Assembly: GCF_000317145.1 (NCBI RefSeq)
Contig: NC_019697.1
Coordinates: forward strand, 4,414,886-4,478,885
From: Chamaesiphon minutus PCC 6605
GTDB taxonomy: Bacteria; Cyanobacteriota; Cyanobacteriia; Cyanobacteriales; Chamaesiphonaceae
Length of the DNA: 64,000 nucleotides
Direction: 5' to 3'
Shown here piece by piece: positions 1 through 64,000 of this stretch. The position numbers were made by a program, and so were the translations under genes. The notes below the pieces were generated by a model. The model was not told where the DNA came from, did no database searches, and saw only the letters and a program-made list of their open reading frames with translations. Within the stretch, counting starts at the first letter, position 1, and every line of letters begins with the position of its first letter.

Positions 1-423
1 CGGTGGCGAATTGAAGAGGCTTTTAATACTGTTAAACGATTGCTCGGGTTGAGTTATTTATGGACTGGTTCAGTTAATGGAATTAAATTACAGATGTGGG
101 GGACTTGGCTGTTTTATGCAGTTCTAGTCGATTTAGGTGATGCTGTAGCTGATGAATTATCTCTCCCATTCGACCGCATTTCTTTAGAGATGATTTATCG
201 AGGTCTTTATCACTTTCATGTAGCTCATCATAAAGGTTTAGCTGCCAATCCAGTCACCTATTTTGCTGCCCCAGAGAATCAAGATTTAGGTATTGTTAAA
301 ACTGTTCGTAAACCTAATGTTAAGTTAATTATTGCACCTTTTCCTGATTCTATGAGTCGAACAGACAATTTTTTCTTCGACTCATCGCCTCAAGCCTGCT
401 TGACAAGTGCGATCGCTTCTTAA
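1..423 (+). CDS. IS4-like transposase, C-terminal part (gene starts before the window)
   Basis: The frame is open from base 1 and stops at 421-423, so only the last 140 residues are present. The first residues read RWRIEEAFNTVKRLLGLSYL, which matches the conserved Y-(2)-R-(3)-E-(6)-K region round the catalytic Glu of IS4-superfamily DDE transposases. The rest (WGTWLFYAVLVDLGD and onward) is the usual C-terminal helical part. The end of the gene overlaps the tail of the convergent ROCO gene by about 40 bp, so the IS end lies close to 424-435. The other IS end and the DDE aspartates are outside the window. Whether the copy is active cannot be judged here. Confidence 0.85.
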   Translation, partial: RWRIEEAFNTVKRLLGLSYLWTGSVNGIKLQMWGTWLFYAVLVDLGDAVADELSLPFDRISLEMIYRGLYHFHVAHHKGLAANPVTYFAAPENQDLGIVKTVRKPNVKLIIAPFPDSMSRTDNFFFDSSPQACLTSAIAS

Positions 424-3363
424 CTTGTCACTAATGGTGAGGATGACACCATTTTTCCAGACTAGTTGGCTGTTGTCTGGAGCGGGTAGACATTCGATTT
501 TGTCGTGCATTTCGATGATGAAGCGGGTGACGATCCCTTTGGGCATGAATTCGTATTCGTATCGCAGTGTCAGATTGTCGGTTTCGTTCCAGGTGTAGGC
601 TGGTTCGTCGCTGGGAAGCAGAATGGGGGCGATGTAGGTGTCTTTGCCGAGGGGGTAACAGATCTTGAAGTTTTGCATCAATTTGAGCAATTCATCCTGC
701 ATCTTGGCATATTCAGAATCGCCCCAAATGGTTTCGAGATCTGTGGTGGTAAAGCGACCTTTGTTTTGGATGACGGCGGGGGTGTCAGTGACTTTGTAGA
801 CGGCGTTGGTTGCCCAGGAGGGCTTAAGAATGACCCGATGTTTGAGGGTAGAATCTTTTTGGAAGTGGAGACAAATGCCCAAGTCATGGAGGTAATGACT
901 GATATTTAGCCGTTCCTTTTCATCTTTGACTCCATTGCATTTGCCGAGGGTGTGGTATTCCTCGATGCTGATATAGTTTTGATGTTGGGCGTAGTTTTCG
1001 AGGACGTTGCGAATTTTGACCCAGGTTTTGGGGATGGGAAGCTGGATGTGGGGGAGGTTGGCGATGTGGGTTTGGATGAAGTGCTGAATCTCCCTGAGTC
1101 CGCGATTGCTAGAGAAGTTGGTAGGTAGGGATTCTTTGAGTTGGAGAAATTCGCTGCGGAGTTGTCGTTCGTTGAGTTCGCAGTTTCGGTCGCCTTTTTC
1201 ATTTTTGACGATGAAGATCGGGCTATCATTGCTATAGAGTCGGACGACATTCAACCAATAGTAAAAGTTGGGATTTTCGCGGCGATTATCGACGACGAGA
1301 GTGTAGAGAGAACGGGCAGTGAGGAAAAATTGGTGGGTAGCATGATAGATATCTTGACCACCAAAGTCCCAAATATTCACGCGGAAGGGTTTACCATCAG
1401 GTTGAATAAAGTCCCACCGAATCACATCGATACCTTGAGTAGATTCTTCATCCGATGTGAGCGCGTAATCTGGATCTTGGAGCTTTTTGGCAAGGGTAGT
1501 TTTACCCGCGTCACCTTCACCGACGATGATAAATTTCGCTTCGTAGAGTGGTTCCGTAGCCTTGGGACCTTGGGTTTGGAAATAGAAGCTGAGAATGGCT
1601 TGGAGATCTCCAGGATCTTCATAAAATTTTTTATTTGTGCCGAGGATCTCTGGTGGAATCGGCACGGGATTTCCACGTAAGTCTAATTTTTCGAGATTGT
1701 TGAGCGAGCGAAACCACTCAGGAATTACGGCAATTTGATTATTATAAAGTTTTAGGTCAGTCAGACTGGTTAAATTGCCGATCGTCTGGGGTAATTCCGC
1801 GATTTGATTGTTGCTGAGGTCAAGGTCACTCAGACTGGTTAAATTGCCGATCGTCTGGAGCAATTCGGCGATTTGATTGAAACTGAGGTTAAGGTTAGTC
1901 AGACTGGTTAAATTGCCGATCATCTGAGGCAATTCGGCGATTTGATTGAAACTGAGGTCAAGGGAAGTCAGACTGGTTAAGTTGCCGATCGTCTGGGGCA
2001 ATTCCGCGATTTGATTGCTCCAGAGGTTAAGGGAAGTCAGACTGGTTAAGTTGCCGATCGTCTGGGGCAATTCGGCGATTTGATTGTTGCTGAGGAAAAG
2101 GTTAGTCAGACTGGTTAAATTGCCGATCGTCTGGGGCAATTCGGCGATTTGATTATTATAAAGGTTAAGGGAAGTCAGACTGGTTAAGTTGCCGATCGTC
2201 TGGGGCAATTCGGCGATTTGATTGAAACTGAGGTCAAGGGAAGTCAGACTGGTTAAGTTGCCGATTGTCTGGGGCAATTCGGCGATTTGATTGTTGCTGA
2301 GGTAAAGGGAAGTCAGACTGGTTAAATTGCCGATCGTCTGGGGCAATTCGGCGATTTTATTCCTTCCGAGGAAAAGGTTAGTCAGACTGGTTAAATTGCC
2401 GATCGTCTGGGGCAATTCGGCGATTTGATTGTTGCGGAGGCTAAGGGAAGTCAGACTGGTTAAGTTGCCGATCGTCTGGGGCAATTCGGCGATTTGATTG
2501 AAACTGAGGTCAAGGGAAGTCAGACTGGTTAAGTTGCCGATCGCTTCGGGGATAATGGCGATTTGATTGCTACTGAGTCCAAGAGCAGTCAGACTGGTTA
2601 AATTGCCGATCGCTTCGGGGATAATGGCGATTTGATTGCTCCAGAGCTTAAGGGAAGTCAGACTGGTTAATTTGCCGATCATCTGGGGCAATTCGGCGAT
2701 TTGATTCTCTCCGAGGTTAAGGGAAGTCAGACTGGTTAATTTGCCGATCGCTTGGGGAATCTCTGTTAATTTATTTTCCCAAATATAAAGTTCTTCTAGC
2801 TCCGTTAGCAAGGCGATCGATTCTGGTAGTTGAGATAGCGAATTTCCACCTAAGCTAAGTTTTTTGAGATTTTTAAGGTTGGAGATCGATTCTGGTAGAA
2901 CTTGTAAATTATTTTCACTAAATCCTAGATAAGTTAAGTTGGTTAAACTAAACACTAGTTCAGGTATTTCAGCTAAACCACTATTGCCTAAGCCTAGCTC
3001 GGTTAATCTGGTCATCTCACTAAACCAGTTTGGCAGACTCTCTATTTTGTTTCCGTAAAGGTACAGTTTAGTTAAATTAGTTATCTGTGCTAGCCAATCT
3101 GGAAGACTTTTGATCTTATTTTCCCAAACATCGAGACTGGTTAGTTTGGGGAGACTTAAGATGACGGGTGGGATCTCTGTCAAGAGATTACCAATTGCTT
3201 TACCAGTCTTGTCATCCCACTTCCCCAAAATCAACTTCTCAAGGTGAGTTAGCTTGCCAATTTCTGGTGGTAGCTCTGTCAGATTCATCCCCGCGAGATC
3301 GAGTTCTTTCCATTGCTCCTCGGCGGCTCGATCTATCAGTTCTAAAAACTCTTGGGCTTCCAT
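382..3363 (-). CDS. ROCO family LRR-Roc-COR GTPase, 3' end replaced by an IS end
   Basis: 993 residues. About residues 20-560 are leucine-rich repeats with a 23-residue period. The Roc GTPase follows: P-loop GEGDAGKT near residue 613 and switch II WDFGGQD near 661. The COR domain runs from about residue 770. LRR-Roc-COR proteins are common in cyanobacteria; they are GTP-dependent dimeric scaffolds of mostly unknown role. The COR domain stops abruptly after VWKNGVILTISD. The last 15 or so residues (KLRSDRTCQAGLRR) are encoded by DNA antisense to the transposase tail, so the true C-terminus appears lost to the IS insertion. P-loop and switch residues are intact, so a shortened protein may still be made, but COR-mediated dimerisation is likely affected. 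Start at the ATG of MEAQEFLELI. Confidence 0.88.
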   Translation of the reverse strand: MEAQEFLELIDRAAEEQWKELDLAGMNLTELPPEIGKLTHLEKLILGKWDDKTGKAIGNLLTEIPPVILSLPKLTSLDVWENKIKSLPDWLAQITNLTKLYLYGNKIESLPNWFSEMTRLTELGLGNSGLAEIPELVFSLTNLTYLGFSENNLQVLPESISNLKNLKKLSLGGNSLSQLPESIALLTELEELYIWENKLTEIPQAIGKLTSLTSLNLGENQIAELPQMIGKLTSLTSLKLWSNQIAIIPEAIGNLTSLTALGLSSNQIAIIPEAIGNLTSLTSLDLSFNQIAELPQTIGNLTSLTSLSLRNNQIAELPQTIGNLTSLTNLFLGRNKIAELPQTIGNLTSLTSLYLSNNQIAELPQTIGNLTSLTSLDLSFNQIAELPQTIGNLTSLTSLNLYNNQIAELPQTIGNLTSLTNLFLSNNQIAELPQTIGNLTSLTSLNLWSNQIAELPQTIGNLTSLTSLDLSFNQIAELPQMIGNLTSLTNLNLSFNQIAELLQTIGNLTSLSDLDLSNNQIAELPQTIGNLTSLTDLKLYNNQIAVIPEWFRSLNNLEKLDLRGNPVPIPPEILGTNKKFYEDPGDLQAILSFYFQTQGPKATEPLYEAKFIIVGEGDAGKTTLAKKLQDPDYALTSDEESTQGIDVIRWDFIQPDGKPFRVNIWDFGGQDIYHATHQFFLTARSLYTLVVDNRRENPNFYYWLNVVRLYSNDSPIFIVKNEKGDRNCELNERQLRSEFLQLKESLPTNFSSNRGLREIQHFIQTHIANLPHIQLPIPKTWVKIRNVLENYAQHQNYISIEEYHTLGKCNGVKDEKERLNISHYLHDLGICLHFQKDSTLKHRVILKPSWATNAVYKVTDTPAVIQNKGRFTTTDLETIWGDSEYAKMQDELLKLMQNFKICYPLGKDTYIAPILLPSDEPAYTWNETDNLTLRYEYEFMPKGIVTRFIIEMHDKIECLPAPDNSQLVWKNGVILTISDKLRSDRTCQAGLRR
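1740..2760 (-). repeat. Tandem 69-bp LRR-coding repeats, about 15 near-identical units
   Basis: Within the ROCO gene about 15 successive 69-bp units encode NQIAELPQTIGNLTSLTSLx followed by a variable LxLxxN tail. Units are almost identical at DNA level, including silent positions. The flanking LRRs (bases 1680-1740 and 2760-3300) are ordinary diverged repeats. The identity points to recent expansion or gene conversion within the array. Unit number may vary between strains and may also be mis-assembled. Confidence 0.9.
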
Positions 3364-3813
3364 CGTACTTACGGCGGGTGCGTCTTCATTACTATAAACC
3401 AGATTGGCGAGGAAATTTGGGTCGCTATGATGGATATTACAAAACTGGGAAATTAGTGGATTTGCGATTTCTAGCGATGCTTCGAGGTGATGAGTTCGAC
3501 TCGATCGACTATTTAGTAATTGGCGATCGGGATTTATTAGTGATGGCAGATATTTTCGATCTAGCGATCGTCACAGCAGCACATTTTTTGCAGATCCGAT
3601 CGATAATCGATCTAAATACTGCGATCGATTGACTAGAAATGTTTCGATCAACATAATCTCGATGCGATCGTTGAAGCATTAATTCGTCCATTGTCACCAG
3701 TTACGGCAATTTGATTTCAAATTGAAATTATTGGCGAAGTTGATTTTTGGGAGGATAAGTTGGTAAATTTGATAAATAATGATTTAGATGCTCCCGTAGA
3801 TCTGATAGAGTTT
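3364..3813. other. 450-bp intergenic stretch with possible decayed plus-strand coding
   Basis: No intact gene is seen between the ROCO start and the hsdR stop. Two plus-strand stretches look protein-like. One is about 3470-3632 (FDSIDYLVIGDRDLLVMADI, ending in a stop). The other is about 3646-3840 in another frame and is broken by one TGA near 3711 (residues such as EVDFWEDKLVNLINNDLDAP). They may be remnants of one or two small genes. No family is recognised. HIP1 sites are frequent, so the debris looks native rather than newly acquired. Confidence 0.35.
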
Positions 3814-6174
3814 TTAGGCGGTGTAGAGCGATCGCTTCAAGTCCCTAATTGCCTCCTGATATTGAGCCGTCCCACCAAAAATTCGCACGATTTCCAGGGG
3901 AGTACCAAATTGGGTAAACGGCGCAACCGTCAGCACTTGGGTTTCCTCGATCTGCCCCACCCCTGAATCCGCATACTTATCTAGTAGGGCTTCTAATACC
4001 CGTCTGGCTCGATCGCCGTACTTCGTAAAGTAATCCCGCTTTTTCACCCGCTCTGCCCGTTCCTTGCGGGTTAAGGGTGGCATATCCCAGGCAATATGAC
4101 AGAGCAAATCGAACGGATCGCAATCTTTGCCAATCTCATCAGCCAACGCCTCAAAGAATATCCCCTCTTTCGCCAACTCATCGACGATCGCTTGTTTCTT
4201 ATCCGCACTACTCCACCGCACCAGAAAATCATCTAGGGAGGTGAATTCTTTTGTTAATGTTTTGCGGGTATAGTCTTTGAGCGATTCAGCAATCAATTTA
4301 CCACTCGAATCATAGTATTGCACCCGCTCGGCAATTACTTTGACTTCGACATTCGCCACCACATAGCGACGTACCCCCATATCTTCAACATCCTCAAGAT
4401 CCTCGCCATTTGTCCATTCAAAGCCGCCTTCCGGCTCTGGGTATCCGTCTGTAAAATCTTCATCCTCTGACAATTCCGGCGGAACTGGCGAATCATCGGG
4501 ATGTTGTGGCTCGTAAATCTGCACCGGATCGCCATCAAAATCGCGATCGGCAAATAGTTCGGTCGCTTTTTTGAAGTCGATAATTGTGAAATAAAACTTC
4601 CCGAAGTCCTCTTTAATCCGCGTCCCGCGCCCAATAATTTGTTTGAACTCCGTCATCGACTGAATCCGCTGGTCGAGGACGATTAATTTGCAAGTTTGAG
4701 CATCGACACCCGTAGTCATCAGTTTAGAAGTAGTCGCGATGACCGGATATTTAGATTCGGGAAAGATGAAATTATCGAGTTCGGCTTTTCCCTCGTCATT
4801 GTCCCCAGTAATTCGCATTACATACCGCGAATTATCCGCCGCAAGGTCGGCATTCTCATTCACTAATGCCTGTCGCATCCGCTCCGCATGGTCGATATTT
4901 TCACAGAAAACGATCGTTTTATCAAAACGGTTAGTTGCTTTGAGGAAATCACTCACCTTTTTAGCGACTAGTTGGGTACGCGGGTCTAATACTAATTTCT
5001 TGTCAAAATCTCGTTGATTATAAATCCGATCCTCAATTTCATTCCCGTATTTATCCCTCTGTCCTGCCGCTGGTCGCCACCCTTCCAAATCCTTGTCGAT
5101 ATCGATCCGTACCACCTTATACGGCGCGAGAAAACCGTCATCAATCCCCTGTCTGAGTGAGTATGTATAAATCGGTTCGCCAAAATAATCGATATTAGAA
5201 ACTTCCTTAGTTTCCTTGGGAGTAGCCGTCAATCCTACCTGAGTCGCCGCTGAAAAATAGTCTAGTATCTGCCGCCAAGCCGAGTCCGCTGCCGCACTCC
5301 CTCGATGACATTCATCAATCACAATTAGATCGAAGAAATCACGACTAAATTGCTTGTAAATCTTCTGTTCCTCTTCATTCCCCGTCACTGCCTGATACAG
5401 CGACAGATATATCTCATAAGACTTATCCGCCTGTCGCTGTTTGATCTTGGTCATCGCCGAACCAAAGGGTTTAAAATCATTAGTCATGGTTTGATCGACT
5501 AAGATATTTCGATCGGCTAAAAACAAAATCCGTTTCTTCGCCTTCGATTTCCACAGTCTCCAGATAATCTGAAAAGCGGTAAAAGTTTTCCCCGTACCCG
5601 TCGCCATCACCAATAGAATTCGATTCTGACCTTTGGAGATCGCTTCGATCGTTTTATCGATCGCCAATAACTGATAGTAGCGTGGAGTCTTATTACTACC
5701 GTCACTATAATAATCCTGAGTAATTAACTTTTGCTGCGGTGCAGATAATCCCCGATGTAAGCACCACTGTTCCCATAAAGTTTTCGGCGATGGAAACTCA
5801 TCTAAACCGATTTCCCGCTCAATTATTCCGTCGGTAGCAATCTTGTTATGAAACAAAAAGCGATCGCCATTGGAACTAAACACAAACGGCACTTGCAGTA
5901 GTTCGCCATAGCCCAAACCCTGCTGCATCCCGTCGCCCACCGAATGATTATTATCCTTCGCCTCAATCACTGCGATCGGTAAATTAGGCTTGTAAAACAG
6001 CACATAGTCAGCTCGTTTATTCTTCGCACGAGCGTGTAACTTACCCCGCACCAGAATCCGCCCATCTGTCAGCGAAAATTCTTCCCGAATCTGCGTCAAA
6101 ATATCCCAACCCGATCGTTCTAAAGCTGGAGTGATATATTTGGTGCAAATATCGCGCTCGGAGAGTTGCTTTTT
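3814..6174 (-). pseudogene. hsdR: Type I restriction enzyme R subunit (HsdR), 5' end removed by IS
   Basis: HsdR is the ATP-dependent translocase and nuclease subunit of type I restriction enzymes. In order one sees the nuclease motif PIAVIEAKD, Walker A MATGTGKT, the DEAD-type box VIDECHRGS, helicase motif VI-like [16 protein letters not shown] and a C-terminal HsdM-contact region. The nuclease motif is about 45 residues after the TTG at 6099. The frame stays open upstream of that TTG through [20 protein letters not shown], a normal HsdR N-terminal region, right up to the IS edge at 6175. No ATG, GTG or TTG lies between the upstream in-frame stop inside the IS and 6099. The native start is therefore lost. 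No hsdM or hsdS is in the window. At best a shortened protein from a TTG is made. Confidence 0.85.
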
Positions 6175-7659
6175 CAGGGTGAACGCACTTAAATCTTATA
6201 TTATTAAAAACACTTAGAAACTAGATGTAAATTTGATTCATCAAAGATGTGAAATCTATACCCGTCGATAGCTTTAGCTAATTAATTGTGTTAAGTTGAT
6301 TTGGAACTAATATCATGTAAAATGAAGCTGAAGCCTAAGCATAGTATCGCAGAACACTTTGACGACATAGAAGACATTAGGATTGAACGTGGAAAAAAAC
6401 ATAAACTAATCGACATCATCACGATCTCCATTTGTGCTGTAGTATGTGGGGCGGACGGATGGATAGATATAGAAATGTATGGTATAGCCAGAAAAAAATG
6501 GTTAGAAAAGTTCCTAGAACTACCGAATGGAATCCCATCTCATGATACATTTGCTAGAGTATTTTCACAAATTAATCCTGATGAATTTAATAAATCATTC
6601 CTGAGTTGGATTAAAGGAATAAGTAAAATAACCGCAGGAGAAATAATTGCCTTTGATGGAAAACAATCTCGAAACTCAGGAGATGAAAAGAATGGTCAAG
6701 GTGTAATTAATACAGTCAGTGCCTGGGCTGCAAGTAATAGATTAGTATTAGGTCAAAAGAAAGTAGAAGGAAAATCTAATGAAATCACAGCACTTCCCGA
6801 ACTGATTCAAATCTTGGATTTAGCAGGATGTATCGTTACCATCGACGCAATGGGATGTCAAAGAGAAATAGTCAAAAAAATCGTCGAAAAAGATGCAGAT
6901 TATGTAATTGCTGTAAAAAAGAATCAACCGACCTTGTACAAACAAGTAAAGCAGCTATTTAAACAAGCAATTGAAACTCAGGGAAAAGACCTCAACCTGA
7001 GTAGCTTCAACAGTAGAGAGATGAATAGAGGTAGAGAAGAAATTCGTAATTATTTAATGATAACAGATGTTGCGGAGCAAATAGATCCACTGCAAAAATG
7101 GAAAAAGTTAACTAGTATTGGCATGGTAGAATCAGTTCGAGTTGTCGGCGGAAAGACGAGTGTAGAAACTCGTTATTTTATCAGTAGTCTAGAGAGCGAT
7201 GCTCAAAAATTAGCAGAGGGAATTAGAAGTCATTGGTCGATAGAAAATTCTCTTCACTGGGTGCTTGATGTTGCTTTTAAAGAAGATGATAGTCGAATTA
7301 GGAAAGATAATGCTCCAGCTAATTTTGCGATTTTACGACATATAGCAGTTAACATAATTAGTGAAAATAAAAGTCGAAAGTTAAGTGTTAGAAGTAAGAG
7401 ATTCTTGGCGACACTTGACGAAGAATATTCAACTGAACTTTTAGAAGCTATTTTGTAATTTATTTGCACTAATTAATCTCGGCTTGACTAATGAGTTGGT
7501 CGAGCTTTCTGCTACACTAAATTAAATTAATCGGATCTCATGTTTGATTTTAGTTTCAATTGGCATTGTAATAAGTGCAATTAGTTAGTAAGTACGATTG
7601 AGTTAGCTATTCTAGTTTTGATCGATCGAATTACACCCGATTTTGATGCGTTCACCCTG
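6175..7659 (+). mobile_element. ISAs1-family insertion sequence, complete by its ends
   Basis: A 1485-bp unit is bounded by the 13-bp perfect inverted repeat CAGGGTGAACGCA (6175-6187) and TGCGTTCACCCTG (7647-7659). Similarity extends imperfectly to about 20 bp. It carries one intact transposase gene, plus about 190 bp of non-coding DNA on the right. The flanks (…TTGCTTTT on the left, TAGCAGATC on the right) show no direct repeat, although this family normally makes an 8-10 bp target duplication. The left flank is the interior of hsdR and the right flank appears to be the start of tnsC. Absence of a duplication and two unrelated truncated genes suggest a deletion next to the IS after insertion. 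Confidence 0.88.
6322..7458 (+). CDS. ISAs1 family transposase
   Basis: 378 residues from the ATG at 6322 (MKLKPKHSIAEHFDDIEDIR). A TTG seven codons upstream is less likely. The N-terminus is the DDE_Tnp_1-associated domain (HDTFARVFSQINPDEF). The DDE core has IIAFDGKQSR (first Asp), VTIDAMGCQREIV (second Asp) and HWSIENSLHWVLDVAFKEDD with the catalytic Glu. This is the H-repeat/ISAs1 layout at normal length. No frameshift is seen and all catalytic residues are present, so the enzyme is probably functional. Confidence 0.95.
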   Translation: MKLKPKHSIAEHFDDIEDIRIERGKKHKLIDIITISICAVVCGADGWIDIEMYGIARKKWLEKFLELPNGIPSHDTFARVFSQINPDEFNKSFLSWIKGISKITAGEIIAFDGKQSRNSGDEKNGQGVINTVSAWAASNRLVLGQKKVEGKSNEITALPELIQILDLAGCIVTIDAMGCQREIVKKIVEKDADYVIAVKKNQPTLYKQVKQLFKQAIETQGKDLNLSSFNSREMNRGREEIRNYLMITDVAEQIDPLQKWKKLTSIGMVESVRVVGGKTSVETRYFISSLESDAQKLAEGIRSHWSIENSLHWVLDVAFKEDDSRIRKDNAPANFAILRHIAVNIISENKSRKLSVRSKRFLATLDEEYSTELLEAIL

Positions 7660-7756
7660 TAGCAGATCGCAGTCGATCGGGTGATACAGATTCTTTTGGT
7701 TGGGTAAGAACATCGATCGCATCCAACTGTTGCGATCGCAAAGTAACCGTTGGCAT
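7660..7756 (-). pseudogene. Putative 5' fragment of a tnsC/tniB ATPase gene, cut by the IS
   Basis: An ATG at 7754-7756 lies 26 bp after the tnsB stop on the same strand, where tnsC normally follows tnsB. It opens a frame (MPTVTLRSQQLDAIDVLTQP and onward) that runs without a stop to the IS boundary at 7660 and ends just inside the IS. No Walker motif is reached, so the assignment rests on position and spacing, not homology. It could instead be chance open frame. Confidence 0.4.
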
Positions 7757-7782
7757 AAGTCTATCAAGAAACGCAAATGGTG

Positions 7783-10101
7783 TTAACGGAATTTACTGTA
7801 GGTCATACGTTCTATCGTGTGCTCGACTTCGTAGGAATAATCCTCATCATCCTCATCAGCATCGTCTTCGTCAACAATTGGTTGAGGTGGAGATACGGTT
7901 ACTTCGAGGGAGACAGACAGTTGCTCTACCTGAGGTTTCGATCCACTGTTGGCTAGAGCTATCGATATATCATCTAGGTATGACTCTTTCACCACAGGTT
8001 TGGAGGCATTTCTGTGACGATCCTCCTCATAACGAGCTGGAGCGGGATTGACCTTTGCATCCTCAACGTTGCGGCGATCGCTTCTTGTTAAATTCTGCTT
8101 GTTGGCGAAGAGTTTTCTACGGCGGATAGTTTCTTCCCGAATAGCGACATTATTGATCTGTTTACCAGCAAGTTTGAGCTTCTTGACCGAGTGTCTGACA
8201 TCTTCAAGTGATAACCGATCTGCTTCTAACCCTACAGCGCAAGCGCGAGAGATGAACTTTTCTCGGCCATCTCGGTGACTGTAAACCAACAGCATCGTAA
8301 TATCCCTGGGGTCAAATTTCAAAAAAACTTCATTGCCAACGTGTTGCCCTAAGTACTCCCCTTTATAGAGTAGATTCTCAAACTTGATATAGCCACCGTC
8401 GTAAACAACACGCTCATTTGTTTGCATCAGACAAATGTCGAGTTCTCGTGGTTTAATTACCGCAGGTGGAGTCTGTAATCCAGCCTCCCACCGTTTCATG
8501 CGACTTTGTTCGGGCGCGAAAGGGTTGGCTCTGGTACGCGGATCGGGTTTTTGATTATAGTTATCAACAAGATATCCAACTAAAACCATTTCTAAATCTC
8601 GCAGTGTCATTTTGACAACCTTTGCAATATCTTTTGGACGCTTTTGGACATTAGGACCCGTGTAAGCTGGAGCTTCACTCAAAAGTTCGCTTACAGTACG
8701 GAAAGGACGCTCGACAATTCCACCTTGAGAGGGCTGTTCTCGACGTTTTGCTTCAAAGCCTAGCTGATCGCCCACGTACACTAAGAAATTAAAGTCTTTA
8801 CCACCATCTGTATAGATGTATCGAGGAGAGCCATGCGTTATCCAATTACATCTTAGCTGGTATTCTGGAGCATATTGCTTGGGTCGCATCGCGTGTCGCA
8901 AAGCTAGGGCAACCACCAGAGAACTGGGTGCTTTGAGTCCTAGTCGATACCCCACAATGCAACGTGAGTAGCAATCAATCACTGTAGTAAGAATCGGACG
9001 ACCAATATCCACACCATCCTCATCAACAAGTAATATATCTGCTTTAGTGTGATCGATTTGCCAAACTTGATTGCTGCGAGTGACGGAGATATTCTCCTGG
9101 TCGCGAGTTCTGAGAATTAAGGTATCGCCGTGCCATCCGGGACTGCGACTACTTTTTGCGGTATTGTTGCTCTCTTCAATTGGCTTCAACCAAATTTCTA
9201 CGGTTCTAGTACAGGGGGGTTGACCGTATTTCCGCCAAAACTCGAATGCTACGAGCGACTGCTTCTGCTCCTCAAGTTTCATGATGCACTTATGCACTTC
9301 CTGTGTATCCAGCTTTCGTTTCCGTAGCTCAGAGAGCTTAGTCTTTAGGTCTGAGATTTGTGTCTGAATCTCACGCCTGTGCTCGTTACAAATCTGCTTA
9401 CGTTCTTCAATTAACCTTGAAAGTTCTAGATCGAGTTCTTCCTTATCAAAGCCTGCTGCCTCCAATCTGGCGACTTCATCTGACAACTCCAGCTTCACAT
9501 ACTCATAAATCTGGTCTTCAATATGGCTCACAGCTTGAGTACGAGTCATTAATTTGTCACCCTTGTTCCCTCCCTCGTAAATCTTGAGACTTAGGTTATA
9601 CCAATATTCGCTCCGACGAGGTTGGCCAACATCTGCTCTTTTTGCTTTGAAGAATGAAGCCGTACCCAACTCAATCCAGTCTTGAAAAATACGTCTGACT
9701 TGGCGGGTCGATTTCTTTAGCCTCTTTGCTCCTTCTCTAAGTTGTTCGCAGAATAAGTTACGGTTGTTTCGTGCGGCTAAGAGGTTACGGATGACATCTC
9801 GTTTTAACTTTTGCTCGTCCGTCAATTGGAGCCTAACTTTTTCTCCATTTTCAAGCGTGATTTCGTCTTCCAACGCGTATCGACGGTCTAGAAACTCGAT
9901 CCCTTCATCATCTTCTGGTGTGCCATAGCAGGCGATCGACTCTTCCGAGGGCTGGTAAGCGATCTTTTGCCGATCGGTCGCCAATTCTTCTTCATCAGCA
10001 ATTAGAGGTTCCTCAGTATCAAAATTTTCATCCTCATAGATCGAAGAAAAATCGTTGTCATTTAACCGATCGGAATGCTCATTGGCTTCAGTCAGGGTCA
10101 T
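7783..10101 (-). CDS. tnsB: Tn7/Tn5053-like DDE transposase (TnsB/TniA type)
   Basis: 772 residues, longer than the roughly 580-700 of most TnsB/TniA proteins because of an acidic N-terminal extension (about 1-70) and an acidic C-terminal tail (EDDADEDDEDYSYE). Helix-turn-helix-like DNA-binding regions occupy about 90-330, with a charged coiled stretch near 215-285. The rve-type core follows, with catalytic residues in WQIDHTKAD (about D350), YIYTDGGKDF (about D432) and QGGIVERPFRT (about E464). A Mu-transposase-like beta-barrel domain (GGYIKFENLLYKGEYLGQHV) comes after. TnsB binds the transposon ends and performs strand transfer. The start has GGAG four bases upstream. No intact TnsC, TniQ, TnsA, Cas or CRISPR is in the window, so the target-selection mode is unknown. 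Confidence 0.9.
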   Translation of the reverse strand: MTLTEANEHSDRLNDNDFSSIYEDENFDTEEPLIADEEELATDRQKIAYQPSEESIACYGTPEDDEGIEFLDRRYALEDEITLENGEKVRLQLTDEQKLKRDVIRNLLAARNNRNLFCEQLREGAKRLKKSTRQVRRIFQDWIELGTASFFKAKRADVGQPRRSEYWYNLSLKIYEGGNKGDKLMTRTQAVSHIEDQIYEYVKLELSDEVARLEAAGFDKEELDLELSRLIEERKQICNEHRREIQTQISDLKTKLSELRKRKLDTQEVHKCIMKLEEQKQSLVAFEFWRKYGQPPCTRTVEIWLKPIEESNNTAKSSRSPGWHGDTLILRTRDQENISVTRSNQVWQIDHTKADILLVDEDGVDIGRPILTTVIDCYSRCIVGYRLGLKAPSSLVVALALRHAMRPKQYAPEYQLRCNWITHGSPRYIYTDGGKDFNFLVYVGDQLGFEAKRREQPSQGGIVERPFRTVSELLSEAPAYTGPNVQKRPKDIAKVVKMTLRDLEMVLVGYLVDNYNQKPDPRTRANPFAPEQSRMKRWEAGLQTPPAVIKPRELDICLMQTNERVVYDGGYIKFENLLYKGEYLGQHVGNEVFLKFDPRDITMLLVYSHRDGREKFISRACAVGLEADRLSLEDVRHSVKKLKLAGKQINNVAIREETIRRRKLFANKQNLTRSDRRNVEDAKVNPAPARYEEDRHRNASKPVVKESYLDDISIALANSGSKPQVEQLSVSLEVTVSPPQPIVDEDDADEDDEDYSYEVEHTIERMTYSKFR

Positions 10102-10629
10102 AACTCCGCACTTCCCAATTTGATATAGTAGGTTTGCATTAGTAGCGATTTAGGTTGACCAATCTAGTTTGGCAACCAGTAGAATGTCCACTTCAGTAGG
10201 GTCAGTCTGAGAAAATTTAATGCTTCCAATCAACTGTCTAGATGCCTGAGGACTAATTCTGGAGCTGCATCCAACTCCTTGCTCTCATCAATAGCGGAGG
10301 TTTTTGAGTTCCCAAGTCGTCTTCCTCAGGGATTAGAGAGAAATTTTCACCCTTCTGCTAATCTCAGTGTTTGTTAATGTCAGGTTGGTTTATGGTTCTT
10401 CTGCTCTCAATCATACAGTAATTTTATACTAAAAATATTGCAGGCGGGCAGAAAGCGGATAATTATTCTCAAAAAACTTTCACTATAGTAAGCATAAGCT
10501 TTCCGTGACGGAAAAGTTATCGGAGAACGAGCTAAAGCCGCATTAATTTGTCCTACTTAACCTCTGCTTGTAGAATTTTTATGAATCTTCGGTGGTCGCG
10601 ATACTAAAGTTGAAACCGCTTCTACAAAA
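10102..10629. other. Leader region upstream of tnsB
   Basis: No coding region is seen in these 530 bp. They separate the tnsB start from the array of end-repeats and should contain the tnsB promoter. HIP1 sites become rare here, unlike the surrounding chromosome, which fits transposon DNA. Confidence 0.4.
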
Positions 10630-10957
10630 TGACACGCAATCCTTTGTTCATTCTATAAAGGCTTGGAGCTACTGATAAATATACGTTTTAGCTTTCAAGG
10701 TAACGAAATGACATGTAATCCTTCCTCGTGCGTAAAAAACAACAAAACTATTACATAGCAAGGTTTTCAATCAACGATTGACAAAATGACATTTATTCTT
10801 TCTACAATACTACGAAATGACATGTAATCCTTCGATCACCTTTTTTCTGAAAATTGATGACTAAAAAGCATCAAAGCCATGCGGAGTAAAGCTTTGGGTT
10901 AAGCATCAGTCGTGACATTTATTTCTTCGATTTTGACACTTATTCCTTCGCTCTACA
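10630..10957 (-). repeat. Six TnsB-site-like repeats and candidate transposon end
   Basis: The 17-mer TGACAYNYAWTCYTTCG recurs, all copies in one direction, at 10630-10646, 10709-10725, 10787-10803, 10818-10834, 10913-10929 and 10934-10950. Read toward tnsB, the outermost copy is preceded by TGTAGAG, so the end would be TGT at 10957-10955. Tn7-like ends begin with TGT and carry several oriented TnsB sites, denser near the tip, as here. The position upstream of tnsB is that of a Tn7-like left end. Binding has not been shown, and no matching right end was seen in the window. Confidence 0.7.
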
Positions 10958-11243
10958 AATGTCACTATTTTACGAATAGTGTTATCAAAGGTATAAGTTA
11001 CTTGTTTTTAAGCTGCCGCTAATTAATGCTGCAACGAATCTAAGTAACTTGTTGGAAGCTAGATATATTGCAGATCCGCCGCTGAACCGACCCAAAAACA
11101 CGCCGAGGTTTACTCAGCGTGTTTTTGGGTGCAAACCTGTTGGTAAACTCGGCATTGACGTTATCTCACACAGAAGGCGTTATGGGTATCCCTCCCAGCT
11201 CTATTTGCTAGCTGTTAATACTTCGATCGAGTAACGCCTGACA
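10958..11243. other. Flank outside the candidate transposon end
   Basis: No gene is seen. A 7-bp inverted repeat (CACTATT, spacer TTACG, AATAGTG) lies at 10963-10981, directly outside the candidate end. A short duplicated motif (AAGTTACTTGTT / AAGTAACTTGTT) occurs near 10996 and 11042. The strong hairpin at 11090-11130 is listed separately. Confidence 0.4.
11090..11130. terminator. Perfect 14-bp hairpin, terminator-like
   Basis: Arm ACCCAAAAACACGC (11090-11103) pairs perfectly with GCGTGTTTTTGGGT (11117-11130) round a 13-nt loop. The T-rich right arm or A-rich left arm could serve as a bidirectional terminator downstream of the minus-strand sugar transferase promoter region or as a boundary of the inserted DNA. 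It has no classical T-run after the stem. Confidence 0.5.
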
Positions 11244-11900
11244 TTATTTATCGTTACCCATAAACTCTGGCATTGCGACGATATCTGCGCTCTGGCTGAT
11301 ACCTTCTCGTTTGATTACCTTCCCTACAGTCATCAGCAAAATCTTCAGATCCAACCAAAGACTCCAGTTATCCACATACCACAGATCTAGCTTGAATTTT
11401 TCGTCCCAAGTGAGCGCATTGCGACCATTTACTTGCGCCCATCCGGTAATTCCGGGGCGAACATCGTGACGTCGTGCTTGATCGGGGCTATAACGTTCTA
11501 GATACCTTACCAGCAGCGGACGGGGGCCAACGAAACTCATGTCGCCTCGGAGCACGTTCCACAGTTGTGGCAGTTCGTCGAGACTGGCTTTGCGCAGCAC
11601 TTGACCTAGAGGAATCAGCCGTTCCTCATCCGATAATAACTTACCCTGAGCATCGCAATCATCAGTCATCGTGCGAAACTTAAACACGGTAAAAATCTTG
11701 CCATTTTTGCCGGGACGGGTTTGCGTAAAGACAACCGGGCTACCCATGCGAAGGCGAACGACGATCGCCACAACAAGTAGTATCGGCGAAAATAACAGTA
11801 GTAACAATGCTGCCATCACTCGATCGCTAAATAGTTTAATGCCTCGACTAAAATAGTGGAGTAAATTGTTGGAAGATTTGGTTTGGATCATATTCGTCAT
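11244..11900 (-). CDS. Bacterial sugar transferase (monotopic phosphoglycosyl transferase)
   Basis: 218 residues. One N-terminal hydrophobic segment (about 28-50, ALLLLLFSPILLVVAIVVRL) is followed by the compact PglC/WcaJ-type catalytic domain: FKFRTM, RKASLDELPQLWNVLRGDMS with the catalytic Asp-Glu pair, FVGPRPLL and RPGITGWAQVNGRN. Enzymes of this family move a phospho-sugar from a nucleotide sugar to undecaprenyl phosphate at the inner face of the membrane, the first step of exopolysaccharide or glycan assembly. The length matches the short PglC-like form without the large N-terminal membrane domain. No glycosyltransferase cluster adjoins it, so the sugar and polymer are unknown. Confidence 0.93.
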   Translation of the reverse strand: MTNMIQTKSSNNLLHYFSRGIKLFSDRVMAALLLLLFSPILLVVAIVVRLRMGSPVVFTQTRPGKNGKIFTVFKFRTMTDDCDAQGKLLSDEERLIPLGQVLRKASLDELPQLWNVLRGDMSFVGPRPLLVRYLERYSPDQARRHDVRPGITGWAQVNGRNALTWDEKFKLDLWYVDNWSLWLDLKILLMTVGKVIKREGISQSADIVAMPEFMGNDK

Positions 11901-12148
11901 CTATCGTTAGTTACTGCTAGAGCGATGGAGCCGGGATACTGCCCCAGCTAATCTTTATTTTTCCCATCTCCTCTATCCCGATTACTAGAAAAAGGATTTT
12001 TTTACTTTCTAACTCTAACAATTTGGGAAAGCTACACTTTATAGTTTATACAGTACTGTAGCTCTTTAGCTGCAAAAGCTATTCTAGATCGAGCGACCGA
12101 CTCGGCCAATTTTACTGCTTCCGTCTATTTGAGAATCGAGATTCTATC

Positions 12149-12490
12149 GTGAATAAAATTATTTCAGTACCCAGTCAGCCGATTACTCCCGTTTCGTCCG
12201 CATCCGCTCGCTCTCAAATGGAAGCCGAGCGCGTTCAGGAGATATTGACCTTACTGACGAGTTTGATGGCTAGAGAAGAGGCGACGATTAAATTGATTAT
12301 CGATTGCCTATACGATATCGGCTATGTCAATTTAATTAATAAGAAGGTACGATTGCGACCGCTCAACTCGCTTGCCAAGTTTATTGCCAAACGATCGAAA
12401 CCTGTAGCTAAAATATTTGCATGGCGATGGTTTATTAAAAATTGCCCACAATTAATTGCGAAATGGTTATATGTCAAAGTCCAGTTTTAA
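12149..12490 (+). CDS. Hypothetical protein, small and basic
   Basis: 113 residues from a GTG at 12149. The N-terminal 25 residues are Ser/Pro/Ala-rich; a helix with EAERVQEILTLLTSLMAREE follows, then a basic C-terminal half (FIAKRSKPVAKIFAWRWFIK). No family is recognised and no signal peptide is evident. It stands alone between divergent and convergent neighbours. A coding role is supported by base use and a clean frame, not by homology. Confidence 0.6.
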   Translation: MNKIISVPSQPITPVSSASARSQMEAERVQEILTLLTSLMAREEATIKLIIDCLYDIGYVNLINKKVRLRPLNSLAKFIAKRSKPVAKIFAWRWFIKNCPQLIAKWLYVKVQF

Positions 12491-12501
12491 CTGAGTTAAA
12501 G

Positions 12502-13197
12502 CTAAAAGCTGACGCGATACATCTGGAATAGCTGTCCTGATTTTGTTGCTGTGACTTTACCGCCGACTTGTTTAACTAGATCGTTGAATTCTGCCAGCGG
12601 CGATAAAAAGACTTCAGCACCCAAATATGTCTCTAAAATCGCCCAGTTTTCGGCAATTTCAGTAGTGGGATCGATCGCGTCAAAGACAAAGATGCCATCT
12701 GGTTTCAAGACTCGTTTGACTTCTTGGAGCACTAGTTTCCAGTACTCAAGTGGATAATAGCAACTGAATCCAGTCGCGATCGCTCGATCGAATGTATCGT
12801 TATCATACTGTAATTGATGGGCTGCGCCAGATTGAACTCCCTTAAATAATTTAGAATTTAATTGCGAACCGCGCGAATTCAGGGCACTCCGCGCGACGGA
12901 ACTCACTTCTTGTCCATAGAAGTATGTTTCCCACTCGCGCCAATTATAAATTAAAAAACTCACGCCACAGCCAATATCTAAGCAGCGATGGTTCTTTTTA
13001 AATCCGGCTAGTTCCCAAAATGGCGAAGTAATTTTTGCCGCCAGATTGTGACCGATCCATTCTCTAAAAATGGGCATCGCTTCTACTTCTGCTGGTAACT
13101 CAAAAGCTTCTTGTTTATATTCTCGATCGAATCTTTGTTTGACTCGATCGATTTGACTATTCCAGTCTTGTTGTGGTGAAATGAGAGAACCGTACAT
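12502..13197 (-). CDS. Class I SAM-dependent methyltransferase
   Basis: 231 residues from the ATG of MYGSLISPQQDW. The frame continues 17 codons upstream, but those (MVGTAHPTLSTRYQ) come from a GGTGGGCAGTTCCCACC-type interspersed repeat and are not likely native. Motif I is LDIGCGVSFLIYNW, motif II is TFDRAIATGF and the post-motif KRVLKPDGIFVFDAID is clear, so it has the Rossmann SAM-binding fold. The substrate is unknown. It is convergent with the small gene before it. Confidence 0.85.
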   Translation of the reverse strand: MYGSLISPQQDWNSQIDRVKQRFDREYKQEAFELPAEVEAMPIFREWIGHNLAAKITSPFWELAGFKKNHRCLDIGCGVSFLIYNWREWETYFYGQEVSSVARSALNSRGSQLNSKLFKGVQSGAAHQLQYDNDTFDRAIATGFSCYYPLEYWKLVLQEVKRVLKPDGIFVFDAIDPTTEIAENWAILETYLGAEVFLSPLAEFNDLVKQVGGKVTATKSGQLFQMYRVSF

Positions 13198-13317
13198 AAT
13201 TAATAATTGATAGCGGGTAGACAGCGTAGGGTGGGCAGTTCCCACCATCTGGATTTCAGATATAACCTATTTTAAAAGTCGCTGCTCATCATCTAAATTT
13301 TAGAAATAATCTAAGAG

Positions 13318-13983
13318 CTATTTTTGATTTTCTAGGTGCTTGAAGACTGATTTGTCACCGATGTCGTCGGGGATTAATTGGAATGCTTTGCGGCTGGCAA
13401 ATATAAAAAATAAACCAGACCAAATAGTGAGTAAAATAGCTTCTATATTTAGAGTAAGTAGACTGGTAAGATGACCTAAGAGTAAGATTGGCACCAGAAA
13501 TGTAAGAATTTTGGTTTCAAAGCGATTGAAGCAAAAGGCTTCTTTAAAAAAGATACCTGTAAGTGCGGCAAAGGTAAAACCGATACCTAAAATTGTTAAA
13601 GGATGCTCGTAAACGATCGATCCGATCGGTTCGCGATAATACAAGGAAAACCCGATCGCGCTCGCACAGCCGATCGCCCAAAATAATTGCAAAGCTCTGT
13701 GCAAAATGGTCATATAAATATGAATCGTAATTAAGGCGATGCCTAAAGCAACCGAAAATGTAACATACAACCAAGTTACTAAACTGAGAGTATTGGGTGA
13801 GGGGCGTTCGCTGCTACTTTCTGGCAATAATACTAGCAAAGTTGCGATGGCAAAACTTACTGCCGCTACCATCAAAGCACTTCGATAAACGATGACGCCT
13901 TGACGATCGCGATCGGTAATTGTAAATGTGCCAAACTGCCCTTGATAGATTTCGGGAGTGAGATTTGATTCGAGTGCCGACAT
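13318..13983 (-). CDS. DUF2301-type integral membrane protein
   Basis: 221 residues from the ATG of MSALESNLTPEIYQG, which has GGAGG eight bases upstream; a GTG five codons earlier would bury that ribosome site. The protein has about seven hydrophobic segments after an N-terminal cytosolic part containing YQGQFGTFTITDRDRQG. This resembles the cyanobacterial/plastid DUF2301 family of membrane proteins, whose function is not known. It precedes an RDD protein gene on the same strand. Confidence 0.7.
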   Translation of the reverse strand: MSALESNLTPEIYQGQFGTFTITDRDRQGVIVYRSALMVAAVSFAIATLLVLLPESSSERPSPNTLSLVTWLYVTFSVALGIALITIHIYMTILHRALQLFWAIGCASAIGFSLYYREPIGSIVYEHPLTILGIGFTFAALTGIFFKEAFCFNRFETKILTFLVPILLLGHLTSLLTLNIEAILLTIWSGLFFIFASRKAFQLIPDDIGDKSVFKHLENQK

Positions 13984-14026
13984 GTGCGTGACCTCCACTA
14001 AATTTAGAGATTGCGATCGCGATTTA

Positions 14027-14797
14027 TTAACCGCGAAACTGTTGCTGGTATGCGAGAAAGACTGCTTCGATTGTCAGATGAGCGTCAAGTGATGGCGGTC
14101 GATCTGCTAATTCTATTTTCGCTAATATTTGTCGTGCCAAACGATCGCTAACTTGAATTTTTGCTGCTGGATCTAGAGCGGGATATCGATACAGATATTT
14201 CCGCATCGTCCCAAAGTCATCGGTTGTCAATGCGGCGATACGTCCGGTTTCGATCAGTTGATTGGCTAAGTCTGTTGCGGCTGGTGAGAGGCTAATTTTT
14301 TGGGTGGCTACTGTTTGTCCTTCTTGAATTAAAATCGTACCCGCAACCCAATCGCCGAGACGTTTTTCTTGGGGTGTAAAAATAATAAATAATATGCCCA
14401 GGCAAAATAAGTCATCGATCGGACGTAGTAACGCTCGCAAGATCGATTGTTGAATGCCAACATTGCGGCCATCATCTCGAATTACCCTAATTTTTACATG
14501 TCGCTTACCAGGAGTTTGACCCCGCCAGAGAGTCTCAAACAGAATAAAATAACCGATATATACTGCAAATAATATCAATAGTTGGATGGCTGAGAGCCAA
14601 GTGCTATATGTTTTTGATTGTAGCCAAGGGACTTGCGAATACAATAGTGCCCAACCTATCAACAATAAAAAGAGTGTGAAACTCCAAATGAGATAGTCAA
14701 TGATTATTGCTAGTGTCCGATTTCCGATTCCCGCTAAGATAAATTCTAGTTCGACACTCTCTGGGGTTTGGGATTTAACTCGGTTTAAGAATTTCAT
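14027..14797 (-). CDS. RDD family membrane protein
   Basis: 256 residues. The RDD signature is visible: an N-terminal arginine in LAGIGNRTLAIIIDYLIW, followed by the aspartates of the first membrane segment, then TLWRGQTPGKRHVKIRV, and a final RLGDWVAGTILI. Four hydrophobic segments lie in the first 150 residues and a soluble C-terminal part follows. RDD proteins are linked to ion or small-solute transport in some bacteria, but this one is uncharacterised. It lies 29 bp after the next membrane-protein gene (14827-15777), so the two probably form an operon. Confidence 0.88.
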   Translation of the reverse strand: MKFLNRVKSQTPESVELEFILAGIGNRTLAIIIDYLIWSFTLFLLLIGWALLYSQVPWLQSKTYSTWLSAIQLLILFAVYIGYFILFETLWRGQTPGKRHVKIRVIRDDGRNVGIQQSILRALLRPIDDLFCLGILFIIFTPQEKRLGDWVAGTILIQEGQTVATQKISLSPAATDLANQLIETGRIAALTTDDFGTMRKYLYRYPALDPAAKIQVSDRLARQILAKIELADRPPSLDAHLTIEAVFLAYQQQFRG

Positions 14798-14826
14798 CTG
14801 ATTTAGTATTTACTACCTGCGATCGC

Positions 14827-15777
14827 CTAAATACTCAAGTCTATACCTTCGCGACGATTGCGCAGATCGTAGTAGACGATCGCTTTAATCGCTTGCCAGA
14901 AAGGCATGATAATTAGTTCGCCCAGCAGACTGAGGATAAAGCCGCCCAACATTAGCAGCGAACCAATTGCTTGAGTTGATGGATCGATCGATCCCACCTG
15001 ACTGGTAGTCATAATTTGACCGATAAAACTGGGAACATTGCCCATTGAGGTAATTGGTAGCGTCACTAAAAACCCCACCGCAATAATCGCTGCAACTTTG
15101 TTAGCCACAACCCCACTTAACTGCCGACTCCGACTAATACTATAGCTAGCCGATGTTGTAGACTCGATCGCCATTGGTAATTCGGACACAAACCAGTAAG
15201 CATAGTAACGAATCAATAATGCAAACCAGAGCAAGATTAAAACGATCGCGAGCAACCCGATGATAAACGACACAGCGAGATTAGCCGTCGGCACCTTCAA
15301 TATAGATAAAATGGCGGCAGCCATAAAGATAACGATGATGACCCCGATATAGCTGACTAGTGCGACGACAAATAGGTACAGGCTCACCAGCCACGAGAGT
15401 CTCAAGAAACCCCACATGCGCGGTAGCAGGTTTTGTGTAGCCACAGCAACGGTTTCTGGTGCATTGGCTAGCTCCTGATAAGCTAACCGACAAATTATGG
15501 CTCGATCGGTAGAATACTTAGCTAAAAAATAAAAGGTGGCAGCCACCCATCCCAAAACAACCGGAATGGCCGCTAGCCACGATTTGGTGAAGCCATACAT
15601 CACGCCACCGACAAATAACAACCCGATCGAAGCTGCGACGATCGCTACTACCCAAGCAGTCGCTCGTGCTGATACCTGTAAATAACGTTTAAAGTTGGAC
15701 TTGTATAGAGTAGTGGCCATAGTGACGACATTCCCGATACTCAAGGTACCAACCGGATCGGCATTATTTTTCATCAT
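14827..15777 (-). CDS. Polytopic membrane protein, RDD-gene partner
   Basis: 316 residues with about six to seven hydrophobic segments spread from residue 45 to the end (for example VVAIVAASIGLLFVGGVMYG and FIIGLLAIVLILLWFALLIRYY). The C-terminus is short and charged (YYDLRNRREGIDLSI). No catalytic motif is seen. The layout resembles DUF975-like or glycerophosphodiesterase-type membrane domains that often accompany RDD genes in cyanobacteria; this is a loose resemblance. It lies just upstream of the RDD gene on the same strand. Confidence 0.75.
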   Translation of the reverse strand: MMKNNADPVGTLSIGNVVTMATTLYKSNFKRYLQVSARATAWVVAIVAASIGLLFVGGVMYGFTKSWLAAIPVVLGWVAATFYFLAKYSTDRAIICRLAYQELANAPETVAVATQNLLPRMWGFLRLSWLVSLYLFVVALVSYIGVIIVIFMAAAILSILKVPTANLAVSFIIGLLAIVLILLWFALLIRYYAYWFVSELPMAIESTTSASYSISRSRQLSGVVANKVAAIIAVGFLVTLPITSMGNVPSFIGQIMTTSQVGSIDPSTQAIGSLLMLGGFILSLLGELIIMPFWQAIKAIVYYDLRNRREGIDLSI

Positions 15778-15853
15778 GATCTGACATTGCCTATTGGCGA
15801 TTGTGGTGATGCTGTGTCTAAATTCTCACCACAATCATAATACCCAGACGTCG

Positions 15854-16945
15854 CTATTTAAAAAATTGCTGAACGCCAGAGAGATTAGCCGTATCCCGAA
15901 TCACTAGAAATACACCCAAGCCTAGCAATAAAAATAAACCTGTCTGCATCACGGTTTCTTGCAATTTCATCGGTAGGGGTTTACCCAGCAAACCTTCAAA
16001 CAACAAAAATGCCAACTGACCGCCATCCAAAGCAGGTAATGGCAAAATATTCATTACTGCCAAATTGATGCTGATCAGCGCGCCAAATTGGAGCAATCCA
16101 GCAATATTTGTCGAAGCGATATTCGATCCGATTTCGACAATTTTGATCGGCCCTGCGATTTGACTGGCTGTATCGCCAAAATTAGTCACTAATTGGGACA
16201 AACCTTGAACTGTCAGCACCACAACGCGCTCGAATTCACTCGCGCCTTTAGCCAGTGCATCGATCGGACTTACAGATCGATCGATAATAATATCGGCATT
16301 GGGTGCGAGTTTAACTCCAATTTGACCTTTGCCGCTATCGTTGGCATCGGGGGTAACTTGCAGGTTGAGAGTCTCGTTACCGCGTTGGATCTCGAAGGTT
16401 AGTGGTTGCTGGGCGTGGTTCTGGATTTCGCTCATCAACTTAACGATCGCGGGTTTACCATCTCCTAGTGGCTCTTTATCTACCGCTACAATGATATCTT
16501 TGGCTTGGAGTCCAGCTTTACCCGCCGCCGTACTCAGATTGGTTGCAATCCCTGATACGACTACGCCGGGATGATAATTAATCTGTTGAAATCCGGTGAC
16601 GCTAACCTGGACGACCAACAAAAAATAAGCAAAAATCAAGTTGGCAATTACGCCCGCACTAATGACGATCGCTCGATCGAGTATCGGACGATTGCGAAGT
16701 AAATTGGGATCGTTGGCTGGAATATCGCTGTCGGGATCGTCATCGGGAAAACCGACGAAACCACCGAGCGGCAATGCGCGTAGCGCGTATTCAGTTTGCT
16801 TGCCTTGATATTTTAATAATATCGGCCCAAACCCGATCGAGAATTTATTTGCATAAATACCCTGTAATCTGGCTGCTAAAAAGTGCCCCAGCTCGTGGAT
16901 AAAAATTAATACTGCTAAAACGCCAATCGCCGCCAATGTTGACAT
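15854..16945 (-). CDS. rseP: RseP-type site-2 zinc metalloprotease
   Basis: 363 residues, normal for cyanobacterial S2P homologues. The zinc motif HELGH (within FIHELGHFLAARLQG) sits near residue 17 in the first membrane helix. A PDZ domain occupies about 125-215 (GKAGLQAKDIIVAVDKEPLG). The second active-site motif is NILPLPALDGGQL near residue 300. Family members cut membrane-bound anti-sigma factors or signal-peptide remnants within the membrane. It probably acts in the plasma or thylakoid membrane. It is alone between intergenic gaps of about 75 and 160 bp. Confidence 0.95.
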   Translation of the reverse strand: MSTLAAIGVLAVLIFIHELGHFLAARLQGIYANKFSIGFGPILLKYQGKQTEYALRALPLGGFVGFPDDDPDSDIPANDPNLLRNRPILDRAIVISAGVIANLIFAYFLLVVQVSVTGFQQINYHPGVVVSGIATNLSTAAGKAGLQAKDIIVAVDKEPLGDGKPAIVKLMSEIQNHAQQPLTFEIQRGNETLNLQVTPDANDSGKGQIGVKLAPNADIIIDRSVSPIDALAKGASEFERVVVLTVQGLSQLVTNFGDTASQIAGPIKIVEIGSNIASTNIAGLLQFGALISINLAVMNILPLPALDGGQLAFLLFEGLLGKPLPMKLQETVMQTGLFLLLGLGVFLVIRDTANLSGVQQFFK

Positions 16946-17103
16946 ATTTTCTCTTAGTTTGACCTACTATCCCCCATTTTAATCCGGTATGGAGAGTGTG
17001 GGGAGTCTCTGGAGATCGGGAAACTATACTTTGGATAGTGGATAGTGAATCGTTTGGTATTGCTGAATTTTAGTGAAGATTTTTCGGAGATCGCTCGATT
17101 GAG

Positions 17104-17898
17104 TTAGGCAGTCACTGGTTCGGCTAAGTGTACCCTAGTCACATAATTAAGATGCACAAAACCACGATCGTCTTGCCAGCGATCGTGTAACTGCTCTAGA
17201 TCTGACATCAGTTGCTGGAGTGCAGCTCCTGCGCTGGGGGTATAAGAATTACTCCGCACCCGTCCCTTTAATCCAGCTAAATCTAATGCTTGGCAATTGG
17301 CAAAAGTATATTCTCGAATATTGGTAAAATGCGGACTTAACAGTAACGATCGAGCAGAATCCAATCGATCGTGAATCGCGGGATTTGTCGATGCTGCCAG
17401 CGTTAACTCGCTGTATTCTTTGGTAAACGCATCTTCTTTATCCCGATTATTCCATACTAAAGCCAGCCTACCAGGATTGCCAGTTGCGGTTGTAGATTTG
17501 AGGATGCGTTGAAACTCTCCAAATGTGGGTTCGGGATCGAACCAGTGAAATGCCTGAAAACAAGTTACCAAATCGACTGAAGCAGCTTCTAAGCCAGTTG
17601 CTTCGGCGGTACCATTCCGAAATTCCACCAATGGATGGGGTGTGGCTGCCGATCGCATTGCGGCATTTGGTTCGATCGCCCACACCCTGACATTCCGCTC
17701 TGCCAACAGTCGCGCTGAAATGCCTGTACCCGCGCCAATATCTGCGGCGATTGGTTCTGTATCTACTCCATCTAGAATCGTGTCGATCGCGGCTGCTGGA
17801 TAGCTCGGTCGGTATTTGACATAATCTGCGGCTCGATCTGAGAATCGATCGAGCGGATTGAGGGTATATAGTGGGGGATTCAAGTTGATTTCGCTCAT
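17104..17898 (-). CDS. Class I SAM-dependent methyltransferase
   Basis: 264 residues. After an N-terminal YVKYRPSYPAAAIDTILDG, typical of the YcgJ/TMT1-like group, come motif I ADIGAGTGISARLLAE, acidic loop WAIEPNAAMR, and LVTCFQAFHWFDPEPTFGEF. The C-terminal half is the family-typical variable lid. It probably methylates a small molecule, but the substrate is not deducible. A short period-7 repeat (GGATAGT) lies 60 bp beyond its stop. Confidence 0.88.
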   Translation of the reverse strand: MSEINLNPPLYTLNPLDRFSDRAADYVKYRPSYPAAAIDTILDGVDTEPIAADIGAGTGISARLLAERNVRVWAIEPNAAMRSAATPHPLVEFRNGTAEATGLEAASVDLVTCFQAFHWFDPEPTFGEFQRILKSTTATGNPGRLALVWNNRDKEDAFTKEYSELTLAASTNPAIHDRLDSARSLLLSPHFTNIREYTFANCQALDLAGLKGRVRSNSYTPSAGAALQQLMSDLEQLHDRWQDDRGFVHLNYVTRVHLAEPVTA

Positions 17899-18095
17899 GA
17901 CTAAAATTTAGTACTGCTGACTTAGTATCTGCTGTCACGATCGTCTGACACAATTATTTCTTTTCCCCCGTGCCCCGCCCCTGGCTCTCACATCTCTTCC
18001 CAAACTCTGGCATCCCTAAAATCTATCTCTAGTCAAATCTAACTATAAATGCTAAAATAGTAAGTTGCAAAATTTAACTATAATTTTCAGTATTC

Positions 18096-18374
18096 ATGAC
18101 CCTAACTCAAGAACGCAAGCAAGAGATCGCAGCACAGTATCAGTTGCACGCAACCGATACGGGTTCTTCGGATCTGCAAGTCGCCATGCTGACTGAAAGA
18201 ATCAATCGCCTCAGCGAACACCTCAAAACCAACAAAAGCGACCACGCTTCCCGCCGAGGCTTGTTGAAAATGATCGGACAGCGCAAGCGGTTATTAGCAT
18301 TCATTCAGTCAGAAAACGTCCAACGTTACCAAAATTTGGCCGACAGTCTCGGTATCCGTCGCGTCAAAGACTAA
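18096..18374 (+). CDS. rpsO: 30S ribosomal protein S15
   Basis: 92 residues against the usual 89. It carries the full S15 signature: QYQLHATDTGSSDLQVAMLT, the H-x-K-D-H-x-S-R motif as HLKTNKSDHASRRGLL, and GQRKRLLAFIQ. S15 binds 16S rRNA at the h20-h22 junction in 30S assembly. A degenerate second copy of the 3' 130 bp lies 181 bp downstream. pam68 follows on the same strand, as in other cyanobacteria. Confidence 0.97.
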   Translation: MTLTQERKQEIAAQYQLHATDTGSSDLQVAMLTERINRLSEHLKTNKSDHASRRGLLKMIGQRKRLLAFIQSENVQRYQNLADSLGIRRVKD

Positions 18375-18425
18375 GAACGCCCCAAAAACAACAGCGATTC
18401 TCCCGATCGAGAGGCTACGCCAACG

Positions 18426-18555
18426 TGCTTCCCGCTGAGGCTCGTCGAACACGATCGGACAGCGCAAGCGGTTATTGGCATTCATTCAGTCTAAGAGCGT
18501 CCAACGTTACCAGAATCTGGCCGACAGTCTCGGTATCCGTCGCGTCAAAGACTAG
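18426..18555 (+). pseudogene. Degenerate duplicate of the 3' end of rpsO
   Basis: This 130-bp stretch aligns with 18245-18374 at a constant offset of 181 bp. It begins at CTTCCCGCtGAGGC and ends in the same VKD plus stop (TAG here, TAA in the gene). The first codon equivalent is now TGA and there is no start. Substitutions are both silent (Leu TTA/TTG, Gln CAA/CAG) and replacing (Glu to Lys, Asn to Ser), so it resembles the end of a different S15 allele rather than a fresh copy. Confidence 0.88.
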
Positions 18556-18650
18556 TTATCAAAGCGATCGCTAGTTGCGAGTGACTAGCAAAAAAGTTCA
18601 TCCATAACCCATACCCGCTCTCATTACCTAGCTCTAAGAAAACAAGCATT

Positions 18651-19127
18651 ATGCCAGAGGAGAATTCCCGCCAATCTGTTCCGTTTGAACCGCGCAAAAG
18701 CAAACAGCGCAAACCCGCAGCCAAAAAAGGGACGCCGATCGTCAAACCAAAAACTGCCTCGCCAGCAATGGCAGAGCAGGGTTCGGGTTATATTCCCGAC
18801 GTTGTCAGCAAACGGATGATTCGGCGGGTGCTGGTATTCTGTGGCATTCCGATCTTGATGGGGATGGGGATCTTCTTGGGGAGTTATTGGATTATCATCA
18901 ATCACTTATTTAAAGTCCCAAATACTGTCGTCTTACTGACGAGTATGGCATGTTTGGGATTGAGTGTATTGGGACTCTCTTATGGCATCCTCTCGGCTTC
19001 TTGGGAAGAAGATAGCAGCAGCCAAGGTAGTCTGCTAGGGTGGCAAGAATTTAAAATCAACTTTGGCAGAATGGCAGACGCCTATCGTGCCTCTAAACAA
19101 ATGCAAAGCAGCATCGATCGCGACTAA
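18651..19127 (+). CDS. PAM68 family photosystem assembly protein
   Basis: 158 residues. The N-terminal 50 residues are basic and disordered (RKSKQRKPAAKKGTP). Two membrane helices follow, VLVFCGIPILMGMGIFLGSY and TVVLLTSMACLGLSVLGLSYG. The conserved PAM68/DUF3464 tail is present: SASWEEDSSSQGSLLGWQEF, then FKINFGRMADAYR. PAM68 homologues help photosystem II assembly and chlorophyll insertion into CP47 in the thylakoid membrane. Its place after rpsO is conserved in cyanobacteria. Confidence 0.93.
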   Translation: MPEENSRQSVPFEPRKSKQRKPAAKKGTPIVKPKTASPAMAEQGSGYIPDVVSKRMIRRVLVFCGIPILMGMGIFLGSYWIIINHLFKVPNTVVLLTSMACLGLSVLGLSYGILSASWEEDSSSQGSLLGWQEFKINFGRMADAYRASKQMQSSIDRD

Positions 19128-19205
19128 AGTTCGTCGATCGCGGGTGGTAATGAGGACGCAACAGTCGGGTATAATATTTGCTGCAATACGCTCTCATCCC
19201 CATCC

Positions 19206-20015
19206 ATGCAGATCCATCCCACATCAGCGATCGAATCTGGAGCTAAAATCGGTACTAATGTCTCGATTGGTCCATTTTGCTACATTCGACACGATGTCGA
19301 AATTGGGGATAACTGTACTTTAGATGCCCACGTTACCCTCTTGCCCCACACTTCGATCGGGCAAAATTGCCATCTCCATAGTAACGTCGTCATTGGCGAT
19401 ACACCTCAAGATTTGGCATTCAAAGACGAGCCGAGTTATGTCAAGATCGGCAATAATTGCAGCATTAGAGAAGGAGTAACGATCCATCGCGGAACCAAAG
19501 CTGGATCGATTACTAAAGTAGGTAATAATTGCCTATTAATGGCTAACAGTCACTTGGCGCATAACGTCCAACTCGGTAATGATATTATCGTCGCCAATGG
19601 AGCACTTTTGGCTGGATATGTAGAAGTTGGCGATCGCGCATTTATCAGCGGTAATTGTCTGGTGCATCAATTTGTAAGAATTGGCAGATTGGTAATGATG
19701 GCAGGCGGTTCAGCCGCTCAAAAAGATATTCCCCCCTTTTGCATGACGCGCAGTACTACGCTCAATAAAGTGATGGGCTTGAATACAGTTGGTTTGCGCA
19801 GGGCGGGATTGACATCTGAAGAAAGATTGACACTCAAACGTGCTTTTAGAATCCTATATCAATCAAATTTACTAATCCCCGAAGCTTTATCAAAATTAGA
19901 AACTGAATTCGACACAGATTTAGTCAGAGAAATCTGTGATTTTATCAAGCATTCTCAACAGGGATATGGGCGTGGGATTGCTGGATACGTCCGCCAGAGA
20001 CAGCGCGAAGAATAG
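19206..20015 (+). CDS. lpxA: UDP-N-acetylglucosamine O-acyltransferase
   Basis: 269 residues, family-typical. About 30 left-handed beta-helix hexapeptide turns (IHPTSAIESGAKIGTNVSIG and onward) fill the first 190 residues and a C-terminal helical domain (RAGLTSEERLTLKRAFRILY) closes it. The catalytic His lies in SHLAHNVQLG and VHQFVRIG is the usual substrate loop. LpxA puts the first acyl chain on UDP-GlcNAc in lipid A synthesis. The other lpx genes are not in the window. Confidence 0.96.
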   Translation: MQIHPTSAIESGAKIGTNVSIGPFCYIRHDVEIGDNCTLDAHVTLLPHTSIGQNCHLHSNVVIGDTPQDLAFKDEPSYVKIGNNCSIREGVTIHRGTKAGSITKVGNNCLLMANSHLAHNVQLGNDIIVANGALLAGYVEVGDRAFISGNCLVHQFVRIGRLVMMAGGSAAQKDIPPFCMTRSTTLNKVMGLNTVGLRRAGLTSEERLTLKRAFRILYQSNLLIPEALSKLETEFDTDLVREICDFIKHSQQGYGRGIAGYVRQRQREE

Positions 20016-20220
20016 ACAACCAGCGGGATTTAAGGATTAATAGGATGAGGTGTTATGTACTATTTACCAAACCATCCACCCATCTACCCCTTACCCGTCT
20101 GTCGATCGACAGAGATTTTAGCAAGGGCTTGAAAGTTACAAATCCGTCTGTTGAGTGATATGTCTAGGGCGCAATCCTTAGTATAACTAAAGGGTGAAAC
20201 CCACAGATGAATTCAACGCC

Positions 20221-20598
20221 ATGAACTTCAAGCTCGATCGTTTAGTTAGTAATATCCAGCAGCAACTCACAAAATTAATCGGTGGGTTATTGCTACTTAC
20301 TATGGTTTGGCAAGGTGTCATCCTCGGCGTCGATGTTGCGGTTGCTGCCCCCGCAATCGGTACTAATAGCGATCGTGTTTCCGAGCAGGTAGCCGACAAA
20401 GCAGCACAAATTAAAAACTCGATCGAGGAAGAGATCGGTAAGGCACAAACACCAATCCAAGATCGGCCTGGAGAAGTTAAGAATAAGGTCAACAATGGCT
20501 TGAACTACACTGAACAGCCAACCGATCGCAACCAAGATCGAGCCGAAAACAACGCTGATAACATTGCCCAAAAGGTTAAAAACTTCTTTGGAAAATAG
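20221..20598 (+). CDS. Small exported or membrane-anchored protein of unknown function
   Basis: About 125 residues from the ATG at 20221; a GTG nine codons earlier (20194) is an alternative. A long hydrophobic stretch (LIGGLLLLTMVWQGVILGVDVAVAA) ending in AAPA looks like a signal peptide or anchor. The remaining 85 residues are polar and highly charged (KAAQIKNSIEEEIGKAQTP) and predicted helical or disordered, like small LEA/stress proteins. No family is recognised. It opens a run of stress-type genes. Confidence 0.65.
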   Translation: MNFKLDRLVSNIQQQLTKLIGGLLLLTMVWQGVILGVDVAVAAPAIGTNSDRVSEQVADKAAQIKNSIEEEIGKAQTPIQDRPGEVKNKVNNGLNYTEQPTDRNQDRAENNADNIAQKVKNFFGK

Positions 20599-20751
20599 AA
20601 GCCGAATTTTCGCTGCGCCTTGGGTGACTTACTAGACCAGACCAGCTCGAATATTGTAGCTTCTGGCACCCGATCGAGCAACAAATTTGCTGTTGTGCTG
20701 ATGAATGTGCATTCTAGACTCACTAAATAAACATACTTGGAGACAACAAAA

Positions 20752-21291
20752 ATGCGTCCGATCAATATTGGCTTAACTGACGAGCAACGCTTAGGTGTAA
20801 TCGATTTACTCAATCATGACTTAGCAGATTCCTATCTCTTAGTAGTCAAAACCAAAAAATTTCATTGGGATGTAGTTGGCCCTCAGTTTATGTCTCTGCA
20901 CGAACTGTGGGATAAACAATACGAAGCTATTTCTACCAATATCGATGCGATCGCCGAACGGATGCGCTCGCTCGGTGGTTACCCGATCGGCACGATGAAA
21001 GGCTTCTTGGAATATGCTTCGATCGGCGAACATCCTGGTAACATCCCGACGGCTACAGGCATGGTATCTGCCCTAGTAGAAGACCACGAGGCAATCGTGC
21101 GCAACCTGCGCGAGCATATCGATAGTTGCAGCGAGAATTTTCATGACGAAGGTACTGCCGACTTCTTGACTGGCATTATGGAGCAGCACGAAGAAATGGC
21201 TTGGATGCTGCGCTCCTTTATTGAAGGCGAAGCTCTAGCCGCCAACGGTGCTCGCCCCGATCTGCAAAGCAAAGCTCCCGTCGGTGTCTAA
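20752..21291 (+). CDS. dps: Dps family ferritin-like protein
   Basis: 179 residues from the ATG at 20752, preceded by GGAGA; an in-frame TTG five codons earlier lies inside that ribosome site and is rejected. Ferroxidase-type residues of Dps proteins are in VVKTKKFHWDVVGPQF and LHELWDKQYEAISTNIDAIAE. A second helix pair has ALVEDHEAIVRNLREHID and GIMEQHEEMAWMLRSF. Dps dodecamers store iron and protect DNA from oxidative damage. The short C-terminal tail is not strongly basic, so DNA binding is uncertain. Confidence 0.95.
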   Translation: MRPINIGLTDEQRLGVIDLLNHDLADSYLLVVKTKKFHWDVVGPQFMSLHELWDKQYEAISTNIDAIAERMRSLGGYPIGTMKGFLEYASIGEHPGNIPTATGMVSALVEDHEAIVRNLREHIDSCSENFHDEGTADFLTGIMEQHEEMAWMLRSFIEGEALAANGARPDLQSKAPVGV

Positions 21292-21349
21292 TTTATCTCT
21301 ACGCGATCGAGCTAGCATGTTTAGCTATTTTTCAACCTGCTAGTGACGA

Positions 21350-21540
21350 GCGTAGATCTTTACCTGACTCCCACCTTCCTCCGAGCGAGCGGATGCAACC
21401 ATGCAGAGGTTCCCTCCCGGCTGCGAGCCGCTGTAGCAGTCGTATAGGCAGTTTCCGCAGAGGCTATGCCTACGCGCTCGGCGGGTCTCCCACCGAGCGC
21501 GCACCGCTAAATCCCTTTTAAGAAAGGGGGTGGGGGGAAC
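21350..21540. repeat. Composite interspersed repeat modules
   Basis: The gap after dps holds no gene. It carries the module GCGGATGCAACCATGCAGAG, which recurs with one or two changes in the repeat at 32650-32690, and an inverted CTAAATCCCTTTT / AAGAAAGGGGG stretch related to that inside the element at 54598. Such modular repeats are typical of cyanobacterial intergenic DNA. Confidence 0.6.
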
Positions 21541-21635
21541 TCACCTCAAACGAATCCAGTGTCTAAAAAGTTGGAACAACGTAGCCCAACTCTTTAAAAC
21601 CAGCAATTCAGCATCCCTTTACTCCATATTTTACA

Positions 21636-22421
21636 ATGTCAGAACAAACCCAAGTCCAACCCACGACTTCCGTAGTAGAACGCACCATTTCTGCCGTCTT
21701 TGCAGAAGAGAACCAAATCGATGGTGTCGTCCGCCGTCTGATCGATCGCGGTATTCCTAAAGAAGACATCTCTGTAATGGGACGCAACTTTCAGTCCCAA
21801 ACCAAAATTACCGGATTTATTTCTAAGCGCGACGTCATCTTGGGTGGACTTCGTAGTGGAGCTATTTTTGGTTCGTTATTTGGCTCTTTCTTGAGCTTGC
21901 TGACTGGTGTCGGCGTATTACTAGTGCCGTTTGTCGGCCCGATTGTTGCCGCAGGGCCGATCGGCGCGATCTTACTCGGAGCTACTAGCGGTGCGATCGC
22001 AGGTAGTGCCGGAGCAGGATTGGTATCTGTTTTAGCCGCTCTTGGTATGCCCGAAGAACAAGCAGCACTCTATCAAACTCGCCTCGCCGCAGGTGAATTT
22101 GTGATGATGCTGGAAGTCCCTGCCGAGCGCGCGGGTGAATATCAACTGCTTCTAGAAAGCGCGGGTGCTAAAGATATCCACGTTAACGAGTCGCCCCTAC
22201 CGCGCGCTGCTGGGCAATGCAACAGCCCCGAAGACCTCTCGCCCGAAATCCGCTCGCACTTGTCTGACGAAGCTCAGACAGTGTTTGTCTCTAGCTACGG
22301 TGCCGCACTCAAGCAAACCAATGACAAAACTAAGGCAGAACAAGCTGCTTGGGCGAAAGTCATGGAGCAATTTGATGAAGACGAAAATGGTGTCTGGTCG
22401 AAGGCCAAATCCACTGTCTAG
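21636..22421 (+). CDS. Glycine-zipper stress protein with C-terminal ChaB domain
   Basis: 261 residues. About 10-60 resemble the GSP17M/YflT-like fold ([20 protein letters not shown]). About 70-140 are a long Gly/Ala-rich hydrophobic region ([20 protein letters not shown] and a second [14 protein letters not shown] stretch) that could insert in membranes. A ChaB domain occupies about 195-258 ([20 protein letters not shown], ending in ENGVWSKA). ChaB was first linked to cation transport regulation in E. coli, but its biochemical role is unclear. It belongs to the local stress group. Confidence 0.85.
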
Positions 22422-22465
22422 CATTTTGTAAAAAATCGCGTCAATAATTTGACCGAGTGTAAATA

Positions 22466-22493
22466 TTCTCCTCTATCGATCGATAGAGGAGAA
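22466..22493. repeat. 28-bp perfect palindrome
   Basis: TTCTCCTCTATCGA is followed at once by its reverse complement TCGATAGAGGAGAA, with no spacer. It lies 45 bp after the ChaB gene and 64 bp before the next one. There is no T-run, so a simple terminator is doubtful; a cruciform or a dimeric regulator site is possible. Confidence 0.8.
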
Positions 22494-22556
22494 ATACCCA
22501 TTTCAACAGATAAATAGGCAGGTGAGAGATAGTATATTGATAGATACTTTAGTTGT

Positions 22557-23000
22557 GTGAATAACACACCTGAAAATAATATGGAAGATATAGATCTCAT
22601 TTTAGAAAAGACTCCAGCAACAGAAGATGTACCTCGCGATCGACCGCAAACTTTGGCGGATGCTGAGGTTCAAATGAAAAATGAAATTGATAGCCAAGTC
22701 CAAACCGACCCAACATCACCGACTACAGACAAATCTCCCAGTCTGAGCGATACTTGTTCGGGAATGAAAGAGCTTTCGATAACTGAAGGTCAACAACTAG
22801 TTGCCAAAAATGAGAGTTTGGGTAAACCCCAAACTTTTACACAGGCATGTTCGGCGATGAAGGAGGAAATAGCTACTGAAGCAGAAATGCTGTATCCGGC
22901 TGCTCTGAATAGCGAAACCCCAGAGAGTGGAGCGAGCGAAGCGATAAGACATGAATTGTCAGAACGAGCTGAAGACGAGCATCAGAGTTCTGCAACTTAA
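22557..23000 (+). CDS. Hypothetical acidic protein with internal repeat
   Basis: 147 residues from a GTG at 22557; an ATG eight codons later is also possible and neither has a strong ribosome site. The sequence is acidic and low-complexity and likely disordered. A loose repeat is visible: RPQTLADAEVQMKNEID, then PSLSDTCSGMKELSITEGQQ, then QTFTQACSAMKEEIATEAEM. No known family is recognised. It lies inside the stress group. Confidence 0.6.
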   Translation: MNNTPENNMEDIDLILEKTPATEDVPRDRPQTLADAEVQMKNEIDSQVQTDPTSPTTDKSPSLSDTCSGMKELSITEGQQLVAKNESLGKPQTFTQACSAMKEEIATEAEMLYPAALNSETPESGASEAIRHELSERAEDEHQSSAT

Positions 23001-23358
23001 AGCTTGGAACCCGACGCACCCCCCACCACCGAACAAGCTAAAAAAGCCCTGCACGAATCAGTTAGGTTCGTGAAGTAAACTCTAAACTCTACCGCAGATG
23101 CCCCCGATTTTAACTAGAAGTCAGGGGTATCTTTTCACCCGTGCGAACAATACAATGGCCTTCAAGTCATGCCGAGCATAGCAACTTTAACTAATCCGTC
23201 GATCGAAGTATTTTTGTGAGCCGATCTACAGATGTCCGCTCTAGATAGATCGCGCTATGAGTATGGCTTTGAGTAGAGAGAGTTTTTAGATAATTATCGT
23301 ATAGTACAGATAGTTCAACTGCGAAAGATAACAGCAGTATAAGACATAGGAGAATAAT
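23001..23358. other. Intergenic region before the CsbD gene
   Basis: No complete gene is seen in 358 bp. There is a short hairpin (CACGAA … TTCGTG) near 23052-23072. A CCCC/GGGG inverted repeat (GATGCCCCCGATTTT … AGTCAGGGGTATC) lies near 23096-23130. The CsbD promoter should lie in the last 150 bp. Confidence 0.4.
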
Positions 23359-23598
23359 ATGAGTATCGAAGATCGCGCTAAAGCAGCCGCTCAAAATGTA
23401 GAAGGCAAAGGTCAAGAAGTTGTCGGCGCAGTAACTGGAAGTACTGAAGACGAAGCGGCTGGAAAAGCCAAACAAGGTGCGGCCAAAGTTCGTGATGGGA
23501 TCGAAGATGCCAAAGATAAAATTGGCGACAAAGCTAAAGAAGTCGGTAACAAAATTAGCGATGCTGTGGATCGCACTAAAGACGAGTTAAACAAATAA
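23359..23598 (+). CDS. CsbD family stress protein
   Basis: 79 residues, normal for the family. The N-terminus has the CsbD pattern MSIEDRAKAAAQNVEGKGQE, followed by AVTGSTEDEAAGKAKQGAAK, then a lysine/aspartate-rich helix. AGGAGAATAAT precedes the ATG. CsbD-like proteins are small hydrophilic proteins induced by general stress in many bacteria; their molecular role is not known. A rho-independent terminator lies about 150 bp downstream. Confidence 0.93.
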   Translation: MSIEDRAKAAAQNVEGKGQEVVGAVTGSTEDEAAGKAKQGAAKVRDGIEDAKDKIGDKAKEVGNKISDAVDRTKDELNK

Positions 23599-23743
23599 CT
23601 CTCTCATATAGTAGTCCTATTTAATTTGTAAGAACATAGTAGGGTGCGTTGCGCTGTCGCGATAACACACCGAAGAATAAATCTCATGAATCATTTAGGG
23701 TTGCCATAGTTGTTATTGACTGATACTGGGTAAATTAAATTTA

Positions 23744-23774
23744 AAACTTAGGTAGTCTCTGCCTAAGTTTTTTT
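23744..23774 (+). terminator. Rho-independent terminator after csbD
   Basis: AAACTTAGG (23744-23752) pairs with CCTAAGTTT (23762-23770) round a 9-nt loop and runs into a seven-base T-run. The form is classical. The 145-bp gap before it includes a GTAGGGTGCGTTGCG-type interspersed repeat. Confidence 0.8.
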
Positions 23775-23949
23775 ATTAACAACATATATTAACTATGAAG
23801 CTTATGTCTTTTGACATAGATCCCATTTACATAAGTATATCTAATTGTTTGTTACAGTGTCATTCTTTACACCTATCGACCGAGTGTGAATTGTAGTCTA
23901 GCTTGATAAGATAGAGATAATAAGTCAAGTTAAAAATTCTAAAGTTTAT

Positions 23950-24144
23950 ATGCCCAGATTAGTAGGAAGAACCTCGAAAACTCCCTTGTACACAACGATC
24001 GCCTTATTAGTTTTGGCCGCTGCTACAGCACTAGAGTATACCGGAGAGATAGATTTAGTCGCAGGTTTCGGTAGAGACAACCCCAGCATGAGATCCACAC
24101 AGTTCTATGACGATTCTCAGCTGCGAAGACCGATAGAACCGTAG
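23950..24144 (+). CDS. Small single-pass membrane protein, unknown function
   Basis: 64 residues. A basic N-terminus (MPRLVGRTSKTPLY) precedes one hydrophobic segment TTIALLVLAAATALEYTG, followed by a polar tail with FGRDNPSMRSTQFYDDSQLR. It has no obvious family. It sits 65 bp before the PRC-barrel gene on the same strand and may be co-transcribed. The short length keeps confidence moderate. Confidence 0.55.
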   Translation: MPRLVGRTSKTPLYTTIALLVLAAATALEYTGEIDLVAGFGRDNPSMRSTQFYDDSQLRRPIEP

Positions 24145-24209
24145 ATAAAATATATTTAAATAAACAGATAGACATAAGGTGTTGACAACAATAGAGGAGA
24201 ATAAAGATC

Positions 24210-25712
24210 GTGCGTAAGGGTAAAGAACTGATCGGAAAGCCAATCATAACATATGACTCTGGCGAGAGGATTAATAGTATTAAAGACCTCATCTTTGATG
24301 AAAACGATAATAGCCTATTAGGATTTTTAGTTGTAGAAAAAGGTTGGCTGAATCAGGCTAAAGTTTTGCCACTTTATTTAGTCAAAGCACTCGGAGTCGA
24401 TGCCATCATTGTGCCATCTAAAGATGCGATCGCTCCTGCTCGCGAGCACGAAAACATCAATAGGATTCTGGCCGAGCGTAATGTTTTAAATGGTACCCGC
24501 ATCATGACCACCGATGGTCGCGACCTAGGTAAACTCATTGATTTCTATTTTGATGAAACCAGTGGCGCGATCGAAGGGTACGAAACTTCTGGAGGGATAT
24601 TTGCCGATGCTTATTCGGGCAGATCCTTTGTCCCGGCGACCCACACGCTCAAAATTGGTGAAGATGTAGCCTTTGTCCCCGTGGAAACAATCGCCTTAAT
24701 GGAAGAGCAAGTCGGCGGTATTAAAGCAGCGATGCAAACAGCCAGCGAGAAGTTGCAAGCCACAGCACAAGTTGCAGGCGAACGCCTTCAAGATACCGCT
24801 CAAGTTGCGGGCGAGAAGTTCCAGGCAACCGCACAAGTTGCAGGCGGACACTTTCAGGATACAGCTCAAATAGCTGGCCAAAAGCTGCAAGCAGCCGGAC
24901 GAGCAGCTAATACCACAGTCACAAATGTAGTGGTAGATCGATCGGCACAAAAAGCCTTTGTTATCGGGAAGATGGCACAATTTCCAGTTAAGGTGGCTAA
25001 TGGCATTCAAGTAGTGTCCGCTGGTGAAATTATCAATACCAGAGTTGCCGAGAGTGCCGAGCGGCTGGAAGTCCTCGACGAACTCTATCGCTCTGCTGGT
25101 GGTAGTTTGACCGAACCATTGCGCGATCGCCTGGGTAACGCGATCGCCGGATTCACGGTAGAACAAGCTCAAGGACGGCGCGCGCAGCGTGATGTGTACA
25201 CTCCACAGGGCTATATTATCGCTGCACAGGGCCAGATCGTCACTCAACATGCGCTCGATCGTGCTAAGGCAACTCATCAGGAGTCGGCCTTATTAGATGC
25301 TGTAGGCTTGTCTGCCGCCGTCGCCGCTCAATCTCAAGCAGGTGCCTTAGCTACCACGACTGGAGATCGACTCAAAACCACCACCGTTGATACCAGCGAG
25401 CGTGTGCGCGAAGGTGCCGTTAACATGTGGGAGCATGTCAAAGAGACCGCTAATGACTTGCAAGGTCGCAGTAAACACGCGATCGAAGAAAAGCGGATTA
25501 AAGGAGCTTTAGGTCGTCCCACTACCAGAGTTATCCTCGATCGCAATGATGAGGTTATCCTCAATGTGGGTGAATTAATCAATCATAAAGCGATTGACGC
25601 TGCCCGCGAAGCTGGGATTCTGGATGTTCTACTAGACTCCGTGTACACCGAAACCCCACATTTATCGATCGACGAGCTACGCGCTCCTGAAAAAGGCCGA
25701 GCGGCTTTTTAA
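24210..25712 (+). CDS. PRC-barrel protein with LEA-like helical repeats
   Basis: 500 residues from a GTG with GGAGA eleven bases upstream. Two PRC-barrel domains sit at about 1-75 (KELIGKPIITYDSGERINSI) and 88-165 (GTRIMTTDGRDLGKLIDFYF). About 170-230 are 11-residue LEA-like repeats (QATAQVAGERLQDTAQVAGE). A middle region has RVAESAERLEVLDELYRSAG and a second short amphipathic repeat; a third PRC-like stretch (TRVILDRNDEVILNVGELIN) is near the C-terminus. PRC barrels are protein- or RNA-binding modules, and LEA repeats suggest a desiccation or membrane-stress role. No enzyme motif is seen. Confidence 0.85.
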   Translation: MRKGKELIGKPIITYDSGERINSIKDLIFDENDNSLLGFLVVEKGWLNQAKVLPLYLVKALGVDAIIVPSKDAIAPAREHENINRILAERNVLNGTRIMTTDGRDLGKLIDFYFDETSGAIEGYETSGGIFADAYSGRSFVPATHTLKIGEDVAFVPVETIALMEEQVGGIKAAMQTASEKLQATAQVAGERLQDTAQVAGEKFQATAQVAGGHFQDTAQIAGQKLQAAGRAANTTVTNVVVDRSAQKAFVIGKMAQFPVKVANGIQVVSAGEIINTRVAESAERLEVLDELYRSAGGSLTEPLRDRLGNAIAGFTVEQAQGRRAQRDVYTPQGYIIAAQGQIVTQHALDRAKATHQESALLDAVGLSAAVAAQSQAGALATTTGDRLKTTTVDTSERVREGAVNMWEHVKETANDLQGRSKHAIEEKRIKGALGRPTTRVILDRNDEVILNVGELINHKAIDAAREAGILDVLLDSVYTETPHLSIDELRAPEKGRAAF

Positions 25713-25732
25713 AAACCAGCTCGCAGCTAGAT

Positions 25733-25766
25733 GTAGAGACCAATTGCGTCTCTACCTCTATTTTTT
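25733..25766 (+). terminator. Rho-independent terminator after the PRC-barrel gene
   Basis: GTAGAGAC (25733-25740) and GTCTCTAC (25748-25755) form a perfect 8-bp stem with loop CAATTGC, followed after five bases by six T residues. A second, weaker hairpin (AAAAAGGCCGAGCGGCTTTT) overlaps the stop codon of the gene. Confidence 0.75.
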
Positions 25767-25835
25767 GCGCCCCATTCTTGCCAATACTGTTCGTCGGAGC
25801 GGCTCTTCTACCTCTACTTTTTAAGTTATCTAACC

Positions 25836-25976
25836 CAAGTTGCTACTTAGAAATGCCAACGACTGAAGGTCATGGCTAATGATGCAAAGTCCGCCTTCGC
25901 GTAGCGTCTCGTAAAGAAGACAGATTTTGCATCATTAGCAGCAGTTTTAACCGCTGAGATTGTAACTAGCAACTTG
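25836..25976. repeat. Nested palindromic interspersed repeat, copy 1
   Basis: Outer arms are CAAGTTGCTA (25836-25845) and TAGCAACTTG (25967-25976). Inner arms are GCTAATGATGCAAAGTC (about 25875-25891) and GATTTTGCATCATTAGC (25923-25939). The inner module recurs near 32575, 41180 and 55900. It is a non-coding, foldable element. Confidence 0.75.
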
Positions 25977-25988
25977 CGTTATTACTTA

Positions 25989-26387
25989 TTACCCATTACC
26001 CTCACGACTAACAAGCGCGACTAAATCTTCAACTTTGCGCATATTAGGATCGCCAGCCAAATAACCGATACCGCGATGTAAATGCAGTCGAAATTGCTGG
26101 GCTAAAATTTCGGGCGTTAGATCGAGTCCATCTCGGTAACACCGCTGCTTGAGTGCGAGAATAGAAATATCTGCCAGCTCCCCAGCGAAGACTTGCCAGC
26201 TCATTTCGAGATTGCTATCGGCGGGAATTGGAATGAGAGATGGAGGTGCTGTCTCTGCCAAAGAGCGATAGAACGCCCAGCGACAGAGGACATTCCAGCG
26301 ATCGATCTTGGTAATCCGTTTGAGTTTTATGAGTTGGTCTTTAGCTGTTTGTGAGAGTTTGATGCTATTTACGGGTGGTTCCATCAT
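25989..26387 (-). CDS. dndE: DndE-like DNA phosphorothioation protein, orphan
   Basis: 132 residues. The sequence IKLSQTAKDQLIKLKRITKI followed by NVLCRWAFYRSLAE and QFRLHLHRGIGYLAGDP matches the cyanobacterial DndE type. DndE works with DndC and DndD (and DndA/IscS) to swap a backbone oxygen for sulphur in DNA, and binds nicked DNA in structural work on E. coli DndE. No dndB, dndC, dndD or dndFGH lies within the 26 kb on one side or 37 kb on the other shown here. It may be a remnant or serve a system elsewhere. Confidence 0.75.
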   Translation of the reverse strand: MMEPPVNSIKLSQTAKDQLIKLKRITKIDRWNVLCRWAFYRSLAETAPPSLIPIPADSNLEMSWQVFAGELADISILALKQRCYRDGLDLTPEILAQQFRLHLHRGIGYLAGDPNMRKVEDLVALVSREGNG

Positions 26388-26448
26388 AAAATAAGTATCG
26401 AAGATCTTAATAATTTGAGATTGGCTCGATTACCCCGCAACTACCACT

Positions 26449-27474
26449 ATGTCCACCATTCAACGCAAAGCCGAACATATTCAGATTTGTTTGGAATCAG
26501 ATGTCCAGTTTAAAACTCAGGGCAGTGGCTTCGATCGGTATCAGTTCAGTCATAGTTGTCTGCCAGAACTAGACTATTCCGAGATCGATCTTACTACCAA
26601 ATTGCTGGGCAAACAGCTCGGTGCGCCGATTTTGATTTCTTCGATGACTGGAGGGACTTTGCAAGCCAAGGAGATCAATTATCGACTGGCAGAAGTGGCG
26701 CAAGAATATAGATTAGCCATGGGTGTCGGTTCTCAACGAGTTGCGATCGAACAACCGCAAGTAGCAAATACTTTTCAAGTGCGCAAGCTTGCCCCAGATA
26801 TCTTATTACTGGCTAATTTGGGAGCCATTCAACTCAATTATCGTTATGGAATTGATGAATGTCTTAAAGCGGTAGAATTATTAGAGGCCGATGCCTTGAT
26901 TTTGCATCTCAATCCCCTTCAGGAGTGCATTCAACCTCATGGGGATACCAATTTTAAGGGATTACTCGATCGAATCGCGATCGTCTGCGAGCGGCTACCC
27001 GTACCAGTAATTATCAAAGAGGTAGGTAATGGGATTTCGGCAGAAATGGCGCATCAATTAATCGTAGCTGGGGCGAGTGGCATTGATGTCGCAGGTGCTG
27101 GCGGTACTTCTTGGGCAAAAGTAGAAAGCGAACGTGCTAAAACCGCCCTCCAACGCCGACTGGGGCAGACTTTTGGCGATTGGGGCATTCCGACGACTGA
27201 ATGTATTACAACAATTCGGCAGCTCGCACCAACTTTACCTCTAATTGCTTCTGGTGGCTTGCGCAATGGGTTAGATGTTGCTAAAGCGATCGCTTTAGGT
27301 GCAGATGTCGCTGGTTTAGCGTTACCATTTCTCCAGGCTGCTGACGAATCGACAATGGCAGTGCGAGAATTAGTTCAAATTTTAATGACAGAAATCCAAA
27401 CAGTATTATTTTGTACGGGTAATGCCAATTTAGCTGCTTTGCAACAAACCAATTGTCTCCACCTGCTGCGGTAA
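26449..27474 (+). CDS. fni: Type 2 isopentenyl-diphosphate delta-isomerase
   Basis: 341 residues. This is the FMN- and NADPH-dependent enzyme that interconverts isopentenyl and dimethylallyl diphosphate for carotenoid, chlorophyll and quinone side chains. FMN and substrate motifs are visible: [80 protein letters not shown] and [20 protein letters not shown]. Length is normal. It is a single gene divergent from dndE. Confidence 0.96.
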
Positions 27475-27854
27475 TCGCCACAGTCTTTAGTTGTTTATCT
27501 ATCCGAATTGCAAATATCTAATCATCCTTGGCGATCGATTGTATCGATAATGGCACAATTTGGGCACACTAATAATTGCTATGCTGAGTATTAGATCGAT
27601 CGCGGTCGATCTTCCAGATCTCATGTAAAAAATTTTACATCTAATCGATCGCTTAATTACACTGCTCATAACAACAAATAGATCGTCACTTAGATCGCGC
27701 TCGGCTCTCGATCCTTTATCTCTTAACTCGCGCGATCGATCGCCTGTCTCAAATAGTTAAGCCGCACGCACGCCAAGCTCTCAGTCAGCTCGAAAGTCGC
27801 TCCATCAAATTTAGTTTTCTGCTTATCTCTTTTATCTCCTCACACATTTAATCT
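27475..27854. other. Intergenic region upstream of sppA
   Basis: No gene is seen. The stretch is dense in CGATCG sites and includes the dyad ATGTAAAA-AA-TTTTACAT at 27623-27640, which could be a regulator site or a weak promoter element. Confidence 0.4.
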
Positions 27855-29663
27855 ATGCGTCAATTTCTCAAACAAGCCTTAGCTAGTACGATCGGTAGTT
27901 TGCTTGGCTTAACTCTATTTTCAGCAGTTTCGCTCACATTAGTAACCATAACCGTTGGCGCGTTGATTCAGAGTGCAACCAATCGTGAGGCGACTAAAGT
28001 TCCAGAAAAATCGATTTTGACGATCGATTTATCTCGATCGATTGTCGATCTCAATCCTGGTAAAAGTTTACAAGAAACCATCGCTGGCGAATCTACCCGC
28101 GTCACTGAATTAAAATCCATTCTGAATGCGATCGATGCGGCGGCTAAAGATAAACGGATCGTCGCGATTTATTTAGATGGCAGTAGTGGCAAACGCAGCA
28201 ACACGGGTTTTGCCACACTCAAAGAAGTTCGCACCGCACTGGAGCGATTTCGCACCACTGGCAAACAGATAATTGCCTACAATATCGATATGGATAAACG
28301 CGATTATTATCTATCATCGGTTGCCGATCGGATTTTTATCAATCCGATGGGATCTCTAGATGTTAATGGTTTCCGCTCGGAAACTATGTTTTTTAAAAAT
28401 GCTTTTAATAAGTATGGAGTTGGGGTCGAGGTCGTCCGCGTCGGTAAATATAAATCATTTGGTGAAACTTGGTCTTTAGATAAGTTTAGCCCAGAAGCTA
28501 GACAAGAAACTCAACAGTTATTAAATAACCTCTGGAATGATTTCAAAACTTCGATCGGTACCAGCCGCAAACTTACTCCAGAGACACTTCAAAAAATTGC
28601 CGACGAGCGGGGTGTTTTAACAGCCCAACAATCGATCGCTAACAAGTTAGTCGATAAAATTGCTTATCAAGATGAAATCTTGGCACAACTCAAAAAGATT
28701 GGTGCTCCAGATAAAGAAGAGGGCAATGACTATCGGAAAATTAGCGTTAAGGACTATGCTGAAGTTGCCGATCGATCGCCAACAAATTCTAGTAGAAAAA
28801 TTGCCGTACTATATGCCCAAGGAAATATCGTCAGTGGCGAAGGCATTCCCGGACAAATTGGCGGCGATAGTCTCGCTCGACAACTGCGCGAATTACGAGC
28901 CGACAAAGATGTTAAAGCAGTGGTATTACGAGTCAATAGTCCGGGTGGTAGTGCTTTAGCATCCGATATCATCCAACGCGAAGTGCGCCTTTTACAGAAA
29001 AATAAACCCGTAGTCGTTTCGATGGGCGATGTCGCTGCTTCGGGGGGATATTGGATATCTACTTACTCTAATAAAATATTTGCCGAGTCGAATACTATTA
29101 CCGGATCGATCGGCGTAATCGGTATTAACTTCAATTTTCAAAAATTAGCTAATAATAATGGGATCACTTGGGACGTTATCAAAACATCTAAGTTAGCAGA
29201 TAGTACCACTGTCGCTCGTCCGAGTACGCCCCAAGAATTAGCAATTTCCCAACAGCGTGTCAACGATATTTATGATGATTTTCTCAATAAAGTTGCTGAA
29301 TCTCGGAAACTACCAAAACAAAAGGTTGCTGAAATCGCCCAGGGAAGAGTTTGGTCGGGAGTCGATGCTAAAAAAGTCGGCTTGGTAGATGCTATTGGCG
29401 GTCTAAACGACGCGATCGCGTATGCGGCTGAAACTGCAAAACTAGGTAAAGATTGGGAGCTAGAAGAATATCCCGAAGTTGAAGGTTGGGACGAGAAAAT
29501 ACTCAAACAAATTGGCGGTGGTAAAGATGCCCAACTCTTGCAAAATCAAGATCCTCTGACGGCAGAATTAATTAAGGTTAAAAACGAATTAAGTGTTTTG
29601 AAAAGCTTTAACGATCCCAATCATGTTTACGTCCGCTTGCCATTTAATTTTAATCTAGATTAA
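27855..29663 (+). CDS. sppA: Signal peptide peptidase SppA, 67K type
   Basis: 602 residues, the long tandem-domain form. An N-terminal membrane anchor (about 10-40, TIGSLLGLTLFSAVSLTLVT) is followed by two ClpP-like domains. The catalytic Lys lies in VVRVGKYKSFGETWSLDKFS (about 199) and the catalytic Ser in GDVAASGGYWISTYSNKIFA (about 395). Family members cleave leftover signal peptides at the membrane; in Synechocystis an SppA is tied to light acclimation and phycobilisome breakdown, so a similar role is possible. Confidence 0.95.
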   Translation: MRQFLKQALASTIGSLLGLTLFSAVSLTLVTITVGALIQSATNREATKVPEKSILTIDLSRSIVDLNPGKSLQETIAGESTRVTELKSILNAIDAAAKDKRIVAIYLDGSSGKRSNTGFATLKEVRTALERFRTTGKQIIAYNIDMDKRDYYLSSVADRIFINPMGSLDVNGFRSETMFFKNAFNKYGVGVEVVRVGKYKSFGETWSLDKFSPEARQETQQLLNNLWNDFKTSIGTSRKLTPETLQKIADERGVLTAQQSIANKLVDKIAYQDEILAQLKKIGAPDKEEGNDYRKISVKDYAEVADRSPTNSSRKIAVLYAQGNIVSGEGIPGQIGGDSLARQLRELRADKDVKAVVLRVNSPGGSALASDIIQREVRLLQKNKPVVVSMGDVAASGGYWISTYSNKIFAESNTITGSIGVIGINFNFQKLANNNGITWDVIKTSKLADSTTVARPSTPQELAISQQRVNDIYDDFLNKVAESRKLPKQKVAEIAQGRVWSGVDAKKVGLVDAIGGLNDAIAYAAETAKLGKDWELEEYPEVEGWDEKILKQIGGGKDAQLLQNQDPLTAELIKVKNELSVLKSFNDPNHVYVRLPFNFNLD

Positions 29664-29717
29664 GTGGAAATTGGCTCGCTCTATTTACCAAGAGTATGGA
29701 ACAGCATATAACTCTAT

Positions 29718-30665
29718 TTACGATCCAATAGAACGAGAGCTGCGCAAGCGCAGTCTGCGTACCCACCACCATAGTCCAGTCAATGCGATTAATAATGGCA
29801 CCCCTACTAAATAGCGAGCGTCAGAGCGCATAAACTCTTGATAACTCCCAATCAACCAATCGCCGCCAAACAACGCAATCGTCGCACCACAGGCGATCGA
29901 AGGCCCAAACGGAAGCGGTTGGATCAGTTTATTGGCACCCGCTTTGATGCCGCCACTTTTGAACGTCGAATAGCCAGCAACGACAACGAAACCGACGATC
30001 GCCAGCACCGCAGCCACTCCAGCGGTAAGGAGTATGACCTTCCAGTTCGACCAAGCTCCAATCATCGCTAATAGCTTGGCATCGCCACCACCTTGAGCCG
30101 ACCTACCCATCATCATGCTCCCGACGATCGCGATCGTATCGTAAAGCCAGATACCTAGCACCATCGCCAGAATACCTTGAATTAAAGATTCGCGCAGACC
30201 GATAATTGAATGGTTATTATCGAGATAGCCAACGACGATCTGAAATACTAACCCCAACACCAACCCAGATTGTGTCAGCGGATTGGGTAATGTCATTGTA
30301 TCCAAGTCGATCAGCGTTAGTGCAAATAACCAACACATCAACAAAAAATAGCCCAACGTCTGGATCGTGAGGCCGAAATGGTTGTAGATCAGGACAAAAA
30401 TTATCGCAGTTATCGTCTCGACGATCGGATAACGCGGTGCGATTGGCGTATGACAGTGACGACATTTGCCGCGCAATAATAACCATCCCAAGATGGGGAT
30501 ATTTTCGCCCATGCCTAACTGATGAAAGCATTTGGGACATCGAGATGGCGGCCACATTACCGAGAGGCCAGCCGGGACGCGATACACAACCACATTGAGG
30601 AAGCTACCGATCGCCGCACCCAACCAAAATACAATTACTTGAACACTCGTGTCATAAATATTCAC
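29718..30665 (-). CDS. pilD: Prepilin peptidase / N-methyltransferase
   Basis: 315 residues from a GTG. The N-terminal methylase region has the four-cysteine pattern CPKCFHQL…CRHCHTP. The peptidase aspartates are in ALTLIDLDTMTLPNPL and GGGDAKLLAMIGAW. Eight or so membrane helices fit the family. PilD trims the leader of type IV pilins and methylates the new N-terminus, needed for phototactic motility and competence in cyanobacteria. No pilin genes adjoin it. Confidence 0.95.
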   Translation of the reverse strand: MNIYDTSVQVIVFWLGAAIGSFLNVVVYRVPAGLSVMWPPSRCPKCFHQLGMGENIPILGWLLLRGKCRHCHTPIAPRYPIVETITAIIFVLIYNHFGLTIQTLGYFLLMCWLFALTLIDLDTMTLPNPLTQSGLVLGLVFQIVVGYLDNNHSIIGLRESLIQGILAMVLGIWLYDTIAIVGSMMMGRSAQGGGDAKLLAMIGAWSNWKVILLTAGVAAVLAIVGFVVVAGYSTFKSGGIKAGANKLIQPLPFGPSIACGATIALFGGDWLIGSYQEFMRSDARYLVGVPLLIALTGLWWWVRRLRLRSSRSIGS

Positions 30666-30850
30666 TGCTACGATCGTCTGCCAGTGGCTGTAGAGATAGA
30701 GAACCTAGATCTATAGTTCCCCAGCAGCAGCGGCAATGCTCTAAATTGTCAGACATTTAACTTACTAATCGAGAGAAGGTAGAAGGCAGAACTAAATTTT
30801 TAATCTAGGTGCTGAGTAGCTTATGACCTTCGCAAACGACTAGATCGCGC

Positions 30851-31084
30851 CTAATGAGGATCGTTTTCTAATTGCTCGACCGAGATGAAATTTTCTTCGG
30901 GTAACAGGATCGGATAGCTGCTGAAAATTAATTTACCGCGATGGCTGAGTTTATCAATGGCGACCCCAATTGGCTGTCGCCGTCGTTCTCGATCGGGGTT
31001 AATCTGACAATAGAAGCTATAGATATCTTTGGCAGCTCTAAGGAGAGCGGGATCGTATAATCTAGTAGAATCGGGCTGGGGCAT
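30851..31084 (-). CDS. Small hypothetical protein
   Basis: 77 residues from the ATG of MPQPDSTRLYDPALLRAAKD; a TTG 26 codons upstream (31162) could extend it. The protein is soluble and mildly basic in the middle (CQINPDRERRRQPIGVAIDK) with no recognised domain. It lies alone between pilD and leuB. Support is codon use and a closed frame only. Confidence 0.5.
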   Translation of the reverse strand: MPQPDSTRLYDPALLRAAKDIYSFYCQINPDRERRRQPIGVAIDKLSHRGKLIFSSYPILLPEENFISVEQLENDPH

Positions 31085-31262
31085 CGAAGTAGCTTTGGGC
31101 GGCGCAATCGTAAACACAGTTGTTAATTTTCCTAAAATTATGCTCGGACATTTTAAGAGCAATCGGGTTGAGTTGCCGATCTATTGTTAAGAATCGCAAA
31201 ACTCGTTCTCGCTGGAGCCGCGCTTCTCTGTCGTAGAGCATCGACGACCGCCCTCAACTAGA

Positions 31263-32351
31263 TTAGGATCTTGCTAGGGCTTCAATTAAGACGCGACCCA
31301 TCTCCCGACAGCCTACTGCGGTCATACCTGCTGACATAATATCACCAGTTCTGTAACCCAGATCCAAAACTTTTAAAACCGCGCTCTCAATGCGATCGGC
31401 AGCTTTAGGCTGATGTAGTCCATAACGTAATAGCATTGCGGTACTCAGCACTTGTGCCAAGGGATTTGCTTTATCTTGCCCAGCGATATCTGGAGCCGAA
31501 CCGTGGACTGGTTCAAAGACACCCAACCCAGTCGCACCCAAACTAGCTGAAGGTAACATGCCGATACTACCTGTTAACATGGCAGCAGCATCGGAGAGAA
31601 TATCGCCGAATAGATTGCTAGTAACGATCGTATCGAATTGTTTGGGCGCACGGACTAGCTGCATCGCGGCATTGTCTACATACATGTGCGTCAGTTCGAC
31701 ATCGGGATAATCTTTGGCCATCGCCGTGACTCGATCGCGCCATAATTGGGAGACTTCTAGCACGTTGGCTTTATCTACCGAACATAACTTTTTAGTCCGT
31801 TTTTGGGCGGTTTCAAAGCCGACTTTCGCAATCCGATCGATCTCGCTCTCGGTATATGCCATCGTATTGACACCCCGTTTCTCCCCTGTCTCTGTGGTAA
31901 ATATCCCCTTGGGTTCGCCAAAATAGACGCCGCCAGTCAATTCTCTGACTACCATAATATCCACCCCTTCAACTACCTCTCGCTTGAGGGTAGAAGCATC
32001 GATAAGCTGGGGTAAAATCGCCGCAGGTCTTAAATTGGCAAATAACCCCAGACCCGCTCTCAACCCCAATAAACCCGTCTCTGGCCGCAGATGGCGGGGC
32101 AGATTGTCCCACTGATAACCGCCGATAGCCGCGAGCAAAACGCCATCGCTCTGCTTGCAAGCATCCAAAGTGGCTGCTGGCAAAGGTTCTCCCGTTGCTT
32201 CGATCGCCGCCCCCCCGATTAGAGCCGTAGTAAATTCAAAACTTAGACCCTCTTGTTTGGCTACAACTTCTAGTACCTCTACAGCTACCGCCATAATTTC
32301 GGGGCCGATGCCATCCCCAGGTAAAAGTGTGATGAGATAAGTTTGAGTCAT
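31263..32351 (-). CDS. leuB: 3-isopropylmalate dehydrogenase
   Basis: 362 residues from the ATG of [20 protein letters not shown]; a GTG eight codons upstream is less likely. Motifs of the NAD-dependent decarboxylating dehydrogenases are complete: [43 protein letters not shown] and [20 protein letters not shown]. LeuB makes 2-oxoisocaproate in leucine synthesis. No other leu gene is near, as is usual in cyanobacteria. A period-7 TAGTGGA repeat lies about 50 bp upstream of the start. Confidence 0.97.
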
Positions 32352-32401
32352 AGTCCTTGCCTTGCGATCGAACACTAGATATTTTACTGGCGATCGGGGC
32401 T

Positions 32402-32435
32402 TAGTGGATAGTGAATAGTGGATAGTGGGTAGTGG
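32402..32435. repeat. Short tandem heptamer repeat (TAGTGGA-type)
   Basis: About five imperfect copies of TAGTGGA/TAGTGAA/TAGTGGG occur in 34 bp upstream of leuB. It belongs to the class of short tandemly repeated repetitive sequences known from cyanobacteria. Confidence 0.75.
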
Positions 32436-32562
32436 TAGTGAAACACTAAAATAATCTCATTGCGATCGAGATTTTATATTATGCGTCGCGAATCGATCGA
32501 GTATCATAATTCGATCGCTGCTGAATTTGTGTAGATTTTATTGCTTAGCCTTCAACCGCCGC

Positions 32563-32762
32563 CGATTGAAATCGGGGCTAATGCTACAAAGTCTGCCTGC
32601 GCGGACTAGATAACTTAGTCCGCGCAGCGGCTCGCGCTCGTCGGGATTCCCGACGGTTTGCGGATGCAACCACGCGGAGGTTCCTTCCGCATGTGTTGCA
32701 CCAAGCGAGACAAGACAGGCGGACTTCACTTGCGCGTGCGGCGATTTCAATCGCGCGGAAAT
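32563..32762. repeat. Composite palindromic interspersed repeat, copy 2
   Basis: The element starts CGCCGATTGAAATCGGGGCT and ends GGCGATTTCAATCG, so its ends are inverted. Inside it carries AAGTCTGCCTGCGCGGACTA, a TCGTCGGGATTCCCGACGG hairpin also seen near 52024, and the GCGGATGCAACCA module also seen near 21388. It is modular, non-coding and foldable. Confidence 0.7.
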
Positions 32763-32781
32763 CTCACGATATTCCTAGCAT

Positions 32782-33150
32782 TTACACAGATTTCGACTCG
32801 ATCCTCTTAAGCCGTCGTTTCAATGCCGCACCACCACCTAAACCCATCAAAGTCCAGAAGATCTTCACAGGTTCGGGTACGGTTGTCGCTGAAGCTGCGG
32901 TTCCATCAAATTGAACTTCTGACAAACCAGCTAGAGGTCTACCAGCACCATTGTTACTTAATACATCGAACCCGATCTCGACTTTATCCATTTTCGATCG
33001 CCTTGGATCTAAGTGCCTGCCTATAACGGTTACAGCGGGTTGGACTTTTTGAATATCAACTGTTTTTCTCGATCTGTGAAAAGTCAGTTCGATTTCGCAG
33101 GTCTGGGAGCCAGTCTCAAACAGTAAGGTTTTAAATGGATAAAGTCGAGC
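32782..33150 (-). pseudogene. C-terminal remnant of a PEP-CTERM protein
   Basis: The frame is open from after a stop at 33151-33153 to 32782 but has no plausible early start. The residues include FETGSQTCEIELTFHRSRKT, then MDKVEIGFDVLSNNGAG. It ends with a PEP-CTERM sorting signal: VPEPVKIFWTLMGLGGGAA followed by KRRLKR. PEP-CTERM proteins are exported and processed by exosortase. The signal peptide and N-terminal part are missing, so this is probably a broken gene. A shorter start at Met (32991) would give only 69 residues. Confidence 0.6.
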
Positions 33151-33288
33151 TTACCACTGTAGAAATCGATCGATAGTCAGAATCTAAATTTCCCGATTAA
33201 CTCGATCGACGGTTAGCACTACCGTAATAACACGCCATCGGGCGCGATCGAACGATCGGATAATTGCATTACTGACGAGTGCCATCAT

Positions 33289-34635
33289 TTGCTAAAGATC
33301 GTGCCACAACAACCAGAATCTTCGACACCCGAGCCTCAAGCAGACAATCCGGCTACAGCACAGAATAAGTCTACAATTGCAGGTTTGACCGATCGACTGG
33401 CTGGTGGCTGGCAACAGGCGACAAATAAAGCGATGCAAATTTTGCCTGTAGATCGAGCCGCACAGACTGTGGGGAAATGGTTTAGCGTCGATGAAACTCA
33501 AGTAGCCGAGATTTTGGCTACCGTGCGCGCGCAATTGCCGACTACAGAGGCTTTGTTGATTGGCAAACCTCAAGCAGGCAAAAGTTCGATCGTGCGAGGA
33601 TTGACGGGAGTATCGGCAGAAATTGTCGGGCAGGGTTTTCGTCCGCATACGCAATCGACCGCGCGGTATAATTATCCTTCGAGCGAACTGCCATTATTAG
33701 TCTTTACCGATACGGTCGGATTGGGCGATGTCGATCGCGATACCAATAGTCTGATCCAAGAACTGATCGGCGATCTGGAAACGGAAACTAATCGTCCGCG
33801 TATTATCATTCTGACAGTCAAAATCAATGATTTTGCGATCGATACGATCCGCCAGATAGCCAGCGAATTACGCCAAAAATACCCGCAGATTCCTTGTCTG
33901 CTAGCAGTGACTTGTCTGCACGAAATTTATCCCCCTACTCAACTCGATCATCCCGAAGAACCCACCAGTATCGAACCTGTCGATCGAGCCTTCACAGCCA
34001 TTCAGCAAGCATTTACAGGGTTATTCGATCGGGCGGTGCTAATTGACTTTACTTTAGCTGAGGACGGCTATACGCCCGAATTTTATGGCTTAGAGGCGAT
34101 GCGGACAGCCTTAGCCGATTTATTGCCCGAAGCGGAATCGCGAGCGATGTCTCAACTGCTCGAAGCGGGTACGGCTACTCAGGATGCCGAAGGTAATAAA
34201 CTCGGCAATATCTATCGCGATGTCGCGCGTCGTTATATTTTACCTTGCGCGATCGCGGCTGGTACTGTTGCCGCAATTCCGTTACCTTTTGCCGATTTAC
34301 CCGTACTGACTGCCATTCAAGTCTCGATGGTGGGGTTATTGGGTAAATTATACGGTCAAACTCTAACTCCATCCCAAGCAGGAGGCGTCGTTAGCGCGAT
34401 CGCAGGTGGTTTTGTCGCGCAATTAGTCGCCAGACAGTTGATTAAATTTATTCCTGGGTTTGGTAGTATTATTTCGGCATCTTGGGCGGCGGCGTATACA
34501 GTGGCATTGGGTGAAGGTGCCTGTGTCTATTTCGGCGATTTGATGGGGGGCAAAAAACCCGATCCACAACAGATTCAAGCAGTAATGGCAGAAGCTTTTA
34601 GTAGTGCCAAGCAGCAGTTTAATGTTAGTCGTTAG
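33289..34635 (+). CDS. P-loop GTPase with C-terminal DUF697-like membrane region
   Basis: 448 residues from a TTG at 33289 (a GTG four codons on is an alternative; no ATG is available). The Era/dynamin-like G domain has P-loop GKPQAGKSSIVRGLTG (about residue 93) and switch II FTDTVGLGDVD. G4 is not clear. The C-terminal third is Gly/Ala-rich and hydrophobic (AAIPLPFADLPVLTAIQVSM, GGVVSAIAGGFVAQLVARQL), like the DUF697 region that docks such GTPases on membranes. Function is unknown. The kinase gene follows within 60 bp, so co-expression is likely. Confidence 0.8.
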   Translation: MLKIVPQQPESSTPEPQADNPATAQNKSTIAGLTDRLAGGWQQATNKAMQILPVDRAAQTVGKWFSVDETQVAEILATVRAQLPTTEALLIGKPQAGKSSIVRGLTGVSAEIVGQGFRPHTQSTARYNYPSSELPLLVFTDTVGLGDVDRDTNSLIQELIGDLETETNRPRIIILTVKINDFAIDTIRQIASELRQKYPQIPCLLAVTCLHEIYPPTQLDHPEEPTSIEPVDRAFTAIQQAFTGLFDRAVLIDFTLAEDGYTPEFYGLEAMRTALADLLPEAESRAMSQLLEAGTATQDAEGNKLGNIYRDVARRYILPCAIAAGTVAAIPLPFADLPVLTAIQVSMVGLLGKLYGQTLTPSQAGGVVSAIAGGFVAQLVARQLIKFIPGFGSIISASWAAAYTVALGEGACVYFGDLMGGKKPDPQQIQAVMAEAFSSAKQQFNVSR

Positions 34636-34692
34636 TCGATGTCGCTCGTCGTGGGGAATGGGTATATTAGATAGAGTGTGGCGATCGAATCT

Positions 34693-36075
34693 ATGCAAAA
34701 TTCAAACGCAGAAATTATCGGGCAAGTTTTATGCGATCGCTATCAGATCGAAAAACAGTTAGGACAAAAGACTGGTAGACGCACCTTCCTAGCGATCGAT
34801 CTTCAGACAGAATCGCCTGTGGTCATCAAATTACTGATTTTTAATAATGAGTTTATTTGGGAGGATCTCAAGTTATTCGAGCGGGAAGCCGAAACCCTCA
34901 AGCATCTCGAGCTACCCGCGATTCCGCGCTATCTAGACTACTTTGAATTTGACTTGCCAAACCTTAAAGGTTTCGCCCTCGTGCAAACCTATATCGACGC
35001 GCCATCGCTCGAAGAAGTAGTTAGTTCGGGCAGACGTTTTACCGAGGGCGAATTACAAGAATTTGCAGCATCGATGCTCGATATTCTCGACTATCTGCAC
35101 TCACTCCAACCGCCAGTCATTCATCGCGATATTAAGCCGAGTAATATTCTCCTCTCTAATCGATCGGGTAATAGTATTGGGGAAGTCTATCTGGTTGATT
35201 TTGGCTCGGTACAAAATGTGGCTGCGAAAGATGGCGGCACGATGACGGTGGTGGGGACTTATGGTTATATGCCGATGGAACAATTTGGCGGTAAAACTGT
35301 GCCAGCATCGGATCTTTATAGTTTGGGTGCAACTTTAATTTACACGATCGCGGGTACACATCCAGCCGATTTGCCCCAAGATGATGGCAAAATTCAGCTA
35401 CCAGTTAATAACCTTAGCAAAAGTTGGCGGCGGTGGGTGGAGACAATGACTGAAGTCAGTCTCAAAAAACGTTTTCCTGACGTAATTAAGGCAAAATTAG
35501 CATTAGATCGATTGGGAGAACCAGAGGCTATTGTTAGACAAAAGCCTTATGGTAGTAAGATCGCTTTAATTAAAAATCCAGATCGAATCGAGATTGTTAT
35601 TCCCGATCGACGGTTTCCGATTATGTGGGGTACAGCGATTGCTCTGAGCATATTTTTTATGCCGATCGTTAGTATAACGTTGAGTGTAATGGTCGCCAAA
35701 ATACTGGGTAGCTCTTTAACATTGTTTTTTGCTTATCAACTAGTACCATCTCTTCCATTCATTTATAATTTCACTTATTATTTCTGTGGCAAGCTACATT
35801 TACAGATCGATGACAACGAAGTTAAGTTTCACAAAACATTGTTCGGTCTAAAAGTTGGTAGACAAATACCTAGTAGCCCTCGCTCAAAGATTGATAAACT
35901 TACTTATAATATACATAATCGGACGAGAAGTAAAAAGAAAATATCACTTCTACTTAGAGAGATTGTTATTCGTGCTGGTGTTAGAGAGTATCGAATTCAT
36001 AGTAGCAGCGAAGCTGAATGCGAATGGCTGCTGGCAGAATTAAGTGAATGGATAAATCTACCAGTTAGTAAATAA
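34693..36075 (+). CDS. Serine/threonine protein kinase with C-terminal membrane domain
   Basis: 460 residues from the ATG at 34693 (a GTG five codons earlier is an alternative). Kinase motifs: VVIKLL (ATP-binding Lys), VIHRDIKPSNILL catalytic loop, VDFGS metal-binding loop, VGTYGYMPMEQFG activation segment and ASDLYSLGATLIY. The glycine-rich loop (LGQKTGRRTF) is atypical. About residues 310-365 hold two membrane helices, followed by a PH-like soluble tail. It is one of the short cyanobacterial Hanks-type kinases. The SDR gene starts three bases after the stop. Confidence 0.92.
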   Translation: MQNSNAEIIGQVLCDRYQIEKQLGQKTGRRTFLAIDLQTESPVVIKLLIFNNEFIWEDLKLFEREAETLKHLELPAIPRYLDYFEFDLPNLKGFALVQTYIDAPSLEEVVSSGRRFTEGELQEFAASMLDILDYLHSLQPPVIHRDIKPSNILLSNRSGNSIGEVYLVDFGSVQNVAAKDGGTMTVVGTYGYMPMEQFGGKTVPASDLYSLGATLIYTIAGTHPADLPQDDGKIQLPVNNLSKSWRRWVETMTEVSLKKRFPDVIKAKLALDRLGEPEAIVRQKPYGSKIALIKNPDRIEIVIPDRRFPIMWGTAIALSIFFMPIVSITLSVMVAKILGSSLTLFFAYQLVPSLPFIYNFTYYFCGKLHLQIDDNEVKFHKTLFGLKVGRQIPSSPRSKIDKLTYNIHNRTRSKKKISLLLREIVIRAGVREYRIHSSSEAECEWLLAELSEWINLPVSK

Positions 36076-36078
36076 CTA

Positions 36079-36804
36079 ATGAAAACAACTAAAAATACTG
36101 TTTTGATTACAGGTGGCACATCGGGAATTGGATTGGCTCTAGCCAAGCAATTTGTCGATGCAGATAATCAAGTAATCGTAACGGTAACTAATGTAGCTAA
36201 AGCAGTAGAAATCCAAAAACAATTGCCAAATGTTAAAATAGAGTTAGCAGATATGCGCGATCGTGCTGCACTCGATCGATTGGCGTCTAATTACCAAGAT
36301 GTGAATATTCTGATTAACAATGTCGGCATTCAATATAATTATGATTTTGCCGATCTAGCAGTTCCTTTCGATAAAATTGAAGACGAACTGGATATAAATC
36401 TAGTTTCTCACTTATACTTAACTAAGCAATTTTTACCTCAGTTTCTGACCAAACAAAGTGCCGCAATTGTGAATATTTCTTCTGGTTTGGCGATCGTTCC
36501 CAAACAAAGTGCCCCGATTTATTGTGCTAGTAAAGCGGCACTTCACAGTTTTAGTAGAGCTTTGCGCTGGCAGCTCGAAAACACTAACATCAAAGTATTC
36601 GAGATAATTCCGCCGATCGTCGATACACTAATGACAGCCGGACGCGGACGCGGTAAAATTTCGCCAGAGGCTTTAGTTGCTGAATTTTGGCATAATTTCG
36701 AGCGAGATCGTTATGAAGTTCAGGTTGGTAAAACAAAATTGCTAGTTTTTCTCGATCGACTTATGCCTACACTTGCCGAACGGTTTATTCGATCTGGACT
36801 GTGA
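36079..36804 (+). CDS. Short-chain dehydrogenase/reductase
   Basis: 241 residues. The Rossmann motif is TGGTSGIGLALAKQF, NAG-equivalent is LINNVGIQ, the catalytic Ser lies in VNISSGLAIV and the YxxxK pair in PIYCASKAAL. The DltE-like SDR group fits best. The substrate is unknown. It begins three bases after the kinase stop, so the two are probably translated from one transcript, and a strong hairpin follows the stop. Confidence 0.93.
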   Translation: MKTTKNTVLITGGTSGIGLALAKQFVDADNQVIVTVTNVAKAVEIQKQLPNVKIELADMRDRAALDRLASNYQDVNILINNVGIQYNYDFADLAVPFDKIEDELDINLVSHLYLTKQFLPQFLTKQSAAIVNISSGLAIVPKQSAPIYCASKAALHSFSRALRWQLENTNIKVFEIIPPIVDTLMTAGRGRGKISPEALVAEFWHNFERDRYEVQVGKTKLLVFLDRLMPTLAERFIRSGL

Positions 36805-36811
36805 ATGCTAG

Positions 36812-36846
36812 CATATCCCCGACTTATTCAAGAAGTCGGGGATATG
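36812..36846 (+). terminator. Perfect 14-bp hairpin after the SDR gene
   Basis: CATATCCCCGACTT (36812-36825) pairs with AAGTCGGGGATATG (36833-36846) with a 7-nt loop, eight bases after the SDR stop. No T-run follows, so it may end transcription inefficiently or stabilise the 3' end. Confidence 0.65.
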
Positions 36847-36908
36847 TCGTAGCGGGAATGATAAAATTTGGGTTTGGACTACTCGATCGCGTTCTAGCTA
36901 ATTAATTT

Positions 36909-37952
36909 ATGAATACCCCAGTTTATCCCGTCCGCTGGCAAAACGATCGCGTGTTGCTCATCGACCAAAATCGGCTGCCAAATGAATATACATACGTCGA
37001 GATCGATCTGGTAGAAGATATGGCAGAAGCGATCTCGACGATGATCGTTAGGGGTGCGCCAGCAATTGGCGTAGCGGCAGCTTATGGGATGTATTTGGGT
37101 GCTAAAGAGATTAAGACGACGGATCGGGATGAGTTTTTAGCGCAGCTTACCGAGATCGGCAAAACCCTCAGAGCGACGCGTCCGACGGCGGTAAACTTGT
37201 TTTGGGCGATCGATCGGATGGAAGCTACCGCGCTTCAATGTGCGGGGAGTGTGGCTGCAATTATCCCGCAATTGCTCGTCGCCGCACAACAGATTAATAG
37301 TGATGATATCGCAACTTGTCAGGCGATCGGCGCGCATGGTGTGGCAGTTTTACCGAGCAGTCCCGCTAAGTTGTGTTTGCTGACTCATTGCAATGCTGGT
37401 GCGCTGGCAACGGCTGGTTATGGTACGGCACTTGGTGTCGTACGTTCGGCATGGACTCAGGGGCGGTTGGCACGATTGTATGCCGATGAGACGCGTCCGC
37501 GATTGCAAGGTGCGAAACTAACTAGTTGGGAATGCGTCCAGGAAGGGATTCCGGTAACGGTAATTGCGGATAGTATGGCGGCGCACTGTATGAGACAGGG
37601 TTTAATCGATGCAGTGGTGGTTGGAGCCGATCGGATTGCTGCTAATGGCGATACTGCGAATAAAATCGGTACTTATAGTTTGGCTTTGGTTGCCAAAGCT
37701 CACAACGTTCCGTTTTTTGTAGCCGCACCGCGATCGACGATCGATTTTAGTCTGCATGATGGTAGTGGGATTCCGATCGAGGAACGCCATCCCTCCGAAC
37801 TTTATCAAATTGGCGAAACGATCGTTTGTCCGCCAGGGGTTGAATTCTATAATCCAGCTTTTGATGTAACTCCAGCTAATCTCATTCAGGCAATTATTAC
37901 CGAATTTGGGGCATTTCCACCCGCCGAAATTATCGATCTCAAAAATAGATAA
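36909..37952 (+). CDS. mtnA: S-methyl-5-thioribose-1-phosphate isomerase
   Basis: 347 residues, normal for MtnA of the eIF2B-like fold. Seen are [56 protein letters not shown] (with the catalytic Cys) and [20 protein letters not shown] (with the catalytic Asp). The enzyme isomerises methylthioribose-1-phosphate to the ribulose form in methionine salvage. No other mtn gene is adjacent, and no SAM riboswitch was seen in the 60-bp leader. Confidence 0.96.
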
Positions 37953-38082
37953 GTAGCGTACAATTATTGTCAAGCAAAAAATGGCGTAAATTATTCCAGT
38001 AGTTTGTCAAGCAATGGGTTTCAGCCATCTGCCGATCGATATGTAAGAATAGACGTCAGTGGTAATGGGTAAACAATAAACC

Positions 38083-40422
38083 GTGAAAGACTTGCAAGTG
38101 AGTAGTGAGAGCGTGCGCATAGTGAATCCGATCGGATCTACTCTTCAACAGCGTTATCAGATCCTGGAGCAGTTGGGACACAGTGGCTCTGTCACAACAT
38201 ATTTAGCAGTCGATCTTCAGGTTCCTGGCAATCTCCAACTAAAATGTGCCATCCACCGTTATGAATTACCAGATGCCACTCCCGATCGTCCAGAATTACA
38301 GCTAGCGATAAGCTCGGCACAGACGCTCTACGATCTGAGTCGCAAAGTCGATCGAGTAGCGATTGTCTATAGTTATTTCGCTGAAGATGGGGCATTTTAC
38401 ATCGTCAGAGAGTTTGTCGCAGGCGTGCCTTTAACGCAAGAATTAGTCGTAGATCGACCGTGGACGCAATCGCAAGTCATCATGTTGTTGGCAGACTTAT
38501 TGGATGTCTTGCGTGATGTCGAACGTTGCGATGCCAGCCCCAATCTTGTCTCCATTCGCCAGCTAGTCCGCCGCAATCTCGATCGCAAGCTAGTGTTGAT
38601 GAATTTACCCGTCGCGCTAGTCGTCCCACCTCAATCGATTGCACCCGATCTACTCACAGTCGGTAAGATTGCGATCGCGGCGGCTACCGGAGCGGGAGCA
38701 GATCGGTCGCGGTCGGACAGCCAGTTCGCACAATGGCAGCAGCAAGCCAGTCAAATCGATCGTCCAGAATTAATCGCGATCGTCGATCGGCTCATTTCCA
38801 CCGAACCAGCGCGTTGCTACCCGTCGATTGCTGCTGCTTGGCAAGCCGTAGTCGGACTGATTCCACAATTTCTCGTCCATCAACATTCGCGGGCGGATAC
38901 GCGTACCGAAATCGCCAGACACGTCCAACTATTGGTCGATCGCGGTACGGAATTTTATGAAGTTGGCAATTGTCAACAAGCACTTTCGGCATACGATCGG
39001 GCGATTTCGCTCGATCCTCAGTGTGTCGATGCCTATTGTGGGCGGGGCAATGCGCGTCGCTATATGGGCGATTATCCTGGCTCTTGGGAAGACTTTAGTA
39101 CCGCAGTGGAACTAGATCCCGATCGGGGGATTGCCTATATCGGGCGGGCGTTGGCGGCGTGCTTCAAACCGCAATCTGATTATCGTCCTAATGATGATTT
39201 CGAGCGTGGTAAAAACTTACTCCCTAACCCGACTGATGCGCTCTCTTATGTCATGCGCGGTACTGCCAAAGCGCAATTATTTGACGATAACGGCGCAATA
39301 GCCGACTATTCTACCGCCATCTCGCTCAATCCACGCTTGCTAGTTGCCTACAATAATCGCGGCAATTTGCGGCAAAATTTGGGCGATATGGATGGTGCGC
39401 TTGCCGATTTTAGTGCCGTACTGGAGATCGATCCACACTCGGCGATCGCTTACAACAACCGCGCCATCTTGTATACCCAAAGCGGTGAGTTTACTTCAGC
39501 AGTTGCCGATTATCATCGCGCGCTGGAAATTCAACCAGAATTAGTCAGTGTTTACAACAATTTAGGCAATAACTACTGTCAAATGGGTGAATTGGCACTA
39601 GCAATCGCCAATTATACTCAAGCTCTAGAACTCGATCCAGAATTTGCAGTCGCCTATACCAATCGCGCCAATGTTTACCGGATTCAGGGCGATTGCCACG
39701 AAGCACTAACAGACTACGATCGCGCGATCGCCCTCGATCCTAACTTAGTCATCGGCTATTACAATCGCGGTATTTGCCATCGTCAAATCGGCAATCATCA
39801 AGCCGCGATCGCCGATTATACTCAAACTCTCGCCCTCAATTCTCAGTATTATTATGCTTATTACCATCGTGGTAATGCGCGTCAATATGTAGGCGATAAA
39901 CATGGCGCGATCGCCGATTATACCCAGACAATCTACTTCGATCCCAACCATCTCCACGCCCATTACAACCGCGCGATCGTCCGCAGCGAACTCCATGACG
40001 TTCAAGGCGCGATCGAAGATCTCGAACGCGCGATCGCGATCTCGCCCACATTCGCACAGGCTTATTACCAGCGCGGTTGGGTATTATCGAGAAACGACGA
40101 TCATCAATTTGCACTAGCCGACTACCAGCGCGCCATCGATCTGCAACCAGATTATCTGGATGCTTATTATTATCGGGGTTATAGCTATCACAGCTTAGGC
40201 GATTTATCGGCAGCGATCGCTGATTTTAGTCACAGCATCTCGATCGATCCTAAATATGCCCCAGCATACTATCAGCGTGGTAAGATATACACCCAAATTG
40301 GCGATATCACTGGCGCGATCGCTGACTATCATCAAGCTGCCAATCTTTACCTCGATCGAGGTGATAGTAAAACTTATCAGCGGATACTACAAATTCTCGA
40401 TCGATTGGTAAATCGGCTTTAG
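38083..40422 (+). CDS. Pseudokinase-like domain plus long TPR array
   Basis: 779 residues from a GTG. About 1-265 look like a degenerate protein kinase: RYQILEQLGHSGSVTTYLAV resembles the N-lobe, but the HRD and DFG motifs are not found (RRNLDRKLVLMNLPVAL stands where the catalytic loop would be). About 280-760 are some 13-14 TPR units with the motif AYxNRGNxRxxxGDxxGAIADY and xLDPxxxxAY. It is probably a scaffold. It has no signal peptide or membrane helix. Repeated HIP1 sites inside the TPRs make the DNA strongly patterned. Confidence 0.85.
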   Translation: MKDLQVSSESVRIVNPIGSTLQQRYQILEQLGHSGSVTTYLAVDLQVPGNLQLKCAIHRYELPDATPDRPELQLAISSAQTLYDLSRKVDRVAIVYSYFAEDGAFYIVREFVAGVPLTQELVVDRPWTQSQVIMLLADLLDVLRDVERCDASPNLVSIRQLVRRNLDRKLVLMNLPVALVVPPQSIAPDLLTVGKIAIAAATGAGADRSRSDSQFAQWQQQASQIDRPELIAIVDRLISTEPARCYPSIAAAWQAVVGLIPQFLVHQHSRADTRTEIARHVQLLVDRGTEFYEVGNCQQALSAYDRAISLDPQCVDAYCGRGNARRYMGDYPGSWEDFSTAVELDPDRGIAYIGRALAACFKPQSDYRPNDDFERGKNLLPNPTDALSYVMRGTAKAQLFDDNGAIADYSTAISLNPRLLVAYNNRGNLRQNLGDMDGALADFSAVLEIDPHSAIAYNNRAILYTQSGEFTSAVADYHRALEIQPELVSVYNNLGNNYCQMGELALAIANYTQALELDPEFAVAYTNRANVYRIQGDCHEALTDYDRAIALDPNLVIGYYNRGICHRQIGNHQAAIADYTQTLALNSQYYYAYYHRGNARQYVGDKHGAIADYTQTIYFDPNHLHAHYNRAIVRSELHDVQGAIEDLERAIAISPTFAQAYYQRGWVLSRNDDHQFALADYQRAIDLQPDYLDAYYYRGYSYHSLGDLSAAIADFSHSISIDPKYAPAYYQRGKIYTQIGDITGAIADYHQAANLYLDRGDSKTYQRILQILDRLVNRL

Positions 40423-40573
40423 AGTTCGATTGGGTTTGCTTAACCAAGACAGAGGGCAGATATTTAGAGCGAGGTTTAAAAGTACTGGCACCTTCCGACT
40501 CGGCAATCGCGCTCGACACAAAACTTAATCTTAAGATTACATACTTTAACTACAACATCGGCTCTACTCCATA

Positions 40574-41056
40574 TTACGTGCTTGGATTGCGACCATTTTT
40601 AGCAGTAATAATTTCAACTGGGCGTAAGATCTTGTCACCATAGCGGAAGCCTTGACGGACGACTTTAGTAATTGTTTGGTCTGCGAGATCGGTTCTGTCT
40701 TCGCGTCCTACTACTTGACAGCAACTAAAATCGGGTGTGGTTTGTTCGAGAGCTATCGGTGTTACCTGTTGTCTGTCTAACGCGATCGATAATTTTTGTT
40801 GAATTGCTGCTAACGATTTAGGTAAGCGTTTGATGAATTGAGGCGAAATATTTGAATTATTTTTTAAATAATCGATCGGATATTCTAACGCGTCGAATAC
40901 CTCCAAAAACTCTAGAAACATTCGTTCTTTCTCAGCTTGAAAATTTTGTTCTTGCTGGCGTAATGCTTGCTTTAATTCTTCTAACTGTTTGGCATCGGCT
41001 TTTAGTTTATGTTCGAGTTGTAATTTATTATCGGCACTTAACTCAAATTTAATCAC
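40574..41056 (-). CDS. grpE: GrpE-like nucleotide exchange factor
   Basis: 160 residues. An N-terminal coiled coil (LQLEHKLKADAKQLEELKQA and EQNFQAEKERMFLEFLEVFD) is followed by a short beta domain ending in VVRQGFRYGDKILRPVEIIT, the GrpE signature. The usual acidic N-terminal extension and the long helical FENYRKR-type segment are reduced, so this is a divergent paralogue, not the housekeeping GrpE. It closes the five-gene Hsp70 cassette; a palindromic repeat separates it from the J-like gene. Confidence 0.85.
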   Translation of the reverse strand: MIKFELSADNKLQLEHKLKADAKQLEELKQALRQQEQNFQAEKERMFLEFLEVFDALEYPIDYLKNNSNISPQFIKRLPKSLAAIQQKLSIALDRQQVTPIALEQTTPDFSCCQVVGREDRTDLADQTITKVVRQGFRYGDKILRPVEIITAKNGRNPST

Positions 41057-41106
41057 GATCGCGTCCTACTATAATTTTGGTGAAAAGTGGTGAAGCTGGG
41101 TAATAC

Positions 41107-41225
41107 GTTTCAGTTAGTCCGCGTAGGCGGCGCGCGCACGCCTTTGTTTCCCGCCCATGGAAGCGAGACAAGACAGACAGCAGATTTTGCATCACTAGCG
41201 GCGACTTCAGTCGCTGACTAACTGT
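41107..41225. repeat. Palindromic interspersed repeat, copy 3
   Basis: Arms CAGTTAG (near 41112) and CTAACTG (near 41216) flank AGCGAGACAAGACAG and CAGATTTTGCATCACTAGCG, which match modules in copies 1 and 2. It sits between the grpE-like and J-like genes and could weaken read-through or stabilise mRNA ends. Confidence 0.65.
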
Positions 41226-41238
41226 CTAGTACTAGAAA

Positions 41239-41589
41239 TTAAAATAAAGCACTGCCGAGTTGTCTGTCGATTTCAGAGACTTCGTCAGCATCGGCAATCG
41301 ATTCCTCTAATCGATCGAATTCAGATAGCCAATCGATAGTCGGTACTGGTTCATCTAAGGCTATAAAATCTTGACACTTAAACTGATTTATAGTTGGTAA
41401 AACCGGACGCAGATAATCGGCAACAATTCGCTCTTCAGGGTTCATTAAACTCTTGCGAGCTTTGGCAATTGCATCTGGAGAATATTTGCGATGCTTCATA
41501 GCAATCGCGAATGATTTGGTAATTTCCGCATTAGAAGCAGTTTGCGATACGCTCAAAACATCGTAAGCATTAGCTAGATTTGTTTCCAT
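41239..41589 (-). CDS. J-domain-like protein lacking HPD
   Basis: 116 residues. The N-terminal 60 residues align with a J domain: NAYDVLSVSQTASNAEITKS, then KHRKYSPDAIAKARKSLMNP, where the HPD loop and helix III would be. HPD itself is absent; H and PD are split by RKYS. The remainder is acidic (DWLSEFDRLEESIADADEVS). J proteins pass clients to Hsp70 and trigger its ATPase through HPD, so this one either does so in another way or only binds. It starts 10 bp after the TPR gene stop. Confidence 0.7.
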   Translation of the reverse strand: METNLANAYDVLSVSQTASNAEITKSFAIAMKHRKYSPDAIAKARKSLMNPEERIVADYLRPVLPTINQFKCQDFIALDEPVPTIDWLSEFDRLEESIADADEVSEIDRQLGSALF

Positions 41590-41599
41590 AAAAATCTGA

Positions 41600-43912
41600 T
41601 TAATTTAGTCCTAGACTGTGATAAACTTCCATGAATGCAGGTTCGTAGGGACAGATTTCTTGTGCCCAACTTACTAATTGGAAGATCTCTTCTCGACTCG
41701 ATCGCCGATTTCTCGCCCCTTCGATCGATGCGTCGATTAAAATTTCAGCAATCCGAAATTTTACTTCTTGACGAGTTGAAAATTTAGCACGTCTGACTGC
41801 TTCTTCTAGGCGATTTTTCTGAATTAAATCGATGATACTATTTGTCTCTCGAACGATTTCAATTTTGGCGATCGTGTCGATGACAACCGGATTAATATCG
41901 TCAAGTTTCTTAAGTTGCAGAAGTTGGGTGAGTCCTTCATCTAAAGTAATTTGTTCTTCAGCTAATTTGCTGCTAACTTGCATTGCTTTATATTCTGCTA
42001 AATAACTACCCGCAAGTCTACTAGCTACTAAATCATACCAAAACTGTGCGAATTCAAGGTGTTCTTCAAATTCATCGATCTCTTGACGTTGCTTGACACA
42101 CAGCCGATCGATTTCGTCGATCGAATTAGCAAAATCACTAATTTCTGCTCGAACTTGGTTGAACGATTTGATTGCTTTACGCCATTTGCACTGTTGTAGA
42201 TAATAACAACCTTCATGATAAGTAATGAAGGAGTTAGCGGATTTTTCAGCTACAGAAACAGAACTAATTTGCGGTTTAATTTGGAGCGCGCGATCGGTAT
42301 CACCTTCGATACAAGCTGCCACTGCTGGCCCCCAGTTAGTGTATAATCGACTCCAAGGTTCGGCGGGAAGTTCGGACTGTGGTAGGGTATTAATGTGGCG
42401 TTGATAACATCCTGGTAGCAGTAGAACTTGGTTGACTCTGACTCCAGTATGGGGCAGATTTTTAGTCAGGCGGAGAGTGACAATCTGCCAACGATATAAG
42501 TCTCGTAATTGGAGGTAGCGGTCGGGATTTTTATCCTTAATCGGGTCGATTAATTTTTCTAACAATTCGATTAGCTTTTCTGAAACTTCATCTAAATTAG
42601 GTGGTAGATTAGTGAGCCACGGGATATCTTTTAGTGCTGGATCGCGATCTATATTAGCTAGAGCTGTAGAGCAAGCTATAATTAATTCAGCAATTTTATC
42701 TGGATCTTTATGAGCCTGATAGTAGCTAGCTACAGCCCAATTATGTAAAGAAGACATATCTTGACTCTCCAGCCAAAATTGCTCGGCTGTGGTGGCGATG
42801 AGGCTCCAGTCTAAAGTTTTCCAAATATTGGTTTCGAGTAGGGGTTGAATATGTTCATAGAGATTATTTTCGACTACGGGATCGATACCAAATTTATTGA
42901 TAAATTGTAGACTAGTTTGCTTTGCTCGATCGAGATTGCCATCATCGACAAATTGCTCGATCTTTTGCATTGTTAACAGCCGATCTTGGCGAGCAAGGGT
43001 TCTGAGGTATTGACGTTGAGATTTCACTTCTGGATGCGATAAAGAGTTCCATTCTTTATCCGCTTGTCGCCAGTTACTTTGCATAATGCAAGCAAACCCG
43101 CGCAGATAAGCCGCGCGTTCGCCATCGACATTATCTAAGTAATTTAGCACCTCTGCTACATCCCCACTTTTAATCGCCGCAATTGCCATTCTAATGCGAC
43201 ATTCTGGTAAATTTGGTGTGATATCTAAAACTTGTTGATAATATTGTTTGGCATCATTTAATTTACCGCTTTCCTCTAGTTGTAGTCCTTTATTAAATGT
43301 TTGTTTAACCTCAAATGCTTGCTTTAATTTATTTAATAATGTCGTACCATCGATGCGGTCGAATTCAATTAAAATAGGTTTAAGTAAATTGACTGCTGAT
43401 TGAAATTTGCCAGCTCGTGCTAGTATTGTTGACCGCTCTAAATTCTGTTCGTATTGTTTCTGAACTTTAACTTGAGAATCACATTTAATAATTAATGCTG
43501 CAACTTCATTAGTAGAAAATAAGTGCTGAGCTTTTAGGAAAGTAGCTAGTGCCAGGTCGAAGTATTTATCATCAATCTGCTTTTTACCTAGATAATACAA
43601 TATTTTAAAATGCTGACGACGCTCGATCTCTCGATCGAGAAGAGCGGTTGCATTTAGATAAGTATTTTTATTGAAGATTTTAAAATTAGCAGCAATTTGA
43701 AGCCAGGGAGACTTCAGCAATAACCGATTACATTGCTCGTAAAGCTTCACTGACTGCTCTAATCGATCGAGTTCGAGCGGATTGCCGCGATCTTTATTTT
43801 TAACAGTCTCAGCACGAGCGAATATTTCTGATAATTTGGCTAGTTCGGAGCTAATAATTATTGCAATCGAAATAGCACCAATAACAATAGTGAATAATAA
43901 TAAGATTAACAT
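41600..43912 (-). CDS. Membrane-anchored TPR-like protein of the Hsp70 cassette
   Basis: 770 residues. The first 22 residues are hydrophobic (MLILLLFTIVIGAISIAIII), a signal anchor. The rest is all-helical with TPR-like units, for example FDLALATFLKAQHLFSTNEV, GKFQSAVNLLKPILIEFDRI, GKLNDAKQYYQQVLDITPNL and CKWRKAIKSFNQVRAEISD. No enzyme motif is seen. It lies seven bases after the LysM gene and ten before the J-like gene, so it is part of one transcript. A scaffold role for the Hsp70 is an inference. Confidence 0.75.
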   Translation of the reverse strand: MLILLLFTIVIGAISIAIIISSELAKLSEIFARAETVKNKDRGNPLELDRLEQSVKLYEQCNRLLLKSPWLQIAANFKIFNKNTYLNATALLDREIERRQHFKILYYLGKKQIDDKYFDLALATFLKAQHLFSTNEVAALIIKCDSQVKVQKQYEQNLERSTILARAGKFQSAVNLLKPILIEFDRIDGTTLLNKLKQAFEVKQTFNKGLQLEESGKLNDAKQYYQQVLDITPNLPECRIRMAIAAIKSGDVAEVLNYLDNVDGERAAYLRGFACIMQSNWRQADKEWNSLSHPEVKSQRQYLRTLARQDRLLTMQKIEQFVDDGNLDRAKQTSLQFINKFGIDPVVENNLYEHIQPLLETNIWKTLDWSLIATTAEQFWLESQDMSSLHNWAVASYYQAHKDPDKIAELIIACSTALANIDRDPALKDIPWLTNLPPNLDEVSEKLIELLEKLIDPIKDKNPDRYLQLRDLYRWQIVTLRLTKNLPHTGVRVNQVLLLPGCYQRHINTLPQSELPAEPWSRLYTNWGPAVAACIEGDTDRALQIKPQISSVSVAEKSANSFITYHEGCYYLQQCKWRKAIKSFNQVRAEISDFANSIDEIDRLCVKQRQEIDEFEEHLEFAQFWYDLVASRLAGSYLAEYKAMQVSSKLAEEQITLDEGLTQLLQLKKLDDINPVVIDTIAKIEIVRETNSIIDLIQKNRLEEAVRRAKFSTRQEVKFRIAEILIDASIEGARNRRSSREEIFQLVSWAQEICPYEPAFMEVYHSLGLN

Positions 43913-43919
43913 AAATTAC

Positions 43920-44438
43920 TCAATCGCAGGCTTGATAGAGTTTAGGTATTAATATTTTTTCGTCTAAATCGATATCGTTTTCTCTACCTTGTAATTGAGC
44001 ATTACTCTGGATAATGAGCTGAGATTTTTGGATATCGCCATAAAACTGTCGGGCAATCTTCGATAAAGAATCTCCGTGACGAACGGTATAATAAAATTCG
44101 TGCGTACAAGGATAAGCATTAGTCATTTTAGATTCAACTGGAGGTGAAGATGGTTGAATATTGATAGCCATCGTGGGAGTTATTGCTGTCGCGATCGATT
44201 TTGGTGGCTGTTGAGATAATAAAGCACCTCCGGCTGCACCTAAACTAATCCCAATTGTAAATGCAGCAAAAACGATCGATAATAGCCACATTTTGATAGT
44301 CGATCCCAAAGATTTTTGAGGCACAACTATTGGTAATTCGGCAAGCATTCGCAAAGTGGATAGATCGGTCTCACAATTGGGGCAAATATTGCGATCGATT
44401 CCCGATCGATCGCAGACAGGACAGGTTAGCTCGCTCAT
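43920..44438 (-). CDS. Zinc-ribbon, single TM, LysM protein
   Basis: 172 residues. The N-terminal zinc ribbon has CPVCDRSGIDRNICPNCETD. One membrane helix follows at about 50-75 (WLLSIVFAAFTIGISLGAAG). A LysM domain closes it: YYTVRHGDSLSKIARQFYGD, then ILIPKLYQA. LysM domains bind peptidoglycan or related glycans, so the C-terminus should be on the periplasmic side and the zinc ribbon in the cytosol. Its start codon overlaps the dnaK-like stop by one base (TAATG on the coding strand), which implies translational coupling. Confidence 0.85.
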   Translation of the reverse strand: MSELTCPVCDRSGIDRNICPNCETDLSTLRMLAELPIVVPQKSLGSTIKMWLLSIVFAAFTIGISLGAAGGALLSQQPPKSIATAITPTMAINIQPSSPPVESKMTNAYPCTHEFYYTVRHGDSLSKIARQFYGDIQKSQLIIQSNAQLQGRENDIDLDEKILIPKLYQACD

Positions 44439-46630
44439 TATTTGATTCCGATGGCAATCGCTTTAGCAGGTAAGTCTCGATCTAGATATTGTCTGACATC
44501 TGGCAATAATTCTTGTAATGTTTGCTCGGCTTGGTAAGTATTTCCGCGTTCGATCGCATTACACATTTGGTCTAATTTATGCCGCATTACATTAGCTTGC
44601 AAGGGGTTAATCGATCGTGCTTGCGAAATAGCATCCGCACATACCGATATAAATTTGACTAATTCTGGAAGCTGCTCGAATTCGCGGGTGGCATCGGCAC
44701 TGAGTTCGCGCACTACTTCTAGATTACTATCGGCAATTGCTTTCTTTAATTGGTCGCAAAGGCTAATAATCTTCCCTTTTTGCTCTTCAGAAATCAGCGA
44801 AGGGCAAACATGCAGCACAAAGCCTAAATCTGAGACTAAGGATTGGGCGAGATTATAATCGTTAGATGCTAACTTTTCTAGCTCTTTTAATTTCTGTCGG
44901 GCGAGCTGGCGACGGTCTTCCGCGATCTGACCATCGCGATCGCGAATTTGATTGGTAGCCTGAACTGTCTCGCCAGCAATTCGATAAGCTTCTCGCACAC
45001 CACGCTCGGTCAATCGACCTTCATCGTTTAAGTCTTTAATGATTTGCTCGACTTTTTGAGCAATTTTTTCATCTTCGCCACCATAAGAAAAAGACGAACT
45101 TACTACGATCTTAGGATTATTTTTTAAAGCGGCCGTGATTTGAAGCGAACTATTTTTTTCATCTAATTCTACAGTTACTGCTACTTCAGTTTGCTCCGGA
45201 TAAGGTCGATCTAGTGCCAACCACATTTCGCCAATCTTTTCATTTTGTTGATTGACAAGATCGGTATTAAAAAATTTAAAGTGAATCAAACTCTGGCCGT
45301 CTGCTTCGGTTTTAAACGTATAGTTGTTACTAACTGGTAAAATATCACCCTGCTGGATAATTTTGTAATGAGTGCGATCGGCTAGTTCGATGAAGTAATC
45401 GCGCGAAACCGTGCCGACTTTCTCTGTCAATCCTGCCGCTACGATGGCTGCACCTTCAGCCACGGCATACATGGGACGCGGGTGAACGACAACTTTATCT
45501 GCGCCGAAGGCGGCTTTAACCCGTTCTTGGACGAGCGGAATTTGCGAAGAACCGCCCACCATCAAGATTGTATCGATCGCATCGGCTGGATAGTCAGAAT
45601 ATTTAATCGCCTCTTGACAAATCGAGATCGTGCGCTCGACTAGCGGCAAAATCATCGCTTCAAATTGGGCGCGCGTCACGGTCACATCGATCGGGATCGC
45701 CATCCCCAGATCGTCGAGTAGCGGTGTCGCGGGAATAATTTTGGCAGTGAGGGAACTACTGAGATCTATTTTGGCTTTCTCTACTGCCATTTTGAGATCG
45801 CCCAAAAATCGCACTTTTTGATAGTGAGGCATTCGCTCGATTAAACTATCTATATTCTCCAAATCTTCTTCAGCAGCGACTTGTTGTTTGACTAGCTCGA
45901 TAATGCGATCGTCGATATCATCGCCACCCAGCCACAGATCTCCGGCTTTACCAGATTCGATAAATTGGGTTCCCGCCGCCGTAATCAGAGCTGAGTCAAA
46001 AGTACCGCCGCCAAAGTCATATACCAAAATTGTTTTGACATCATCAGCGTTAGGTTTGAAACCATAAGAAATAGCAGCGGCTGTCGGTTCTGGTAAAAGT
46101 TCTGGCTCTGAAAGACCCGCTCTTTTGGCGGCAGATTGAGTTGTATAGCGTTGTTTGTCGCTAAAGTAAGCCGGAACGGTAATTACCGCCCGATCGATCG
46201 TACTTTTTTGCCCTTTTTGGCTTTGGTAAAGTTGAGCGTTTTGAACGACTTTTTTTAGGATTTCGGCGGAAATATCTTCGGGTGCGTACTCTGTGCCACC
46301 CAGCCAGACGGATAGACTATTATCTGTGCCTTTGGTCGATTGAGTTACTTGATAATGTAACCTGGCTAATTGTGCTTGGACGACAGGATCGCTAAAACCG
46401 CGTCCGATCAGCCGTTTGATCGAAATAATCGTCTGCTCCGGATCGGCTTTTAGTTGGTTGTAGGCTGTTTCGCCCACAATGATGCCATTTTGCGTAGTGG
46501 CGACGACAGAGCGAGTTAATTTGCGATCGGGAGCTTGATTGTCATCAGCCGTAACTACCTCTACCTCCGCAAATTTGAAAGCAGCAACAGAATTGGTTGT
46601 GCCTAGATCGATCCCAACTATATTTCCCAT
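44438..46630 (-). CDS. Divergent Hsp70 (DnaK-like) chaperone
   Basis: 730 residues, about 100 more than housekeeping DnaK. The ATPase domain is complete: GIVGIDLGTTNS-like start (IVGIDLGTTNSVAAFKFAE), VPAYFSDKQRYTTQSAAKRA, LLPEPTAAAISYG, VYDFGGGTFDSALI and MVGGSSQIPLVQERVKAAFG. The substrate domain is shortened and divergent (LQITAALKNNPKIVVSSSFS). The C-terminal 200 residues are helical with no DnaK lid-tail or EEVD-like end. It leads a cassette with LysM, TPR, J-like and GrpE-like genes. It is a specialised paralogue; clients are unknown. Confidence 0.92.
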   Translation of the reverse strand: MGNIVGIDLGTTNSVAAFKFAEVEVVTADDNQAPDRKLTRSVVATTQNGIIVGETAYNQLKADPEQTIISIKRLIGRGFSDPVVQAQLARLHYQVTQSTKGTDNSLSVWLGGTEYAPEDISAEILKKVVQNAQLYQSQKGQKSTIDRAVITVPAYFSDKQRYTTQSAAKRAGLSEPELLPEPTAAAISYGFKPNADDVKTILVYDFGGGTFDSALITAAGTQFIESGKAGDLWLGGDDIDDRIIELVKQQVAAEEDLENIDSLIERMPHYQKVRFLGDLKMAVEKAKIDLSSSLTAKIIPATPLLDDLGMAIPIDVTVTRAQFEAMILPLVERTISICQEAIKYSDYPADAIDTILMVGGSSQIPLVQERVKAAFGADKVVVHPRPMYAVAEGAAIVAAGLTEKVGTVSRDYFIELADRTHYKIIQQGDILPVSNNYTFKTEADGQSLIHFKFFNTDLVNQQNEKIGEMWLALDRPYPEQTEVAVTVELDEKNSSLQITAALKNNPKIVVSSSFSYGGEDEKIAQKVEQIIKDLNDEGRLTERGVREAYRIAGETVQATNQIRDRDGQIAEDRRQLARQKLKELEKLASNDYNLAQSLVSDLGFVLHVCPSLISEEQKGKIISLCDQLKKAIADSNLEVVRELSADATREFEQLPELVKFISVCADAISQARSINPLQANVMRHKLDQMCNAIERGNTYQAEQTLQELLPDVRQYLDRDLPAKAIAIGIK

Positions 46631-46756
46631 GTAATTCTTGACTAAGCTCGCTCGTGTCTTCAGTACTGACTAGGGCTAGTGTACCCAAGCGTTCGGTAAA
46701 AACTACAGGTGGAGGGAGATTTGGAGAGGGGGAGAGGGGAGAATTGGAACGCAGTT

Positions 46757-46927
46757 CTAAAACCTAAAACCTAAAACCTAAAACCTAAAACCTAAAACCT
46801 AAAACCTAAAACCTAAAACCTAAAACCTAAAACCTAAAACCTAAAACCTAAAACCTAAAACCTAAAACCTAAAACCTAAAACCTAAAGCCTAAAGCCTAA
46901 AACCTAAAGCCTAAAACCTAAAGCCTA
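46757..46927. repeat. Heptamer tandem array (CCTAAAA)n, about 24 copies
   Basis: From 46757 the sequence is AAAACCT repeated with period 7. The copies near 46887-46924 include CCTAAAG variants. The array ends inside the stop codon (TAG on the minus strand, 46925-46927) of the hybrid kinase gene. It resembles cyanobacterial STRR heptamers and, by chance, telomere-like repeats. The 3' end of the kinase mRNA and the upstream region of the dnaK-like gene share it. Confidence 0.97.
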
Positions 46928-49900
46928 TTCCCTCAATTTATTGGCACCAGAGGTAATCGCATGTGTGAGATCTTCGATCTCAGTGAGGAGGGGATCGATA
47001 GCAGTGGGGGAACTAAGGGTATTTTGCTCGAAAGTGTCGATTTCTAGGAGTTTTTCTAATTGGATGGCTAATTGTTCGATCGGTTTGGCTGTGGTGGCGG
47101 TAATTGCCACTGCACCGACGTTTGCGCTAGCTCCTTTGATAGCGTGGAGGTGGTGCTCGATCGTGCCAAGATCGCCAGCGGCTATCGCGGCGCGGATCAG
47201 TCGGAGTTGTTCGCGGGTATTTTCGACAAAGACTTGTAAGATCGCCCGTTCAAACTCAGCATCGTTAGTAGATACTTCTGCGTATTTTGATTCTCCAGAT
47301 GGTGCGGGTGACTCGCTGGTAGCGATCGAATCTGGCGGTGGAGTCTCTACGGTCAGATCTGCTGGCTGGGGTGTGGCATCGCTAGCAGGCTGCGGCGTCG
47401 AGATTTGTTGCGTCCACTGGGCGATTTTGGTCGATAGCTCGTCTTTGCGAACGGGTTTGGACAAAAAGTCATCCATGCCTGCTAACATGGCTAATTCGCG
47501 ATCTTCCTTCATCGCGCTAGCAGTGAGGGCGATAATAATCGTATGGCGCGCTTTACCTTCACGCAGCCGGATTTCTCTGGTGGCGGCGTAGCCGTCGAGC
47601 CGAGGCATGTGGCAATCCATTAAAATTGCATCGTAATCTTGGGTAGCAATTTTGTCGAGTACTTCCTCGCCATCGCAGGCCAGATCGGCGGCGTAGCCTA
47701 AATTTTTGAGTTGGTTCAGGGCAACTTTTTGATTGACCTTATTATCTTCGGCTACCAAAATTCGCAGGCTAGAACTAACTTGTTGGGGGAGGAGTAGTTG
47801 TTGGGGTTGGGACTCGGTGACGCTGGATAATGCTTGCGGTTGGGGTTCGGGGAGAAGATGTTGTGGCTCGATGCAACGATTGAGGATCTGCATCGGTTTT
47901 GCTGGTTTGAAGGCATAGCCAGCGATTTTCGATTTTTGCTGGAGCTGTGAGGCGCGTTCGTATTCGTTGAATGAGATCGTCGCGATCGTCCGCAGATTAC
48001 TGAGTTCGGGATAGTGCGATATCTGCTCTGGGAGAGTGGTATTAGGGCTGTCAGGGTATGCTAAATCTGTTACTAGGGTTTGGAAAGGTTTGCCCATCAC
48101 TGCGGCGGCTAGGAGCAGATTCATGGCTGCGGTGCTAGTGGTGGTAGTGGTGACGATCGCCCCATGGTGTTCTGCTGCTGAGGCGATCGCGTGGCGACTG
48201 TGATCCCAGTTGCCAGCAATCAATAAGCGTTGTCCCTGAATGCCTTGGGCGAGTTGGCGACTGAGTGCCAATTCGTCGCCCACATCAGCGGGGAGAATCG
48301 ATCGCGAGCAAGTGAGGGTAAACCAAAAGATCGAACCCGCATCTGGCGCGCTGATCACGCCAATTTCACCACCCATCATTTCGATCAATCGTTTAGAAAT
48401 TGCCAAGCCCAAACCCGTACCGCCATATTGTCTGGTGGTGGATGAATCGGCTTGAGAGAAGGATTGAAAAATTTTGTCTTGACTATCTAGATCGATACCG
48501 ATCCCCGTATCTTGAACTTGGAAATAGAGCGTTGTCTGTCGAGCCGTAGTTGCGATCGCGCTAATATCGATCGAGACGCCCCCGCGATCGGTAAATTTGA
48601 TGGCATTACCGATTAAGTTGGTTAGAATCTGCCCCAGTCGCGTCGGATCGCCTTGCAAGTTATTAGGGATAGTCGGTTCGACCCGACAGCTTAGTTCGAT
48701 CCCTTTGGAATAAGCATTATTTGCCAGGACTTCGATCGTTTGCTCGACAGCATCAGTCAAGCTAAAGTTAATTTCTTCAAGATGCAGCTCGCCAGCTTCA
48801 ATTTTTGAGAAATCTAAGATTTCATTAATAATATTCAACAAGTTATCAGAGCTACCTCTGATAATCTCGACGAAATTACGTTGCTCTTCATTGAGATTGG
48901 TATCTAATAGTAGCTCGGTAAAGCTGATGATACCATTCATCGGCGTGCGAATTTCATGGCTCATATTTGCCAAGAAAGCACTCTTCATCTTACCCGCAGA
49001 TTCTGCCAACTGACGAGCTTTTTCTAGGGCAATATTTTCTTTGGTTAATTCTTGCCGACTGTGGCGTTCGCGTTCGATTAATAATGATTGTAATTGTTTG
49101 GAAGCGGTAATATCTTCAATTACCAGTAGGAAACCCGACGCGACCGAAATTTCTTTGATTTTCTTACCATCAATGATGTCGCGCTGGATCTCCTGCCAAT
49201 TATACAGAGCTTCTAACTTGAGCGTAAAATATTTACCATTACGCTTGACCTCTTTCGGCGGCAAACTGCGGTAAGTATGTAAATCACTGAGATGATCTTC
49301 CCAATCTTTAGCACTCAACCAATTGGGAATCAAACAGTGTTCGATTTTATCACCGATATTAATACTTAAAAGCTGAGAAGCAACCGAATTACAAAACCAG
49401 ACCGTGCCATCTAACTCGGTCGCCAGCAATCCCATCGACAAGCTGTGTGCGATCGCGGTTTGCGCCGATTGTGCCCGTCCTAATTCTGCTGCTAATGTTG
49501 CTAGTTTAGCGACTTTTCCAACTGGAATTGGCGGAAAAAGGTGCTTATCACCAAACCGAGGCGGGTGAGCGACTAAATTAATTTGATGAGTTTGCCAGAG
49601 TCTGTCAATTTCGCGTTTGACTAAAAAATCTGTATATTGCCGTTCGCAATAAGCTACACCAATAGTCACTAACAAAGCTAAAGTAATTGGTGCCGAAACT
49701 GGCAGCAAATAATTATTAGTCAAGGCAATGATGACGATCGCAATCCAGCCGCTGCTGAGTCCTAACAATCCCAACAATCTTTGACCGGGTGTCAGCCGAC
49801 TGAGTTGGTAACTCAACAGCGGACTAATGAATAATAGTAATACTAGCAGCCAGCGATCGGGTACGATTTGAAGTTGACTGCGTTGGAGTAGATTATCGAC

Positions 49901-50737
49901 GATCGCCGCATGTAAATAAATACTGGGAATTCCGTCAATGCGATCGAAAGGGGTATCGATCCGCATCGCATTACTACCAGTTATACCAACTAAGACAATT
50001 TTATTATTAAATACTTTTTCGAGTCGGGCTTGTTCGATCTCGTCTCTCGGTTCTAAGAGCGAACTCAATGAGTAATGATTGGCTTTAGCCGCTCTACCCG
50101 GCCAATTAATCCAAAATTCGCCCTCATTTGGTGGGCGTTTGATTTCTGGTGCGTTGCTAAGATTGTGCCCTTCTACAGCCATCCAAGCCAATGAATAGAC
50201 ACGGTTTTTGTATGGTAATATTTGCCGCACCACACCATCGTTACTTTTGACTTTATCGACATGCCCGACAGCTTGAGATGAGGCTTTTAAGCGACGCGTG
50301 GGTAAGATTGGCTGATTTTGTCCGTCCCAACTTTGCGCGAGAATTACGGCCTTGTGACCGTTGATCGCCTCGATAAATTCGCCATCATCGGGAGTAATCT
50401 CCCGAAAGATCTGCTCGAAGGCAATCGTACTGGCATTATATTTAGTAAGAAGTTTAACTAATTTGGCGTAGCGAGCGCGATTATTTGGTAAATCTTGGTA
50501 TTGGGCAATACTTCGATCGTCAACTTCGACCACCACTAGTCGATCGTCCCAAGCTCTCTCGCCACGCAACTCTGTCAGTCGATTGTAAGCAAAATCCTCA
50601 ACTGGAGCCGTCGCACCGAGCTGTACTAATGCGATCGCCACTGCGGCAGCGATTGGCCCTGGCAGCCACCGCCAAACAGATCGCAGGTGTTCTGGGATCT
50701 GTGTAGGCACATTGGTAAATCGAGTGAAATAGTTCAA
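46925..50737 (-). CDS. CHASE2 hybrid sensor histidine kinase with REC and HPt
   Basis: 1270 residues. In order: N-terminal membrane helix ([20 protein letters not shown]), extracytoplasmic CHASE2 ([20 protein letters not shown]), three membrane helices near 300-370, a PAS-like region, HisKA with [12 protein letters not shown] (His about 593), HATPase with [10 protein letters not shown] and DTGIGID and [20 protein letters not shown], a degenerate REC, a full REC with [20 protein letters not shown] (Asp about 1041) and an HPt with [17 protein letters not shown] (His about 1198). This is a complete multistep phosphorelay on one chain. The signal is unknown. Confidence 0.95.
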
Positions 50738-50830
50738 GGTAACTGGATCGATAGAGAGTGTTTGAGTTGAGGATTCGCTATAAATATTTAGATAACAAAT
50801 TTTCCTAACGTCAACTAGAATACCTGGATT

Positions 50831-51964
50831 CTAAGTGGCTGCAATCGGCAACATAGCTGTTAAAACTTGCTTAATTAGCGGATCTGAGACCACATTTACT
50901 GCTGTACTAGTTGGTTCGTAAGCGATCGTTTGCGTATCGCCGATGCCAGAGGGGAGAATAAATACACCTTTACCCGCTTTAACTTTTTTATCAGATTTGA
51001 GAGTAGTAACGATCTGGTCTAGATCGATGTTTGACGGCAGATCGAGCGTTAAATTAGCCTTGTCAATGACGGCATCTTGGCGTTGCGCCTCTGCCGCCGT
51101 CCACAGTTTCAGAGCGACAGCAATGCGTCCGGCGGCCACCATCCCGATCGCGACCGCTTCACCATGATTGACTACAACATATTTGGTCGCACTTTCGATC
51201 GCATGGCCGATCGTATGTCCGTAGTTGAGAGTCGCCCGCAACCCAGTTTGTTCGTGTTCGTCTTTACTCACAACTATCGCCTTGGCCGTTGCCGAGCTGG
51301 TTAAAATAGTCGATAGGAGTTCGGGATCGATATCCTGCTGCCTGAGACTAGTCGCTCGCTCCAATCGATCGAATAACTCTCGATCGCCAATAATTCCATA
51401 TTTAATCACTTCCGCCATTCCCGCCCGAAATTCGCGCTCTGGCAACGTGGCTAAAACTTGAGGATCGGTCACTACCAAGCGCGGCTGATGAAAAGCACCG
51501 ATCAGATTTTTGCCCTTGGGATGATTTACACCAGTTTTACCACCGATCGAAGAATCGACCATCGCTAGCAAAGTTGTTGGTACCTGAACGACATTAATCC
51601 CTCGTAGCCAGGTAGCCGCCGCAAACCCTGTCATATCTCCAATCACGCCACCGCCCAAAGCAACCAAGGTTGAGGAGCGTTCTAGGCCATGCTCCAGAGC
51701 TAAGTCGTAAATCTGCTCGATCGATGCCAGTGTTTTATATTGCTCGCCCTCTGGCAAGATACAATGGGAGACTTCAAAATTAGCTTGCTTGAGAGCAGCC
51801 ATCGCCCTCTCTCCGTAAAGTCCAAAGACAGTAGGGTTGGAAACCACCATCACCTTCTGTCCCAACTTAAGAGCGCGACAATGTTCGCCCAACCGCTCTA
51901 AATTGCCAGTCGCGATCGAGATTTGATAACTATGTTCGGCTAAAGCAACTTCGATCGATTCCAT
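50831..51964 (-). CDS. aroB: 3-dehydroquinate synthase
   Basis: 377 residues. NAD-binding motif [20 protein letters not shown]; zinc and substrate residues in [25 protein letters not shown] and [38 protein letters not shown] is typical. AroB forms the second intermediate of the shikimate pathway from DAHP. It is monocistronic. A period-8 repeat (GTGGAGGG) begins 11 bp upstream of the start codon. Confidence 0.97.
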
Positions 51965-51974
51965 GAGCGATAAG

Positions 51975-52070
51975 AGTGGAGGGGTGGAGGGGTGGAGGGG
52001 TGAATGGATAGCGATTCGCGCTTGTCGGGTTTCCCGACGGTGATACGTGCGACCGCTGCCTAGGCAGCGC
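51975..52070. repeat. Period-8 repeat and hairpin modules upstream of aroB
   Basis: GTGGAGGG is repeated three times at about 51977-52000. It is followed by CTTGTCGGGTTTCCCGACGG, a hairpin module also found near 32640, and by TGCCTAGGCAGCGCGC. The rest of 52071-52395 shows no gene apart from an octamer-like CCTAAAACCTGAAGCCT remnant near 52158. Confidence 0.6.
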
Positions 52071-52395
52071 GCTTTTCTTTGAGATAATGGGTAACAGGTG
52101 AGATTCGGCTCGTCCTTTACTCATCAACAAGGTCGCGACGCTGCCCAGTATCTCTGCCTAAAACCTGAAGCCTCCCCACTACTCTCAAAGATTTTTGTGC
52201 AGATTCTAACCCATATTCCCCATCACTAGTTTAAATTGTAGATGGATCTGGCAACGATCCGATTCTCTTTCTACAGAGGCTTTGTCAACGGGTGAAGGTA
52301 GGGCTGGTTTTCGATCGGAATCTACCGACCTCTATCCTCTCGGATGCAGTCAGTGATTTAATGGTATTTGAATAGTTCTTATCGAGGATAAATTT

Positions 52396-52491
52396 ATGTC
52401 TGGCGCGATCGCTTATTTGGGTTTTGTCGGGATCATGTTTGGAATTGCCATGGGTCTGTTCTTTGGCCTGAGATTTGCCAAAATTATCTAG
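52396..52491 (+). CDS. petL: Cytochrome b6f complex subunit PetL
   Basis: 31 residues, one membrane helix: MSGAIAYLGFVGIMFGIAMG then LFFGLRFAKII. The FGLRxAKI end and AIAYLGF start match cyanobacterial PetL, which is 31-32 residues long. PetL is a peripheral single-helix subunit that stabilises the b6f dimer in the thylakoid membrane. GAGG lies nine bases before the ATG. Other pet genes are not nearby. Confidence 0.85.
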   Translation: MSGAIAYLGFVGIMFGIAMGLFFGLRFAKII

Positions 52492-52562
52492 GATGAATGG
52501 CTAGTCGATCGTGACTAGTCAACATCCATGCTACCTAATTCACCTCACTACTTGCCACACTC

Positions 52563-53378
52563 ATGAAATCTTACCTCGCTGCTGCCGTCCAAATGACCAG
52601 CCTTCCGGACCTAGACAAAAATCTAGCTCAGGCAGAAGAATTAATCGAATTGGCCGTGCGGCGGGGTGCTGAGTTAGTCAGTCTGCCCGAAAACTTCGCC
52701 TTTTTGGGCACTGAAGAGGATAAGATCGAGCAGGCCGGAGCGATCGCTACCAAAACTGAAAAATTTCTCAAAACTGCCGCCCAAAAATTTCAAGTTACCC
52801 TGGTTGGCGGTGGCTTTCCCGTTCCTGTTGGTAAAGAGGGTAAAGTTTATAATACAGCACTGCTAGTCGGCCCCAACGGTGAAGAACTCAGCAGATATGA
52901 GAAGGCACATTTATTTGATGTCGATCTCCCCGATGGCAATACCTATCGCGAATCGAGAACGGTAATGGCGGGGGTAAAGCTACCCGATGTTTATCACTCA
53001 GAGCAGTTAGGTGGGATCGGTTTATCTGTCTGCTATGATGTGCGCTTTCCAGAGCTATACCGCCATTTATCTAAATTAGGCGCAGATGTATTATTCGTAC
53101 CTGCGGCGTTTACCGCATATACAGGTAAGGATCACTGGCAAGTATTGTTACAAGCTAGGGCGATCGAAAATACTTGTTATGTAATCGCTCCAGCTCAGAC
53201 TGGCACCCACTACGCTATGCGCCAGACACACGGACATGCGATGATTATCGATCCTTGGGGGGTAATTCTCGCCGATGCTGGCGATTTACCTGGTGTCGCG
53301 ATCGCTGAAATCAGTCCCCAGCGGTTGGCACGCGCTCGCGCTCAAATGCCTTCACTCCAACACCGAGTATTTGCTTAA
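52563..53378 (+). CDS. Carbon-nitrogen hydrolase (Nit/omega-amidase group)
   Basis: 271 residues. The nitrilase catalytic triad is in SLPENFAFLG (Glu), RYEKAHLFDVDLPDG (Lys) and LSVCYDVRFPELYRHL (Cys). HAMIIDPWGVILADAG is the typical end. The closest group is Nit1/Nit2: deaminated glutathione amidase, or omega-amidase acting on ketoglutaramate. It would be a cytosolic metabolite-repair or salvage enzyme. Located 71 bp after petL on the same strand. Confidence 0.93.
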   Translation: MKSYLAAAVQMTSLPDLDKNLAQAEELIELAVRRGAELVSLPENFAFLGTEEDKIEQAGAIATKTEKFLKTAAQKFQVTLVGGGFPVPVGKEGKVYNTALLVGPNGEELSRYEKAHLFDVDLPDGNTYRESRTVMAGVKLPDVYHSEQLGGIGLSVCYDVRFPELYRHLSKLGADVLFVPAAFTAYTGKDHWQVLLQARAIENTCYVIAPAQTGTHYAMRQTHGHAMIIDPWGVILADAGDLPGVAIAEISPQRLARARAQMPSLQHRVFA

Positions 53379-53532
53379 AATAAAGGAAGGGGCGATCGCA
53401 TCTTGTAGCAATTTAAAGATACTAGTACTGAGCGGCACAAGTTAGGTTACTATTTCACACTCCCCCGCTCCCCGCTCCTCGCCAGAACAGTAACTAGATT
53501 TACGCCGTAGACTACTAGAGCTTAGTTTCGAT

Positions 53533-53567
53533 AATCCGCAATCCGCAATCCGCAATCCAAAATCCAA
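53533..53567 (+). repeat. Five heptamer units ending at the yggT start codon
   Basis: AATCCGC three times, then AATCCAA twice, in perfect phase from 53533 to 53567, with ATG at 53568. The repeat occupies the place of a ribosome-binding site, and no Shine-Dalgarno sequence is seen. Confidence 0.9.
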
Positions 53568-53870
53568 ATGACTGCTAATAATCTTCAATTACTAAACATC
53601 CTGAATATCGGTATTAGCGTGCTGTTGGTAGTGATGACATTTTTATTTATCATTCGGATCGTCCTTACTTGGTATCCGCAAGTGGAAAGTCAAAAAATGC
53701 CATTCAGTCTAGTAATTGCGCCGACAGAACCTTTTTTAGCTCCCTCTCGCAAACTAATTCCCCCGATCGGTGGTGTCGATATTACGCCAATTGTTTGGGT
53801 GGGAATTATTAGTTTAATTAGAGAAATTTTAGTCGGGCAGCAAGGCATTATTACCATGCTAGTTAGTTGA
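53568..53870 (+). CDS. YggT family membrane protein
   Basis: 100 residues. Two membrane helices (ISVLLVVMTFLFIIRIVLTW and GGVDITPIVWVGIISLIREI) flank the family motif RIVLTWYPQVESQKMPFSLV, then TEPFLAPSRKLIPPIGG. In plants and cyanobacteria YCF19/YggT-type proteins take part in cytochrome b6f heme C biogenesis or thylakoid organisation; which applies here is not clear. Its start and stop codons both touch period-7 repeats. Confidence 0.93.
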   Translation: MTANNLQLLNILNIGISVLLVVMTFLFIIRIVLTWYPQVESQKMPFSLVIAPTEPFLAPSRKLIPPIGGVDITPIVWVGIISLIREILVGQQGIITMLVS

Positions 53871-53888
53871 TAGTTGATAGTTGATAGA
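53863..53888 (+). repeat. TTGATAG heptamer repeat overlapping the yggT stop
   Basis: TAGTTGATAGTTGATAGTTGATAG: three to four copies with period 7. The TGA stop (53868-53870) lies in the first unit. Confidence 0.85.
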
Positions 53889-53955
53889 TTATAAATCTAC
53901 GATCTAACTTCTGCTTCTATTAAGTAATCGATCGTCTAAAATTATCTTTTAAATA

Positions 53956-54498
53956 TCAAGTAGTCGATGCTCGTGTTAGTTCTACAGCATCGCGTCCATC
54001 TGCTTCTTGGAAATAGACTTTAACCTGTTCTTCTCGTGCGGTAGGTAATGTCTTACCAATAAAGTCGGGATGAATTGGTACTTGTCGATGGCCGCGATCG
54101 ACGAGTACTACTAATAGAATATGCTTGGGTCTACCATACTCATTGATGGCATTTAAAGCAGCTCGAATCGTTCGTCCTTGATAAATGACATCATCTACTA
54201 AAACTACCGTTTTCCCATTTAAATCTACTGGGATATCTGTCTTTCCTGGCGTGCGAACGGCGATCGAGTCGAGATCGTCGCGGTAGAATGTGATATCTAG
54301 AGTCCCCACCGGAACTTTGACCCCTTCTAAGATTTCGATCTGTTTGGCTAGCATTTTGGCAAAGGGAACGCCTTTAGTTTGAATTCCCACTAAGACAACC
54401 TGCGATAAATCTCGACAGCGTTCGTCAATTTCGGACGCCAATCTAACGATCGTCCTGCGGATTTCATCAGCCGATAAGATTTCAACAATAGAACTCAT
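53956..54498 (-). CDS. pyrR: PyrR bifunctional regulator / uracil phosphoribosyltransferase
   Basis: 180 residues. The PRPP-binding motif is [20 protein letters not shown], and [20 protein letters not shown] and [20 protein letters not shown] are PyrR hallmarks. PyrR binds pyr mRNA to attenuate transcription in Gram-positives and has uracil phosphoribosyltransferase activity. No pyr genes or PyrR-binding leader lie nearby, so the regulatory part is uncertain here. Confidence 0.95.
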
Positions 54499-54597
54499 GT
54501 TATGGGTTGGAGATGATGGGAAAAATATCGGCGATCGCGAGCAGTGGTGGACTGGGAGTCTGACCTGCTGCCGAGCGGTAGTCCAAATTGCTACCTT

Positions 54598-54809
54598 AGA
54601 GGATGTCTGAAAAGTCTAATTGCTTCGTTTGCAGTGGGTAAATCCCCCTGTCTTGTCGCACACAAACGGGAGGGAACCTCCCGTTCGATGCGCCGCTAAA
54701 TCCCCCTTAAAAAGGGGGACTAAGAGTCTGGTTCCCTCCTTTTTAAGGGGGGCTAGGGGGGATTTTCTAGGGTTTAAGCTTAACGGAATTGTGTTTTCAG
54801 ACATCCTCT
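54598..54809. mobile_element. MITE-like element with 16-bp terminal inverted repeats
   Basis: AGAGGATGTCTGAAAA (54598-54613) and TTTTCAGACATCCTCT (54794-54809) are perfect inverted repeats 212 bp apart. Inside are nested inverted AAATCCCCC / GGGGGGATTTT and TCCCCCTTAAAAAGGGGG modules but no gene, so it is non-autonomous. No matching transposase is in the window. The AGGGGGGATTT modules occur widely in cyanobacterial genomes. Confidence 0.75.
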
Positions 54810-55178
54810 CACATTGTCTCTCTCCGCAGCAGCATCTGTAAAGGGATGACGATTGTCGTACCGACACGCTGCGCGAACGCCCCAGGCACGGTCACAAAAC
54901 CAGCCAATAAGCCCGTGCAATTACCTGTAATGATATTTGAGCTAAGTTGCGCGCTCGACGCGCTTGTTGGCTCACTCTGACGCTGCTAATTCAATAAATT
55001 CCAACAAGCGAAACACCCATCGTTAGCATCAAATCGAGGATTAAATTGAATTAGCTGATATTGCAGAATGTTAAGCTTCTCTCGATCGCCATGGCAACCG
55101 TGAACCTTTTTGCCTAACCTGGATACAGGGTAATTAGTCTAGAGTCGATCGTTGAGACTTTAATAATCGCTTATTCCC
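54810..55178. other. Intergenic stretch, no gene recognised
   Basis: A minus-strand open stretch near 54820-54950 (LLAGFVTVPGAFAQ) is protein-like but has no start in a useful place. I see no RNA gene. HIP1 sites are present but sparse. Confidence 0.35.
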
Positions 55179-55227
55179 AAGCCTAAAGCCTAAAGCCTAA
55201 AGCCTAACACCTATCACCTATCACCTA
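55179..55227 (+). repeat. Seven heptamer units upstream of hemJ
   Basis: AAGCCTA four times, then ACACCTA, then TCACCTA twice, in phase from 55179 to 55227, 12 bp before the hemJ ATG. The unit family is the same as the array at 46757. Confidence 0.9.
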
Positions 55228-55239
55228 TCCGCTCATCCT

Positions 55240-55824
55240 ATGGCCTATCAGTGGTTTAAATCTTTTCATATTATTGGTTTTACAGTCTGGTTTGCAGGCT
55301 TATTTTATTTAGTTCGATTATTTATTTATCATGTCGAGGCAAATGAGAAGCCCGAACCCGCTCGGAGTATTCTCAAAGAGCAGTATCAGATCATGGAAAA
55401 GCGGCTCTATAGTATTATTACTACGCCGGGAATGTTAGTGACAATCGCAATGGCGATCGGGATTATTTCGACAGAGCCAGGTATCATTCATCAAACTTGG
55501 CTACACATCAAACTTAGCTTGGTAGCACTATTAATCGGCTATCATCATTACTGCAAGATCTTGATGAAAAAACTTGCAGCAGATAAGTGTAAATGGAGCA
55601 GCCAACAGTTACGCGGACTTAATGAATTACCAACGTTATTTTTAGTCGCCATCGTGTTATTGGCAATTTTTAAAAATAATTTACCCACCGATATCACTGG
55701 TTATCTAATTGTCGGATTGGTAGTTTTGATGGCGGCGACAATTCAACTCTATGCCCGCAAACGCAGATTAGATGCTGAAAAATTAGCATCTAATTCGTCT
55801 TCGACTCCCGAACTGAGTACGTAA
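55240..55824 (+). CDS. hemJ: Protoporphyrinogen IX oxidase HemJ
   Basis: 194 residues, four membrane helices. FKSFHIIGFTVWFAGLFYLV contains the conserved heme-ligand His, followed by RLFIYHVEA and MEKRLYSIITTPGMLVTIAM; WLHIKLSLVALLIGYHHYC has the second conserved His/Lys set. HemJ oxidises protoporphyrinogen IX in heme and chlorophyll synthesis and is the usual form in cyanobacteria. The spacer before it is filled by a heptamer repeat. Confidence 0.93.
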   Translation: MAYQWFKSFHIIGFTVWFAGLFYLVRLFIYHVEANEKPEPARSILKEQYQIMEKRLYSIITTPGMLVTIAMAIGIISTEPGIIHQTWLHIKLSLVALLIGYHHYCKILMKKLAADKCKWSSQQLRGLNELPTLFLVAIVLLAIFKNNLPTDITGYLIVGLVVLMAATIQLYARKRRLDAEKLASNSSSTPELST

Positions 55825-55869
55825 CTTTCGATCGCATCTTTGAAAGATATTGGCTTTGTTCTAACACTG

Positions 55870-55980
55870 CTACCGATTGAAATCGGGGCTATTATTGCCA
55901 AGTTCGCCTGGGCGGACCGATTAAATATTCTGCCCAGGCGGACTTGGCATCACAAGCAGGGACTTATAGTCTTTAGACAA
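55870..55980. repeat. Palindromic interspersed repeat, copy 4
   Basis: ACCGATTGAAATCGGGGCT starts it, as in copy 2. Inner arms GCCAAGTTCGCCTGGGC (about 55897-55913) and GCCCAGGCGGACTTGGC (55932-55948) are nearly perfect inverted repeats. It lies between hemJ and pth. Confidence 0.75.
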
Positions 55981-56041
55981 CTCAGGTTAAATTGAGTCAA
56001 TGGACACTCGAAAGCAGAAACCCATCCACCCCTAAGATCGC

Positions 56042-56659
56042 ATGAGTGATGAATTGGTAATTCCCCAGCTAATTGTCGGGCTGGGAAATCCTGGAACTAA
56101 ATACGCCCAGACTAGGCATAATATCGGATTCGACCAGATAGATAGTCTCGCTAAAAGATGGCAGATTAGTTTAACCGATCGCAAGCAATTTCAGGGTATT
56201 TATGGTGAAGGATTCGGTAGCCATAATGCCAAAATTAGAATGCTCAAGCCGCAGACTTTTATGAACCTTTCGGGGCAGTCAGTGCGGGCGACATTAGATT
56301 GGTTTAAACTATCGCCAGAGTCTGTATTAGTCATTTATGACGATCTCGATTTACCCCTCGGTAAAATTAGATTACGATTGTCGGGTTCTGCTGGCGGACA
56401 TAATGGCATGAAGTCAATAATCTCGCATTTGGGTACGCAAAAATTTCCCAGAGTGCGGATCGGGATCGGTACAAGTGTTGGCGAGAAAGATACTATTTCT
56501 CACGTTTTAGGTAAATTTTCAGCAATCGAAACACCCATCGTCAGTGAAGTTATCTATCTAGTCAATGATGCGATCGAAATGAGTCTCAAGCAGGGCGTGG
56601 AAAAAGCGATGAGTCTCTACAATAGTAAGTCGATCCCCGTTCCGGAGATTGCTGAGTAA
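56042..56659 (+). CDS. pth: Peptidyl-tRNA hydrolase
   Basis: 205 residues. GLGNPGTKYAQTRHNIGFDQ has the catalytic His and an Asn; LKPQTFMNLSGQSV, VIYDDLDLPLGKIRLRLSGS (with the catalytic Asp) and GGHNGMKSIISHLGTQKFPR are all intact. The enzyme frees tRNA from stalled peptidyl-tRNA. Length is normal. Confidence 0.97.
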   Translation: MSDELVIPQLIVGLGNPGTKYAQTRHNIGFDQIDSLAKRWQISLTDRKQFQGIYGEGFGSHNAKIRMLKPQTFMNLSGQSVRATLDWFKLSPESVLVIYDDLDLPLGKIRLRLSGSAGGHNGMKSIISHLGTQKFPRVRIGIGTSVGEKDTISHVLGKFSAIETPIVSEVIYLVNDAIEMSLKQGVEKAMSLYNSKSIPVPEIAE

Positions 56660-56749
56660 TTGAGGCTTGCTAAGCTGTTAATCATTCAATTTACGTGTCT
56701 GTTCCCTGCTGTCAACAAATCTAAGTGGGCGATCGAAATATCTGACAGA

Positions 56750-57094
56750 TTACTTAATTAAACGATCGACGGGTGAGACATTAGTAGTACTGCGATCGGT
56801 AATATCCGTCAAATGAGAGATCCCCTGAAGCGAGCGCGTGGTAGATGCGGGGCGATTGGCTTTGGCGGGATTCGTCCGTCCAACTTTGGCAGTAGCTGGC
56901 TTGAGTCGGACATTTGCCAGCACCGCATCGACTGGTGGACGAGAAATATCGTTAGTGGTAGGAGCTTTAATGGGATTTTTGGTTGCAACTAGTTTAGCCA
57001 CAGACTGAGGTTTAGCGAAAACCGAATAACTAAATCCGAGTACGATAGTGAAAGCCAAGAGCGAGACACAGAAGCGATGGAGTAGATTGTGCAT
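56750..57094 (-). CDS. Small exported protein, unknown function
   Basis: 114 residues. A clear signal peptide (MHNLLHRFCVSLLAFTIVLG, cleavage likely after VFA) is followed by a Pro/Ala/Thr/Lys-rich, probably disordered region (KPQSVAKLVATKNPIKAPTT). No family is recognised. It is divergent from pnp; the two starts are 190 bp apart and share a promoter region. Confidence 0.65.
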   Translation of the reverse strand: MHNLLHRFCVSLLAFTIVLGFSYSVFAKPQSVAKLVATKNPIKAPTTNDISRPPVDAVLANVRLKPATAKVGRTNPAKANRPASTTRSLQGISHLTDITDRSTTNVSPVDRLIK

Positions 57095-57283
57095 AATCCG
57101 AAAATCCCATAACTACTTACTTGCTAACTTACCCATACCAAGTGGTTGAATTACCAAAACCACAAAGTTTAGGATCTAGGCAAATAGTACCAGCAATCGA
57201 TCGAGAAATTTACCACCTCAGCCACTAAGAATGCTAGGATCGCAAACAGCAAGAGAAGAAGTGAAGAAAAAAAGGACAACCTA

Positions 57284-59425
57284 ATGGCAGAGATAAATAA
57301 GTCAATATCCTTTGACGGTAGGGATATTCGACTTAAGGTTGGAGTATTCGCACCCCAAGCTGGTGGTTGCGTCTTAATCGAATCTGGCGATACCAGCGTG
57401 TTAGTTACCGCCACCCGTGCGAAAGGACGAGAAGGAATTGATTTCCTACCGTTACTTGTAGATTATGAAGAACGGATCTATGCAGCCGGACGTATTCCAG
57501 GTGGTTTCTTACGACGCGAAGGCCGAGCACCAGAAAAAGTTACGCTCATTAGTCGGTTGATCGATCGACCCATGCGTCCGTTATTTCCTGATTGGTTGCG
57601 CGATGATATTCAAATCGTCGCGACCACGATGTCTTTAGACGAATTAGTCCCCCCAGACGTCCTGGCAGTCACTGGAGCTTCGATCGCTACCCTGTTGGCA
57701 CAGCTCCCATTTAATGGCCCCATGGCAGCAGTACGGGTCGGTTTAGTCGGCGATGACTTTATCATCAATCCCACCTATCGCGAAATTCAAATCGGCGATC
57801 TAGATCTAGTCGTTGCGGGTACTCCCGATGGCGTGATTATGGTCGAAGCGGGTGCCAATCAGTTACCCGAACAAGACATCATCGAAGCGATCGATTTTGG
57901 TTATGAAGCCGTTCAAGAGCTAATTACCGCTCAACGCGAATTAATCGCCGAACTAGGCATCGAGATCGTTCATGCCCAGAAACCTTCTACCGACGAGACT
58001 TTAGAGAACTTCTTAACCGATCGCACCAAAGAGAGCATCAAAGTTATTCTCGGCAAATACGAGCCAGATAAAAATATTCGCGATGCCGAACTAGATGAAG
58101 TCAAAGCCAAAGCAGTAGAAGAGATCGCTACTTTACCAGAAACCGATCCGATTCAAGTTGCCGCAGCTAGCGATAGTAAAGCTGTGAGTACCCTGTTCAA
58201 AGGCATCACCAAAAAAATGATGCGCCAACAGGTGATCGAAACCGGACGGCGCGTAGACGGACGGACGCTCGACCAAGTACGCCCGATTTCTTGTTTCGTC
58301 GGCGTTTTACCCCGCCGCGTTCACGGTACGGGTCTGTTCAATCGCGGCCAAACACAAGTCTTGTCGGCTTGTACCCTCGGTACTCCTGGCGACGCCCAGG
58401 ATCTCGGCGACGATCTCAATCCCGAAAATACCAAACGGTATATTCACCACTATAATTTCCCGCCTTATTCCGTCGGTGAAACTAAGCCCATGCGTGCCCC
58501 CGGACGCCGCGAAATCGGTCATGGTGCCCTCGCCGAACGCGCGTTGATCCCCGTCCTTCCCAGCAAAGATGAGTTCCCCTACGTGCTCCGAGTGGTCTCT
58601 GAGGTGTTATCCTCCAACGGTTCTACCTCGATGGGTTCGGTCTGCGGTTCGACCCTCGCATTGATGGATGCAGGCGTCCCCATTACCAAACCCGTCAGCG
58701 GTGCGGCCATGGGATTGATTAAAGAAGGCGAAGAAGTTCGCATTCTTACTGATATCCAAGGGATTGAAGACTTCCTCGGCGACATGGACTTTAAAGTTGC
58801 AGGCACCGATACCGGAATTACCGCCCTGCAAATGGACATGAAAATCAGCGGTCTGCCGATGACGGTCATCGCCGATGCCATCAATCAAGCACGTCCCGCA
58901 CGCTTACATATTCTAGAGAAAATGTTAGCCGCGATCGACAAACCCCGCGAAGAACTCTCACCCTTTGCACCGCGCTTACTCACCTTCAAAATTGAGCCAG
59001 AACTGATCGGCTTAGTAATCGGCCCTGGCGGTAAAACTATTAAAGGAATTACCGAAGAGACCGGAGCTAAAATCGATATCGATGACGACGGTACTGTAAC
59101 TGTATCGGCTGTCGATAATGACAAAGCCAAACGTGCGATCCAAATTATCCAAGGCTTAACTCGCCGTCTCAACGAGGGCGATATCTATGCCGGACGTGTG
59201 ACCCGAATTATCCCGATTGGTGCCTTCGTGGAGCTGCTACCGGGCAAAGAAGGGATGATCCATATCTCCCAACTCGCCGATTATCGCGTCGGTAAGGTTG
59301 AAGATGAAGTGGGCGTCGGCGATGAAGTGATCGTCAAGGTTCGCGAAATCGATAATAAGGGTCGCGTTAATTTAACACGTCTGGGCATTCATCCCGATGA
59401 AGCTGCGGCGGCGCGGAAGGGTTAG
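57284..59425 (+). CDS. pnp: Polynucleotide phosphorylase
   Basis: 713 residues. Two RNase PH domains (about 1-140 and 315-545), with [20 protein letters not shown] and [38 protein letters not shown] and [22 protein letters not shown] domain follows ([20 protein letters not shown]) and an S1 domain ([20 protein letters not shown]). PNPase degrades RNA from the 3' end with phosphate and adds heteropolymeric tails, the tailing enzyme in cyanobacteria that lack poly(A) polymerase I. No rpsO precedes it, unlike E. coli; rpsO is 39 kb away. Confidence 0.98.
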
Positions 59426-60232
59426 ACGGTGTGTGGCGTAGACCCAACCCACCCCGCCCTGCGGGCACCCCTCCGAGGAGGGGAATTTAACTTGACAGGC
59501 GGGAAGTCCCGCGCTCTGGCGAAGCCGAGCGTCGGGATGAAAGCCGAGCGATTGACGAGTCTATCCCCAATCGCAATTTGCCGCCAACTGGAAGCAAGCG
59601 GCGGCGGGGATGGGCGAGGAATGAGCAACAAGCCATTGTGCTGAGTACTAGCATCGTTGAATTTGTTACAATAAAATTGGTCGTTGACCCGCACGGCGTA
59701 TGGAACATATAGGCTAATCCGAAGTAGCAGTAATATGCTTGCCGCAGAAACATCGCAGCGTGGAAGCCAGTTGGTCACTGATGCAAACTAATTGGACGTG
59801 TAAGAAATTACCTGCCTTGGGACACAGGGCGGCTGCATGGTGGATGCTGAAGACTTGAAAGTAGGCAAGCCAAAGAGTAAGTGGGTGGGAACATTCCAAA
59901 ACCTCTGGAGGGTGAGTAAGGCCAAAATATAACTTGTTGTGTGGCGGCATCAGCCAATGAAACATGAAGTCTAGGGTTTTGAAGCCCACGCTCTACCGTA
60001 CTCGGTGAGCGTTGGGTAGACGCAACTCTAAGATATGTCACGAGTAAGGATTAGATTGAAAAATCCCCTCTTGGGAGGGATGCCCGTAGGGCAGGGTGGG
60101 TAGATCTGGGGCAGTAACTCAAGAACGATCGAATTTTCTATGTAACGGTACCAGTCTGATGAATCCATCAGGCTGGTATTTTAGTAAAGATATGGTAGCG
60201 AATGTAATTTATTCAGATGGAGCGGTGAAACC
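59426..60232. other. Large intergenic region: repeat, HIP1-free unknown segment, hairpin leader
   Basis: 59426-59620 is an interspersed repeat rich in short palindromes (CTCCGAGGAGG, GGCGGGAAGTCCCGC). 59640-60100 has no GATC and no HIP1 site, unlike the rest of the window, and shows hairpins such as TCTACC … GGTAGA near 59991-60020. No believable protein frame or known RNA is recognised in it. 60125-60190 is a leader with a 13-bp hairpin (60149-60178) shared with the pgi leader. Confidence 0.5.
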
Positions 60233-61924
60233 ATGATAGATTTTGCATTGGAAGCATTAATCGATCGAGCCATCCAAGATCGAATTACCCATCTCGATCT
60301 ATATCAACAAAGATTAACTCAACTACCCGCTCGGATCGTCGATATTCATTCACTTGTAAGTCTGCGAGTATCTGATAATGAGTTGATAACTTTGCCAGAA
60401 AATATCGGCAACCTTTCAAGTTTGCGCGAATTAAGGCTATATAAAAATCAACTATCAGCCTTACCAGGTAGTATTTCTCATCTTACCAATCTAGTTTCTC
60501 TAAGTTTAAGCTTCAATAAATTCAAAATATTTCCAGATATCATTGCAAGCTTAATTAATTTGAAGGAGCTAAAACTGAATGGAAACCAGATCGATATCTT
60601 GCCAGAAAGTTTATTGCAGTTGAAAAAATTAGTCTCTATAGATCTCAGTAGCAATCCAATTTTCGATTTATCGATACTTCAATCTTTGCCTAACTTAAAC
60701 CATGTTAAATTCTTGGGTGTAAATTTGCCTTGTGAATACTGGGTAGATCTCAGTAAATCTACTTTTATTATCCGATCTAATAACGACGGCTCAACTTCCG
60801 AAATTGAATTACCAAATGCTAATAAATTAAGTCTTAATCTGAGAAAGCAAAATCTGATTATATTGTCAAATGAGATTGGAGTCTATAAGTGGTGCCAGCA
60901 TCTAAAATTATCTCACAATTACTTAAACTCTCTTCCGGACAACATAGATGAATTGTCTAACTTATCTCATTTGAAATTATTAAATAATCAGCTAACTTCT
61001 CTCCCAGAGAGTGTTGGTGATTTAGAGAAACTGATCTCTCTAGACCTACGAAGAAATAAATTAACTGAGCTTCCAGATAGCATTGGAAATTTAAAGAACT
61101 TAAAATATCTATACTTGGACGACAATTTGCTAGAAAAGTTGCCAGCTACGATCGGCAATCTTAAACAGTTAGAATATTTACACCTGTCTGCCAATAAATT
61201 AACATCACTACCAGAAGAGTTGGGTGAATGCAAAAAACTATCGTACTTAGATGTTAGGTTTAACCAAATAGTTAAACTCGAATCTTCAATTGGTAAATTA
61301 TCCAACTTAATTGAGTTAGATGCTTTCCGAAATAAAATTGCATCTTTGCCAGATGAAATAGGAGGTCTCTGTAACCTACAACATCTTCAGCTAGATGAGA
61401 ATCACATAAAAAAGTTGCCAGAAACATTGAAAATGCTAAGTAAGCTGACATCAATTAGCCTAATAGATAATCCTGTATCGGATATATCAATATTGCAAGA
61501 CTTGCCAAGACTGAATAAAGTAAATTGGCTCAATACAGTCCGTTTTCCCCATCAATATTGGACTAAATTAAGTGAGTCAAGATCTGAAGGTTTTATCGGC
61601 GAGTGTAATGAAGAGATTCGACGCAGATTGATAAAAAAAGAAGGTTATGGAGGATACGGTATAATTTGTAAGTGCCTTCAGTCACAAATGTTGGATGTTC
61701 ACAGAAAATATACTTTGCTGAAAATTGATAGTTCAGAGCGACTTCTCGATCGACATACTCAAACAACAGTACCCGAACAACTGGTTTTACTAAAAATGCA
61801 TTGTTCTTCAAATCATAACAACATTCATATCATACAAGTACCTTCAGAAGTGACTAGCATAGAAGTAGCAATTGCATGGGTAAATAATGAAAATCATTTT
61901 TGCAAATTTATAAGCCAAATATAA
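60233..61924 (+). CDS. Leucine-rich repeat protein with DUF6745-like C-terminus
   Basis: 563 residues. Two LRR blocks (about 15-160 and 215-430) with LPxxIGNLxxLxxLxLxxNxL units that are well diverged, in contrast to the ROCO array. A C-terminal domain of 115 residues holds RRRLIKKEGYGGYGIICKCL and ends VPSEVTSIEVAIAWVNNENH, like the DUF6745-type tail found with LRRs in cyanobacteria. There is no Roc or COR domain. The gene is AT-rich and almost free of HIP1 sites inside, which hints at acquisition. Function is unknown. Confidence 0.82.
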   Translation: MIDFALEALIDRAIQDRITHLDLYQQRLTQLPARIVDIHSLVSLRVSDNELITLPENIGNLSSLRELRLYKNQLSALPGSISHLTNLVSLSLSFNKFKIFPDIIASLINLKELKLNGNQIDILPESLLQLKKLVSIDLSSNPIFDLSILQSLPNLNHVKFLGVNLPCEYWVDLSKSTFIIRSNNDGSTSEIELPNANKLSLNLRKQNLIILSNEIGVYKWCQHLKLSHNYLNSLPDNIDELSNLSHLKLLNNQLTSLPESVGDLEKLISLDLRRNKLTELPDSIGNLKNLKYLYLDDNLLEKLPATIGNLKQLEYLHLSANKLTSLPEELGECKKLSYLDVRFNQIVKLESSIGKLSNLIELDAFRNKIASLPDEIGGLCNLQHLQLDENHIKKLPETLKMLSKLTSISLIDNPVSDISILQDLPRLNKVNWLNTVRFPHQYWTKLSESRSEGFIGECNEEIRRRLIKKEGYGGYGIICKCLQSQMLDVHRKYTLLKIDSSERLLDRHTQTTVPEQLVLLKMHCSSNHNNIHIIQVPSEVTSIEVAIAWVNNENHFCKFISQI

Positions 61925-61938
61925 ATTTGAGAGACATA

Positions 61939-62022
61939 TTAGACCTCCTGCATGAATCAATTTTTGGCACGAGTTTCTAATAGTTTGAACCTCCTAATTT
62001 GCTATTCATGCAAGAGGTCTAT
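61939..62022. mobile_element. 80-bp MITE-like inverted repeat flanked by TA
   Basis: GACCTCCTGCATGAAT (61942-61957) and ATTCATGCAAGAGGTC (62004-62019) are inverted with one mismatch and are flanked by TA on each side. Ends of this type and a TA duplication occur in IS5/IS630-like elements. It holds no gene and could fold over its full length after the LRR stop codon, so it may act as that gene's terminator. Confidence 0.7.
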
Positions 62023-62044
62023 TGTTTGCTATGATTAACATCGT

Positions 62045-62118
62045 GGCAGTATAGCTCAGTTGGTGAGAGCGTCCCCGCGATAAGGGGAAGGACAGCAGTT
62101 CGAGTCTGCCTACTGTCA
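62045..62118 (+). tRNA. tRNA-Ile (GAT), atypical
   Basis: 74 nt with acceptor GGCAGTA/TACTGTC (one G-U), D stem GCTC/GAGC with GG in the loop, anticodon stem TCCCC/GGGGA and loop GCGATAA, and T arm AGCAG-TTCGAGT-CTGCC with one mismatch. The anticodon is GAT. Position 33 is C, where U is nearly universal. CCA is not encoded. The fold is good, but the odd U-turn base and the setting beside mobile DNA make it unlike a housekeeping tRNA-Ile. Confidence 0.8.
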
Positions 62119-62139
62119 TAGCCCAAGGAACTTGACCTT

Positions 62140-62472
62140 TTAGTCTTCAGCAAACATCTCAGCCAAAGTATTTAAGACCGCTTTTTGTTCGTCGATCGCA
62201 ATCGATCCTAGTTTTTTAATCAACCTCGTTTTATCGACGGTGCGAATTTGGTCTAGAACGATATAGCCGTCCTTACCTTCAAAGTTAACGGGAATGCGAG
62301 TCGGATAGAGTTTTCCCTTCGTAGTCATCGGAACGACGATCGCTGTTGCCAAATGTAAGTTCATCTCATTGGGAGAGATTATCAGACACGGACGAGTTTT
62401 TTGGATCTCGCTCCCAATTGTCGGATCTAGCACCACTAGAAAAACATCAAATCTCGCGATTACCACTCCCAT
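62140..62472 (-). CDS. MazF/PemK-type toxin
   Basis: 110 residues from the ATG inside the antitoxin's last codons. PemK/MazF fold residues are seen: FDVFLVVLDPTIGSEIQKTR, PCLIISPNEMNLHLATAIVV, PMTTKGKLYPTRIPVNFEGK and VLDQIRTVDKTRLIKKLG. Enzymes of the family cut mRNA at short motifs. Catalytic Arg and Thr equivalents appear present. The start overlaps the antitoxin stop by about 13 bp, so translation is coupled. Confidence 0.92.
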   Translation of the reverse strand: MGVVIARFDVFLVVLDPTIGSEIQKTRPCLIISPNEMNLHLATAIVVPMTTKGKLYPTRIPVNFEGKDGYIVLDQIRTVDKTRLIKKLGSIAIDEQKAVLNTLAEMFAED

Positions 62473-62723
62473 TCTTCCTCGTCCCATGTAGTGGCAATAA
62501 TATCATCTAGCAAAATATCCTCATCTTCATTGCTAGACACCCGTGCAAATGCTTCCGCCCACCCAGTCCGAGCGCGAGATGCTGCTGTAATAACGATCTG
62601 ATTATCTCTGACCTCAATTTCGACGTTTTCCGAGATACCGCTTTGCTCTAGCAATAGCTTCGGAATTCTAATCCCTTGAGAATTGCCAACTTTAATTATT
62701 CGCCCTTTGACAGATGTAGCCAT
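62460..62723 (-). CDS. AbrB/MazE-type antitoxin
   Basis: 87 residues from the ATG of MATSVKGRIIKVGNSQGIRI; 15 codons upstream are open but lack family similarity. The SpoVT/AbrB swapped-hairpin DNA-binding domain covers about 1-48, and an acidic C-terminal tail (NEDEDILLDDIIATTWDEEE) should wrap the toxin. It binds its own promoter and blocks the toxin. The order, antitoxin then toxin, is standard. Confidence 0.92.
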   Translation of the reverse strand: MATSVKGRIIKVGNSQGIRIPKLLLEQSGISENVEIEVRDNQIVITAASRARTGWAEAFARVSSNEDEDILLDDIIATTWDEEEWEW

Positions 62724-62834
62724 AGATTTGGGTGATAAAGTAATTACATTATACTCACATGTTGGCAATGAAAGTCGAAGACTGTCGATCGATTCGCATT
62801 CCGATCGACAGGCGATTGCCTTTTAAATGATGAG

Positions 62835-62895
62835 ACGATCGAATTTTTATGTAAAGATCCCAGCCCGACCTACTTGAGACTGGTATCTTAGTAAG
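62835..62895 (+). promoter_or_regulatory. pgi leader, related to the LRR-gene leader at 60125
   Basis: ACGATCGAATTTTT-ATGTAA, then CCCAG … CTGGTATCTTAGTAAG, matches 60125-60190 in order and spacing. It lies 55 bp upstream of the pgi start. In the copy at 60125 the CAG/CTG arms form a long hairpin; here the pairing is weaker. Confidence 0.55.
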
Positions 62896-62950
62896 AGGGC
62901 AAATTGAGATCGCCGTAGAATTTTTTAGATTTTAAGAGGTTGGTTGAGTG

Positions 62951-64000
62951 ATGGCAACAGGTGCATTGCTATGGCAGCGATATCAAGATTGGTTGTATTA
63001 TCACCCAGGGTTAGGCTTGTATCTAGACATTAGCCGGATGCGGTTCGATGATGTGTTGGTTTCCCAACTGCAACCCAAATTTGTGAAAGCATTTGCCGAT
63101 ATGGCAGCTTTGGAAGCAGGGGCAATTGCCAATCCTGACGAACACCGGATGGTCGGACATTATTGGTTGCGGAACCCAGAACTGGCACCTACTCCAGAAA
63201 TTGCGACCGAAATTAAGACCACGATCGACTCGATCGCGAGTTTCGCCCTGAAAGTTCATGATGGTACCATTCATCCCCCTCAAGGTGGTAAATTTACCGA
63301 TCTGATTACCGTGGGGATTGGTGGCTCGGCATTGGGGCCACAATTTGTATCTGAAGCTCTTTCGCCAGATCGTCCCCCATTAAATATTCACTTTATCGAC
63401 AATAGCGATCCGACCGGAATCGATCGGGTGCTCAGTCGGATTCAAGACAGGCTGAATACGACCCTAGTGATGGTCATATCCAAGTCTGGAGGCACTCCCG
63501 AACCGCGCAACGGCATGTTAGAGGTACAAGCTGCTTATCGCGCCCAGAATCTCAATTTCCCAGCCTATGCGGTGGCTATTACAGGCACGGGTAGCCAACT
63601 CGATCGCGTCGCCCAATCCGCAGGTTGGATTGCCAGATTTCCGATGCCAGACTGGGTAGGCGGACGCACTTCGGAATTGTCTTCCGTCGGTTTACTACCA
63701 GCCGCACTTCAGGGCATCGACATCCATAGCATGTTAGCTGGAGCTAGGGAAATGGACATCGCCACCCGCGTCCCAGACATCAAAACCAATCCCGCTGCCC
63801 TGCTCGCGTTGGCTTGGTATGCGTCGGGGAATGGCAAAGGCGAAAAAGATATGGTTGTCTTGCCTTACAAAGATAGTTTGTTGTTATTTAGCCGCTATCT
63901 CCAGCAATTGGTGATGGAGTCTTTGGGCAAAGAAACCGATCTCGATGGCAATAAAGTCTATCAAGGTATCGCCGTCTACGGGAATAAAGGTTCCACCGAT
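62951..64000 (+). CDS. pgi: Glucose-6-phosphate isomerase (runs off the window end)
   Basis: The first 350 codons from the ATG at 62951 ([20 protein letters not shown]). PGI motifs include [51 protein letters not shown] and [20 protein letters not shown]. The enzyme interconverts glucose-6-phosphate and fructose-6-phosphate in glycolysis, the oxidative pentose phosphate path and glycogen metabolism. Family length is about 530 residues, so roughly one third lies beyond 64000. Confidence 0.97.

Follow-up and report, generated by a model that had tools for sequence, protein, structure and literature searches.

A conserved five-gene Hsp70 cassette of Chamaesiphon minutus, probably a dedicated membrane-recruited chaperone machine whose Hsp70 has lost the canonical J-protein dock

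Analysis of a 64,000-nucleotide stretch of Chamaesiphon DNA (hereafter the window; G000:C1:4414886-4478885, inside a 6.76 Mb genome) revealed a cassette of five genes which, judging from its sequence features, probably encodes a dedicated Hsp70 machine that is insulated from the cell's other chaperones and is brought to the cytoplasmic membrane, on its inner side. The feature that appears most telling, missed by the first-pass annotation, is the loss from the Hsp70 itself of the residues at which J proteins dock. The five open reading frames occupy window positions 40574-46630, with the coordinates and strand given by that annotation, as follows.

44438..46630, minus strand: cassette Hsp70, 730 aa, with an intact ATPase site and its own C-terminal helical region (Pfam HSP70, 2.8e-95)
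43920..44438, minus strand: membrane anchor with a Zn ribbon, a single transmembrane segment (TM) and LysM, 172 aa (Pfam LysM, 1e-4, over cut-off)
41600..43912, minus strand: TPR/alpha-solenoid protein, 770 aa, with an N-terminal TM in C. minutus (Pfam TPR_2, 3.3e-10)
41239..41589, minus strand: J-like protein, 116 aa, with J-domain helices and SPD at the place of HPD (Pfam DnaJ, 3.8e-4, sub-threshold)
40574..41056, minus strand: GrpE-type nucleotide exchange factor, 160 aa, with a GTG start and a short N-terminus (Pfam GrpE, 1.6e-16)

The Hsp70 stop and the start of the Zn-ribbon/LysM gene overlap by one base in the sequence TAATG, and the next two intergenic gaps are 7 bp and 10 bp, exactly as had been reported. 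The J-like and GrpE genes are separated by 182 bp in C. minutus, and a separate grpE promoter could lie inside this gap. The last product is a GrpE by its profile score (60.8 bits, cut-off 25.8) and represents the third GrpE domain of the genome. Elsewhere the C. minutus genome encodes three canonical DnaKs, one of them adjoined by a canonical GrpE gene, and 13 other J-domain matches over the cut-off; the cassette is therefore extra equipment.

Directly upstream of the Hsp70 gene lies an array of 24 copies of the 7-base repeat CTAAAAC (96% matches, window 46757-46927), which reaches into the end of a co-directional gene for a CHASE2 hybrid histidine kinase with receiver and Hpt domains (window 46925-50737). 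This kinase is not kept at the cassette in relatives. Further away, a gene for a TnsB-like transposase (window 7783-10101, Mu-transpos_C 5.2e-15) suggests a Tn7-like element nearby.

The distribution of the cassette was determined with a four-row profile of the TPR protein, searched against 386 Cyanobacteriota genomes, and the surroundings of the matches were then searched with the five window proteins; loci from the unicellular cyanobacterium SU2, an Acaryochloris MAG and C. polymorphus were added. The TPR gene was found in 29 of the 386 genomes, a number unchanged with a larger TPR profile, while a separate Hsp70 profile detected the cassette Hsp70 in 24 genomes belonging to 21 genera (two candidates being scored per genome in the Hsp70 and TPR scans of this cyanobacterial sample) and a J-like profile detected the J-like gene in 28. 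These sets are nested, since all 24 Hsp70 genomes fall within the 28 J-like genomes and these within the 29 TPR genomes, and in 24 of 24 cases the TPR and J-like genes lie beside the cassette Hsp70. The chance of all 24 Hsp70 genomes falling among 29 TPR genomes of 386 is 1.3e-33, a figure that ignores kinship. The additional genomes, with no Hsp70 detected, comprise two contig-edge cases (G070 and G111) and three relics, two of which carry stop codons or lack parts (G368 and G385) and the third of which is a fragment (G237). None of the 386 genomes contained the Hsp70 alone, and none contained the J-like gene without at least remains of the TPR gene.

The order Hsp70, Zn-ribbon, TPR, J-like, GrpE is kept at 25 loci from many families, as predicted by the first-pass annotation, for which loss of gene order in relatives would have counted against its reading. 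At one locus (G026) the Zn-ribbon gene comes first, and the remaining loci are contig-cut or decayed. The start/stop overlap between the Hsp70 and Zn-ribbon genes (-4 or -1) recurs in 14 of 26 loci. Flanking genes are not widely common to the loci, save in one sub-clade of up to six loci, whose shared neighbours include a signal peptidase-like gene; the unit therefore consists of exactly five genes. An attempt to read the function from neighbouring genes was given up, no flanking gene being widely common. Comparison with C. polymorphus, whose cassette Hsp70 is 94-96% identical, yielded dN/dS values of 0.04-0.07 for the Hsp70, 0.25 for the Zn-ribbon protein, 0.15 for the TPR protein, and 0.12 for both the J-like protein and GrpE; these ratios place every one of the five genes under purifying selection. 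The patchy spread (24 of 386 genomes) indicates that the function of the cassette is dispensable. The earlier proposal of a dedicated machine is thus borne out to the extent that the cassette is conserved, sharply bounded and all-or-none.

The cassette Hsp70 is a member of the Hsp70 superfamily, retaining in its nucleotide-binding domain T11, T12, N13, K70, P143, E171, D194 and T199 in 27 of 27 primary copies. The beta substrate-binding domain and helical lid are also present, the Pfam match extending to profile position 574 of 599 and matches to PDB structures running through the substrate-binding domain. It is not a DnaK: it scores far below the NCBIfam DnaK cut-offs, and in a tree comprising 29 cassette rows, 29 canonical cyanobacterial DnaKs and E. 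coli DnaK, HscA and HscC, the cassette rows lie outside the canonical DnaKs, split off by a branch 1.23 long whose SH-aLRT support is 100 (a quick tree method, for which the tool issued a long-branch warning). In E. coli DnaK, R167 contacts the HPD aspartate of the J protein and L391 is contacted by H33 (PMC13012618); R167 also bonds D393 of the linker, and the R167D replacement somewhat raises basal ATPase activity while DnaJ no longer stimulates it effectively (PMC7289447). The dock residues R167, N170 and E217 and the LLLD linker are lost in all 29 cassette Hsp70s. Position 167 is occupied by E in 24 of them and by V, I or K in five, position 170 by P or S, and position 217 by I. The combination of the DnaK linker [11 protein letters not shown] with R167 and N170 occurs in 0 of 29 cassette proteins versus 29 of 29 canonical ones, and the canonical linker [22 protein letters not shown] is replaced by LTEKVGTVSRD-YFIEL, six residues shorter if read by gap placement. 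R167, N170 and LLLD are kept in all 29 canonical DnaKs, in E. coli DnaK and in HscA, and E217 in 28 of the 29; HscC keeps R167, N170, E217 and D393, its difference being confined to LLL. Position D481 is not diagnostic, because it is already N in canonical cyanobacterial DnaKs. A charge swap between E at 167 and linker residue R410 was considered and not adopted, as four lineages have K, V or I with the same linker.

The partner side of this contact is altered as well. The score of the J-like protein below the DnaJ cut-off fits a degenerate J domain, and 27 of 28 homologues match the DnaJ profile weakly. The first-pass annotation noted the lack of HPD in C. minutus, where SPD is present, and this extends to the whole family: HPD occurs in none of 28 homologues, the tripeptide at its place being PVD in seven, SPD in four and scattered in the others. 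Compared with E. coli DnaJ, the loop after this position and helix III are shortened. A structural model built from four sequences, of modest quality, places helices at residues 8-12, 20-33, 38-48 and 51-60; its pLDDT is about 82-85 between residues 11 and 50, and the J-domain matches given by Foldseek are weak (E near 0.1). Some homologues are extended: one (L009:9131-10354) continues beyond the J-like part into a TM and a pair of similar repeats, SPOR-like in appearance but with no Pfam hit at 1e-4, another (L051) has acquired a TM, and a TPR-like tail is also seen.

In two lineages a second cassette Hsp70 copy carrying a C-terminal J-like domain (L049:10593-13016 and L059:10486-12636) stands in place of the stand-alone J-like gene. 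In the tree the second copies pair with the first copies of their respective lineages, so the fusions are separate events; they tie the J-like domain physically to an Hsp70 partner and are taken as direct evidence that the two belong together. The catalytic sites of the second copies are damaged (SKN and NFGGTTFD in one; K70R and GGNTFD in the other), and it is possible that the decayed protein serves as a pseudo-ATPase partner of the first Hsp70.

The first-pass annotation described two membrane-anchored members, one of them with a glycan-binding domain on the far side; the anchoring by the Zn-ribbon protein stands, while the second anchor and the glycan binder are not constant. The four cysteines of the Zn ribbon are invariant across 29 rows, and one TM follows it in every row but the most distant, where it falls below the hydropathy threshold. 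Lysine and arginine residues lie mostly on the Zn-ribbon side, predicting by the positive-inside rule an N-in topology with LysM outside; in C. minutus the far-side location of LysM is indicated by this charge pattern together with a Pfam match over the cut-off. In five of the 29 rows (L013, L047, L053, L062 and L066) LysM is absent or cut, although the L047 and L066 losses may be frame errors, and the Zn ribbon and TM stay, which makes glycan binding an accessory feature. The N-terminal TM of the TPR protein, detected by hydropathy, is found in C. minutus and a few others and is absent in most homologues. Envelope tethering therefore rests mainly on the single TM of the Zn-ribbon protein. The model of the TPR protein is all-helical (mean pLDDT 75.5); its fold search returned generic TPR superhelices alone (TM about 0.15), and a sequence search of solved structures likewise returned generic TPRs.

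On these features, the Zn ribbon and the TPR solenoid would hold the Hsp70, the J-like protein and a client together at the membrane, with LysM tying the site to peptidoglycan in most lineages, though not all. The J-like domain would act as a docking adaptor and not as an ATPase trigger, although it may yet stimulate the Hsp70 through a different mode of binding. Hydrolysis may be constitutively raised, as reported for DnaK R167D, or set off by contact with the client, the TPR protein or the Zn ribbon through the TVSRDY linker, and GrpE would then reset the cycle. The chances appear even that the HPD-R167 contact, on its two sides, and the hydrophobic linker were replaced in concert, with one of these other contacts now triggering hydrolysis. 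By analogy with PilB for DnaK1, an assembly of the envelope or of secretion is the probable client.

A narrower possibility, rated well below even, is that the Hsp70 works as a regulatory scaffold, an ATP-dependent switch or clamp on one envelope motor or enzyme, like the DnaK1-DnaJ3-GrpE set. Cyanobacterial precedent for this exists in PilB contact and polar dynamics (PMC9239167; PMC12288463), the substrate-domain residues of the cassette Hsp70 are freer (M404 and A429 vary), and an insulated Hsp70 might be needed by one or few clients only; but no conserved neighbour gene names such a target, the cassette Hsp70 is not DnaK1 and its substrate-binding domain is retained. This explanation is largely a special case of the insulated machine.

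It is unlikely that the protein is an ordinary Hsp70 paralogue running the textbook J/HPD cycle with another host J protein, the J-like gene being a passenger. The intact ATPase residues and the 13 other J-domain matches of the genome would permit it, but the dock and linker are gone throughout the 29 cassette Hsp70s, and the supposed passenger is kept in every complete cassette, shows a dN/dS of 0.12 in Chamaesiphon and has been fused to an Hsp70 copy twice.

A role in thylakoid biogenesis, which would accord with the thylakoid link reported for cyanobacterial DnaK3 (PMC7281324), is very improbable, and the thylakoid placement that the first-pass annotation offered beside the envelope is disfavoured. 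The entire cassette is present in G026, a genome of another class that is 98% complete and gave no match to Photo_RC, the profile that three photosynthetic genomes do match; the presence of the set in a genome without photosystem II genes speaks against a role confined to thylakoids. In addition, the usual LysM suits the periplasm, not the lumen, and the cassette is absent from most photosynthetic genomes sampled. G026 is the sole carrier among ten genomes of its order, so transfer is possible. After its cassette, on the opposite strand (L069:8005-11830), this non-photosynthetic genome encodes a 612 aa protein, a PP2C protein and a vWA protein, the first being kinase-like by eye with no Pfam hit.

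A biological conflict (defence) module is equally improbable: the patchy spread, the decayed relics and a predicted GAP1-N2 GTPase conflict system with HSP70, GrpE and DnaJ/TPR fusions (PMC7159879) recall it, but PADLOC gave no match beyond a weak TPR, the unit contains no GTPase, effector or nuclease and has no common flanking genes, rapid diversification is absent (Hsp70 dN/dS 0.04), and the TPR gene was not found on plasmids.

If both sides of the contact have indeed been exchanged in this way, the cassette would be an orthogonal Hsp70 system with no cross-talk with the other J proteins of the cell, and a natural orthogonal chaperone would be on offer. To our knowledge, the contact between HPD, R167 and the linker is regarded as a near-universal Hsp70 trigger; a conserved clade with the ATPase kept and the trigger gone on both partners makes alternative driving of an Hsp70 testable, and an all-or-none unit is cleanly deletable. 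In the open-access literature, to which the search was confined, no description of this five-gene cassette and no such membrane-associated Hsp70 machine of cyanobacteria was found.

Among known systems, the cassette resembles the DnaK1-DnaJ3-GrpE set of Nostoc punctiforme and Synechocystis, which acts on the PilB motor and polysaccharide secretion and is likewise a cyanobacterial Hsp70 set with a dedicated link to a membrane machine, with a reported TPR-bearing J partner and GrpE (PMC9239167). However, DnaK1, which has R167 and LLLD, belongs to the canonical DnaKs, and its genes are not those of the cassette; only one GrpE is reported for N. punctiforme (PMC9239167). C. minutus has three canonical DnaKs of its own. 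Identity of the two systems was rejected, given the position of the cassette Hsp70 outside the canonical DnaK clades and its different linker. C. minutus also encodes a 601 aa protein (G000:C1:2858560-2859006; L074:163-1968) in which a type II/IV secretion ATPase domain (T2SSE, 1.9e-45) is fused to a C-terminal GrpE domain (7e-30); by these domains it is an ATPase of the GspE/PilB type that carries a GrpE of its own, which is of interest because of the link between DnaK1, PilB and GrpE. The MxDnaK2-GrpE operon of Myxococcus (PMC11019930) and the HSP70/GrpE neighbourhoods of GAP1-N2 systems (PMC7159879) also combine a specialised Hsp70 with its own GrpE, but the available portions of these reports do not describe a cassette with J-like, Zn-ribbon and TPR members.

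Systems of the HscA/HscB type similarly co-encode one Hsp70 and one partner. HscB-type partners use HPD, and HscA keeps R167, N170 and LLLD, whereas the cassette has neither the dock nor HPD and supplies a GrpE and a membrane anchor of its own. Proteins of the Pam16/Tim16 and ARC6/CPP1 type have a J fold that has lost HPD and serve as adaptors, their cognate Hsp70s being ordinary; the cassette differs from these in having lost the Hsp70 side of the contact too.
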